Source: Henckelia pumila
Lineage: Eukaryota; Streptophyta; Magnoliopsida; Lamiales; Gesneriaceae
Reading direction: 5' to 3'
NCBI RefSeq assembly: GCF_033568475.1
Contig: NC_133121.1
Coordinates: forward strand, 4,030,001 to 4,094,000
Length of the DNA: 64,000 nucleotides
Part shown: positions 1 to 64,000 of the stretch, piece after piece
Layout of the letters: each line of letters opens with the position of its first letter
Numbering within the stretch: position 1 is the stretch's first letter
Translations under genes and position numbers: made by a program
Notes under the pieces: generated by a model
What the model saw: the letters and a program-made list of their open reading frames with translations, nothing else
Told to the model about the DNA's origin: nothing
Database searches by the model: none

Positions 1-296
1 AAGAGAAAGTCAATGCCACCTTAATTTTCAAGCTCGAAGAAAATTCAAATTAAAGCAAAATAATAATACTAATAATAACACCGATGTGGATCCTAAATTT
101 GAGGAGAAACGTGAACAATATGTTATATGGGAACTATTAATTTTTTTTTATATATAAAAAAAAGTAGATCTTCTCTATGAAATAATGTCATGCTCCTATA
201 TTTGTGAGATATAGGATGGTTTTGTATAGTTACAGTGGAAAATAATATTTTTAATGAGTTAAATTTATCGAAAACTCTTCTAAAAAATTAGCTGAC

Positions 297-442
297 AGGT
301 GGGGAGAAGACCATGAGTATGGGCCTGGGCCAGGATTCAGAAGAATTTGTACTTAATCCTGGTGGTACAAGTTCGATTTCTGGGGAGGGCAAAAACTCCC
401 CCAACCAGGTGGGGAGAAAGACCATGAGTATGGGCCTGGGCC
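297..442 (+). repeat. 35-bp direct repeat, two copies
   Basis: A GC-rich segment reading AGGTGGGGAGAA and then CATGAGTATGGGCCTGGGCC occurs at 297-331 and again at 407-442, with one base inserted in the second copy. The 75-base spacer contains a GTTCGATTTC string that resembles a tRNA B box, so this could be a piece of a SINE or other repeat. I do not recognise the family. Confidence 0.6.
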
Positions 443-574
443 CCAGAGCAAAAGGCCAGATGGGACAGAAGCAGAGGGACGCACCCAACCCATTACAGTT
501 ATAATCATATATTACATGCCCATTAAATAAAGTTATATCATTATAATTTCATGCCCATTAATTATCATTATTAG

Positions 575-815
575 TCCTGCATGTTTCGATTTTTGACAAT
601 TTTCGTTTTTTTTTTTTCGAAAATACTTACGTGACACTCTACACGTCAGCTCCACATCAGCACTACAATGGTTTCACATCAGCGTTGCATCGGAAAAAGA
701 ACTAAAATTACCAAAAAAAATTAAAAATAACGGACTAAACCTGAAATCTGAAAACATAAAGGACCAAAATCGCAAAATGACAAAATTACAGGACGAAAAA
801 AGCAATTTTCCCTTA
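575..815. repeat. Degraded Mutator-like MITE (CACATCAGC family)
   Basis: The core contains CACGTCAGCTCCACATCAGC, and the right arm reads as 'ggactaaa ... aaaatcgcaaaatgacaaa', nearly the same as the right arm of the element in the RGL-3 intron (59017-59329). The left arm is eroded and no target-site duplication is visible, so the left boundary is approximate. Confidence 0.5.
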
Positions 816-1617
816 TTATTATTTTTACAAAATTGGAATTGATATAGAGAATATATTTTCAATACCTTAATTCGTTAGTATTAATGTATTATTGAATTGT
901 TAATTATGTCAAGACATGGCAAAGGACGTGTCGATCAAATTATAGAATTTTTGTACATTTTCCATAATTTCACTTATGACATCATGCATATTGCATATAT
1001 GAATTTAAAATTTCTTTAGTCAACATATGTAATATGCATATTGTGCATATTTAATTTTACGAATTAATTAAATGAACTCATAAATGATCCCAAAGCACTC
1101 GTGCATGAAACTATAATATGAGTCAAAAATTAAAAGTTCGCATGGGATGATATTTTTGAATACATGCCATATAAATTGCCGGCCACCTTTCATTAAAGAG
1201 GAACAAAATTATAAATTTCGTCAAACAAAAAGCACTACCTTCGGCCTTTTGCCGGGGATTGAACAAGATATATATTTTCTTGTTACAACCAATGTTAATC
1301 ACGTATATTTAAAAATAGGAGCTTTTATTGTCTAATAATTAAATTATTAGCACATCTTCTGAAATTAATAAAGCATATATTTTTTTTAATTAATGGTGTG
1401 ATTAAAAGTAAATAATTAAAATGAAAGTGCAAGCGTCGTGGGTTAGACTTGACGCCGCCAAACAAAGAATAACTTCTGCAGACAACTAATAAAAGGAGAT
1501 TTGAACAATATCTTTTTTTAGACTTTTCAAACCTGACTGATACATTAACTTCGTCAAAAAAAGAACATACTATGAAGTTCACATGAAATGTGATCGAAAC
1601 CCCCATGCACCCCACCA

Positions 1618-1634
1618 CATATATATATAAATAT
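1618..1634 (+). promoter_or_regulatory. TATA-like element before the OCTOPUS-like gene
   Basis: A TATATATAAATA run ends about 55 bases before the ATG at 1689. That would leave a leader of roughly 25-30 bases. The position is plausible, but the region is generally AT-rich, so the call is tentative. Confidence 0.35.
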
Positions 1635-1688
1635 TTGTCACCATAAGATATCTGGGGATCATATATAGAGAAATAAAAAGAACAGAAA

Positions 1689-2231
1689 ATGGAAAGAAAT
1701 AAACAAAAGATTAATATTACAAAGTTAAAATACAAGAAACCAGGGAACTTCATGGGCAGCCAGCCCTGCAAGAAGCACCCCAAACACAAGCAGTCGCCTG
1801 GGGTTTGCTCCATTTGCTTAGGAGAAAGGCTTTCCAAAGTATCTAATAGTAGCAGAAGCTCTTATAAACTCGCGTCATCTTCATCATCATCTTCTTCTGG
1901 TTCCTATCTCTCTTCTTTATCTTCATCCAATGATTCCTCATATTCGTCTCCGGTTCATGTGAATTATTCTTGTCTTTTGGACTTGGAACCTAGAAAATCC
2001 TTCAGGGTTTTCAAGAATGTAGGCCAAAATGTGATCAACAAGAGTAGGTCGATGAACTTCGGGTTGCCACGAAGAAAAGAGGAGGAGGGTTCCATGGATG
2101 AAAACAAAGGTAAGAACATCGCCGCCGTTAAACGAGGGTTTTGGTCCAAGTTGTTGCCGAGAAAAAGTAGGGGATTGATGCACTCTACAACTATGAGAGA
2201 AATGGTGATTAAAGAAAGTTCTTTGGCATAG
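1689..2231 (+). CDS. Small OCTOPUS-like (DUF740-type N-motif) protein
   Basis: A single-exon frame of 180 codons. Residues about 26-48 carry CKKHPKHKQSPGVCS followed by CLGERL. This paired Cys/His block is shared by plant OCTOPUS/DUF740 proteins and their small relatives; the family includes polar plasma-membrane regulators of phloem development. A long serine tract follows (about 56-92). The C-terminal third is basic (FWSKLLPRKSRG), which suits a membrane- or nucleus-associated regulator, but function here is inference. No signal peptide or transmembrane segment is seen. The ATG at 1689 has a good context (A at -3, G at +4). An in-frame ATG at 1752 (MGSQPCKKHP) gives 159 residues and resembles the usual start of small family members, so it is a real alternative. 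The protein is far shorter than OCTOPUS itself, so this is a short relative, not an orthologue. Confidence 0.65.
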   Translation: MERNKQKINITKLKYKKPGNFMGSQPCKKHPKHKQSPGVCSICLGERLSKVSNSSRSSYKLASSSSSSSSGSYLSSLSSSNDSSYSSPVHVNYSCLLDLEPRKSFRVFKNVGQNVINKSRSMNFGLPRRKEEEGSMDENKGKNIAAVKRGFWSKLLPRKSRGLMHSTTMREMVIKESSLA

Positions 2232-3473
2232 ATTTGTGGTGGCCAATTAAGAAAGAAAAGAAAATCATCACTATCTAGATCAAAATATATATATTTAGAT
2301 GGGGAGGAGCTGAAATTAAGAAACGGGATACAAGTACCGGGAAATCTTATATCAATATCCTTATGATAATGTACGTATTCATTAATTAATTATTCTTTCT
2401 ATTCATTTGATATATTAATTAATTCGTAAAAAAATTAATTTGTCTTGGCTTTGTAACATTGATGCCCGAAAATTTGATCAATGAAAGATTTCTCTTATTC
2501 TATTATTTTACATTACCTTTTGCTTGTTTGGCGCGGGTGCTAGCTAGATCGAATGACCCGATGACCACGCAATTGAATTAATAAATAAATAAATTATTGA
2601 GTTAATACTACACACCCGAAATTTGAAATATTTTTCTACAATTTGGTTCCTGGTCAATTTTTAGCCTCAAAATATTAATTCATGACATGTTTTGTCTCAA
2701 AATATCTGGTGAATCAGTACTCGCTTATAAACTACACAAATATATGTCTTAATTCCCGATTTAAACAAGATTACAAAATGCATGATAATAAAGTAGAAAA
2801 CTAAAAACCACTTGCAAACTGTGATAAAATTGGTGATCATGAGGTTTTTGATCTAGTGTGAGTGGGGGTGTAACTGTGTATGTTGGGAATGCAATCAAAG
2901 TCTTATTAAAAATATCAAGAGGAAGATCATGAGTTAAAAAAAAAAAAAGATTGAATGATATATTCATTAATACTAGGTCACTTGAGTGAAGTCCAAGAAC
3001 AAATCTATGAGCGTTTAGACCCAAAGATGGGGTTCCTTTGCACAACAGTCTTAAGAATATTCTTCTTTTGGAAATATTTTAATTTTATGTAAATTTTCGG
3101 TAACTTTAAAATATGGTGGTTCTATGGATATTTATACTACACAAAAAACTCCTCTGAATTGGTCTGACGAGTCAATTTGATGTTTTATTTGGGTCACCCA
3201 TGAAAAATATTACTTTTTATGTCAAATATAGATAGGATTGATATGTTTCTCTTATAAAGATTTATGACACCGTATCACAAGAGATCTACTGTTTAAACGG
3301 GTAAATGAACGGTGAGATATTAATTTAGTTTCAAATTCCATTTATCTATCTGTTATGTATCCATCGGTCAATATTGAGTCATTGACCATTGCTATCTTGC
3401 AGTTTAGGGAAATTATGGATTTTCCAACCTAACCCGGAAAAATGTTTGTTTTTAAAAGAAAAAGAAAAAGAAA

Positions 3474-3507
<34 letters not shown>

Positions 3508-4317
3508 GAAAAAGTGATCATATTTTGGAAGAATGACATATATAAAGGTCTGATAGTTGAAAATAGAAATGTGAAGGATTTAAAATGCAATTTCATTGAG
3601 TAATTTTATATGAATGCAAGCGATCGTGTCTGGAGAGTAGGGACGTGAACGAAACAAGGTGCTCACAGGTCATTGAGAGTTCCGCTAGATATAAAGCTCA
3701 TTCGACATCGTTGATTAAACTTATCAAGTCAAGACTGAACTTCATCGACCTCGAGACAAACTTCAAAGATACTCTCCTCTTGAACTCGTTAAAATGTTTG
3801 TTTAAAAACTCGCGAGCTCGAGTCCATCTCGCTTACTATCCATCTCGCTTACTATCGCGAGATATTAGTTTATAAATTTCCATTCTATTGTATGCTCGAA
3901 CTCGATTCTATATCAAAATCGAGTTCTATTATATGCTTAACTAGTTCGAAAATAAACCCATTTAACGAGCCCGGTGTAAGCCATTTGCAATCCTTGAAAT
4001 TTCAAGATGAGCCGGACTCGAACATCATATTGTTTGGTTCGATTTGGTTCTTTTACATCAACCACAGGTTGGTTGATCTTTTCACACATCTACGAGGACA
4101 AACAAAAGTTCGAAAGAAGATGTAACGAGTACAACTTGTATCCAAAGCGCAAAACTCCACAAAGCTCCGTATTTCTTCGCATTTTTTACACACAAAGATG
4201 GAACCATTTCACCAGCAGTATTATTGGCACACGTACGATCAAGAACACTGCCATACCAAGATAAAAATCATGCTTGCACATATTCATATCACACACAGAT
4301 AATAGTCGAAGAGATCT
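2232..4317. other. Intergenic DNA between the OCTOPUS-like and LDIP-like genes
   Basis: Nothing gene-like is visible. It includes an A/G simple repeat (3455-3500). From about 3640 to 4110 there is a stretch with 'cgagctcgag' and 'gttcgatttggtt' strings, of the kind found in old plant hAT-like repeats, but I could not find its ends. Confidence 0.5.
3455..3500 (+). repeat. (GAAAAA)n microsatellite
   Basis: About seven tandem copies of the hexamer AAAAAG run into a pure A tract. Confidence 0.9.
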
Positions 4318-7248
4318 TCAATCGGCTTTTTTGGATGCATTTTGGTCTGGGGAATACCGAGTATTAGAGTACGATGAAACTGCAGAACCCGTAATGTAGA
4401 AGAAACGTTTTCCAAGACCGAAGCTTTTCTTAGCTGCCAGCCACAAGGTCCAAAAGAATCCAATCCAACCTGTTTATAGAATGAACAATGAGTATGGATC
4501 AATGCACTGTAAAATTCTCGGGCGAAAAGAAATGGAAAAGAAAATCATTACGAAGATTCGCTTACATTAAAATACGAAGGATATTGCTGTAACGTCTTAA
4601 ATTTGATTACAGTATTAAGCCAAGTGTTGCCTAATGTAAGATCTGACATGTTCTGTGTGGTCCTATGATTTAATAACCCTGATTGTATGCTCTACAGTGA
4701 TCTCATATGTGGCGTGTAAGCGATATTTTTTTTCTTAATAAACCTGGTTGTATGCTCTAGAATGCAAGAGCTAGGACTTGTGTACATAAATCTCAACATC
4801 ATCTCCTTCCTCCTACAATCAAAACAACGTATTGTCTTGATCGATTGTCCTTACTGTCATCCAAATTTATGTTTTCTCCCTCAAGAGTATGAAACTAAAA
4901 TGGTGGGTAACACTGTGTCCAACATTTTGGAAATAAATGAATGAAAATATATACAAAAACTTATACTCGAATTAAAAAGTTAAAATACAAATCTGCAATA
5001 TGTAGTGGTCATGTAATTGAGTTGCTCATTTTTCAGAATCTGAAGATGCTTCTTCATGAACTTCATTGGACTGTAATAAAAAAACAATAGATGGTGGTTT
5101 TAAACTCTCTCACATTCTATTTGCCATTTTTTGAAGATGGTTACTGTAGCAATATACCCTTTTATCCTGAAACAACAAGAGCAGTTAAGGGTTTCTAAGT
5201 TGGCTGTAAGTCGAATAAATAATGTAAGTGAAGGACCTAAAACGTGGTGATGAAATGCACAAAGTACTTACTTTTCCACACAACCAGTTGTCCCCACCCC
5301 GAAGAATCCCAATACCCATTTCCTCTTATCGAGGTTTTTGAAAAGCTAGAGAGGTCAGTATCCTATCACACGATAACATGCATCTCTGAACTGATTAAGG
5401 GTTTCTAAGTTGGCTGTCAGAAAGTAACATACTATTGACGCCACAATGACTGGGAGAAAGGGCTAACTTAACCTATTTCAAATTTATGCGATTTTTCCAA
5501 CCATAATCTACCCAGGAGTAAAGAGGATCAATAGTTAATATCATATGAAACAGCCATCTGCAAAATTACCATTCTCACTTTCCGAAATGCTTAGTACAAG
5601 GTATATAAGCTCACGGTATTCAAGAGAGGGCCTACTCATCTTCCCAAGTTTTCTTCATTCTATTTCTTAAGCAAGATGGAAAGAATGCGAATAACGTCTA
5701 GCAAAGGCCAAATATAGTAGCCGATCAACACATCAGAAAATGCATACAAGACTTCTGCCAGGTGCCATTAGCTTTGTTCAAATTAATTTTAAAGATAACA
5801 AAAACAGAATTGTCTCAGTACCTGTAGCAATAAGAACAGCAATAACTGCGGTAACTGTAGTAGTAGAAATAACAAACACCGCCACCGCTAATGCCCCAAC
5901 ATAAATGGCTGCAACACAGGTAAAGAATAGAGCCAAGAATCCTCCTGCTGCTGCTAAAGACATAAGAAGAGAAATGACAACAGCATTGAAGGTTGCTGCA
6001 ACAAAGAAAAGGAGAAAGACCGACAATCCTGTCAAGGAGAGAAGTGCAATTGTCCCAACCTGCAGCAATTTAGTATCCCAGAAAGAAAACATCAAACCAA
6101 GTAAACCAACAAATTTTAAAAGTAATGGAACATTTTTTTTTTAACAAAAAGACAAAACAATAGGGAACAGGAGTTTAAGGGGACTACAACGTTTATATAT
6201 GTAGCTGGAACTCAGGTACTTTGAGGGGAATTGAGCCTTTCCTCTAAGAAAGTACAAATGTAATCAAACCAAGGAAAGTCAAGATGAAAACTTTCACATG
6301 GATTAAATCTAACATATTAGCACCAGCTCCAGAATAAAGCTTATCATAAGCTTGCATATTGAATGAAGCTATGAAAAATACCACAAAGCAAATATACATA
6401 AGCATTAGTCATACGCCAGGACAGGCTAATCTTATTATCTCATTTAAATATTAATGCACTTCTTGTTTCTGGTTTGTGGCATCAGATAATATCATAATAA
6501 TAACACAGAGATAATAAATTGAAACATATGAATAAGAGAAGGATATTGCAGAAGTCGAGCCAATCGTTGGATGAAATAAGGGTGTGAACACAATAAACTG
6601 TTGGGTTGTTAAATGATAAGGTTTTTAGCATATACCGATCTACAGTATTAAAAGCTTTAGATTAGTAAAGTAGTTATTTTTACTAAAAATTGAACGAGTA
6701 CAGCAAAACAGATTAGAGGGTAGTGGAGTAATTGGAGCGGCAATCTGATTCAATTAATGAAGCGATAGTCAAAAGATCATCAACCACGGGCTAAGGGAGT
6801 AGTAAAACGCAACGAACCCATTTTCTTTCTGAGAACGAAAATCACGAGTTTTGATAGCTGCTTACTAGAAAACAGCAATACAATCAGTGAATTAAGCTAG
6901 TTAAACAATAATAGCAGCAGAAAGAATGCTTAGGAAAAATATACTCACGGAGATTACGAAGAGTGCGCGGAGTGGGGTGCCGCGGCGAGTCCAGGCGAGA
7001 ATATGGCGAGCAGTGTTGGTGGACGCGTCGCGAAGCAGAGGAACATTATCGGAGAGCGAGGCTTTGATCCTCTGAAGCAGGGGTACCGAAGCGTACCCAG
7101 AATCCGAATCGGGGAAGAAGATGGCAGCAATCAAACGGTTGGCAATAGTGTAGAGAGTCAAATCCCCTGCTTCTTGTTCACTGTCTCGAGCATCTTCATC
7201 CCCAATATAGATCCCATTGAGCGTCTTCGCCTCATCGTACTCCGTCAT
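4318..7248 (-). CDS. LDIP: LDAP-interacting protein (LDIP)-like membrane protein
   Basis: Three minus-strand exons: 7248-6949, 6059-5822 and 4469-4318. They join in frame at GT-AG introns to give 229 residues. The soluble N-terminal part (about 1-90) contains ANRLIAAIFFPDSDSGYASV and LLRDASTNTARHILAWTRRG. A long hydrophobic stretch of repeated small residues follows (about 92-195: VGTIALLSLTGLSVFLLFF, LMSLAAAGGFLALFFTCVAA, then GWIGFFWTLWLAAKKS), and a polar tail ends in ASKKAD. Length and architecture match plant LDIP, the endoplasmic-reticulum and lipid-droplet protein that recruits lipid-droplet-associated proteins and supports droplet formation. The identification is from memory of the family, mainly the WTRRG-plus-hydrophobic core. 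Intron 2 is 1.35 kb and contains a roughly 28-bp direct repeat (about 5185 and 5393). The gene looks intact. Confidence 0.72.
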
Positions 7249-8582
7249 TTTCTTTATTTTTTACTCAGAGTCGCTGCGTAGATGTCCGGAGACTAGTCAA
7301 GGGTAAGCAGTGGAGATTGATTGATTGCATTGCATTATATTTTGGTGTGGGAGAGAGATGAACTCCGAACACGTGGTTCAAGATCTGCCCCCACCAGTAA
7401 ATTTATTTTCTAGGCCTTTTCTTGAATCTTCGTGCCCCAAGTGTTTGTTTTTTTGTCACATTCACATGGAACATAGTTTTTTTTATTATTTATTTATTTA
7501 ATAAGCTATGTACACTCCGTGCATCGCAAATTGACTAGAATGTCACACACAGCACGTAGAAGCATGTGTAAAAGAATGATATAATGTTAAGTGAATAATA
7601 TCATTATTTTTTTTATTTCACTAAACATTTAATTTCATGTTTATTTAACAAGAATTATTAATTGATTTAATTTTGATAAAGATGTTAGAGAAAAAAGGAT
7701 TATAGATATTAGAGACGAAGAAATGAAGATAATTTAATAATCTGAGATCTGTCTTAAAAAAAGATATAAAATAAGTTTTGAAATGATTTGACACAATGAA
7801 AAAAGTTAATATGAGGTGTGCAACCTATTTTATATAATAGAAACAAAAAAATACTACTAGCTAGCAATTTTCATTAAAATTTCAAAGTGACGTTACATCA
7901 ATAGTTTTCGATTCGATATTTTTTGAGGTCGTCTCAGTATTTTTTAATGTCACGTCAGCGTTTCGATAAAAATAGACCAAAAATCTAAATCGCTTGAATA
8001 ATATTTTATTTCGACAACAAGATATATAACTTACACGACGAATTAGACAATTTCCGTCCAACATTTAATGTAATGACCATAATCAATTGATCTATCAATC
8101 TAACTTGATTACTTCTTAAACACAACAAGAAGCTATTTAGTCAATTTCATTTAAGTGCACTCTATCTGGTTAGGCGCATTCCAGCAATTGTAAATTACGG
8201 CAAATATTTAAAGTTTTAGGCATTAAATTCGTCAAATATTAAAATAGCATAAAGTAGTCAGAAAAAAGTCTCATTGACTTGTAATATAGCCAATCGAGAA
8301 TTGATACCTGAAACAAAATATAATTGATTATAAAAAATTATATAATAAAAAAAAAAGGGATCATTTAATTCATCATTTATTGCCAAAATCCAAAATCAGA
8401 ACACCAAAATAAATATAATATAAAGATTTTTAATCGATAAAATAGTAATATATATAGTAGTGATATTACTGAGACACCGAAATCTATATCTGTTAACTCC
8501 TCCAACAATCTCGGGTTCTGTTGCAACCATGCATATATACCTCCTGCCCAATTCTCTTCTCTTTCAGCACACAAATTTCTCG
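7249..8582. other. Divergent intergenic region (LDIP-like / ubiquitin-like genes)
   Basis: This stretch should contain the promoter of the LDIP-like gene on its left and that of the ubiquitin-like gene on its right. It is AT-rich, and I see no gene or clear transposon. A TATA-like run lies near 8449-8456, about 130 bases before the ATG at 8583. Confidence 0.5.
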
Positions 8583-9410
8583 ATGGATCTGTTCTTGGTG
8601 CCAAACAGAGGCAAACCCTTCTTCCTCGAAGCGGGCTACTTCGATACAGTGCTGGAAATCAAGGAAAAAGTCGAGAAATATCAAGGGATTCCCGTATCCA
8701 GACAAACCCTGAGCTTCAACGGCCAACTCCTGCAAGATGAACTCAATGTGCACTCCTCCGAGATCCTCCATCGATCCCGGATCGATCTGGCGATCGCTCC
8801 GGATCCCCACGACGACAAGAAAAACGACGACGACAACGACAACGACAACGACGAAGATGTTTCGTCGTCCAAGATCCGGCTCGTTGTGAAAACGCCGGCC
8901 TCCAAGGCTGGGATCACGGTCAGGATGAATTGCACGGAAACTGTTCGAGGGTTGAAAGAGAAAATCCAGGAGATGGAAGGCGTCCCGATGAGTAGACTCG
9001 TGATCCATGCTAAAGGGGTGGAGTTGCATGATGGTGGATCCCTTGAAGATTGTGGGCTGGCTGATAATTCCGAAGTGGAGGTCCTGGTCCAGGCATCCCC
9101 GGAGACCACTTCGACTGGTTCATCGGTGAATGCTGCGGCCAGGCCCCGGAAGTTGAAGATCGTCGTTCTGGCTAGAAACGGCACAAAGAGAGTCCCTTTG
9201 GATGTTAATCCGTGGGAAGATGTTGGCGAGCTGAGGAACAAGTTGAAGAAGGTGGATAAAGAAATGCAGCTTGATCTTCCCAAAGACGGCGGCTACTTCT
9301 TTATCTACAAACAAAACGTGATGGATGATGATAAGTCTTTCAGGTGGCATCAAGTCGGGCAAGGGGATACCATCGAGACCTTTACTGGGAGTGTTTCCGG
9401 TGGATCTTGA
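8583..9410 (+). CDS. Three-module ubiquitin-like domain protein (7SL RNA1-like family)
   Basis: A single-exon frame of 275 residues from the ATG at 8583. Upstream in-frame codons (MHIYLL...) do not fit the family, while MDLFLVPNRGKPFFLE does. Module 1 (about 1-73) includes FDTVLEIKEKVEKYQGIPVS, the ubiquitin-fold helix followed by the IP turn. An acidic Asp/Asn linker (about 74-96) is encoded by a GAC/AAC codon repeat. Module 2 (about 98-172) includes VRGLKEKIQEMEGVPMSRL. Module 3 (about 190-270) is more divergent. No module ends in Gly-Gly, so the protein is not a conjugatable polyubiquitin. It resembles the plant proteins annotated as ubiquitin domain-containing 7SL RNA1/2-like. Role unknown; an adaptor or shuttle function is only inference. 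Confidence 0.75.
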   Translation: MDLFLVPNRGKPFFLEAGYFDTVLEIKEKVEKYQGIPVSRQTLSFNGQLLQDELNVHSSEILHRSRIDLAIAPDPHDDKKNDDDNDNDNDEDVSSSKIRLVVKTPASKAGITVRMNCTETVRGLKEKIQEMEGVPMSRLVIHAKGVELHDGGSLEDCGLADNSEVEVLVQASPETTSTGSSVNAAARPRKLKIVVLARNGTKRVPLDVNPWEDVGELRNKLKKVDKEMQLDLPKDGGYFFIYKQNVMDDDKSFRWHQVGQGDTIETFTGSVSGGS

Positions 9411-11383
9411 TTTTTGAACTAAAGATCATTTTGGTTTGGTACGTAATATTGATGCATTTGTTGAGATTTTGCTGTGCATGTAAATGACACATTCACTCAT
9501 ACTCTTTGTTACAGAAAGAAGATATTATCTTACATGAAAATATGCGATGATGTTGATATATTGGTTAAGTATGAAATATGATTGATATATACATTGAAGT
9601 CCATGCACATAGTACTAAAGGAATGACATTTTTGCAATATCTAGAGAATTAGACGAACCGAACAAGTACATGATTTAAATATTAATTAATGCTCAGATGT
9701 CCACAGCATTTTTTATGCCATTCGATCGATTGTGTATGTAGAGTATATATTACATATTATTCTATAGCTAGCTAGCATGTACTAGTCTTTCACAAAACAT
9801 GCAAGTTCAGATACTTTGAGATTATTATTTCAATTCCAATCTTACTTAACCAAAAGAAAAATAAACTAAAAGCGTTAACTTTTGAGTCACTATATATAAA
9901 AAGATAATATATTTCTTTAGATTCACGTACAAATTGACAAATATTGAAGAACTGTAGACAAGTGCTTGTAATTATAATGTTTGGACAAAGCAAGAAGTCT
10001 TCAAAATAAGAAATGGGGCCAGTTCGGCTACCCATTCCAGGTCAATTTATCACCGCACATGCAGTGTGTAAATGAATTGATCTGGTTTATAGTTTTTGAG
10101 TCGTCTTGGATGGTAGATTAATTCCGCGTAGTCAAAATTAATGAAGTTGAGTCAAATTTGAATATTTGAATTTTTTTTCGAGATTATGGATTGACATTTC
10201 ACAATTAATTGGCAAGTTGCAATATTTTTATAATTTAATTTAATACAATTATATTATATATATGTATTAAATAAACATAATCCGAGTCTTTCAAGTCATG
10301 ACAATAGTTCGAGTGGCTAATGAAAATGTTCAGATATTTCATGCGAGTTTCAACTTATGCTATAATTTGAATTGAATTAGAGCTATAGAACTCAAATTAA
10401 TTTGTGCCTTAAAAGCTTCTTCATATTCATCCCTATTCATTCCTCATGTTGCCAATCTAAGACTATAAATTAAGTCCTAAAGTCAGAGCATACCATGGGT
10501 TTAAATTTTTCTTTACTTATTGATATTTTAAACTAAATTGTTTTTTTTCCTTTAGTCATACTATTTTTTAACATATATTATAAGTGAAATTTCAAATATA
10601 CATGTGCTAATGCAAACTTTTCCCATTTTTTTCTTTACCATAATCCACAAATCATACAACTCAGTAAAAAAAAATCAATCTAGTTTTTCTCATACAAAAT
10701 CATCAGAAACCGAAAAATTCCACCAAAAATCACAACCGATTATACTGTTTTATAATTAAATAAAACTTTATCAAATTTATTTTTACATTTTGTGGACACA
10801 CATCGCACATGCAACGATCACCATTTTATTATAAACCCATTAAACTAGCAGCTAGCATTAATATTTTAATATATTTACCTATTATTTTTTAAAACATCTT
10901 CCACAAATAACTGCATTAATATTTTTTAAAAAAAACAAAAATACATATAACATCCCATTTCTTAGCAACAAATAATATAAATATATATAAACATTAAAAA
11001 ACTCAATACAAATACTGAAATATGTATAACACTATGTTTGCTTAATGATCAATGATTTATACTTGATATGATGTCGATGTCTCAAATTTAATACGATTTA
11101 TTATGTTCAAGATCTAATCACATAAACGAAAAAAAAAAAAAGAAAGAAAGAAAAATAAATTATTTTGCTTAATGAACATCTGAAGGGTTAAGCAGTCATA
11201 ATCAGCTGCCTAATTCCGTTAATTTGTCAACTCTTTGTGGTTCGTACCCCCTAATCTAATCTAACCCCCTCCCATGTCATTAACCATAGATCGAGATCTC
11301 TTCCGTCACCACGCTAGCTCACTATTTCAACACTGAAATCCTGCCATCTCCGCACATTCCCCTTCGACTACGCTCGCGTCAAA
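9411..11383. other. Intergenic AT-rich DNA
   Basis: No gene or complete transposon recognised. The first about 100 bases are the likely 3' UTR of the ubiquitin-like gene. The last about 150 bases, which contain a pyrimidine-rich run, are the likely promoter and leader of the TM9SF gene. Confidence 0.5.
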
Positions 11384-14300
11384 ATGGAGAGAGGGGCTTG
11401 CTACGCCGTCGTTTTGCTCCTGTTGTGCGCCGTGGTCACGGTGAGCTCCGATGCGTCGGATCACAAGTACAAACTCGGAGATCCGGTCCCGCTCTATGCT
11501 AATAAAGTCGGCCCTTTTCATAATCCTAGGTGAAGCCCCTTCTTTCTGTGGTTCGTGAGATCTGCTTTAGGATTTGGTGTGTTGGAGGTTTTGTGAATTG
11601 GTATTCTTTTTTGTTCTTTTGGATTTGATCACGGTTTTTTTGCTTTGGATTCGAGAAATTGGGCGTTTAATTTGTCGAGTTGGAGTGGAGTAGGATCTTG
11701 GTGGTGGTGATTGACATTGTTGGATTTGAAATTGTTTATTAAGTTGGATCGACAATTTTTTTTTTTGCTAAGGAAGATAAGATATTCTTTTGGTTTTTCG
11801 TTGTTGTATTATTCTTCCTTATCAATTTTCCGTTGATTGCATGGTATGTGCGTATTGTTTGCTTTTTCATGGAGTTGCGGACATTGCTTTAAGATTTGAT
11901 TTTGTAGGTTTCCTAATGGATTTTTTTTTTTTCCTTTGGTTTTGGTTTCTGTTTCACTGTATTGCTGAGGGATTGAGGTGTATTACTGGGTCGATCATAA
12001 AGAGTTCTCCTCTTTTTGTCATAAATTGTCACTATCCCTTGAGTCTTATAACTTCATGGACTCATTGTAAAGAGTTGTGCAATGGTCCAATGCATGAGCA
12101 ATATTCTTCATTTTGTTAGAGTTTTCTGGATAGAGTTTGATTGGGAATAATATGTAAATATAAAAACTCTCATTTATTTGCAAAGAGAATGCATTTTATT
12201 ACATTGCATCGGTGCCTGATGTATTTTTTACTTGTGCCAGTGAAACGTACCGCTACTTTGATCTTCCTTTCTGTTCCCCAGGTTTGCTTTTTATTATTTC
12301 ATTTCTTTTCTTCTTTAATTATGATTTGCTAAGATTAACTGGTTGGAAAAGTTTTTATGAACTAATATCTTGTCATTGGTGGAACCTTTGGTAGGGGATG
12401 TGCATGAGAAGAAAGAAGCCCTAGGGGAAGTTTTGAATGGCGACCGACTTGTCAGTGCCCCATATAAGCTAGATTTTTTGCAAGATAGAGACTCTGAAGT
12501 TGTTTGCAAACAGAAGTTAACTAAGGAAGAAGTTTCAAAATTCCGAAGTGCAGTATCAAAAGACTACTATTTCCAAATGTACTATGATGACTTGCCCCTC
12601 TGGGGTTTCTTGGGGAAAGTTGATAAAGAAGGAAAATCTGATCCCAGCGAGCTCAAATATCATCTGTTCAAGCATCTTCATTTTGAAATATTTTACAATA
12701 AGGATCGTGTGATTGAAATAAATGCACGAGCTGACCCTAGTGCCCTTGTAGACGTAACTGAGGATAAGGAAGTTGATGTTGAGTTCATGTACTCCGTAAA
12801 ATGGAAGGAAACAGAAACTCCTTTTGAGAAAAGAATGGAGAAGTATTCACAGTCTTCTTCACAGCCCCGTCACTTGGAAATACACTGGTTCTCTATAATA
12901 AATTCATGTGTGACAGTTCTTCTTCTGACTGGTTTTCTGGCTACTATTCTCATGCGAGTTCTTAAGAATGATTTTGTCAAGTGAGTGCATTCTTGTAGTA
13001 TCTAGTTCTCAGAGCTAGAATCTTTTTCGTATTGAATCTTGATTTTATTATTCTATCATTGTAAAGGTATGCTCATGATGAGGAGGCAGTTGATGACCAA
13101 GAGGAAACAGGTTGGAAGTACATACATGGTGATGTATTCAGGTATCCCAAGTACAAATCTTTATTCGCCGCATGCCTTGGTTCTGGCAGCCAGCTGTTTA
13201 CTCTGTAAGTATATGAATTAGCTGCATTCTCCCCAAAGGCTTAGAGATTTCAGGTTGCTTATCACAAAATGCTGAAAATCTTGTGTTTGTGTATTTTCTC
13301 CGCAGGACGGTGTTCATTTTTTTACTTGCATTGGTTGGTGTATTTTATCCTTACAATCGTGGAGCACTCTTCACTGCTTTGGTTGTCATTTATGCACTGA
13401 CATCAGGGATCGCTGGCTATACGGCTGCCTCTTTCTATGGCCAACTGGAAGGAACAAACTGGGTATGCTTGAGTTTCCATATGTCCCGTTGTACTTTTGA
13501 ACTTGACTATAAATTATAATTCATCTATACGATCAGTTTTAATGACATCAATACAGAATAAAAAGTGACTTGAATGTGTATTGTAGTAAATATGTGTAAC
13601 CAATTAAACATTAGAAGAAGAAACTTTATATTTCGATATCAAGGATTTATTGTTAGTATTGCATGCCTTACAATGTTGATTTGTTACTCACGTATTAGAT
13701 GTCAGTGTTTAGGTGTCCAGTAAGGATTTGCATCCAGTTATTGGCACATTGGGACCTTGTTGATCCATTCAACCTTCAGTTTGCCTACCTAAATAAAGGA
13801 TATTTAGTTGCTCGATTTGTCAATGGGAATTTACTTAAAACAAGATATAGTTGCTAAACTTTCAATGGGAATGTCGTGCCTATGATTAACCCGTTTCTAA
13901 AAATGATGCGTTCAAGCCTAGGTTCTTCAATTTGTGCTGAGTCAACTTTTTCAGCCTCGGGAAGTGGACAGACCAGCATTTGTTTTTTTTTTTTGCAATA
14001 CTGAGCACAAAGTAAACTTAACCTTTCACGGCTGAATCAAAGTAAACTTCAACTTTCGTGTGTATGGTTTGTTATTCTTTTATTATGTCGACCCAATTTG
14101 ACTAGAACTTGGAGTAGCTTGTTTGACTAATGAACCTATGCATTTGCATCATATAAAAATCTATTGGCACTAGAGTGGGGCCTGTTGGTGGAGGGCGGGG
14201 TTGTTGGGATAGAAGAGAGGAGGTGTGATTTACCTGGGCACCGGAGGTGTGGTTTGCTTGGTTGCGGGAGTAGATCTGCATGCTAGAGCTGCTTTAGATA

Positions 14301-15674
14301 TTTTTACATCATCCTATCCGAATTAATTTACCTTCTAGACTCTATTGGTGTCAAGCAACTACAGACTAATAAAGATTGTAAATGCCTACAAGTTATTTTG
14401 GCTTGATGTTAATCTTGTTTAATGGCCAATGCTGCTTTGATTTGCTTACAATTAAACAAAGAAAATGGAGAAAGGCTATGATGTTATATACTCCAAAAGA
14501 TGTTGGTCTGATGCCTCCACTTTCATTTTATAGGTTCGGAATCTTTTGTTGACTGGAAGTCTATTTTGCGGACCACTATTTCTTGCATTCTGCTTCCTTA
14601 ATACCGTGGCAATTGCTTACAGTGCCACAGCGGCACTGCCATTTGGTACTATTGTTGTCATCTTTCTTATATGGGCCCTTGTTACATCGCCATTGTTAGT
14701 CTTGGGAGGGATTGCTGGAAAGAATAGCAAGCAGGAATTTCAAGCTCCGTGTCGCACCACGAAATATCCCAGAGAGATACCATCATTACCTTGGTACCGT
14801 GGAACTCTGCCTCAGATGGCTATGGCTGGATTCTTGCCTTTCAGTGCCATATACATCGAACTCTATTACATATTTGCCAGTGTATGGGGCCATAGGATTT
14901 ACACCATCTATAGCATTTTATTTATAGTCTTCATCATCCTTTTGATCGTTACTGCGTTTATCACTGTGGCATTGACTTACTTCCAGCTTGCTGCTGAGGA
15001 CCATGAATGGTGGTGGAGGTATAACATGCTTTCTTTGTTTTCTGTTTTTTGCTATATTCATTGCTGGGATTTGTTTTCAGTTTTTATATGCATCAATTGC
15101 TAAAATCAGATTACCTAATTAGCCACAGCTAAACAGTGTTCATTGATATGAAATCGTGTTAGTTCTCTAGAATTGTGAATCAGTTTAGATGTGATTCTGT
15201 GATCAGAGTTCAAATTACTTGTAGGTTGATCCATATAAACCATATTTTTATGTCTCGCTGACAGTTTTTTATGGTTGTCCAAAACAACCAGGAAAGGATT
15301 TCTACTTGATTCACCTGAATTATTATTTTATCAACTGATTTGGGCGTGAATGATATAATGAGATTACCTCATGAGAGCCTCATCTAAATAATCTTAACGC
15401 ATTTTTTTTATCTGGCGAGAAATGTACTGATTGATTGATGGGATAATTTTGCAGATCCTTTCTGTGTGGTGGATCTACTGGGCTGTTCATATATGGATAC
15501 TGCTTGTATTACTTTTACGCCCGTTCAGACATGTCTGGCTTTATGCAGACTTCGTTTTTCTTTGGGTACATGGCATGTGTTTGCTATGGCTTCTTCCTTA
15601 TGCTGGGGACAGTTGGATTCCGTGCAGCACTGTTTTTTGTCAGACACATTTACCGCTCGATCAAATGCGAGTAG
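11384..15674 (+). CDS. Transmembrane nine superfamily (TM9SF/TMN) endomembrane protein
   Basis: Seven exons: 11384-11529, 12241-12281, 12395-12980, 13067-13204, 13306-13462, 14534-15018 and 15455-15674. All introns are GT-AG and the frame holds throughout, giving 590 residues, the usual length. A signal peptide (about 1-23) is followed by the luminal domain, with NPSETYRYFDLPFC and YFQMYYDDLPLWGF typical of the TMN2-4/EMP12 group. Nine membrane segments follow, the first near residues 228-249. The protein ends SIKCE, a C-terminal K-x-E that matches the KXD/E Golgi-retention and COPI-binding motif described for Arabidopsis EMP12. TM9SF proteins reside in the Golgi and endosomes and take part in membrane-protein trafficking. 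It appears complete and intact. Orthology to a particular TMN number is not certain. Confidence 0.95.
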
Positions 15675-16546
15675 CTGTAAGTGGAGTCATTGGACTTCAA
15701 TGTTCTACATAATGTTTGTTAACTATTGTAAGGCAATTTGCAATGAAAGAGTAACGTTAAGGACAATGGGCCTTCTCAAATGGGAGATTGTAGTGTCTAA
15801 AAGAGTCGCTCTTCAAAAGTTACTTATTTTGTTCTTTGTTTATTTTTAGGCTCATTTTGCTTGCAATACGCAGTTTTGCGATTACTTGAATGTGTTTTCT
15901 TCGAACCTAATACCGGATTCACTATCTTCTTCCAAGGTAGGAATCTGATGGTCATTGAAAGTTCTATGTTTTTTATTTATCGGAGCCCAACCAGCGGGGG
16001 TTTAACTTTTAAGGTTTGCCTTTGATCTTTGTTGGGCTAAGCTCGATTTCAAGCTACCAGCTTGAGTGAACCCCAAATTCAAAATTTGGGGTCCTTGCAG
16101 CTAGCTATTATTAATAATAATCTTGAGCTCTTTAGGTGACAAAATTTTTTGTTGTGATTCACGTTTTAATTGTTTTTCAAGTTCACGAACTGCACCTGAA
16201 CTTAAACGTTTCTCGTGTCTTAGTTCATTAAGCATGAGGTTTAACATTTTATAATTGGAGTTCGAACTCTTAAAATTCATGTTCTAGGCTCAACCACATT
16301 TCCGACTGTTTTCGTATCATGTTGATCCATGCTAATTTGTGGAAAAAGTATGTTTCTTGAATTTGTTTTACTTGTACATAAATTTTCTTACTAATTACTA
16401 ATGTTATTTACTCCATAAAGCAAATGACGCCCACGTGTCATATCACAAAAGTTTAACCTATGCTCTCTAATTCAAGTATTTCAAGTACTTTTGAGTTCCA
16501 TGGAGCCCATCGCGATTCCTAAATAGTGTGGCTTCTAATTATAATA
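15675..16546. other. TM9SF 3' UTR and intergenic DNA
   Basis: Likely 3' UTR followed by unremarkable AT-rich DNA. An extra frame with a TAG at 15672-15674 and no coding similarity afterwards supports the gene end chosen. No gene seen. Confidence 0.5.
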
Positions 16547-16562
16547 TGTATATAATAAAATG

Positions 16563-17453
16563 GCCAATGAGCCCTTGGCCTAATTAGGAATAGCAATGAG
16601 TCGGATATGGGTAGGATATCATGCCTTCATCCCCATACCCATTTATTAAATTCATCCCTATACTCATACCCATCGGATATTTAATTTCATCAACATCCCC
16701 ATACCTCTCGGATGATCGGATATCCATATCCTACCCATATACCCATTTATTGTATATACTCCATAAAAATAATTTTTTAAAAATTTTAATTATTTGATAA
16801 AACTATACTTATTTACTAGATTTTTATATCAAAATTTTTAAGATAATAAAAAAATAAAACACCGAAAAAAATTTACAACCAAAGAATTATATAAAAAATA
16901 AAACTTCTAAAAAATAGCATTAGTTTTATATTAATAATTTTCATTATTTCATCCAACTAACATAATTCAACAAAAAAAAATTAAATTAGCATTTATTTAA
17001 TATAAATTAATATATATATATATATATATAATTGAGTATCGGATAGGGTATGGGTAAGATACCACTACATCCTACTCCATCCCTATTTACGAGATCCACA
17101 TACCCATTTACACATTTATTTAATCGGGTCCAAAAAATGTCTCCATACCCTCCTCCGTTCGGGTCGGGTATAGGGTTCCCCATCGGGTCGGAGAAAATTG
17201 CCATCCCTAGGCCCAATGGTTAAGGGTGAGGCCCTGAGACCAATTTGAGACCAATTGGTCTCAGGTTGATTCCCGCTGATGGCGGATAAGTTTCCTAATT
17301 TATTTAGGTAGATTTAAGTAGTTTCATCGCTCGAGATAAGCAAGTCTCGAGTCCATGCTCAAGTCTCGTCGATTGTGCGAGCAATTTCATTACATTGTTG
17401 TATTGTGTAGTTGTAATATTGATGAAATATTGTACTTGTACTCAAAAAAAAAT
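16563..17453 (+). mobile_element. tRNA-derived SINE, split by a hAT element
   Basis: A SINE of about 265 bp on the + strand. It is flanked by an exact 16-bp target-site duplication, TGTATATAATAAAATG, at 16547-16562 and 17454-17469. Its head carries an A-box-like string (GGCCTAATGGTTAAGG once the nested insertion is skipped) and a B-box-like GGTTGATTCCCGC, and its tail is an A run. The body matches the minus-strand SINE at 23235-23475 over its whole length (both contain TTTATTTAGGT, CTCGAGTCCATGCTCAAGTC and GCAATTTCATT). A hAT-type element at 16585-17209 later inserted near the 5' end. Confidence 0.85.
16585..17209. mobile_element. Non-autonomous hAT element nested in the SINE
   Basis: A 625-bp element with imperfect terminal inverted repeats, TAGGAATAGCAATGAGTCGG at the left and the complement of TAGGGATGGCAATTTT at the right. 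It is bounded by the 8-bp duplication GGCCTAAT (16577-16584) / GGCCCAAT (17210-17217), which has one mismatch. 8-bp duplications and TAGGG-type ends are typical of hAT. The interior is AT-rich with a short TA run near 17011-17030 and no coding sequence. Confidence 0.8.
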
Positions 17454-17469
17454 TGTATATAATAAAATG

Positions 17470-18403
17470 AACAATCATTCTATAGTCCATTTAGTTCGAT
17501 TGGCCATCTTTGGCGAGGATCAAATGTGGACAGCAGCACCACACAACACGAGACAGAATCGTAAACGACACCAAACACTTCAAAATGTGACGCTTAACAA
17601 ATATCTACCTAAAATGTAAAAACAAGTTTTGAAAATTTGAAATCTTTTGTTGAAAAATAAAATAAAATTGGAATCTTCATTTAATGCTCATTGGCAATCA
17701 AGATTCCTTGGTGGACCAAAGTGCACAGCACCATAAAAAGGAATGTTCTTGTCTAAGGAAACCATCACCACATAAATGTTGTCCAGAACTTTTGAAACCA
17801 CAAAATCTTATTAGCTTAAAACAAACTTCAAACAGTGATTCTTACTCAAATCCCACCATGCTAGAAAAAGTTTGTTACTAAGATAAATGCCATGCCACGA
17901 CAACACAACACAACAAATCAATTTTTAACATTCTCATCCCATTTTTTATATTATCCCAAATGGATGTTAAAGTTTTCAAAAACTGTACAACTAGAAAATT
18001 TGAACCTAGTAGACATCCATCACAATTCACAACAAGATTACCTCAATTTTAACTGATCTATTTTGTAGGATCATTAAATGAACTATTCCTTGGATTAAGA
18101 CACACCTGATCCACAGCCATTAGCAAGAGCAGACAAAAAATACATAGAATTCGACAGGAGTACAAAACATCATAAAACTAAGTCAACCCCATAAACTGCA
18201 CTAGATCTCTCTCCTATTGAAACAGCTACAATCAAACAAGAACGTCCCCGATGTACACTAACCATAGCCAAATACACAACACATAAAACATGGAAATCTA
18301 AAACCACCGTCCAATTAAAACAGCCATTGAAGTGCATAAAACATCTAAAGTTAAAGATAACCAGAACAAGTCAACCTCCAACACTACACACCTGCAAATC
18401 ATC
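17470..18403. other. Downstream flank / 3' UTR side of HMGA gene
   Basis: AT-rich, without a supported gene. The part near 18100-18403 is probably the 3' UTR of the minus-strand HMGA gene. Short plus-strand frames here show no domain. Confidence 0.5.
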
Positions 18404-19419
18404 TCAAGCCTCCACACCGTTCTGCATCAGCTCTGGATTCACCTTTCTAGGCCGCCCCCTTGGCTTTCCAGACTTGGAGAGGCTCGGTGGGCCTGGAGGA
18501 AGCTTTGGTTTCTTGGGGGCAGGGGGCGCATTGGGATCTTTTCTTGGGCGTCCCCGTGGTCGAGTAGGAGCAGGGGCGACACCTTCGGGCAAAGGATCTT
18601 TCGGCTTCGAAGGCCTGCCACGACCACGTTTGGGCGGAGCGTCAGCCCCCGACTTGATGTAGTTGTTCTTGATCAGCAGAAGCTCCCCATTGTCCTTCAT
18701 TCTGTTCAGGTGATCCGATAGCAAATGAACATGCCCAGCCGGCAATTCCCCGTATTTCGACTCCATGAATTTCGTTATAGACGACTTGTTTGCTCCTCCT
18801 TGTTGCAGGGCATCCAATGCTTCCGTTATCATCTGAGAAGATGAAAATCAAATTCCCTAAAGTTAACAATATCACTGTCTCTGAACAATTTCTCTCTTCC
18901 AGAAGTGCAAAAACAAAGTAGTACCAACAAAAGGGTCAAAATTTCGAAATCTTCATAAACACTCAAACTTGATACAAAGTAAAGATTCTCCTTTTTCCGC
19001 AAAAAGGTGAGCACCATTTTCAAGCCATGACCAAAGATGTAAAACCCACTTCTTTACACAAGAGTAAGCAATTATAACCAAGATTTGGGCAGAAATGCAT
19101 GCATATGCACATACATTCATAATTACAACTATTTTTACCCGAAGTGCAAATAAAGAAACACTCAAAACACACAAAATGAGGGTTCCAAGAAAAAAAATTG
19201 AAACAAAAAAATGGGGTTCTCTACAAACATGAAAATCGCCAATAAACTTCCAAAAAAAAAACACACAACAAATTATTCAAGAAAATACTATACGCGAAAA
19301 AGAAAAAAAAAAGGAATTTAGAAAAATTAAAAATTAAAAGTCTTGAGTAAAAAAATCGATACTTTCACCTGTGGGTATGACGGCAGCGACGGTGGTTTGC
19401 CGAGCTCCTCGGTTGCCAT
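18404..19419 (-). CDS. HMGA: HMGA (HMG-Y-related) AT-hook chromatin protein
   Basis: Two minus-strand exons: 19419-19369 (17 codons, MATEELGKPPSLPSYPQ) and 18832-18404. The GT-AG intron of about 536 bp is in phase 0, and the joined frame is 159 residues. Residues about 8-80 form a linker-histone-like H15 domain (YPQMITEALDALQQGGANK, then ITKFMESKYGELPAGH). The C-terminal half is rich in Pro, Lys and Arg and has three AT-hooks: KRGRGRPSK (about 84-92), RPRGRPRK (about 107-114) and KPRGRPRK (about 139-146). A fourth hook-like KKPKLP is degenerate; plant HMGA usually has four hooks. The protein should bind the minor groove of AT-rich DNA in the nucleus and shape chromatin. The ATG at 18832 could look like a start, but it is internal: the upstream exon supplies the conserved MATEE N-terminus. 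Confidence 0.92.
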
Positions 19420-21335
19420 TGAAGCAAAGGTTTGAGAGAAAAAGCAAACAGACGAAAGGGTCAGCTTTACAGTGAAGGAAATCTGTTTGAAAGAACTTAT
19501 CGACAAAATTATTACATGAATTTGAATAAAATAAAGTTTGTCCTATTTTTTTCAAAAATAATAATAAAGTTCCCTTCCTGTAAATATATTTTTTAAAGAA
19601 AAATAATTTTGTGCTGTTTTTGAGAGAGAATGGACGGTCGAGATCTGCGTAAAGCTGTCACAATCGACTGAGTTCAATGCGTCGAAATGGTGTCACGAGA
19701 ATTGATGACATGGACAGAGGTGTTACCTTTTTTTGAAACCTGACAGCATTCATTATTTAAAGATGGGATTTATATTTTACCTTCGATGTATTTATTATTT
19801 ACAATTTTAATCATTTTCTAAATTTTTTTAGTTTTATTCCATCATCTTTCTTAATTTTTTTTTATATTTTAAGTAATTTCTCGACATGATGTGAAATTAT
19901 ATTAGTATTCTCGTGAAAAAAAAATTGCTTAAAAAGAGTAAATTTACATTTTTAAGATTAAAATTTGATAATATAAAATAACAAAATTTCGAAATGACAG
20001 ATAAACCTGACCAAAATTATAATTTTTCTCCTTTATCATATGAGAATGGAACATTTTTAATCGATTCTGATGGCAATCATAATCATAAAAAGAATTCTAA
20101 ATTTTTAATACATGTGGTAGGTGGTAATAGAAAATAAAGTTGTCATTGTTATGATGTAAACGAATCGAATCAAATTGAATATGAAGAAAATTAAAATCAA
20201 ATTCTAATCGAAGCTATAAAATTTTAAATTTTTTTTTTGCTCGACAAAGTTCGAATTTGATCGTGTTGGGTTCGACATATTCGAGCATATATTCGCGAGC
20301 TACTCAAAAATAGAAACTTAAAATATATTTTTTAATTATATAATTATATTTTATTAAAGAAATAATAAAGTTCGTGAGCAGTTTGTGAACTATTGAACAA
20401 AAATAACTTGTGTTTGAGTTAGGCTCGGAAAAAAGATTTGAATATGTTCGAGTTCGGTTTAAAAAAAGTTGAAACATGCTCGAGTTTGGGTCGAATTAAT
20501 CGATAATTTCAAATTCAAATCAAATATTTTTGAGTTTATTCAAAAAATTCGCGAACCGCCTCTATTCAGTTAATTTACATCCTTAATACTATGACCATAG
20601 TATCTTATCGTAAAAGATTCGCATTTTGCAATACGAAGTAATTTCGAACCAACTTATCTATTTCCCTTAAAAGTTTGAGTTCTGTAAATTCTGGGAAATC
20701 TAAAATATGTTTTGGAATTCTAGGCTCACATATTAAGCTGAACTGCTGAACAATGCTGTTTTTTAGGGTTATTTTTTTTATTAATTTTAAAAAATAAAAA
20801 AAATTAGAAATATAATGTAAATACTAAATAGTGGATGGTTCGCCAATGCTGTAACTTCGATGCGAACACTCGCGTCACTTCCGTCTAGAAGGACCAGCTT
20901 AGTATAACCAATTACCATAATTTTATTCCTTGGAGCAAATTATTTCTAATTTCTTGATGCAATAACTAAAAGTATATACATCAATTATTACATTAACATT
21001 GATTGTTTGGAAACAAGATTCATTGGCCAATAAGCTCTATGATATTTATTTGTCAATCTCCTTAATTCCGATTGATTAAGCAAACATTAATCATTAAAAT
21101 TTTAGTAGTTCACCCACATAGATAATTTCAAGCTACCTATATAGATATTACCCCAATTATGTATTCAATGGTGGAGATTTATCAATTTTGTGAGATCCAC
21201 TGAAAAATATTAGGACTCACATGTATTGATAGATCTCAACCACTGAATCTGCATTGAGGCAATGTCTGTACAGATAAGATCTCACTTATATAGTAGAAGT
21301 CTAAAAGCACACCAAGAAAACACAGTTGTACGTAA
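19420..21335. other. HMGA promoter and repeat-rich intergenic DNA
   Basis: The first few hundred bases are the likely promoter of HMGA. A hAT-like remnant (about 20150-20585) follows. No gene is recognised. Confidence 0.5.
20150..20585. repeat. hAT-like repeat remnant with GATGTAAA ends
   Basis: The left end is TATGATGTAAACGAATC, and the right end reads on the opposite strand as TAAGGATGTAAATTAAC. Interior strings such as 'gttcgagttcggtt' and 'ctcgagtttgggtcg' are typical of a common plant repeat with these ends. I could not find a matching target-site duplication, so boundaries and class are tentative. Confidence 0.45.
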
Positions 21336-22300
21336 GGGCAGTGGCGGAGCTACATGGTTCCGAAAGGGTGCGACCGCCCCCCCTCAAATTATAAAAATTT
21401 TTAGTATTATATACATGATATATCTTTTAAATATAAATTTATTTGGACGACCGCTCATTTGAATTTTTTTTAAAAAAAACTTAGTACTATATATATATAA
21501 TATATTTTAGAATTTTGATTTAATTTTATATTGATTAGGATGATCTTTGATGAATAAGATAAGAATAAATTTATTTTACAAAATAATAGATTTGACAGTA
21601 TGCTTTGTATTGGCTTATATTTGTTTTTGGAAAACGAAATGTCTTTTATGCTTGAATGTGACATGAAAAATTTGATTCAGTTTACTGATTTTTATCTACT
21701 TGATTTCTTTTTGACGGACTTAATGCATCTTGAGTTAACTTCATAACTTTTATTTTTGACATGCGAAATAACAATCAGTTCTCTAAGGCTGCGGGGAATA
21801 TCAAGCATGATAAAATGATGTTCCAATCAAATAAAGATCGATTATATCATTATTTACTTTTAAAGTTAACAGTGTTATTATTTGTTGCAATTGCTACCAT
21901 AGAGAGTGTTTTCAACAATAAAAATAATCAAAATATCACCTCGTAATCGGTTGAGAGATGATGTTTTAGATGATGGTTTGATATCATATATTGAGCGTGA
22001 TGTGTTTGATACATATAATATTTTATATTTTTTTAATTTTACTTTTTTTAAAAAAAATTATTTTATATATTTGTCTATCAATTTGTATCATATGAAAACG
22101 AGAAGTATGTCATGTATTTCGAGTTGAATTCGATGACGAGGAATTATTGAAAAAATATTAAGATGAACAAGAATAATTAGATATTTAGACTTGAAAAAAC
22201 ACCACTTTAAGAATGTTAATTAGATAAAGAGGAATTAATATTGGAGACATATTAAGATGGATTGTACTAGAATAATTAGATATTTAGGTTAAAAATAAAA
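21336..22300 (+). mobile_element. Decayed hAT transposon
   Basis: It starts at CAGTGGCGGAGCTACATGG, a terminus type common in plant hAT elements. It contains the tail of a transposase (see 21761-22010). The right end was not found; the sequence runs into another repeat with 'cgcctagaccccgcctaagc' near 22308-22365. Strongly eroded and AT-rich. Confidence 0.5.
21761..22010 (+). pseudogene. hAT transposase C-terminal dimerisation region, broken
   Basis: Two overlapping reading frames together resemble the C-terminus of TTF/ZMYM-type hAT transposases. The first contains LTVLLFVAIATIESVF, which matches the LPVATATVER-F motif of the dimerisation domain. The second contains NRLRDDVLDDGLISYIERDV, which matches the NRLRN...L...YIE motif. 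The match moves from one frame to the other near 21910, so there is a frameshift. The rest of the transposase is absent or unrecognisable. Confidence 0.6.
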
Positions 22301-22589
22301 AATCGCCTAGACCCCGCCTAAGCGTCTAGACGCTAGACGGTGGATGACCGCCCGCCTACCGCTTTTTTGGACATTGGTTAAAATATATATCGGGCTCGAC
22401 ACGTCAACAATATCTAATATCGATCTTCGCATTGATCTACTTCACATAAGAATACAAGAAAGAAGGACTAAAACAAATAGTTGTTGGGCTAAAGACCAAA
22501 TTTGACTAACCAGATGACAAAATTCACTCTTAGGTCCATTTGTAGCTACTCGCTACAATATATGATATATCTGTTAATGTAGATGTCCT

Positions 22590-23963
22590 GCAAGACAACT
22601 GTTAGCCGAAATTTTATTGACTTAAGTGTAATTAATAAACATTTTTTATTTTAATATAATTACTCTTTTATTCAATTTTGACATTTACTTTATCTGTATA
22701 CCCATGCAAGCTGCATAAATAAAAATCTTGAATATACTATAAAAAATAAATATGAGGTTATACATGTGATGACAATCATGGAACACATATTTTAAATTAC
22801 AGTATATCTAAATTGAGTTTCTAGTCGATTGGGCCGTCCAAAATAAGGATAAGGATCGCTCGAGCTTGCGACTAAAATCTGTGATGTTGTGTTTAATGTT
22901 TCATTGGTATGTACATAGAGATGTTCAATCATACAGATTGGTGTTCATACGATGAGTTCACTTAACTAGCCTACCTTGTACTTACCAAGTGGTTATCATT
23001 CATCGAGTGAATAATTCTATGGTTATTGTTGTACATCATTAGTCCTTACGACCCGAGATAGCACTGAGGCTCTACACACTAGAACTATGTTTTGACTCTT
23101 TTACTGACTCCATGAGGGTCATTAGATGTCGAGATTGGGTACAGTTGCGACACATATAGGTAATAGGAGTCAGTGCATTGTAATCGGGAATTCACCGCTC
23201 ACCTACGGGTGTGAAATATCCTATGTGATTTTTTTTTTAGTACAAATATATCGGATATCAAATTACATCACATTGTAACGCTAAAGAATGAAATTGCCCG
23301 CACACAACCGACGGGACTTGAGCATGGACTCGAGACGTGCTTGTCTCGAGCAAAGAAAGTAACTAAATCAACCTAAATAAATTAGGAACTAACCCGCAGT
23401 CAGCGGAAATCGAACCTGAGACCTCTTTGACTCAGGGCCTCAGTCTTGACCACTAGGCCAAGACCTCATTGTCACATCCTATGTGATTTTATAATATAAT
23501 AGTGCATGAAATCTTTGGCCAGAGTATGAAATGTGTATTAGGGTAAAGTGGTTCCCTAGTTTAACATGCGATGCCACTATCCATTCTCAAAGATGCATAA
23601 CATCGTTATCGAACTTCGCATGCAACTCTCGATGAACCAATAGCTACATATTCGATCGGGATATATGAGATGAAGGGACCGTACTGTACGATAACCATAA
23701 TCGATTGATTTTTGCAGACACTATCAGTGATACCTAGGGACCGGAATCATGGGGCGATGCTACTAGACACTCTTACCATGATTTGATGGGTCCAATCAGA
23801 ATTGAATTTTGACAATTTTTATGATCAAGGTGCTGATGCATAAAATGAGGTGAGTTAAGGTGAGCCCGCATAAGGGACGATGTCCTGAATCACAAACCAT
23901 TGAGGATCATACTAGCACTGGTTTCACTGTTCCCATTGAGATAATAAATTCAAAGAGTTGCAT
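22590..23963. repeat. Dispersed repeat, copy A (interrupted by a SINE)
   Basis: From 23100 onward, this sequence recurs in the same orientation at 35922-36545 at high similarity. That second copy begins exactly at the right CACTA terminus. Copy A contains the SINE insertion 23235-23475, and it lacks about 33 bases present in copy B near 36447-36480. No coding sequence is seen. It could be part of a long terminal repeat, but no boundary supports that. Confidence 0.6.
23235..23475 (-). mobile_element. tRNA-derived SINE, second copy, minus strand
   Basis: On the minus strand the element begins AATGAGGTCTTGGCCTAGTG (A box), then GGTTCGATTTCCGC (B box), and ends in an A-rich tail. It is flanked by the duplication ATCCTATGTGATTTT at 23218-23232 and 23476-23490. 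The paralogous repeat at 36026-36050 has the uninterrupted site ATATCCTATGTGATTTTATA, which is direct evidence for the empty target. Same family as 16563-17453. Confidence 0.88.
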
Positions 23964-23986
23964 ACAAAAAATATGTTAATTAACCA

Positions 23987-24240
23987 CACTAAAAATACAA
24001 CGGTTTTATACACAAACTGTTGTCTTTTGACCTTTAACAACGGTTTTTACAAAAACCATTGTCTTTGGCTGTAGTTTAATGAAAAAGACAACGGTTTATG
24101 TGTCATAGGCAACGGTTTTAAAAAACCGTTGTCTATGAGCGGGTTTTTTTATGGTCTACGACAACGGTTTTAATTAACCGTTGTCTATGTGCGTGTTTTT
24201 TGGGGTTTACGACAACAGTATTGTCAAACCATTGTAGTTT
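23987..24240 (+). repeat. CACTA-type left terminus with subterminal inverted motifs
   Basis: Starts CACTAAAAATACAACGG. The next 250 bases hold at least eight copies of ACAACGGTTTT or its complement AAAACCGTTGTC, many arranged as close inverted pairs. This is the usual layout of the subterminal transposase-binding zone of plant CACTA (En/Spm) elements. Confidence 0.75.
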
Positions 24241-25296
24241 AGTGTGTTGTTGTTGTTTTTTCTTTTTTAAAAAAAAAAAAATTAAATACCTACGAACACA
24301 AGGAGAATAATATACCTTCACGCTAATTAAGCCTCAACAGAATAAAGAACAAACGAAAGAAATGGGAAATCCAAACCTAACCCCGATCCGGCGCCCTAGT
24401 TTCCAATAGATCCCCGAAAACGGAAGATTTGACGCTAGCTACCTCGGCGGAGGAAGAGGTTGTCAAATCAAGTGAATGACGAGGAGGACGAGTAGGAGAT
24501 CGAAGCGGTGGCTTGCGCCACGGATTATTCCAATGATGAGGATGTATCCAACGTCTCTGGTCCAATGGAGGATGATAACAAGGTGAGTTTGAGGGGTAAA
24601 TATTTTCTTCAATAGAATGAGTGGTTTTCTGGATTTTTTTGTTTGTTTTTCATGATTACTGACAGTGGATTCGTTCAGATCTATGTAGTTTTTCTTGTTG
24701 CCGATTGATTTAGTTAGGTTTCAGTTTGATTTGTTGGGTTAGAGGCAAAGAGAAATTTTCGAATCGATGCTTCGCTCCATCTCGAATCGATGCTTCGAAC
24801 AATCTTGCCGGCAACAAACGATGATTTATTAAGTGAAAGTCACAATTTCTACTGTATCGATGAGGTAGATTCAGCTGTAGTAGTTTGGAAACTTGTTCTT
24901 CTGCTGTTTTTTTTTTTTTTTAATTTCGTGGAATCCAATTAATCACATTCAATCTATGTAACAGAACGACAAATTACTGCTATGCCTATATTAAAGCATA
25001 CAATGGCCTTTATTCATGATATAGAAATTTGCCGCCTCATCCTTTAATCTTTATCAGCGAAAAAATATGGGTAAACCCGTAAAGGTAGTAGTTATCTGCT
25101 GTGCTAGTGGGTTTTTATGTTGGGTATTGAATAAAAGAACTTCTTCCTAACTCGTAAGAACCACCTCGTCAAGCTGTGAGATATCTCTGTATTATTTACC
25201 AATTGAAACGATTGGCTTCCCAATAGAAGTGGTTGTGTGTAATATTATTTTTCTGGGATACACCATTAGGTAAATGATTTTCGTGTGCCATTTCAG

Positions 25297-25401
25297 GTAA
25301 ATGTGACCGCTGATCACAGAATTATCTATGGTGCAGACTTGGCTGCTTTCCTTCAAACATTCTCAAAGATAGTTGAGAACCGAGAAAGCTTGACGATGTA
25401 G
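25297..25401 (+). pseudogene. Captured last exon of plastid pyruvate dehydrogenase E2 gene
   Basis: After a good acceptor (TGCCATTTCAG) comes an open 34-codon exon, VNVTADHRIIYGADLAAFLQ then TFSKIVENRESLTM, and a stop. This is the C-terminal end of the chloroplast dihydrolipoamide acetyltransferase (LTA2/LTA3-type E2). Its ADHR-x-x-YGAD signature is the catalytic-histidine region and differs from the DHRxxDG of mitochondrial E2. No upstream E2 exon is visible, so this is a fragment and not a gene. It keeps the splice acceptor and some following sequence, so it was taken from genomic DNA rather than from a spliced transcript. It lies inside the CACTA-bounded block. Expression or function is unknown. 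Confidence 0.72.
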
Positions 25402-26225
25402 AACATGGTTTAATTTGGTAGAGGCGATTCAAAGAGGTATATTTTAATAAATCGGATTCGGCTGTTTATAGCTCACCACTGATTTTTATTTTTTGGTATT
25501 TCCTTGTGTTCTTATTTTTTTAGATATCATACGATGATATAATATTATTATCATGATTGTGAGCTTATAAGTTAAAGAGCTCACCATCCAATTATTATCA
25601 TGATATCATACAAAAAATAATATGTATTCTCTTGTGAGCTTATAAGTTAAAGGAAGCTTATTATTGTCTTGAGTTAGTACTATATTGATTTAAAATGATA
25701 AGTTATGATTGAGAATGATAATTAGATGACCAAAAAATTTCATCAATGATTCGGTTCGAGATGGAAAAATAAATCTAGATATTCGAACCTTTCGTGGGAT
25801 TGCCATTTATCGTATTTATCATCTGGATTATATGTTCATCTACTACTTAATGGGAACCCAAGGTAGAAACATCATCCATTCCAAGAACAAAATTTAATCC
25901 CCATTTAGAACGACCATGTCTATGAAAAATAACTTCAATATTCTCACTGGAGCTCTGTTCTTCCTTGCAGGCTTTCGAGTTCGGGCTTGGATATGGTGCT
26001 GGAAACTGTATACTAAAGTCACATGGTATTTATTCGTTCATTAGATGTGCACGACCTTTTTTAAGTTTTATTTGTAATCAAAGATAAAGTTTCATTCAAA
26101 GATAATAAACAATACAATAAGCAAGAATTATATGAGGAAGTGTGCATCCCTATCTCTCTGAGTTTCTCGGTGGCTCCCTCGCCGGAAGATGAGGAAGCGG
26201 AATCAGTTATTGACTCGGCTGATGT

Positions 26226-26696
26226 TGTTGAAAGTTGGAGACAACCACCAACCAAAATTGAATGCACATGTTGGATTGGAGTTCACATTGGCCGGCAGCA
26301 ATCCAAATTTGACATTGAATATGGATGGATTAAAAACGTGTACAAAAATCAATATTGAATTCCTTTTTGGCTGGTTTTCACACGGTAGAAAATCTCATTC
26401 TTCTCTTCTTTTGTATTAACAAAGAGAGAAAAAAATAAAAGAGAGAAAAAAAGTGAGTTTTTTTTCGGAGATCTCTTGTGAGTTAGAGAATTATTTCTCG
26501 GTAATACTCGGGGTTTGGGTGTGGTGAGATAGAGTGTTTTGTATACACTTGTAATATTTCTCCGGTTATAAATATTGCAGCAGCTCCGTGGACGTAGCCT
26601 ATATTGGATGAACCACGTAAATCTTGGTGTTCTTGTTGATTTTTTTATTCCGCAATTATTATTATCGTCATGATCACTCCGGCATAATCCATAACA
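26226..26696 (+). repeat. Left LTR of the copia-type element
   Basis: 471 bp, TG...CA ends, and nearly identical to 29232-29700. It contains a TATAAATATTG string near its right end that could be the element's promoter. Confidence 0.92.
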
Positions 26697-29231
26697 ACTG
26701 GTATCAGAGCTGTTACGGTGTCTGGGAGCCTTGGTAAAAAATTTCTTAAAATTATGAGTATGCTCTGTGGTTGCAGCTTTGTCTGATCTTCCACATCAGA
26801 AAAGATTTTTTGAAATTTTATTAAGGCGGGTGAAGCGATGGCCGGAAATGACGGATCGAGACCTGGAATCAATAAGTTCGACGGTACAGATTTCACGTTC
26901 TGGCGCTTACAGATTAAAGATTATCTGTATAGCAAGAAGCTACATCAACCTCTATCCGGGGTGAAGCCAGAAAATATGGAGGATGATGAGTGGGAGCTTC
27001 TTGATTGACAAGTGTTAGGAGTAATACGATTGACCCTAACAAAGAACGTGGCACACAACGTGGCGGAGGCAAATACCACGGAGGAGATGATGTCCATTTT
27101 GTCGGACATGTACGAGAAGCCATCAGCAAATAATAAAGTGTTCCTCATGAAAAAGTTATTCAACTTGAAGATGGAGGAAGGTGCTTCGGTGGAGGCACAC
27201 ATCAATGAATTTAACACGATTATTTCCCAGCTAACATCGGTTGAAATCAAGTTTGATGATGAGATCCGTGTACTTATTCTTTTGGCGTCCTTACCAAATG
27301 CTTGGGAGCCGATGCGGGCAGCGGTTAGCAATTTTGCTGGAAAAGGAAAGTTACAATTCAATGATGTCAGAGATCGAATCCTTGGTGAAGAAGTTTGCAG
27401 GAGGGATTCGGGAGAAGCAACATCATCGAGATCTGCCCTAAATCTCGAAAACAGAAGTAGGGGCAGAAGTGCTGAAAAGAATTCTAACCAATGGCGTGGC
27501 AGATCCAAATCAAGAACTGGAAAAGACAAAAATACATTTGAAAAGAAATTGAAGTGCTGGAGCTGTGGTGAAACTGGTCACATGAAAAAAGACTGCAGAT
27601 CACCCAAAAATAATGCAAATGTTGTTACTGAGGATGTACATGATGCCTTAGTACTATCCATGGAAAGCCCGGTTGATTCATGGGTAATGGATTCGGGAGC
27701 TTCATTTCATACCACCGGTGATCGTGAGGTATTCAGTAATTACATTGCTGGTAATTACAAAAAAGTTTTCCTGGCTGATGGAAAACCGTTGGAAATAGCT
27801 GGTATGGGTGATATCAGTTTGAAAATGTCAAACGGATCCATCTGGAAGCTCAACAAAGTGAGACATGTACCAAAGTTGACCCGAAATCTGATCTCAGTGG
27901 GACAGCTTGATGACGAAGGCCATAAAGTGACCTTTGGTGATGGCTCTTGGAAAGTGAGCAAAGGAGCCATGATTATTGCTCGAGGAACGAAAACTGGAAC
28001 TCTGTACATGACTTCCAGTTGCAGAGAAATGTTAGCAGCTATGGATGCTGGAGCTAACTCAAGTCTATGACACTGTAGACTTGGACATATGAGTGAGAAG
28101 GGAATGAAGATGCTGATATCAAAAGGGAAGCTACCGGAGTTAAAAACTGTTGAACACAAGCCGTGTGAAGCTGTATTTTTTGGAAAGCAGAAAAAGGTGA
28201 GCTTTTCAAAAGAGGTTAGAGAACTGAAATCGGCGGATTTGGAGCTGGTACATACTGATGTATGTGGACCATCTCCTGTGACATCCCTTGGAGATCACTC
28301 AAGATATTATGGCACTGCTGTTGACAATTCAAGCAGAAAATTTTGGGTTTATTTTTTGAAAAATAAATCAGATGTTTATGAGACCTTTAAACAGTGGGAG
28401 TTTGCCATAAAAGATGTGATGGATTCACTGTCATCCAATCACATGTGGGAGTTGTCAGAACTTCCTAAAGGTAAAAAGGTTTTACATAGCAAGTGGGAGT
28501 ATCGGTTAGAACACGATGGTAGCAAGCGGTACAAAGAAATCCTTGTTGTAAAAGGTGAAAAAGAATTCATTGATTACACTGATATTTTCTCTCTGTGGTA
28601 AAGTTAACTACTATCAGGACTGTACTTGGATTGATGGTAAAAGAAGATTTGCATTTGGAGCAGTTAGATGTAAAAACTGTGTTTCTTCATGGTGAGCTAG
28701 ATAAAGAAATGAATCAATCACAGGGATTTGAAGTACGAGGGAAAGAGAAAATGATGTGCAAACTTCAAAAAAGCTTGTACGGTCTCAAACAAGCTCCAAG
28801 ACAGTGGTACAAGAAGTTTGATGATGTAATGAATAATGATGGTTTCCCGAGATATCATGCTGATCACTGGTGTTATGTGAAGCTTGATGGTTCTTATATC
28901 ATGCTACTGGTATATGTAGATGATATGTTGATAGCAGAAGTTTGTCTGAAGGAGATTGATAAACTAAAGATAGAATTTGCTATGAAGGATTTAGGTGCTG
29001 CAAAACAAATCCTTGGAATCAGGATCCTTAGAGATCGGGTGAATGGAGTCTTAAATCTTGAGAAGATTTCTGGAAGTAAAAATCCTGCTGATATGTTCAC
29101 GAAGGTGGTGACCACTGACAAATTGAAGTTGTGCTCGGCTTCAGTTGGACTGCAAGCATAAGAGAGGAAGAATGAGCTGTTGCATTGGCTGTGTGAAGTC
29201 ATGATTGAAATCAAGTCTTCAAGTGGGAGAT

Positions 29232-29700
29232 TGTTGAAAGTTGGAGACAACCACCAACCAAAATTGAATGCACATGTTGGATTGGAGTTCACATTGGCCG
29301 GCAGCAATCCAAATTTGACATTGAATATGGATGGATTAAAAACGTGTACAAAAACCAATATTGAATTCCTTTTTGGCTGACTTTCACACGGTAGAAAATC
29401 CCATTCTTCTCTTCTTTTGTATTAACAAAGAGAGAAGAAAATAAAAGAGAAAAAAAAGTGAGTTTTTTTTGGAGATCTCTTGTGAGTTAGAGAATTATTT
29501 CTCGGTAATACTCGGGGTTTGGGTGTGGTGAGATAGAGTGTTTTGTATACACTTGTAATATTTCTCCGGTTATAAATATTGCAGCAGCTCCGTGGACGTA
29601 GCTTATATTGGGTGAACCACGTAAATCTTGGTGTTCTTGTTGATTGTTTTATTCCGCAATTATTATTATCGTCATGATCACTCCGGCATAATCCATAACA
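29232..29700 (+). repeat. Right LTR of the copia-type element
   Basis: 469 bp, with the same ends as the left LTR. It is preceded by the purine-rich AAGTGGGAGA and followed by the target duplication GACGT. Confidence 0.92.
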
Positions 29701-29705
29701 GACGT

Positions 29706-31884
29706 GATGTTTGTTGTGATGGGAATCATTAGCTTCATCCATTATTTCAATTGGATGGTATAATTTTTTCTTGTGATTCGGTAATTGTATTGATTGATTT
29801 ATTTTTTGTATGTATTCGTTTATTATATGCTTGTTCTTATGCTCATGTAGAGTTGGGTATTTGTTTGGTTGGATTCCGGAAAACAACGCTATGCAGTCTA
29901 TGCTCTTGTCTATTTAGCTTCCTATTTGAGGTTTGATCCTGTCTTGGGTGTTTTTTGTTGTGAAATGATTTTGGGAGATAAAATAAAAGTGCATTTGCTA
30001 TTATAGTTTATGTCAAATCATGCAAGTTTTTTTTTTGATTTATTTTGCAAGTGGTAAGAAATGAGAATGAGGTTTGCATATTCATCCAAGAAATGTTCTT
30101 GTGCTTGAACGAGCTTAACTGGGGATTACAATAATAAATATTTGCATAGATGATACGTATTTGTACTCTAAATCAACAGTCAGGACCTTCCAAGGATACT
30201 CTCTTCTTTTCCCTTGTGCTTTAAGTCTGGCCTCTGAAACTATAAACATATTACGAAATGCTCTCTTTTGCAATTAATTAATTATTTTTTAATATTCTGA
30301 GATATGCTCAAATATATTCTTACGTCTTCATGTTGCTCTCATTTTAGTCAGCGGAGAGAAGGCTTCGAAGCTTGGTCTAGACATCATTGTAAAGATCTCA
30401 AGATATACTAATGCTGCTCAGGTAATCATTGCAAAGTAATGAAACTGCAATGCCCATACCTGGTCTATCAGTTGGTATGTAGTTCTCCTACTCATGTCAT
30501 CTCAAGTTGTCCAATGTTTTATGTATATTGACTGTGGATGAGTTGGAATTCTATCGTTCTGATATCACACATGGTAAGTTTCGATGGGATATTTGGAATC
30601 CGTTCGTTGCAATGGTTCAACATGTGTAGAGGGAAGTGGTTAACTTTAACTTGAAGCATTCATAGTGGTTTGAATCTTGCACCATATTCTTGAAACAAGG
30701 TCCTGTGATATGCAAAACGTGGGCTTGTGAATGTGTTAGATAACCACAAAGTGTGTATAGATTAGATGTTCCGTGCATCGGAACATTTTCTGTTTTGGTA
30801 TCTATTTTTTGTAATTTCACAAGCTTCATTTCTAACATTCGCAAATACTGTCGAGAATTCTGCCTCAGCATTGTTCTGATATGCTTTCATGCATTTAAGT
30901 GCCTGTGGATCAATGTTTGAAGCAAAAAAAAGAATGTTTATTTCATTCCCCTTCACTTGCATTCTCAGCCATTACGAAGCAGAGAAAGTGCTAGGCCTGT
31001 TTTGCGAGTAAAACACACGTCTATATGTGCTGCTTCGCTGGTAATTATGTTGTACTGTGCTTGAGATCAGATTAACTCTTTGTCAATTGATTTTGTAATG
31101 ATGACTTTAAGAGAGGGTCTTCTCTTGTTATAGAATATCTATGTTTGGCAATAAGGGTCTCTTTTGAAACATGCAATCAATATGTTTCACATTATAGTTC
31201 TTTATGATCAGAACTTGTATATTTATTTCAAAAAACTTATGGGGCACTTTTGATTCCCTGATCAATACAAAATGTGAAATTTCTTGGAGGATGTCATAAA
31301 CTTGTTTTTCTTGCATTCTAGCACTTCTTTGTACTTCTGGGAACTTGTTCGAGGATATCAAAAGCTTGAAGCATTTTCTTGGAAGTGCATTTTTTAAATA
31401 TGTACTGATTCTTACCTTAAACCGCAGAATGCCACTTGTGCTGCACAGCAGGCACAAATAGGTACGAGGCAATCATCTACCGTTACTGTTGCACCTTTTC
31501 AATGTAATGATCCCTTCTTCATTCTCCATGCTTCATTTTGTTTACTGTCTTTCCAATTCCTTTAAAGCAGTGGTGTCTTTTCAATTTTAGATGTACTGGA
31601 GTTTATAATCGAAACCGCAGATAGCTGAGGCATTGGTTCGTCACTGCATTAATAAAAAGTGTGAGTACTCTTTGCAAGAAATATTATGTTTTCCTTGACT
31701 TTCCTATGTTTCCATGTGCTAAAGAAGAAGCTTTGCATTGTGTTTTTAATTAACACAAGCGGAAGGATGGAATCAGGAAAAAATAATTTTTGATTAAAGT
31801 TTCTCATTGTTATAAATTATTTTTTCAGGACCTGAATATAGGCGTTGCATTATGGATAGCTTCTGGAGGTGATGGCTGGCTTTA
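29706..31884. other. Inner part of the CACTA-bounded block, no intact gene
   Basis: This stretch continues the sequence interrupted by the copia element. It contains a few exon-like pieces with splice-like edges, for example about 30352-30421 (reads SGEKASKLGLDIIVKISRYT then NAAQ), about 31427-31462, and about 31836-31880. I do not recognise the source genes. There is no transposase. Confidence 0.4.
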
Positions 31885-32269
31885 TGTTAGGATCTAAATC
31901 TCCTAACAAACTCAATTGCAAATAATAACAGAGGAAAGCAGATTTACTAATAAGAAATATGAATTATAATCTGAAAAATATCCCAGCCAAGGATAGAATC
32001 CTTTTACAAGAAGAATGCAAGCACTCTCTTGCCCCTAGCCTAAGCCAGTAGAAACCCTAGCACAAGCTAGTAAAAAAAAACACAATAAACGTGAATGACC
32101 CCCATTTCCTTCTATCTTGCCTACTTTATATTCTCGCATTCTAACCCCTTTCCTCTTCTCCAAGCTATGGGTTCTAGAAGTTTCTTGACAAGTGGATAGC
32201 CCAATTTAGCAAGGCCCATGATGAAAACCCACTTTACTTATCCAGCCCATTATTCTAAAGTACCTAACA
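31885..32269 (-). repeat. LTR (3' end in element orientation)
   Basis: 385 bp, almost identical to 34929-35314, preceded by the duplication CTTTA at 31880-31884. Confidence 0.93.
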
Positions 32270-34149
32270 ATACCACCCCCTTGAAATTCAGCCTTGTCCT
32301 CAAGGCTGTGATTAAGAATGCAAGGTGCCATGGTTGTCAAAGATGCAGTATAGCATCCTCATTTCTTCCTAGCTTTGCGCCCTCTGCCATCAAAAACTCT
32401 TGTTTGGTTCGTATCCAGGATTGGATGGCTGAATTCCTTCTTTTCAGACTCACCGGTAGCTCCATAATCTTTCACCTTGACAAAATTTGAATTTGAATTG
32501 TGGAACCCTTCAATTAAACCAGGATCTGTAGATGATCCTTCCCTTGTGATATCATCAGTGACACGAGAATAATAAGCAATTGCAGCACCACCTGTCAATT
32601 GCAGCATCATCACTATTCTTACTTGCAACTCTTGAATTCTTATTTCTAGTTTTTGTTCCTCCTCCATGTTCCTTTCCAACTCAAGAATTTTTTTTGAGAT
32701 TCCTTTCTCTAGTTTTTGGCCAGCACAGTGCAGCAGACTCTCTTCATCCCAACTCAATTTCCATGCAATGCCCATCACAAAATCCACCCCTTTTTTTTTT
32801 TCAAAAGTTCTTCTACACACCCTAACTTGATACCTCATATCAGTAGGCATGTACACAATCAGCACCACCCGATGAAGCCTATTAAACAGTTGGGCTGTAT
32901 GACGCCATGGGTATATCTCATCTTGCTCACCCATGCGCTCTATGCACTCAATCCAAAAGCCAAAAAACACTTTCATTTCCCTTGCTTCTTGACGGCCACA
33001 AATGAAATGTATTTGATGGAGGTGCTCCACCTTAAAAACCAGGAAAACAGTAATGGGCTCAAAGTTGTGCTGGCCACGGATGACATACCTTCCCAACCAC
33101 AGATAATCCACATATGCAATACCACTGGCAGTGAAGAAAAATCCATATTCAACTACAAATATCATGATATCCCCAATTTTCCCTTGCCAATTCCCAACAC
33201 AGCTTGCAGCAACAATAAGTATAAACTCTTTTTCGGCTTTTAATTTTCCTTTGTCAATCTTCTCCTGTTGTTGGCTGGCTTCTCTGCTACACATGCGTCT
33301 CTGTAAAGCCACCCACTGGTTTCTCCTGCGCCCCTCTTGCTCGCTTGAGCTTGTGTTAAGGGGTTCCGATAGAATCGCCCCATATAAAGTAATACGGCCC
33401 ATCTTGTATGCCGGTCACCGGGCTTGCTGAGGAAAGACCCATATAACCCATCAAAACCTGATTGACCCAATAAATTTGAAGCTTTTTTTATTCGTTTCCT
33501 TATTCTTTGAGATGCGTGAAATTTAGAATCTGCGCCGCTCATCATACCGGCAACAAACAGGCCAATTGTTTGCGAATCTCCGGCCACATCTCGTCGACCG
33601 ATCTCATCACCTAGGCTCGCTGCTGCTTCTTCATCCTCTATCCGCGTTCTGAGTTTTGACGTAAAGGGCGATAAGCATCGGACTCGAACGGTATCTATCT
33701 TTTGGGCCCAGTGATTGGTCTGGCCCAAGTATCTTTCTAAAGCCCTAACCCACTCCTTAGTGGCCAGAGTTTCAAGCCCTAAAACCTTTAATGATAACAC
33801 GATGACATGAACAAAGACGGAGTGCTTCTGATCTTGGTGTTGCGCAGCCCAATTTAACTGGACCAATAAAATCACAAACCACTCGGTGCTCACGCCTTCG
33901 ACTCTCCGCCCCTGGAACACTGATGCACAACTCTCGTATGGTTTCTCTTTCACTTTCACCGCCTTCCACCCACTGTACCGTTCAATTAGCTCCATGGCGC
34001 TGACTCTTGGGCATCGTCCAATCCTTAATATCCCTCCCATTCCCATCGGGTCCCCTTCATCGAACTTCGTTGCTTTCACTTGCTCAACTTGTTTCTGATC
34101 TTTAATCAAATATGAAGACAGCGTTGATCCCTCGGGTTTTTTGACATCT
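32270..34149 (-). other. Remaining internal region of the LTR element
   Basis: Non-LTR interior without recognisable retroelement proteins. Long minus-strand open frames cover 33240-34149 (tail of the PDS5-containing frame) and 32359-33402 (347 codons, with a Glu/Lys-rich helix near ILELERNMEEEQKLEIRIQE). I recognise neither. They may be element-specific filler or further captured sequence. Confidence 0.5.
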
Positions 34150-34859
34150 GAAGTTTCTAATACTTTGGTTAAATACGGTCTAAGATTCTCCCCACAATTA
34201 TTCAGAACCTTCTCAGCCAATTTTTTTACATTTGGCTGAGCTTTCTCATTGTCCTGCTGCACGACAACCATAATGGGACTGAGTAAAGCTGAATTGATAT
34301 AATCACTCTCTTTTAAAACTAGAGTCATCACTGCCTCTATAGACTCCAAAATGATTTCTGATTGCACCCTTGCAGCTCTGAGAAAGTGTTGGAACATCTC
34401 AATAATTGTCTGATCCATTTCCAAATCCAACATGATCACACAATACCTGACCTTAGCCATGGTTTCGAGAATTGCTATCCTTTTGCGATAAGATCTGCTC
34501 GAAGTTTCTGCCAAGTCCTCAAAATATGATACAATCAACTGAAAAATTTCCTTCATTTTGTCATCATTATATGGAACATCTGGTGCGGTAATTCTGGTTA
34601 TCTCACTTAGGCAAGAAGCTACACTTACTCTTATATCAACATCAGAGTGCTTCATTAAATCTTCTGCTGTCAATGCCTCCATTAGTGGTGAAAGGGCAGT
34701 TAACATGGATTTGGAAGGCGATTGCTCCACTTTTGACAGAAATCCCTCAGCTCGATCTAGGAGGCAGATGAATTTATCCACAGAAATCGGAGGCTGGTAC
34801 AAAGCGAAACCCGCAGCAGCAAGCTGTTCTTCAAGGTTTTTCTCGGTTGACAGCAGCAT
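34150..34859 (-). pseudogene. PDS5 cohesin-cofactor N-terminal segment carried by the LTR element
   Basis: The minus-strand frame from 34859 opens with a segment of about 235 residues that closely resembles the N-terminus of plant PDS5 (sister-chromatid cohesion protein, HEAT repeats). Recognisable strings are LEEQLAAAG, LSKVEQSPSKSM, HSDVDIRVSVASCLSEITRI, APDVPYNDDKMKEIFQLIVS and SSRSYRKRIAILETMAKVR. The segment is uninterrupted, although plant PDS5 genes split this region with introns. It was therefore probably taken from a spliced transcript, as expected for capture during reverse transcription. Downstream, the same frame stays open to 33240 (539 codons in all), but that part has no family I know. 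Treated as a fossil passenger of the element. Any function is unproven. Confidence 0.75.
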
Positions 34860-34928
34860 TGTTGATTTACCACTCAGTTGGAAACTGGAACTCGCCTCTT
34901 CGATTCGAATCCGGCAGGTCGGACCAAT

Positions 34929-35314
34929 TGTTAGGATCTAAATCTCCTAAAAAACTCAATTGCAAATAATAACAGAGGAAAGCAGATTTACTAATAAGAA
35001 ATATGAATTATAATCTGAGAAATATCCCAGCCAAGGATAGAATCCTTTTACAAGAAGAATGCAAGCACTCTCTTGCCCCTAGCCTAAGCCAGTAGAAACC
35101 CTAGCACAAGCTAGTAAAAACAAAACACAATAAACGTGAATGACCCCCATTTCCTTCTATCTTGCCTACTTTATATTCTCGCATTCTAACCCCTTTCCTC
35201 TTCTCCAAGCTATGGGTTCTAGAAGTTTCTTGACAAGTGGATAGCCCAATTTAGCAAGGCCCATGATGAAAACCCACTTTACTTATCCAGCCCATTATTC
35301 TAAAGTACCTAACA
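34929..35314 (-). repeat. LTR (5' end in element orientation)
   Basis: 386 bp with TG...CA ends, followed by CTTTA at 35315-35319. Confidence 0.93.
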
Positions 35315-35624
35315 CTTTACGAGGGGGTGGGCGAAGTATAGGGCCGACCTGAATGCGTTTGGGCTTTGTGTGTTAAGTTCAGAATATGATTTGCATCCAT
35401 TTACTTGCATGGTTCTATGCTTTGTTCACGCCTCTGATCCCTAGTTTCTGAACTTTTTTTGTATTTTTCTATAGTGTACATTGCATTAGAATTTAATTTC
35501 GAGTGATTTTTAATATTAAAAAATTGTATATTAACTTTTATTTTTGAAATTTTAAATTTTGGTTTATTTATAATATTGAAATTTGTATATTATTTTTTAA
35601 TTTTTTTGTTTTTTATATGGAAAA

Positions 35625-35921
35625 CGACAACAGATTTTAAGGTCTAAAACTGTTGTAACTGATGGTATTGTTAAATGCACAACCCTACGACAACGGATAA
35701 ATTCCGTTGTAGTTTCCCTCAAAGACAACGGATTCGCCCCTACGACAATGGATAAAATCCGTTGTCTTTTCTCTTTTAATCCGTTGTCTTTGAGAATTCG
35801 ACAAAGAATTTTATCCGTTGTCGTAGAGGCGTACTTTAAACAACACCATCAGTTACAACAGTTTTTAACCCCCTACGACAACGGATAAAATCCGTTGTCT
35901 TTTTGCGTTTTTCTTGTAGTG
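35625..35921 (-). repeat. CACTA-type right terminus with subterminal inverted motifs
   Basis: On the minus strand this begins CACTACAAGAAAAACGC, a standard plant CACTA end. It then carries repeated ACAACGGATAAAATCCG palindromes and their half sites through about 290 bases. Confidence 0.8.
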
Positions 35922-36425
35922 ACTCCATGAGGGTCATCAGATGTCGAGATTGGGTACAGTTGCGACACATATAGGAGTCAGTGCATTGTAATCGGGAATT
36001 CACCGCTCACCTACGGGTGTGAGATATCCTATGTGATTTTATAATATAATAGTGTATGAAATCTGTGGCCAGAGTATAAAATGTGTATTAGGGTAAAATG
36101 GTTCACTAGTTTCACATGCGATGTCACTATCCATTCTCAAAGATGCATAACATCGTTATCGAACTTCGCATGCAACTCTCGATGAACCAATAGCTACATA
36201 TTCGATCGGGATATATGAAATGAAGGGACCGTACTGTACGATAACCATAATCGATTGGTTCTTGAAGGCACTATCAGTGATACCTAGGGACCGGAATCAT
36301 GGGGCGATGCTACTAGACGCTCTTACCATGATTTGATGGGTCCAATCAGAATTGAATTTTGACATTTTTTATGATCAAGGTGCTGATGCATAAAATGAGG
36401 TGAGTTAAGGTGAGCCCGCATAAGG
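35922..36425. repeat. Dispersed repeat, copy B
   Basis: Matches 23100-23920 (copy A minus its SINE) in the same orientation, and starts directly at the CACTA right end with ACTCCATGAGGGTCAT. It provides the unoccupied SINE site at 36026-36050. It runs on into the tandem repeat that follows. Confidence 0.7.
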
Positions 36426-37773
36426 AACGATGTCCTGAATCACAAAAAGTTGTGAACCCACAGCTAGCTGCATCCTCGAACCATTAAGGATCATACTAGC
36501 ATTGGTTTCACTGTTCTCGTTGAGATAATAAATTCAAAAAATTGCATTTATAATAAATAAGTTTGATAGGATCAAACGATAAGCTTATAAATGAGTTTAT
36601 AAGACCTTATAGAAAATTTTAGTGCACTTGACCTAATTTCAGTGAAAGTGTTTCAAAATTAGCATTTGTCATTCAGTGATTTCGAAAATTAAAATGCATA
36701 TCATAATAACAAGCGAGTTAAAGTTGTCACATTGATGATGTTAGATCATCGACTTGAATTATGATGAAGGCGCTGTAATGGGCGCATGATTCATGAACTT
36801 GTAAGAATACAAGTTCATATATCATACAAATTAATTGAAGTCAAAAATAGATTTTATTGATTTTTTATTCTAGTTGGACTTGGAATAAAAGAGTATGTGA
36901 TGCATACATATTAATGTATATATATATATATATATGTGAAAGCGTCTATATGTATTGTATTAACATATATATGTATGAACGTGTATATATATAGAGCTGT
37001 CAGACGGGCCAAATCAATGGCGGGGCGGGTCGGCACACCAAAAACCCATATTTAGCGGGTTGAGGGTGGGTCTGCCCACCATCCCGGCGTGCTAGAAATC
37101 GGGACGATGTCCTGAATCACAAAAAGTTGTGAACCCATAGCTAGCTGCATCCTCGAACCATTGAGAATCATACTAGAACTGGTTTCAATGTTCCCATTGA
37201 GATAATAAATTCAAAGATTTGCATTTATAATAAATAAGTTTGATAGGATCAAACGATAATCTTATAAATGAGTTTATAAGACCTTATAGAAAATTTTAGT
37301 GCACTTGACCTAATTTCAGTGGAAGTGTTCCAAAATTAGCATTTGTCATTAAGTGATTTCGAAAATTAAAATGCACATCATAATAACCAGCGAGTTAAAG
37401 TTGTCACATTGATGATGTTAGATCATCGATTTGAATTATGATGAGGGTGCTGTAATGGGCGCATGATTCATGAACTTGTAAGATACAAGTTCATATATCG
37501 TACAAATTAATTGAAGTCATAAATAGATTTTATTGATTTTTTATTCTAGTTGGACTTGGAATAAAAGAGCACGTGATGCATACATATAAATGTATATATA
37601 TATATATGTGAAATCGTCTATATGTATTATATTAACATATATATGTATGAACGTGTATATATATAGAGCTGTCAGACGGGCCAAATCCATGGCGGGGCGG
37701 GTTGGCACACCAAAAACCCATCTTTTGGCAGGTTGAGGGCGGGTCTGCCCACCATTTTGGCGGGCTAGAAATC
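36426..37773 (+). repeat. Tandem duplication, two units of about 673 bp
   Basis: Unit 1 (36426-37100) and unit 2 (37103-37773) both begin ACGATGTCCTGAATCAC and end GCTAGAAATC. They are about 95% alike by eye, with small indels in the internal TA run. Each unit includes the tail of the dispersed repeat and a GC-rich element head (TAGAGCTGTCAGACGGGCC) found in plant hAT-like repeats. No coding sequence. Confidence 0.85.
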
Positions 37774-40700
37774 CTCAACTCTATCCAATCCAAGGTGGGT
37801 TACGGGTTAGGCGGAACGGTCCGCGGGTTGGCTCACTACAAATAAAAATAAATAAATAACATTATAATTAATTATAAATTTGATTTCATAAATAAATATT
37901 AATAGAAAAATATTAATAAAAATTTTAATTATTGATTTAATACGTGTAAATTAAATATAAAGTAATTAATAAAAAAAATCACAATTTTCATTAAAAAAAA
38001 TACATATATACAATAAAAATAAAAATAAAATAATAATTCTCCGTACCGCGGATCAACCCAGGCCCGCGGCGGGCCAACATGCTCGGGTAGCATGCCTAGG
38101 CGGGTTAGCCACCTAGGCCCACCTTTAGTTGGGTACCCAACCCACTTAATCACAATATCTTATATGAAATTTTGAATTGTTAATATATTTTTATAAAAAA
38201 CATTATCCTAAACAAAAATAAAATAAAATATCTTTACAGTACTATGCTCTTAAAATTTAGTGTTAATTTATATGAAATGACTAGAGCTCAACAATATCTT
38301 TACACTATGCTCTTAATCACTAAAGTATTACGTGTTTTCAAAAATTATTCTGAAATAATAAAATATCTTCCTATTTTTAATCTTAATTTTTAATATATGT
38401 AAATTTACATTTCATCCCAAACACTTTAACATAATCTTGGTAAATAAAATTTTGTAACCCACCAGTTTTTTATGTATTTTATATTAAAAAAATTGAATAA
38501 CATTTTGTATATATATCCTACAAAATATTGACATATAATATGAAAAAATTGATATTTAAGATTAAGAAAGATCTTTTTTTATTTATTTTGTAATTTATTT
38601 GCATACGAGGAAAACAATGACATATTTTGTAGATATCAAATCTTACTAGTTAATAAATAGAATGATTGAATTTGAGTTTTTTTTTAAGGTAAATAGAGAT
38701 TTTATTATATGAGAAAATAATTAATATATTAGAAATTATATAAATAAATTGGACTGTTATTAAATTTTTTTGGAGTGTAAATAATGGAAGAGTCTATGCT
38801 ACCACATGAGCACTGCCCATGTGCTACATCCAACGGTTCTTTTTATTTGCATTTCAGATGTTCGTAAATAACACTCTCCTATATATAATATATATTGATA
38901 TATATATATATGTAACTTGTATATATATGTATACATATATTTATATATATGTATGCAATATTATATATGGATATAATATATGTATACATGGACGTGTTAG
39001 TGTGTGACTATATATAATATATATATATGGTAATAATATATATACGGGTTGATATATTATTGTCTTAACATAGAATTTGCTAATCAAGAAAAATACATAG
39101 TATATACATGTGAATTTTCGAAAAACACATCCTAATTTTGTGTAAGGAATTCGGCCACCATGCTCTAATCAATAGAGGAATTTTGTGTGGCGGTTTCTTG
39201 TGGGTTTAATATCTCAACGAAAAACTTCTTTCTTCTCACTAGTGCGAGTTCGAAAAGGAACGGACAATCCGGTCGTGGACTTGATTGAGAGATTGAAAAA
39301 AGAACTTGAAGAAAAAGTTGTCTTCCAATCGATCGTTCATAGGGATATACAAGAAGAATTATTTTAGCTAATCCTGGAATAAATGGAGTCAAGTGAAATT
39401 AATTCACCAAAGGTATAATTTCACAAACACCCTATGAATGTCAATTAAACATACGAGTGCTTAAATATATTTTGAATGTCAAAACAAAAAATTTAAACTT
39501 TCGCTGCTTTTTGAACACGAGAAAAACGATACTCCAACAATACCAATTTCAATAATGTCTTTAAAAACATTGAGGGCGGCCCGGCCCCATCGCTCATCCC
39601 CCTACTTTCAAAACCTCGATCAAAATATTATTAACCTTTTATGTCAAATTTGGGCAATAACTAATTACGTTTCTTAATCATAATTCCAAATTCCATGATC
39701 TTGTTTCTAATTAAGACATAACTACGTTCAATGAACAGCATGTCCTTCATCGATTATCTATTTAATTAAAGCTAATAATTACAAGATTTGCATGCATGAC
39801 CAAAAAATTCATCTCATGATTGATAATAGCAAATAGCAATCACGCTGCATGTCCCCATTAAAAATGAAAAATAAAAAAAGAAGCTACATGTGATTATACG
39901 AAAATGATCGATCCAAACTATTATCCATCATAATCTATTAAAAAATGTTTTAAACATTCATTTTAAACTGGTGTAAGACATAGGTATTATCATATTATAG
40001 AAATGATCAAGTACTTCTACACGAGAAATACATTTGACTCGATGCTTATCCCAGTTTTTTTCCGAAAATGGTTTAATTTCATATTTGTACCACGTATGCG
40101 TAGAAAATTGACTGAAAAATCGGAATTAATGTAGTTGACCATATTATAAATATATATTTCCCTACATTTATTTGTATGTGAATCTAATCTGTAATCCAAT
40201 TAATGAAGATTAGAACATCCTTTGATTCAATGCATGCAATAATAATTTTTCTTTTTTTACCCCATGCATATATAATTGTATCATTTCCCCTTCGCAATAA
40301 AATGAAAATTGGTGCACTCTTTTCTCGTGTTACTACGTACAGATCATCTTCTGGTAAAATCTTCTCTTTCTTTCTTTCTTTCATTTATTTATTTAATTAT
40401 TATAAAATCCCCTTTTAATAATTTCTTTTTTCTTATGGAATATTGAATTCTCGAGTAAAACCAAAAATACTTTTGACATAGGTCCAACGATTAAGAATTT
40501 TTGATGGAATGTTCAAATCATTATTTTTTTTCCAATATTACAAAAAGTAATGCTAATTATTTTGCTAATATTTTTCATGGCAATCTGCAGGCTGAAACAA
40601 AAGAAATGGAAGGGCGACGGAATCAGAGTTTATAACACAGTAATTGTGTATACTTAGTGTTGTGCAAACTTCAAATTTTGTACGGGTAAGATCGTAACAT

Positions 40701-40854
40701 ATGCTTCTCTTTTTCGATTTTATAACTTTCACATGCGATTTCCGATCGAATACGTATATTTCTTTCCATGTATATAACAGATTCATGAGAAAGTCTAAAT
40801 TGTTCATTTATAGTTAATTTGAGAACATGAATGTTTGTTAAGATGTCTCGAGAG

Positions 40855-40932
<78 letters not shown>

Positions 40933-41354
40933 TTGAACATTCCTCTCATTTGAACTAATTTTTGGGGTTGAGTAAGACTCAATTCCACGATTTGAACATG
41001 ATGAGAGTCGAGACTCGAGGCTGACCATTATGTGTTGAATTTCCTATAGTTGAGTCACCAATTAATATATCCACGATCCATCCGTTTCATCCCTGGGCGT
41101 GTGGATAAGTGTTAAAATATATATATATATCTCATGTCGGTTGAATAGAGTTCCAAGGAATTGCTATATATATACATATACTTGGATAATAAAGTTGAGT
41201 TATAATGGAAAAATCCAGAATTATCTTAAGTTCTTACAATGCTATCTAACTAATTTGGTGATTTATAAATTAGAGAATATGTGGGTATATAGAGTTAATC
41301 AACTTTTGTTTTAGATAAACAACTTTAAACAATATCTAACTTTATGTGATATTA
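37774..41354. other. Gene-free AT-rich DNA
   Basis: It begins with the rest of the GC-rich repeat that starts in tandem unit 2 (to about 38150, ending in 'cccacctttagttgggtacccaaccc'). After that there is no recognisable gene. A short open frame at 39185-39367 (RKGTDNPVVDLIERLKKELE) has no family I know. A segment near 40415-40480 resembles 49960-50030 upstream of RGL-2 and may be the far edge of the RGL duplication. Confidence 0.45.
40856..40931. repeat. (AT)n microsatellite, about 76 bp
   Basis: Uninterrupted alternating TA. It is the longest simple repeat in the window and able to form a hairpin. Confidence 0.95.
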
Positions 41355-41656
41355 GGGAGAAATGCTTTTTTTTAAATCCAATAACTTGTCTATTTTTTGG
41401 TTTTGGTCCATTAACTTTTTAAAGTTTGGTTTTTGTACACTAACTTTTAATTTTTAGTGATTTTGGTCTAAGTACTGACGAGGCAGCTAGACACGTCATC
41501 ATTTTCTGGTGCCACGTCAGTATTTTTCGGTGCCACATCAGCAGTTGAACCAAAATACCCGAAAACTAAAATTAGTGTATCAAAACCAAAATTTGAAAAG
41601 TTAGTATACCAAAACCAAAAAATAGACAAGTTGATGAACCAAAAAAATATTTTCCC
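41355..41656. mobile_element. Mutator-like MITE with 9-bp target duplication
   Basis: A 302-bp element with long inverted arms. The left reads GGGAGAAATG... and then CTTGTCTATTTTTTGGTTTT; the right, complemented, reads GGGAAAATAT... and then the same CTTGTC string, so the arms pair over about 75 bases. It is flanked by GTGATATTA (41346-41354) and GTGATTTTA (41657-41665), a 9-bp duplication with one mismatch, as expected for Mutator-like elements. The core carries GTGCCACATCAGC and CACGTCATC, shared with the elements at 575-815 and 59017-59329. Confidence 0.85.
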
Positions 41657-42257
41657 GTGATTTTAGTGTACGTTACAATCTTATTTGTATAAAGTAATTA
41701 ATTACTCGTATTTTATATTTATGTAATTGAAAAATTGTAAAGTTTTAATAAGTAAAAAAAAAGTAATTAAATAGTTTCAACTTTCAAAAAACATACATAT
41801 TCTCAAGGAAAGCAATAATTAAATTAAGAATTAATTTAAAATGTATCAAGTTTCAAAAAAAATTATTCAAATATATACTTTCCAAAAATCATTGTGAGAC
41901 GAGATTTCGCAAATATGGAATTATTTTATGTGTGGGGATCCACGTGCACCCGTGTTCAAAACAACTCTCATTACTTAGAAATTTTTACGGTAGAGTCGTC
42001 TCGAAAATGCGAATCAAACGATGCATCATATGATATAAATTTCAAGCTCGATGGTCGGAGATTTGAAGAAGACCGAAAATTAGGTGAAATATGAAATTTC
42101 TTGCCATCTTCACATTTCCGACCAATGAGATTGAAATTTGTATCATATCATATATCGTTGGATTCACATTTTCGAGACGACCCTTCCGTGAAAATTTTAA
42201 GGCAATCAAAATTTTTTTGGGCACGGATGCACGTGTAGTTAGGGTGCGTGAGATCAA

Positions 42258-42260
<3 letters not shown>

Positions 42261-42298
<38 letters not shown>
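42261..42298. repeat. (AT)n microsatellite
   Basis: About 38 bp of TA repeats. More short TA runs occur at 42361-42400, 56173-56206, 57000-57041 and 59915-59944. Confidence 0.9.
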
Positions 42299-42301
<3 letters not shown>

Positions 42302-42677
42302 TAATGTAATGATGTCATTTCAGCGGTTACTCATATGAGTGCTCACGATGGTTGATCACGACCATACATATACATACATACATATATATATATATAAATA
42401 TAACTTCTAAATATTATTTTTCCGAAAGCCTAAAAAGGCTTTAATTCATGTCATTTTCCTCCCCTTTTTACATGCATGTAACATAGTTACATAATGTTAC
42501 TGTATTATTGTTCTTACAAATGCTCTGGTTTAAATCATATTTTAATTTGATTAATTTCTTTTTAAAATTTTAAACACATCATATAATTGATGATGTATCA
42601 CCAACTAAATAAATTGATCTTACATAACATGATATCAACGGTTTAAAAAATAAAATAAATCACAATATCAATATAAT

Positions 42678-43147
42678 TGTTGGGTACCAGTGATATTTAT
42701 TGGTATACAAGGATGAGACGTTGGAGATTGTTAATATAGTATGGATACTTAACAAGAAAAAATATACGGAAGAAATTAAGAAAACAAGAAGGAAATGATA
42801 GAAGAATAAACAACCGAGAAAAAACAAGAGATAATTGGAGGAATTGAATTGTATTCTCTGATATAATTCTTCTCGTTCATACAATCATTTATATATAATG
42901 ATATGCACGCTACACTCCAATACAATTAGGACACGCATCCTATATTATTTAATAATGCATATGGCTAAATACAACCAAATCAAATGCATTAAATGATACG
43001 TTTCTAACTTGTTTTCTTTTCCTGCATGTTTATTTGCCAGCCATCTTATTTGACAACAAATAAAATGTGCTACAAAAACTTAATCAAATGCTATGTGTCA
43101 ATTTTGACAATTCGACATGCATGCATACAAATTAATATTATTTTACA
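42678..43147. mobile_element. Solo LTR in the upstream region of RGL-1
   Basis: A 470-bp insertion starting TGTTGGGTACC and ending TTTTACA, flanked by an exact 5-bp duplication ATAAT (42673-42677 and 43148-43152). The paralogous region upstream of RGL-2 keeps the uninterrupted site (TTCAATATAATCTCCCG near 50390), which proves it is an insertion made after the gene duplication. No internal retroelement sequence remains. The family is not identified. Confidence 0.82.
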
Positions 43148-43525
43148 ATAATCCCCCAAAATATATTTTCTCAAATATTAAAAAAATTCCACAAAGCAAT
43201 TAATATTACCATTATATTTAATAAAGAGTTTTAATCTGCTTTCCACCTATTACGAACACACACGTACATATGGCTGTTATATTTAAAACCACTTGACCTT
43301 AATTCCCACTTAATTGTTACCTGATTCTTGTTATATTAGGAACACACACATATGACTGTTATATTTTATATTTATATATAAAACAATGTTAAAATTACAT
43401 AATTCATTTGTTTATTTATTATTTATGGTATGAAATAAAACCATATTTATTTGAGAAAGCAATAATTTACTTTTCTGTGCATATTATAAATGTCCAGGAG
43501 GCTAGCTATTAATTAATATACAAGA

Positions 43526-46500
43526 ATGGGAACATCACAGCCCTGGAAATCAATTTTTGCGTGGATTGGAATACTTTCGCAGCTCTTATTTACATTTGCA
43601 GATTCTCAAAACTCGACCAGGTGCGCACATATAGCTCGAAAAAATTGATAGATCACGTAGCGAGTTTGATTTCGTGGTCGATGTATATATCACATAAATG
43701 ATTCACTCGATTTATTTTCAATGACAGACTAACAATAACAGAAGGTGACACTGAAGATGTTTTGCAATCTCAGGGAGTGCATTTGTTTCAACAAGGTCAA
43801 CAAGTACGTTATCTATATCTTATATAAAATATAATTATATATATTTCCATTTTATGATTTGATGAAGAATAAAAATCATTTAATATATATGTTACAGGTG
43901 GTACTGAATAATGGCATAGTTAATGTTACATTCTCCATGGTTGGCCATGTGACAAGCATAACGTATATAGGGAGTGACAATTTGCTTGAAACCCAAAATG
44001 CAGAAGATAATCGTGGGTACAAATTAAATAATGCGTGAATTTATAATTCTGTTTTATTTAAGTTCATGATATCATTTTAATATTTTTCTCTCACGAGAGG
44101 TCTTAAATTTGTGAAATTTAAATTGATAGCTATTGGAATGTCGTCTGGAACAAGCCAGGAGAAAACGCTTCTATGGAGAAGTAAGTTATATTTCTCTGAC
44201 AGTGCACTTTTTTTTTTTTTTTGATCATCTGATAATACACATTGAATCTGAAAATTCGGGTTGAGTCGGATTGAGAACCACGGATATTACACCAAAGAAG
44301 ACTATAAAAATAACCGAATTCCAGATTAAATTTTCGTGTATCGTGATGTAATCATACCGGCCTACCGCGGACGATAGGTCGGCTTACTCAAGGCCTGATA
44401 TTTACATTCTGTAACGATGATCAGGTTACAAGGAAGCTATAGAGTGATTGTGCAAAATCCAGAGCAAACCGAGATTTCATTCGCCACAACATGGACAGTT
44501 GGTAGTGCGAAAGTTCCCTTGAATGTTGATAAAAGGTAACAAATATTCTAAAGTATATAAATTTAAATTCTAATAATTTAATTATTTCGAGTACACCTTT
44601 CTAGTGATAAATATGAAATATATAGGTTTGTAATGTTGCGAGGCGCCCCTGGATTCTACACTTATACTGTGCTCGAGAAGCTCGAAGGGTGGCCTGCGCT
44701 GGACATCCAAATAGCTAGACTTGTGTTCAAGCTTCAAGAAAATAAGTACGTATACAAAGATTGCATTTATTTTTCAACTTTTTATTTTCACAATTAATCA
44801 TGGAATAACATTAATGTCCACATGATTAACTTTGTCAAAAGTTTTCATGCAACATAATTTAATGAACCTGTATATATATATAATTCTAGTTGCTATGTTA
44901 ATTGGGAGATTTTAATTTCTGTAGCTTTAACGTGTAGTTTTAATACTTAATTCTAAAACTATATATGTTTTCATGTTTGCTTGAAGTGCAACAATATATA
45001 TATAATCGACCGAGTATGTATATACAGGTTTCACTACATGGCTATGTCGGATGAGAGGCAAAGGTTCATGCCAATGCCAATAGACCGCAGAAATGGCCAA
45101 GTTCTTGGGTATAAAGAAGCTGTTCTCTTGACAAATCCAACCAATCCAGAATTTAAAGGAGAGGTAATTAATATTTTTTTCTAGCTTGGCTTGTTTCTCC
45201 AACATATATAGGTGTAAATAACATTGCTGTGAACATTCTAGCTGTGACATGTATGGATTATGAGACATTTTACATTTACTCTAATTAGCCTTCAATCATG
45301 TAATGTCACGCCAACCCCATACAATATATAATATAACTTTTATGGATTATGCATATATCGGTGTTACGGTCGTGATCATTTATAGGTGGACGACAAGTAT
45401 CTGTACACATGTGATAACAAAGATAACAAGGTTCATGGATGGGTGAGAAATGATATAGGTGTGGGAATGTGGATGATAACGCCCAGCATCGAGTTCAAAA
45501 CCGGTGGCCCTTTAAAGCAAGATCTCACTTCTCATGTTGGCCCTACTATGCTCTCAGTAAGTACTTATTTCTATATAATTTTTATGAATTTTGTTTGTTT
45601 TTCTTAAAGTTTTTAATGAGTGTGACTAATTAATTATGTTGTACGTACGTACACGCAGGTATTTATAAGCCCACATTATGCCGGGGAGGATCTTGCTCCC
45701 AAATTTGAGGCACAAGATTACTGGAAAAAAGTGCTCGGTCCTGTTTTTGTTTATCTCAACTCAGATGTTTCAGCCAAGAAAGAACCTTCGGTACATTGGG
45801 ACGACGCCAAGCAGAGGGTACGTGCACCGCGCCTAAACGACGACATAGATATAGAAATTAAACTTGAAAAAAAATTATTTTGGTGGTAATATTACACAGA
45901 TGTCGAAGGAGGTTGCTAGCTGGCCTTATAATTTTCCTCTTTCGAAAGACTTCCTCAAATCCGAACAAAGAGGTGCAGTAAGCGGCCAACTACTTGTTCA
46001 TGACAGGTAATTTCAACGGGATCAAAGGACCATTTTTATCTTGTAAATTGTATCTTTAGTCCTCTAATTAATTAAAATTATTTGTGTAGATACATAGATA
46101 AGCAACCTGTGGCAGCCGCATCGGCGCATGTTGGATTGGCACCCGTAGGGGATCCAGGCTCATGGCAAACTGAAAGCAAGGTTAATATATATAATCCCAC
46201 TTAATTTCCCTCCATCGAGATTACTATAAAAAAAAAAGACAATTAACTATATATTTTGAAAGCTAGCTAAATATGTATGTTTGGCTTTAGGGTTATCAAT
46301 TCTGGACACAAACGGACCATAAAGGAAATTTCTTGATCAAGAATGTGATCCCCGGAACATACAGCTTGTTTGCATGGCTCACTGGAACAGTCGGAGATTA
46401 CAAACACCCGACGGACATCATCGTCCGGCCAGGTTATTTTGAATATTGCTCTAGCTGTATATTCTTTTCCTTTTCGAATCCTACATATATATATTTTGGT

Positions 46501-47511
46501 TATAAAATCATGTCTAATATTGAATCCTAGGCTCAAATATTAAGCTGAACAACGCCGTTTTTGAGGCTCCAAGGGTCGGTCCTACGCTGTGGGAGATCGG
46601 AATCCCTGATCGAACGGCTGCTGAGTTTTTTATCCCCGATTCAGTATATAAGATCCATCCATATAAAATTTACACTGAAAGGTGATTTGTTTTTGTTTTT
46701 TTAATCAAATTAAAACAATAAAATCTTTATTGTCACTAGGACATCATTATTCTCTTCATTATTAAATTTTCAGGTTCAGGCAGTACGGGTTATGGACTCG
46801 TTATAACGACTCTTATCCCACATCTGATCTGGTGTATACTATTGGAAAAAGCGATTATAGGAAAGACTGGTTTTTTGCACACGTCACAAGGTACAAGAAA
46901 ACTATATATACATATATATATAATCAAAATTAGGCCAACTTATCATAGTTCCAATTATTTTTCCTTAAACTTAATAAATTGTTTTTCGAAATAAGTATAT
47001 TTGCTCTATTTTTAAAACACGAAATTCAGGAACATAGGAAATAAACAATATGAAGCAACTACATGGAGAATTTTGTTCGACCTCCGAAATGTTAGCAAAG
47101 GAGCAAACTACACTCTCCAGCTAGCCCTTGCGTCAGCTAATGGAGCCGAATTACAAGTACGAAACATACATATCAATATGATTCAGATATTAATCTATAC
47201 AATTAATTAAGCCATATATTTTATTAAATTAAATTATGATTGATTTGGATAACTGTATTTATTTTATTTTTTTCAAGGTGCGTATCAACGATGAAAATTC
47301 GCCTCCGCACTTTACAACCTCATTGATAGGCAACGATAACGCAGTGGCGAGGCATGGCATCCATGGTCTCTACCATTTTTACAGTATCGGGATCGCGGGA
47401 AGTCGACTAGTCGATGGCACGAATACAATTTTCTTGACTCAAGCAGTAAACTTGGGGCCATTTAGAGAGGTTATGTACGATTATATCCGTCTAGAAGGAC
47501 CCGCAGCTTAG
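43526..47511 (+). CDS. Rhamnogalacturonate lyase RGL-1 (PL4)
   Basis: Sixteen exons: 43526-43620, 43728-43803, 43898-44016, 44130-44180, 44425-44535, 44626-44745, 45028-45163, 45386-45556, 45659-45817, 45900-46006, 46090-46180, 46291-46432, 46531-46681, 46774-46890, 47030-47156 and 47278-47511. All are GT-AG, giving 668 residues. A signal peptide (about 1-26, FAWIGILSQLLFTFADS) is followed by the catalytic rhamnogalacturonate-lyase domain (about 35-300, with GSDNLLETQN and FHYMAMSDERQRFMPMP), a fibronectin-like domain (about 370-455) and a carbohydrate-binding-like C-terminal domain (about 460-665, with WEIGIPDRTAAEFF and VARHGIHGLYHFYSIG). The family cleaves the rhamnose-galacturonate backbone of rhamnogalacturonan I by beta-elimination in the cell wall. 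Full length, no break seen. RGL-1 is over 90% identical to RGL-2 by eye. The only nearby TATAAA (43485-43490) leaves a very short leader. Confidence 0.93.
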
Positions 47512-47764
47512 GTTAAGTGCTTGTGGTATGATTTGTAAATCATTTTCAATGTTAGCGTCCATTTATCTCTCGATGGCTGCTCGAGGTTGCGACATAGGAA
47601 AATTAGACTTGCAATTATGTCCGTCGTTTGCGTATTAATTTTCAGGAAATTTGAGCAAATATTTTTTATTTGGAGATGTGGGTTTTAATTTGACAGATTA
47701 TTACTATTATTTTTACTTTACAAATTGAGAACTAAACCTTAATTATCACTGTTAAATCGAACAC

Positions 47765-48085
47765 TTTATAAACGAGAAAATTGTATTTTTAGTCATGTTT
47801 GTTTTTTCACGATTTTGGTCATCTATGTATACTATCCAATTCTAGTTTTATTATGATATCTTTGTTTAAATTTTTGTTTTTTGTTTTACAATTTAGTCAT
47901 TTTTTTCCAATGTAACGCGGATGTAGTACCAATCCAACGATGATGTATGTGACATTGATATTGTTGTGTCACACATCAGCATTACTGGTGAAAAAAAAAT
48001 AAAAATATCAAAAATCGAAATATATTAACTAAAATTGAAATTTTTTAACAAAAAAGATCATGATCCAAAAAAAAATCATACAAGA
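47765..48085. repeat. Degraded inverted-repeat element shared by both RGL flanks
   Basis: It starts near 'gagaaaattgtatttttagtcatg' and contains 'ggtcatctatg' and 'cacatcagcatta' strings of the Mutator-like MITE family. A homologous, further diverged copy lies at the same relative place after RGL-2 (about 55915-56610), so it was there before the duplication. Confidence 0.5.
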
Positions 48086-48097
48086 TTAAAAAAAAAG

Positions 48098-48609
48098 ATT
48101 TTTGCACTCAACTCCCCTTAATGAATTTGGCACATACCCCCTTGTACTTTATAATTTGACACTTACACCCATTTTGTCAAATAAAAGTTAAGTTTTCCAT
48201 TCAAAATTACACAATTTACTTAAATAACCTCGGTAATATACTAAATTCATATATGATTGTGAAGAAATATCCATTAAAAACTTTGTAGAGCCTTATATAT
48301 TAGTTACCATGATTTTTGAATCATTATTGGTAGAGTAATAATATCAATTGAGTGGTCATATATTTTAATTTAAAATATGTAATTAATTTATAATTTATTG
48401 AATATGATTAATATGTAAATAATTTTTTATAAATTGAACATTAGTAAAAAAATTCTTACATTTTATATTTTGTGTGTCAATCATGGTTAAATGATATAAA
48501 AATAATAATTATGAAAGAGAAGGGGTGTAAGTGTCAAATCATAAAATAGAAAGGAAATTTGTCCCAATTCATGATTAGGTACAGGGGAGGGAGGTGAATG
48601 CAAAAGTCC
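48098..48609. mobile_element. MITE with imperfect 35-bp inverted ends
   Basis: The left end TTTTTGCACTCAACTCCCC pairs with the right end (complement GGACTTTTGCATTCACCTCC). The inner parts ATTTGGCACATACCCCC and 'ggaaatttgtcccaattcat' also pair. The corresponding place after RGL-2 (near 56600) lacks it, so it came in after the duplication. Superfamily not determined. Confidence 0.7.
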
Positions 48610-48804
48610 TTTAAATAAATACAATTTTCCCATTCATAAACTAAACGTCAACATAATTCTTGACTTTTAATTAAAATTAATTCACAGAATGCCTACCGCC
48701 TGTGAAGTAAAATCAATTGAGTTCACTAAATAATTATTAAATTAATATATATATATATATATATATTATATCTTCTTTTGTATATTATGTCATTATCTTA
48801 CTTC

Positions 48805-49010
48805 ATTTTTTTTAGAAATTGACTTGAACATAACTCACCTCAAGAGCTAGCTCTTGAGGTGAGTTATGTTCAAGTCAATTTTTAACATGGTATCAGATTG
48901 ATGTCTTAGTTTGTGTTCTACATCGGTTGACTAAATAATCTGGGAGTCCTTTATATATACAAGGAGCTTTTGAGGTGAGTTAGGTTCAAGTCTCATTTTC
49001 TAACAATTTT
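48805..49010 (+). repeat. TRIM-like LTR remnant with 66-bp perfect palindrome
   Basis: 48849-49010 reads like a common plant TRIM/LTR end: AGCTCTTGAGGTGAGTTATG, then AACATGGTATCAGA (primer-site-like), 'ctacatcggttgac', 'gtcctttatata', and a further copy of the TTGAGGTGAGTTAGG part at about 48970. Immediately to the left, 48816-48848 is the exact reverse complement of 48849-48881, giving a palindrome without a spacer. Confidence 0.6.
48816..48881. repeat. Perfect 66-bp palindrome (33-bp arms, no spacer)
   Basis: Arms 48816-48848 and 48849-48881 are exact reverse complements and meet at AGCT|AGCT. They can form a cruciform or long hairpin. Confidence 0.95.
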
Positions 49011-49059
49011 TTGGGATATATGAAATGAAAATTATATTCTCCCATAAGTTTCTACAATA

Positions 49060-49310
49060 ATAGTATGTTGGGAGCTCATTGAGAAAAATGAAAGAGCCAT
49101 CAAGTGCTATTGTCGAAACATGATATTCGGGTTGTATGATTAATGAAAACCAATTCTTATTACCTAATTTTTGGGGTTTTAAATATATCGTTCCTAGCTA
49201 TATCATCAATAATTTTGGGTAAATTAAACACACAAAGTTATCCCTTAGAATTGACACCTTCGTTCCATCTTTGTTTGAGTCAAACACGATTTATCTGCTT
49301 CCACTCTTTT
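49060..49310. repeat. Segment repeated downstream of RGL-3
   Basis: Begins 'agtatgttgggagctcattg' and contains 'ttcgggttgtatgattaatg' and 'gatttatctgcttccactc'. The same series occurs in the same order and orientation at 63520-63745. Here it lies about 1.3-1.55 kb upstream of the RGL-2 start. Confidence 0.85.
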
Positions 49311-50616
49311 GGAAATGTTTCAATTATTTTTTCCATTCACCTAAACTAGAGCCTCATTTTCGGACCTTTTCTCAACAAATCATGCACCTTGCAATATCAA
49401 TATTATTAGAATAAATGCGATAAATACAAATTAAAGGTTACTTTCCTGAAAATTGTCATATATATATAATTTGATTTCCCTCTCGATTATTATCACCACC
49501 TCTAACTTATTCTCCCAACGTAATGTTTTTTTTGGCCATATACATACAATATATATACATACATATATATGTTTCTTGTATCTGATATCTTTCATGGAAG
49601 CCCTTCATTTTAAGATAGGTCCACACGGACCCAAAAACCCATAAATCTCAATTTCAAAGTGTATAAATAGTGAGAACAGAGATGGAGACAAGAAATTGAA
49701 TTAAGGGTAAGAAAATGATTTTTATTGGACAAAGGGGAGTAATGTAATTAGTCCATAATTCTGCTGCATTAGGGTATGAAATAACGACTTTTTTCGCGCA
49801 ATAGCTTTTCCAACTTGGTAAAAATTTATCGTTTGGGGGTCACAGGAATCAGGCTAGCTAAAAGTATGTGAAATATCCTTCCAAAAAAAAAAAAAAGTAT
49901 GTGAAATATATTTTAAATTCAAATTGATCATAATATTATATTCAAATCATTATTATTTTTTTCATAATTTATTTTTAATGTTTTCTTATAGAACATTGAT
50001 TTCTCGAGCACAACCAAAAAAAAAAAAAAATCCGGCATGTAAAAAAAAGTTGTTATAATCCACAGGAATACACACATAATCTGATAATCACATACGTACA
50101 TACTTGAAAAAGTTAGAAATTGTTAGCATTTTCCCAAAAATATCCTTACTCCGAAAATATATGTAAACGAATTAAGCGTAATTCATGTCATTTTCATCCC
50201 ATTTATACATTAACATAATATTACCGTGTTATTAATTGTTCTTACAAATGCTCTATTGTTATACATATATTATAATTGGTATAATTTATATTTAAAATTT
50301 TAAAGACCTCATAGAATTGATGATGTATCACTAATTAAATAAATTCTTACATAACATGGATATCAACGGTTAAAAAAAAAAATCACATTTTCAATATAAT
50401 CTCCCGTTATATATTTTCTCAAAATGTTTGAAAACTCTACCAAGCAATATTACGGCCAGTTTTAAAACAATGTTAAAACATATATAACTCATTTGTTTTA
50501 TTTATTATTATTTATATTGTATGCAATAAAACCACATAGCTATTAGATAGCAATAATTTACTTTTCTGCATATTATAAATGTCCAGGAAGCTAGCTATTG
50601 ATTAATGTACACAAGA

Positions 50617-53600
50617 ATGGGAACATCACCACAGCCCTTGAAATCAATTTTTACGTGGATTGGAATACTTTCACTGCTCTCATTTGCATTTGCAGATTCT
50701 CAAAACTCGACGAGGTGCGCACCTAGCTAGCTCGAATAAATTGATTGATAATCTCGTCAGTTTGATTTCGTGGTCGACGTATATATCATATATATATATA
50801 TAGATGATTTGCTCGATTTATTTTCACATGATTTGTTAAAAAATTAATAAATACATATAAGTTTTCAATTTCTAAAATTTTGTGAATCTAGACGTGTTCC
50901 GGTGATTGCTAACGTGGTTAATCTCCATGGCAGAATATCAATAACAGAAGGTGACACCGAAGATGTTTTGCAATCTCAGGGAGTGCATTTGTTTCAACAA
51001 GGTCGACAAGTACGTTATCTATATCTTATATAAAATATAATTATATATATTTCCATTTTATGATTTGATGAAGAATAAAAATCATTTAATATATATGTTA
51101 CAGGTGGTACTGAATAATGGCATAGTTAATGTTACATTCTCCATGGTTGGCCATGTGACAAGCATAACGTATATAGGGAGTGACAATTTGCTTGAAACCC
51201 AAAATGCAGAAGATAATCGTGGGTACAAATTAAATAATGCGTGAATTTATAATTCTGTTTTATTTAAGTTCATGATATCATTTTAATATTTTTCTCTCAC
51301 GAGAGGTCTTAAATTTGTGAAATTTAAATTGATAGCTATTGGAATGTCGTCTGGAACAAGCCAGGACAAAACACTTCTATGGAGAAGTAAGTTATATTTC
51401 TCTGACAGTGCACTTTTTTTTTTTTTTTTTTTTTTATCGTCTGATAATACACATTGAATCTGAAAGTTCGAGTTGAGTCGGATTGAGAACCACGGATATA
51501 ATACCAAAGAAGGCTATAAAAATAATTGAATTCCAGATTAAATTTTCGTGTATGATGAGGTAATCATAGGAACCGGGCTACCGTGCGGGTGGATGATAGG
51601 TCAGCCATTAGCTTACTCCAGGCCTGATTTAATTTATATTCTCTTAGGCACCGTTTGGTGCATGAGATGAAAGTATGATGAGACACAAATTTTTACTCAT
51701 CCCATGTTTTTCTCATTTTTTTGTTAACCCAATGATATCTTATGACCCGGTATAACATTAGATGTAAACTTGATGACAAATACCTCTTAACCAATGGTAT
51801 TAGTGGAGGATGAGTGTCATATAAGTGAAATTGTGTGAAATTGACAATGGTAATTAAGAGAACAAAGACAATAATCCTACAAAATAAAAAAACATACAAA
51901 ACAACATATTATTTATATATATGTCTTGCTTATCCACATATCATCATGTTTTTATTCATCTATCGTACATTCCATGCATGATACCAAACGGAATCTTAAT
52001 GATATGATCAGGTTACAAGGAAACTATAAAGTGATTGTGCAAAATCCAGAGCAAACTGAGATTTCATTCGCCACAACATGGACAACTGGTAGTGCGAAAG
52101 TTCCTTTGAATGTTGATAGAAGGTAACAAATATATATTCTAAAGTATATAAATTTAAATTATAATAATTTCATTATTTCGATCGAGCACAACTTTCTGAT
52201 AAGTATTAAACATATATATAGGTTCGTAATGTTGCGAGGCGTCCCTGGATTCTACACTTATACTGTGTTCGAGAAGCTCAAAGGGTGGCCTGCGCTGGAC
52301 ATCCAAATAGCTAGACTTGTGTTCAAGCTTCAAGAAAATAAGTTCGTATACAAAGATTAATGCATTTGTTTTCCACTTTTTTATTTTCATATAGTTCATC
52401 ATGGAATAACACTAATATAATTTTGGTAAAAAGTTTTCATGCAACGTCATAAATAATTCCGATTGCCTTGTAGGGAGATTTCTGTAATGTGTAATTTTAA
52501 TAGTTAATTCTAAAACTATATTTTCATGTTTGCTCGAAGTGCAACAATATATAAATAATCGACCGAGTATATGTATATATAGGTTTCATTACATGGCTAT
52601 GTCGGATGAGAGGCAAAGGTTCATGCCAATGCCGATAGACCGCAGAAATGGCCAAGTCCTTGGGTATAAAGAAGCTGTTCTCTTGACGAATCCAATCAAT
52701 CCAGAGTTCAAAGGAGAGGTAATTAATATATGGATTATGATACATTTTACATATATACTCGATCGATCGATCTAATTAGTCTTCAATCATGTACTAATTG
52801 TCACGTACGCGAAACCACATGTATATATAATATGAAATATTTGCCCGTAATCAGCCTCATATATAAATTTACTCATTTTATAGTACCTTACATGGATTAT
52901 ATATGCATCGGCGTTGCGGTCGTCATTTATAGGTGGACGACAAGTATCTGTACACATGTGATAACAAAGATAACAAGGTTCACGGATGGGTGAGAAATGA
53001 TATAGGTGTGGGAATGTGGATGATAACGCCAAGCATCGAGTTCAAAATCGGTGGCCCTTTAAAGCAAGATCTCACTTCTCATATTGGCCCTACTATGCTC
53101 TCAGTAAGTACTTATTTCTATATAATTTTTATATATTTTGTTTGTTATTCTTAGAGTTTTAATGAGTGTGGCTAGCTAATTAATATATGTTGTACGTACG
53201 TACACGCAGATATTTATAAGCCCACATTATGCTGGGGAGGATCTTGCTCCCAAATTTGATGCACAAGATTACTGGAAAAAAGTGTTTGGTCCTGTTTTTG
53301 TTTATCTCAACTCAAATGTTTCGGCCAAGACCGACCCTTCGGTACTTTGGGACGACGCCAAGCGGAGGGTACCTTACACGATCTGTATTTCCATTGATCC
53401 ACGCTCAAGTATATATAGAAGATATTAAGCTTAAAAAAAGATTATTTTGGTGGTAATATTACACAGATGTCGAAGGAGGTTGCTAGCTGGCCATATAATT
53501 TTCCTCTTTCGAAAGACTTCCTTAAATCCAAACAAAGAGGTGCATTAAGCGGCCGACTACTTGTTCATGACAGGTAATTTCAACCGGAAAAAAAAAACCA

Positions 53601-55306
53601 TTTTTATCATGTAAATTGGATCTTAGTCCTCTAATTAATTAAACTATATTTTTGTGTAGATATATAAATAAGCAACCTGTGGCAGCCGCATCGGCGCATG
53701 TTGGATTGGCACCCGTAGGGGATCCAGGCTCATGGCAAACTGAAAGCAAGGTTAATATATATAATCCCACTTAATTTCCCTCCATCGAGATTACTATAAA
53801 AAAAAAAAAGACAATTAACTATATATTTTGAAAGCTAGCTAAATATGTATGTTTGGCTTTAGGGTTATCAATTCTGGACACAAACGGACCATAAAGGAAA
53901 TTTCTTGATCAAGAATGTGATCCCCGGAACATACAGCTTGTTTGCATGGCTCACTGGAACAGTCGGAGATTACAAACACCCGACGGACATCATCGTCCGG
54001 CCAGGTTATTTTGAATATTGCTCTAGCTGTATATTCTTTTCCTTGTCGAATCCAAAATATATATATTTTGGTTATAAAATCATGTCTAATATTGAATCCT
54101 AGGCTCAAATATTAAGCTGAACAATGCCGTTTTTGAGGCTCCAAGGGTCGGTCCTACGCTGTGGGAGATCGGAATCCCTGATCGAACGGCTGCTGAGTTT
54201 TTTATTCCCAATCCAGTATATAAGATCCATCCATATAAAATTTACACTGAAAGGTTTTTATCTAATTAAAATGATGCAATCTTTGATTCTTTATTGTTTA
54301 ATTAGTCATTATAGACACATTATTCTCTTCATGATTTTCAGGTTCAGACAATACGGTTTATGGAGTCGTTATAAGGACTTGTATCCCACATCTGATCTAG
54401 TGTATACTATTGGAAAAAGCCATTACAGGAAAGACTGGTTTTTTGCGCACGTCACAAGCTGGTACGAGAAAAATATATAATATTTTATATAGATATATAG
54501 GGAATTTAAGAAATGGTCTGATTTTGTTTGTAGTCTCATTTGATCAGTTTTGGTGCATAAAACTTTGTTTTTTGTTTTATAATTTTTTTTTTATGCAATT
54601 TCAATTTTTTTTTTTTTTTTTTTACTATTTTTGAGCGGGGTATATATTGATGACATGTCTAGAACTATATCAACCTTTTGGTCCAAAAAAGACTTAAAAA
54701 AAAAAGAGCATAAATCAAAATCAGACCAACTTATATTTCCAACCATTTTTCCATAAATGATATAAACTTCGTTTTCCAATATAAAAATATTTGTTGGATT
54801 GTATAAAACGAAATTCAGGAACATAGGAATTAAACAATTTGAAGCAACTACATGGAGAATTTTGTTCGGCCTCCGAAATGTTAGCAAAGGAGCAAACTAC
54901 ACTCTCCAGCTAGCCCTTGCGTCAGCTAATGGAGCCAAATTACAAGTACGAAATATACATATATATCAATTAACATGATTCGGATATTAATCTCAATTAA
55001 ACCATATATTTTAAATTAAATTACATTAAATTGTTACTGATTCGGATCACTGTACAAATTAATTTTTTCAAGGTGCGCATCAACAATGAAAATTCGCCTC
55101 CGCACTTTACAACCACATTGATAGGCAAGGATAACGCAGTGGCGAGGCATGGCATCCATGGTCTCTACCATTTTTACAGTATCGGGATCGCGGGAAGTCG
55201 ACTAGTCGATGGCACGAATACAATTTTCTTGACTCAAGCAGTAAACTCGGGGCCGTACAGAGAGGTTATGTACGATTATATCCGTCTAGAAGGACCTGCA
55301 ACTTAG
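50617..55306 (+). CDS. Rhamnogalacturonate lyase RGL-2 (PL4)
   Basis: Sixteen exons: 50617-50714, 50934-51009, 51104-51222, 51336-51386, 52012-52122, 52222-52341, 52583-52718, 52933-53103, 53210-53368, 53467-53573, 53660-53750, 53863-54004, 54103-54253, 54342-54461, 54819-54945 and 55073-55306. The product is 670 residues, colinear with RGL-1 (signal peptide, catalytic domain, fibronectin-like and C-terminal binding domains). An in-frame ATG at 50605 (MYTRMGTS) could add four residues. Differences from RGL-1: one extra codon in exon 1; exon 14 runs three bases further, giving ...VTSW instead of ...VTR; substitutions are scattered. Introns 1, 4 and 14 are longer; intron 4 has a Tourist-like MITE. 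Donors of introns 6 (GTTCGT) and 13 (GTTTTT) are weak but GT. No break is seen, so it is probably functional. Extracellular pectin (RG-I) cleavage is expected. Confidence 0.92.
51647..51995. mobile_element. Tourist-like (PIF/Harbinger) MITE in RGL-2 intron 4
   Basis: A 349-bp element. The left end GGCACCGTTTGGT pairs with the right end (complement GATTCCGTTTGGT). It is flanked by the 3-bp duplication TTA (51644-51646 and 51996-51998). The matching intron of RGL-1 (44181-44424) lacks it, so it inserted after the duplication. Confidence 0.85.
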
Positions 55307-56171
55307 GTTAATTAAGCTGCCTATGGTATGATTTGCGAATCATGATCTCAAAAATATATAAATTATCAATTAAATTAACATTCGGTATATTCTATTTCGA
55401 AAATTTATTTTCGTGAAAGGGGTTTGATGTTTCTGATGCCCCTACGTACATTACGACATATATTTAGTACAAACGAGACTTGCTATTATGTCCGACTTTT
55501 GCGTATTAAATTTCAGGAAATTGGAGTAAAATATTTATTATTTGGAGATGAGGTACTTTTTATAAAAACTTGTTATAAAATATTTCAAAAATTGTTTTGA
55601 GCATAAATATGTGTTTGGACAACTATTCTATATAAATATTTGAACATTCAAAAATAATGTTGTTATATTTGCCTTCAATAGTTTTAATCTAAAAACATCT
55701 AAAAACACCTCTCCAGTATTCTTTAAAAACTACATTTGGAGAAACTTTTTTAAAATTTTTTTTACAAAAATTGTATTCAAACGCATATTTTAAGTTTTTT
55801 TCATTTATAAAACACTAAAAACATTTTAAAATACATGTCCAAATGAAATTTGATTTTTAGTTAACATTTTGAGAACTAACCATTAATTATCGCTATTTAA
55901 TTGACATTTTATAAATGGGAAAATTTTATTTAGTCATATGCATATATTTAATCTAACATTTTTTATATATATAAATATATCACTTTGAATTGTCAATTTC
56001 TTTTTATATCCTTTATTTTCTACTTTATTAACTTACCACTAATTAATCATACTATGTGTTAATTAATATATCAATCTGATATCTCTTTTTTTATTATCTA
56101 TTAGATATTAATAAACATTTATCTAGTTATACATTTTTCATGTGCATGTGTCGCACGTGTACTCTCTTACT

Positions 56172-56207
<36 letters not shown>

Positions 56208-56995
56208 TTGATATTTTGCGCAACCACCACGAACACATACATAAGCACTGCTGACAAGCACGTCATTTTATTTATTGGTTGTACAAGGAGCTATGCCAGC
56301 CGGTGTTCACGTAGTGTCATTCATTTTGGTCTTTTATATATGTTAATCAATTTTAGTTTTAGTTATCTATCTTTATTTTTTTTAAAAAAAGTATTAGTTA
56401 TTTTTTCGAAATAATGCCGATATTGTACCAATCAAATGATAGTGTATGTGACACTGATCTTTTAATGTCATACCAACACTATCTTGTAATGTCACACCTA
56501 TCGATAAAAAAAATTAAAATTGCTAAAAATCGAAAAATACATAAATAAATTTATTGATTTTTAACATAAAAATCAAGATCACAAAAAAACAAGCACACAA
56601 TAAAAAATAAATAAATAAATTTCCTACATAAACTAAACATCAGTTTACGACTCTTTAGGATTGACAAGTGAACCTACATAATTCTTAACTATATATATAA
56701 TTTATTCACAGAATGCCGACAGCCCCCGTGAAGTAAAATCGATTGAGTTTTTGGGGTTCAACAAGTAATTATTTTGTGATTACGAACACAAAAAATCTTA
56801 TTCCAATTAATTAATTGTATTTCAAGATTTTAATTCGAAGTTTGACCAGGTAGAGGTTGACCATATGGCCGTCAACTAATGCCGTTTCACAATGACATAA
56901 TCAATAAATTAATTAAAAATCATCATACGTCTCAAACAAGAAATTAATACATATCTATATGTACTAAAAAAAAGAAATACATATCTATATTGACG

Positions 56996-57042
<47 letters not shown>

Positions 57043-57697
57043 ACAAGATGATTTATTTTTATTTCTTATAATACAATTTTAGTGGTACATGTAACCATTA
57101 ATGTTTTTCACATTTCTATAGTTCAAAAATAGATGATATAATCTGGAAAATAGTCAAGGATATTACTAATTGTAAATTTCCGATTATGCATGAATCTAAA
57201 ATAAAATTTCCGATTATTTAATTGTAAATTTCTGAATCGGATGAAAGATTACAAAAATCACTTTAATTTAATACCGCACGACTCATGAATTCTACTTACA
57301 ATTTTATCATATTTGCATCTCTACAATTTAATTCTCCTTCAAAATAAGATTGAAAATTCGAATCAAATAATTTAATTAAATACTCTCTAGATCTTCATGT
57401 CATATGTATATATATATATAGTAAAAGCCCTATGTAAATTCATTTCTAAGCATTTATTTCATAGGTACCCTTTCTTTTCTTCTCGATCTATCACTGAATT
57501 CGTTTATTTACTAGAAGCCGAAGGTCTAAACAAATGAAGAACATCATGAAATACATTCAAAGTAAAGAAAACCAAGAACTTTAAAGAAGAATGATATATT
57601 TTCTTGCCGCGACACCGGCCAGAATTAATGATCGCTACGATACGACGTCCTTTTACGTGGTTAAACGGCTAATCTTGTGGTATTTCCGCAGGTAAAA
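55307..57697. other. Intergenic DNA between RGL-2 and RGL-3
   Basis: Up to about 56775 it is the duplicated counterpart of the RGL-1 downstream flank. The rest is AT-rich with TA runs (57000-57041). A TTCCGCAG just before the RGL-3 ATG looks like a splice acceptor, so the RGL-3 leader may contain an intron. No gene seen. Confidence 0.5.
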
Positions 57698-59909
57698 ATG
57701 GGAAAGTGGTGGATCGAGAGGCGGCTCGAGTTAATATTTGGGTGGATAAGAGTGGTAACACAACTATTCTTTGTACTTGGTTGCATTCGAGGGTGAGTAC
57801 TTGACAAATATAAATATTAATTTTGATATATCTCTCTTTTTAGCTAGGGATTTTGATCGCGGTTCATGTGTGTCAATACATATTTTTTTTTATGAAATTA
57901 TATTAATGCGTATATATACCATTAATAATTAATTAGCTTGTTATTTGTACAGTGATAGAACCTACGAGAGGACTCGACAAATTTTCTACGATTTCAGTGA
58001 TGGAACGTACGTACGTACGAGCGAGTCGAAAAATTTTCTATGATTTTTCCATGTATTTCATAATTTCGACTTGTACTGTTATTAATCTTTGAGTATTTTG
58101 TTATAAAATTTCAGACAAGCAAGGCAGGAGATCACTCGTGGACTGCAAGTACGTCAACAAGATGAACAAGTAAAAATAATTATCCTAGTACTTGATTAAT
58201 TTCCCTTATATATACGTACATTCCCATATATAATTTAAATCATATTTTACAGGTCGATTAAATTCATTCGATAGCTTAACCCAGCGAGTGTATTTTCCAA
58301 TCGAATCGAGTTTCTTGACCAATTTTGATTTTTATTACATTACTAATTTGAACACTAATAAATGCTTAATACATTCAATTCAATTATTAGAAAAATATTT
58401 AATTAGAACTATATATATATATATGTGGCATGCAGGTGCTAATGTATAATGGCATTGTTAGCCTCACGTTGACAGCACCCGGTGGCGTGCCGACCAGCGT
58501 TACATACAATGGGAGTGATAATTTGCTTGAAACTCAGAATTCAGATGATAACAGAGGGTACACAATTTTATTTCCATTATATATCTATATATATATAGAT
58601 TTAAAAAAAAAAATCAAATTTATTTTCGAAGAAAAAAATTATAAAATGGGGACTCTGTGATTAAATTGATAGGTATTGGGATGTTATCTGGAATATACCT
58701 GGCGAGCATGGTCGGATGGACAAGTAACTATCATGTCCTAAGATATATATATATGTTGTTACGTTCGACTCAATATTCTTTTCGAACCATGCAGAAATGA
58801 AAGATCCTTTTATTTTGTAGGTTTCTTGGGACAAGCTACAACGTAATACTAGAGGATGAAAATCAAATCGAAATTTCCTTCTCCAGGGGATGGGAATTTG
58901 GTAGTGAAAAAGTTCCTTTAAATATTGACAAAAGGCACGTACGCATGTAACTTTAATTTGTGGTCTCCAGCAATTTAATTTCGATTTCTTGATTTTGATC
59001 ACTTAAATTAAACCTAGGAAAAATTGTTTTTTTGGTCTTGTATATTTGTCACTTTGCGATTTCAGTCATTTATATTTTCAGATTTCAGTTTTAGTCCGCT
59101 ATCTTTATTTTTATGGCAATTTTAGTCCTTTTTCCGACGTGGAGGCGACGTGGCACCAATTCAGTGCTGATGTGGAGCTGACGTGTACAGTGCCACATCA
59201 GCATTTTTGAATAAAAAGGACCGAAATTGGAAAAAATCGGAACATACAGGACTAAAACTGATATATGAAAACATAGAGGACTAAAATCGCAAAATGACAA
59301 ACATATCGGGCCAAATTTGCAGTTTTTCCTTAACCTAAGCAGATTTGTAATGTTACGTGACTCCCCTGGATTCTATACGTATGCTGTGGTGGAGAAGCTC
59401 CAAGGATGGCCAGCTTTCGACATTCAAGAAGGGCGATTTTTGTTGAAGCTTCAAGCAAACAAGTATATAATATAACTACGTACCATTTTATTTTAACGTG
59501 TCATATATATTTCTACGTATGAACTTTCCTACTCCATCCCCACAAAAATAGTCTTATAAGTACGTAATTTAGATATATTGAAAATTTCAATTGATTTATG
59601 CGTTCACCTACATACATGTACATACATATAGGTTCCACTACATGGCCATGTCGGATGTAAGGCAAAGGGTTATGCCAATGCCCATAGATCGCTCTACAGG
59701 AGTCGTTCTCGCATATCCAGAGGCTGTTCTACTCACTAATCCAACCAATCCAGAGCTCAAAGGAGAGGTACGTTTACGTTAAATCAGAAATAATCCACCT
59801 GATGATTATTTCAAATTTGGTCTTGGTGCTATAAATTGACATCTTTTCAACTTTAAATCCATTTTTTGACCAAGTGTTGGTGTGACACCAGACGTCTTAG
59901 GCGTCGTGC

Positions 59910-59947
<38 letters not shown>

Positions 59948-62220
59948 ATGTTATGGATGATACGATTATTTGGTAGGTGGACGATAAATATCTGTACTCA
60001 TGTGATAACAAAGATAACAAGGTGCATGGATGGGTAAGCAGTGAGCTTGGAGCGGGGATGTGGATGATAACGCCCAGCAACGAGTTCAAAACGGGTGGCC
60101 CTTTGAAGCAAGATCTCACCTCTCACGTTGGCCCCACTATGCTCTCCGTATGTTGTTAAAATCATACAACTTTTTATTAAATTTTTAGATTTTCAGTGTG
60201 TTATATATGTTTTTCACGCGCCGCGTACATGTATTAAATTTATATATGATGGAAATTTAGAAGTATTTTATAATTTAATGTGTAGATGTTTATTAGCACA
60301 CACTATGCGGGGGAAGATCAAGCTCTCAAGTTTGAGGCGGACGAGTACTGGAAAAAGGTGTTCGGCCCTTTTCTGGTTTATTTCAACTCTGATGATGCTT
60401 CGGCCGAGGTGAATCCTTCGATACTTTGGGAGGATGCCAAACAAAAGGTGCGTAAAAATGTAGTTTTTGCAATAAGTTGAAGATTTTGCATGTTTATATA
60501 TTTTTGGAATATATATCAGGCGTCGGAGGAGGTTCGCCTTTGGCCGTATGATTTCCCCATCTCAGAACATTTCCTGAAATCCGATCAAAGGGGTGCCATA
60601 AGCGGCCAATTACATGTTTATGACAGGTTCTTTTTTTTTTTTAATTAGATAAATCTCTACAAATTAAAGATAAATTTTGAGCATGCATGCTAACAAATTA
60701 TATATATACAAATTAAATATATTTTAGGTACATAGATAAAGATGTACGGCCAGGAGCCGAGGCTTATGTTGGATTGGCGACCCCAGGAGAACCAGGGTCA
60801 TGGCAAAAAGAAAGCAAGGTTATAAATTAACTATATATATGTAATTTACTTGTTTAATTTTTTTAAAAAATCAATTCATTAAATATAATTTCTTTTTCAA
60901 GATTGAATATGTATTAATTTGGGTATCAGGGCTATCAATTTTGGACACAAGCAGACGATGATGGAAATTTCTGGATTAAGAATGTGGTGCCTGGAACATA
61001 CGGCCTCTTCGCATGGGTTCCCGGAACCATCGGAGACTACAAATATGATTGTAACATAACCATTCTTCCAGGTTTTTTTTTCCCCTGGAAAAGAAAATAT
61101 ATCGGTTTTCGATCGGTTCATTTTCAGTGGAGAAAATGTCACAAGCAGTCGATGGATCAGTTAACAAGTTTCGATTATACAATTTTAATATTGCAGGCTT
61201 TGATATTAAGCTGGACAATTTGGTCTTTAACCCCCCAAGGAAAGGTCCTACGATGTGGGAGATCGGGATCCCGGATCGTACGGCTGCTGAATTTTTCATT
61301 CCAGATCCAACTAACTATAAGATACACCTCTACGAAAATTACACAGAAAGGTGAGTACAGATACGATAATATTGTTGCTATATGACCCATTGTGCAGTCG
61401 CGCGGGCTTGGGCTCGAGTACATTACAAAGTACTTAATTACAACTCGTTGAATATCACACACTGCTAATGGTAGCTATTAACAGTGCTTCACAATTTACA
61501 GGTTTAGACAATATGGATTATGGTATCGCTACAAGGATTTATACCCCCTCGGTGATTTAAATTTTACCATCGGGAAAAGTGACTACAAGGAAGACTGGTT
61601 TTTCGCTCACGTCACAAGGTGTAATGTTCTTCATTAATTTTTGAGCATTTTATTCTCAGAATTTTGATAATATATAGTATATACTAATTAACACACTTAA
61701 TATATACTAATTATGCCGCAATATATATAATTCAGAAACGTGGGATATCGTGAATACGAGGCAACAACAAGGAGAATTTTGTTCGACCTCGAAAATGTCA
61801 AAAAGGGAGAAAACTACACTCTCCAATTGGCCCTTGCATCCGCTAATGGTGCAGAATTACAAGTACAAAAAAAAAATGATACAAAGTTTCTATATATGAA
61901 TAAGTTGTTATTTTCAGTTCTATCCATATTACTAATTAATATTTTTCAAGGTACGTTTCAATGATCGAGAATCAGATCCAGATTTTACAACAAACCTGAT
62001 CGGCAAAGACAATGGAGTCGCGAGGCACGGTATTCATGGATTATACCATCTTTATAGCATCGACGTCTCGGGCAGTCGACTAGTAGATGGCGAGAACACC
62101 ATATTTTTAACACAGGCGATAAACACGGGACCGTTCAAAGAAGTCATGTACGATTATATCCGTTTCGAAGGACCTGCGAGCGAGGCAGCCCCATATATCA
62201 GTGAAATAATAACTAATTAA
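57698..62220 (+). CDS. Rhamnogalacturonate lyase RGL-3 (PL4)
   Basis: Seventeen exons: 57698-57792, 57953-58006, 58115-58169, 58436-58557, 58673-58723, 58821-58934, 59343-59462, 59632-59767, 59977-60147, 60286-60447, 60520-60626, 60728-60818, 60930-61071, 61197-61350, 61502-61618, 61736-61862 and 61951-62220. The product is 695 residues. The N-terminus differs from RGL-1/2: a basic start and hydrophobic segment (WIRVVTQLFFVLGC) that could be a signal peptide or anchor, then two short exons (GDRTYERTRQIFYDF and QARQEITRGLQ...) in place of one. From VLMYNGIVSLTL on it is colinear with RGL-1/2, with FHYMAMSDVRQRVMPMP and VARHGIHGLYHLYSI conserved. The C-terminus is longer by 12 residues or so (SEAAPYISEIITN). 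Intron 6 must start with GC (58935-58936) to keep frame, and it carries a MITE. Otherwise intact. Confidence 0.88.
59017..59329. mobile_element. Mutator-like MITE in RGL-3 intron 6
   Basis: About 313 bp. The ends GGAAAAATTG and complement GGAAAAACTG pair, as do long inner arms ('tgcgatttcagtc' with its complement). The core has GACGTGGCACC and GTGCCACATCAGC. Flanks TTAAACCTA and TTAACCTAA are similar but not an exact 9-bp duplication. Same family as 41355-41656 and 575-815. Confidence 0.78.
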
Positions 62221-63519
62221 AAGGGTAATAAATATTGACATTTCAAGAAATTCAATGGGTGTACGTTTATAATAACTAATGAATTATCTATTAAACAAAA
62301 ATTCAATCAGAAAATTAATAATGAATTATCTCAAGCTGAATTTCTCACAAGGAAATGCGTGAAGAATACTGTTATTTCTAAGCCACTATATTATATACAT
62401 TTGAAGGGGAAAAAAAAGCTTTTAAATAGCCTTGTTACAACAAATTAAAGTCAAAATCATGAGAAATCTAAGGTACACAATATACAAGTTGCTACCTTTT
62501 TAATTTGTCCTAGTCTGCTGTCTCTATATTAACGTTCTTCCAATATTTATACTATCAATAAAATTGCAATTTTAGTTTTATAAGGTGAACAATTTTTGGA
62601 TTTAATTAGTCACGTTGTAACTTATCAAAATTTGATTTTTATCCAATAATTTGAAATTTTTTTGGCTTTGTTTTTTTTTCTTTTCTTTACCACTAATTTC
62701 ATAAAATATGATTTATTTGACACCGATATTCTTTTACATGACACATGTAAAATTTATACACACATTAAAATTCATCTACGGGAAAAATAAAGCTGAACGG
62801 CCCACAATACTCCAAAATGAGAGGAAAAAAATTTATTGTTTCCTTTTATTTTAATTTTAATTTTAATTTATGTAGATTTTAATGTCTGATATATGTTTTA
62901 TTCTTGTTATATGAGCCACGTAAGAGAGCATTGATGTCAAATAAATAATATTTAGAGATTTTAATAATGGTTTAAGACAAATAAAGGAAAAAAAAAATTC
63001 CAAGTTATCGGATTAGAACAAACTTTAACAAATACAACGCTAAAATCGAAGACATGACAATTTATAAGACTAAAATTACAAATTTCTATTTAATATTTTA
63101 ATAGCATTATTACCCACTTTAGACATTCTAATTCGTTGAGTGTAGACAAAGCAAAGGCAATTAAAATCAAATATTAGAATGCTAATTCTAAAAACCATAG
63201 GGGGAAAAAAAAGGAGAGATAAAATGAGGGTTTAGCTCCCATGTTCCCGAATGGGGGAATATCTTCTCCCTTTAACTCAATCCAATTTTGTGATATTAAT
63301 TTCATGCCATATTTATAAATCAGTAACCATTTTGAGATCATTCAAAATTTTATCTTAAAACTATCATAATCTTCAAGGAAATATTAGTTCTTTAAATAAA
63401 TTAGTCGAGTCAGAACCCACCAACTAAACTAGCTTTTTTCAGTAATTAATTAAACAGAAAGAAAGGCAAAAAAGAATAATTCTACTTTGGTTCAACCATT
63501 ATCAGTTGCACACACAAAA

Positions 63520-63745
63520 TAATAGTATGTTGGGAGCTCATTGAGAAAATGAAAACGCAAACGAAACATGATGTAATTCGGGTTGTATGATTAATGAAAA
63601 CCAATTCTTACCTAATATTTGGGTTTAATTTTAAATATATCGTTACTATATCTTCAATCATTTCCGGTAAAATGCAAAGCTTTCCCTTAGAATGAATCCC
63701 TTCATTCCATCTTTCCTCGACTCATGATTTATCTGCTTCCACTCA
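63520..63745. repeat. Copy of the RGL-2 upstream segment
   Basis: Aligns with 49060-49310 throughout, with small indels, in the same orientation as the RGL genes. Confidence 0.85.
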
Positions 63746-63849
63746 GGCCCGGACTGGCATGACGCGAATGAGTCCACCACCTCACGTCCAGGTCCAAAAA
63801 AGAGGCCAAAAAAAATTCATAAACTATTATTAGTGTATCTCATGTGCTA

Positions 63850-64000
63850 AAGATGACAATGAGTCGGGTATAAACCCGATCTCGCATCGAACCCGGCCCG
63901 GCGAAGCGGATCTAGACCTGGCCAAGCAAGTCCACATGTGGGCCTGAGGTGGGTCCCGGGTTTGTCTGAACCCGCCCTGCCAAAAATATATATATTAATA
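63850..64000 (+). repeat. Start of a hAT-like repeat (cut by window end)
   Basis: AAGATGACAATGAGTCGGGT resembles the left terminus of the hAT element at 16585 (TAGGAATAGCAATGAGTCGG). It is followed by the GC-rich 'aacccggcccggcg' interior typical of this repeat class. The right end is outside the window. Confidence 0.5.

Follow-up and report, generated by a model that had tools for sequence, protein, structure and literature searches.

Background

LTR elements with host exons, selection on captured sequences, and the retention of a captured AlkB domain are all known from earlier work. In maize, the exons transduced by the LTR element Bs1 include those of a plasma-membrane ATPase, and its host-gene segments form a hybrid frame (PMC13317346); the passage on Bs1 in PMC4717578 describes it as carrying exons only. 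TRIM elements with exon fragments, such as GmaRetroS15, are small (1,172-1,449 bp), have a 5-bp target-site duplication (TSD), carry fragments composed of exons only, and occur in several copies, and no conserved frame is reported in the portion of PMC4717578 that concerns them. Orchid Ty3/Gypsy elements have captured an AlkB-type m6A demethylase, an RNA-modifying enzyme whose host-type domain has been kept through subfamily splits and whose activity was shown on purified protein (PMC9289625). Retand, Grande, and RIRE2 have additional ORFs that extend across each family; where PMC7264820 treats them, they lie between pol and the 3' LTR, run antisense, are mostly of obscure origin, and have no assigned role. 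For rice and sorghum there are earlier reports of selection acting on captured sequences (PMC13317346).

The element described here lies in a 64,000-nucleotide stretch of DNA from Henckelia pumila (the window), and it carries a captured segment of a PDS5 gene. The titles and opening lines of abstracts on PDS5 and retrotransposons in one literature collection mention no PDS5 captured by an LTR element. Like Bs1, the element has host-gene sequence in a hybrid frame, but its family is distinguished by one PDS5 segment in at least 22 places, diverged subfamilies, measured constraint, and a neighboring stretch that looks neutral. It shares small size, a 5-bp TSD, exon-only content, and several copies with the TRIMs, whereas it is 3.4 kb long and has a 235-codon frame under selection. 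In contrast to the orchid elements, it carries a cohesin-regulator fragment in a small element without recognised pol, and it is described here from its sequence. The frame is family-wide, as in Retand, Grande, and RIRE2, but is located at the 5' end, in sense, and has a host parent. Compared with the rice and sorghum reports, constraint is here assigned to element branches, within one family, after one capture, and with a control stretch inside the element.

Structure of the element

The window copy is a complete LTR element of 3,430 bp (positions 31885-35314) whose sense strand is the minus strand (Table 1). A preliminary description had proposed an LTR element with an exact TSD and nearly identical LTRs, and this is borne out: CTTTA is found on both sides, and the 385 sites compared between the LTRs show one transition, one transversion, and one indel (K2P 0.0052). 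The LTR ends are of the TG..CA type (TGTTAGG...CCTAACA). With a substitution rate of 1.3e-8 per site per year, the K2P distance gives an insertion age of about 0.2 million years. The same LTR was also expected elsewhere in the genome, and at least 41 matches are present, including the element's own two.

Table 1. Features of the window copy, in window coordinates
Feature	Position	Strand	Evidence or remark
TSD CTTTA, left copy	31880-31884	.	Exact 5-bp match to 35315-35319
3' LTR	31885-32269	-	LTR self-comparison
Polypurine-like tract AAGGGGGTGGTAT, adjoining the 3' LTR	32270-32282	-	By sight
ORF2, 351 aa	32359-33414	-	ORF list and Pfam scan; no Pfam match
ORF1, 565 codons	33240-34937	-	ORF list
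ORF1 remainder after PDS5, an element module with core GGILRIGRCPRVSAMELIERYSGWKAV	33243-34142	-	
Captured intronless PDS5 N-terminal segment, 235 codons	34143-34847	-	PF20168, host exons, selection tests
APDVPY, equivalent to the PDS5 AP[D/E]AP loop	34569-34586	-	1 residue off strict consensus
ORF1 ATG, near the host PDS5 start codon position	34860-34862	-	
Primer binding site, 23-nt complement of the tRNA-Tyr 3' end with CCA	34904-34926	-	
5' LTR	34929-35314	-	LTR self-comparison
TSD CTTTA, right copy	35315-35319	.	Exact match to left copy

The primer site TGGTCCGACCTGCCGGATTCGAA sits 2 bases inside the 5' LTR and runs down from 34926. A 22-nt pattern corresponding to the tRNA end occurs at eight places in the genome, one of which is the primer site of a close copy at C4:219.72 Mb. 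Four of the pattern loci were classified with ARAGORN as one tRNA-Tyr (GTA), one tRNA-Thr, and two without a resolved type, and Rfam called a tRNA for both loci submitted to it. The length of the tRNA match varies among copies, from 30 nt in L010 and 23 nt in the window copy and L011 to 18 nt in several others, and some matches are shorter. In another copy, L032, the end near the 3' LTR is purine-rich in a similar way.

Pfam scans of ORF1, of its two parts, and of ORF2 revealed no pol domain (reverse transcriptase or integrase), and the window copy is a non-autonomous LTR retrotransposon without recognised pol. The stretch that includes most of ORF2 (32270-33239) has full-length DNA matches only in two close copies and partial matches elsewhere. 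Paired LTR matches, whose list is a lower bound, enclose at most about 5.8 kb, and no autonomous partner was found among them. When the window was searched by pattern for additional exons of a gene that the insertion might have disrupted, nothing convincing emerged.

The ORF1 remainder that follows the PDS5 segment has neither a Pfam nor a PDB match. A protein search with the corresponding module of L032 found at least 27 matches, some of which are in elements without PDS5 in the frame at that place (L078, L079, and L080). L078 matches the L032 module at 93% over 614 aligned bases and has a different N-terminal part, and L079 and L080 share a short core around MGW..RI.R.P...ELI.RYSG.K.V. The PDS5 segment thus takes the position at which relatives have a different N-terminal sequence. 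The preliminary description had raised the question of whether the rest of the frame derives from another gene; the Pfam scan gives it no such parent, and part of it recurs in the PDS5-free relatives.

The module is Gag-like by eye only, and no Gag match was obtained with Pfam at E <=10 or with a PDB profile search. TR-GAGs are a class of small elements that carry Gag. The window copy is not placed among them, as its downstream module has no Gag domain recognisable by Pfam or PDB. The ORF1 tail (codons 471-565) is free of visible constraint between close copies (dN/dS 1.4 and 1.6), although its ratio with L024, the only distant copy that aligns there, is 0.40. The 565-codon length of ORF1 is not itself a claim of function.

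Origin of the PDS5 segment

Residues 56-258 of ORF1 match positions 3-205 of the 1053-position Pfam PDS5 model (PF20168, E 6.5e-44), and the best solved-structure match by sequence is a PDS5 chain (5frp, E 5.3e-18). A sense-oriented, intronless PDS5 N-terminus of about 235 codons, as first proposed, is confirmed. In the closest host gene (L035, C1:45.86 Mb), the homologous stretch is spread over five exons with four introns, located after LLD, MK, IR, and NN, and none of the four is found in the element. Because these introns are missing, the source is a spliced transcript. The segment is thus a transduced piece of a host gene, with exons joined directly to one another and lying in sense orientation between the two LTRs. 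It is not a full-length PDS5, since only about the first fifth of the Pfam model is present; the remaining four fifths include the kleisin-binding part. A single-sequence structure model of ORF1, made as a test of the HEAT-repeat fold, is of low confidence (mean pLDDT 38.7).

DNA and Pfam searches locate the PDS5 segment in at least 22 places of the genome, including the window. A DNA search with 34150-34928 gave at least 23 matches, comprising the window copy, two copies at 97-98% identity, 17 places in other subfamilies at 69-75%, and three pieces of L035. The Pfam profile search of the genome gave at least 48 matches and added two PDS5-segment places. Two LTRs were observed in 10 of the 22 places, either by self-comparison (the window copy, L032, L034, L071, L072, and L073) or from LTR matches on both flanks (C4:219.72, C2:38.32, where one LTR is shortened, C2:109.33, and C2:46.07 Mb); in the other 12, the sequence is incomplete in the analysis or has partial repeats only (L033). 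LTR identity in the six self-compared elements is 90.7-100%, and exact TSDs are found in the window copy and L034. In at least three subfamilies there are copies whose LTRs are 97.6% identical or better.

The preliminary description of the element as very young holds for the insertion and not for the capture. The capture is old: the segment is found at 22 or more places, among subfamilies that have diverged deeply, and dS between the window copy and L035 is 0.64 (dN 0.20).

Several features are shared among the copies. A primer-site word (14 nt, allowing two mismatches) occurs in 16 of the 19 places scanned, being absent in L021, L025, and L026, with L016, L022, and L058 outside the scan. An ATG near the host start codon position follows in 15 of these 16 places, and L017 has ATA. 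The word GCAACCA in the leader, judged by eye, is present in 10 of the 16, is absent in the window subfamily, L071, and L019, and is one letter off in L027. Homology to the window copy extends beyond codon 265, where PDS5 ends, in 13 of 17 loci outside its subfamily (the exceptions are L016, L017, L027, and L029, and L071 and L058 lie outside this test). By eye, the exit from PDS5 reads LETSD in the window copy, IKTSD in L034, and LKTIE in L032, and the same point in the host is LKTSD, in the middle of an exon.

In a protein tree of 30 rows, all 21 element rows fall on one side of a branch that separates them from the nine host rows. Support for the element clade is 92/91, just under the level that the program stars as strong, and 93% of 200 bootstrap trees contain it. 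The L035 protein joins beside this clade on a short branch (0.041), at an open fork shared with a second host group. A model with a common element node gains 13.3 lnL units over a polytomy at L035, at the cost of two additional parameters.

Alternatively, each subfamily might have taken PDS5 separately from the host gene or from paralogs since lost, so that the constraint described below was imposed in the host. By dS, the window copy is closer to L035 than to all 17 copies outside its subfamily (0.69-1.61), the clade support is not decisive, and three of the 19 scanned places lack the primer-site word. However, repeated capture does not readily account for the shared primer site and ATG start, or for homology that continues past the PDS5 end in most loci. 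Also, the host branch is short, at 0.38 neutral-scaled changes per codon, whereas the element lineages extend about 1.3-2.4 past their common node. When all subfamilies are attached at the host gene, omega of 1 on the element internal branches still costs 2dlnL 86.2. Repeated capture is thus quite improbable, and a single old capture appears to be the best reading of the origin of PDS5 in these elements.

Selection on the captured segment

The PDS5 part was analyzed with a codon model that covers 235 codons, 16 of the 22 element places, and four of nine host genes. Omega is 0.16 on host branches (a rough value, as outgroup branches are saturated, one of them at the upper bound, and 0.12 in a five-class fit), and the stem has 0.17. 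Among the elements, omega is 0.34 for internal branches and 0.43 for tips. For the element internal branches, omega of 1 is rejected (2dlnL 86.8). Branches of the window lineage have an omega of 0.385 (2dlnL 16.6 relative to omega of 1), and the window copy together with L012 and L015, elements whose LTR identity is 97.6-100%, gives 0.317 (2dlnL 63).

Pairwise comparisons are in the same range. Between the window copy and 17 copies outside its subfamily, dN/dS of the PDS5 part is 0.19-0.52 at the dS values given above. The ratio is 0.30 against L015 (CI 0.20-0.45), with differences by codon position of 66, 43, and 101, and 0.34 against L012 (CI 0.23-0.49). Over 179 pairs with dS of 0.1-1.5, drawn from 21 rows (the window copy, 19 element copies, and L035), the median is 0.33. 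Close pairs within the window subfamily are uninformative (0.48, CI 0.12-2.48, and 0.45, CI 0.20-1.18).

The adjoining sequence serves as a control. In the same seven rows, codons 266-430 have an omega of 0.91, which is indistinguishable from neutral (2dlnL 0.5 against 1), and the PDS5 part has 0.41 (2dlnL 70). The pairwise NG86 median for the downstream stretch, 0.63 over 70 pairs, is lower than the codon-model value and there is room for mild constraint on these codons. In the downstream DNA alignment, the window copy is about 60% identical to L032 and L034, with 374 of 581 and 176 of 549 columns in register, and misalignment may inflate omega there. These computations show that the PDS5 part has been held by purifying selection as a protein after its capture, and that the stretch behind it looks neutral. 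The frame is a conserved additional ORF, present across diverged copies under purifying selection, and many single copies of it are broken.

Such broken copies are what would be expected if the segment were a passive passenger, a transduced gene piece without function whose frame is open only because the element is young. In-frame stops in the aligned part are found in 13 of the 19 other element rows, nine of which have them within codons 31-265, the PDS5 part, and several other copies are frameshifted. Of the three copies in the window subfamily, two (the window copy and L010) keep the frame open throughout PDS5, and the third, L011, has a frameshift. L034, which is the same place as L012, has identical LTRs and yet a stop at codon 62, so recent movement has involved a copy whose frame is disrupted. 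LTR elements also commonly capture genes (PMC7264820, PMC13317346). However, a passenger should not have a post-capture omega of 0.3-0.4, with neutrality rejected at 2dlnL 63-87 (lower for the window lineage alone), next to sequence that behaves as neutral in the same rows. When neutral drift of 0.49 changes per site was simulated on the window segment, a mean of 7.3 in-frame stops accumulated per 235 codons and none of 300 runs stayed free of stops. We therefore consider a passive passenger unlikely.

Under a single old capture followed by selection on the protein, the frequency of broken frames implies that the product need not come from every copy. Source copies may be the target of selection, and other copies may be assisted in trans; such help is likely. 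Because L034 moved recently with a broken frame, PDS5-N (the protein encoded by the segment) would act partly in trans.

A role at the level of RNA would leave a different signature. According to this explanation, host-like sequence provides camouflage from silencing or yields small RNAs against the parent PDS5, the latter as suggested in the preliminary description. The parent is a cohesin-factor gene, the segment is in sense, and, of the 656 21-nt windows in register, 83 match the host exons with two mismatches or fewer; a conflict of this kind is discussed in the review PMC13317346. In contrast, none of 685 21-mers is common to the window copy and the host exons, which agree exactly over 19 nt at the most, and this makes small RNAs against the parent a weak reading. 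Moreover, selection on the nucleic acid would constrain synonymous sites, yet these have diverged from the host and between subfamilies to the extent already noted. A role in RNA therefore seems very improbable. Since free divergence at synonymous sites was accompanied by constraint on the amino acids, a protein-level role fits better, and the earlier suggestion of a dominant fragment gains from this, as a protein role that we infer from sequence.

Possible function of the captured protein

The YSR motif of WAPL contacts the AP[D/E]AP loop of PDS5 (PMC10656103), and this motif is also treated in PMC8198109. In the element family, AP..PY is retained in 19 of the 22 places, the exceptions being L019, L027, and L058. 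The strict form AP[D/E]AP is present in 11 of the 22. The window copy is not one of these 11, as it has APDVP; it shares the N-terminal region with the PDS5 family, and its loop is one residue off the strict consensus. According to PMC10656103, just one of five human models contains this contact, the N-terminal WAPL motif of yeast is dispensable for release, and a contact of the yeast WAPL C-terminal domain with PDS5 is not predicted.

Cohesin is a plausible target because the mobility of Ty1 increases in yeast when cohesin is mutated and Ty1 integrase is a binding partner of separase (PMC4378997). The Ty1 result relates to cohesin and separase, and not to PDS5. Arabidopsis PDS5 proteins restrict TAD-like domains (PMC11519323).

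The long selection on the fragment after its capture suggests that the elements make use of PDS5-N. Our best explanation, which we regard as probable, is that PDS5 was captured once, long ago, and has been kept as an element-encoded PDS5-N protein that probably acts on WAPL or cohesin during retrotransposition. The recipient would have been an LTR element whose primer site is of the tRNA-Tyr type. It would have acquired the 5' part of a spliced PDS5 mRNA of the host, beginning near the start codon and ending midway through an exon. The piece would have been placed after the primer site and leader, where PDS5-free relatives carry other N-terminal sequence. The element then radiated into several subfamilies. 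Expression from the LTR would yield a protein with HEAT repeats and a YSR-binding loop, and without the kleisin-binding rest.

The putative molecular role of PDS5-N on WAPL and cohesin could take two forms, in which it would bind WAPL, or another partner with a YSR motif, as a decoy or as a tether. As a decoy, PDS5-N would compete with PDS5 for WAPL, thereby loosening cohesin. As a tether, it would link the element to WAPL-bound cohesin and so bring the element to chromatin. Either effect would favor retrotransposition. The more specific proposal, that the family has put a host cohesin regulator to use in its own life cycle, is tentative and somewhat doubtful in its full form. In this proposal, a kleisin-free PDS5-N encoded by the element would compete for WAPL or for other proteins with a YSR motif, and the resulting change to chromatin-bound cohesin would aid integration. 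Among the tested parts of these coding-poor elements, PDS5-N is the only one under protein-level constraint.

Conclusions

One capture, a parent-type gene that is still present, many diverged lineages, and a neutral-looking control within the element jointly show constraint at the level of the protein. If PDS5-N is functional, a plant retroelement may use a stolen part to control the step of cohesin regulation, and direct tests would become possible of why some elements retain host domains.

Insertion site of the PDS5-bearing element

The PDS5-bearing LTR element W may lie within an exon, because a splice-acceptor-like site (TTTTTTCAG) occurs 56 bp ahead of the insertion, and rejoining the empty site yields a frame (DLNIGVALWIASGGDGWLYEGVGE) that is followed by a donor-like GTATAG. 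This frame presumably resembles an asparagine-synthase-like protein. A pattern search of window positions 20000-64000 found no convincing further exon. Separately, inspection of the window by eye shows what is left of a Copia-type element, whose frames include a CCHC zinc-knuckle as well as a segment resembling reverse transcriptase.

Coordinates of the insertion site and other elements
Feature	Location	Strand	Basis
W flanks	window 31829-31884 and 35320-35340		exon-like frame across the joined empty site
L034 PDS5-bearing element	2721-5683 of L034		LTRs and TSD
Copia-type element remains	window 27009-29161	+	CCHC zinc-knuckle and reverse-transcriptase-like frames, by eye

Variation among related elements

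The PDS5-bearing element of L034 has identical 295-nucleotide LTRs and a GAAGC target duplication, and its PDS5 frame contains a stop. Two repeats at 727-957 and 5680-5888, 82% identical, form an outer pair, which suggests that an older element encloses or adjoins the PDS5-bearing one. L071 (C2:97.75 Mb) and L058 (C2:46.08 Mb), widely separated on one contig, are nearly identical in their PDS5 parts, and might be sister copies or products of segmental duplication.

L078, a relative that carries other sequence in place of the PDS5 part, matches the PDS5-bearing L032 downstream (93% identity across 614 aligned bases) but differs from it in the N-terminal part. The pattern is that of a modular swap, for which template switching may have been the mechanism.

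Primer sites match the tRNA-Tyr end over 23 nucleotides in W and its close copy L011, and over 18 in several other copies. The modified A58 of a primer tRNA is the usual stop, giving 18 nucleotides. In L010 (C4:219.72 Mb), another close copy, 30 nucleotides match, as though reverse transcriptase had gone on past that stop and copied more of the primer tRNA.

Rates of change in element and host

Codon-model branches assign the W lineage about 2.0 neutral-scaled changes per codon since its split from L035, the nearest host PDS5 gene, whereas the host branch has 0.38. Because the W lineage thus has roughly five times the changes of the host branch counted from that split, the comparison suggests that the retroelement lineage mutates faster than its host.
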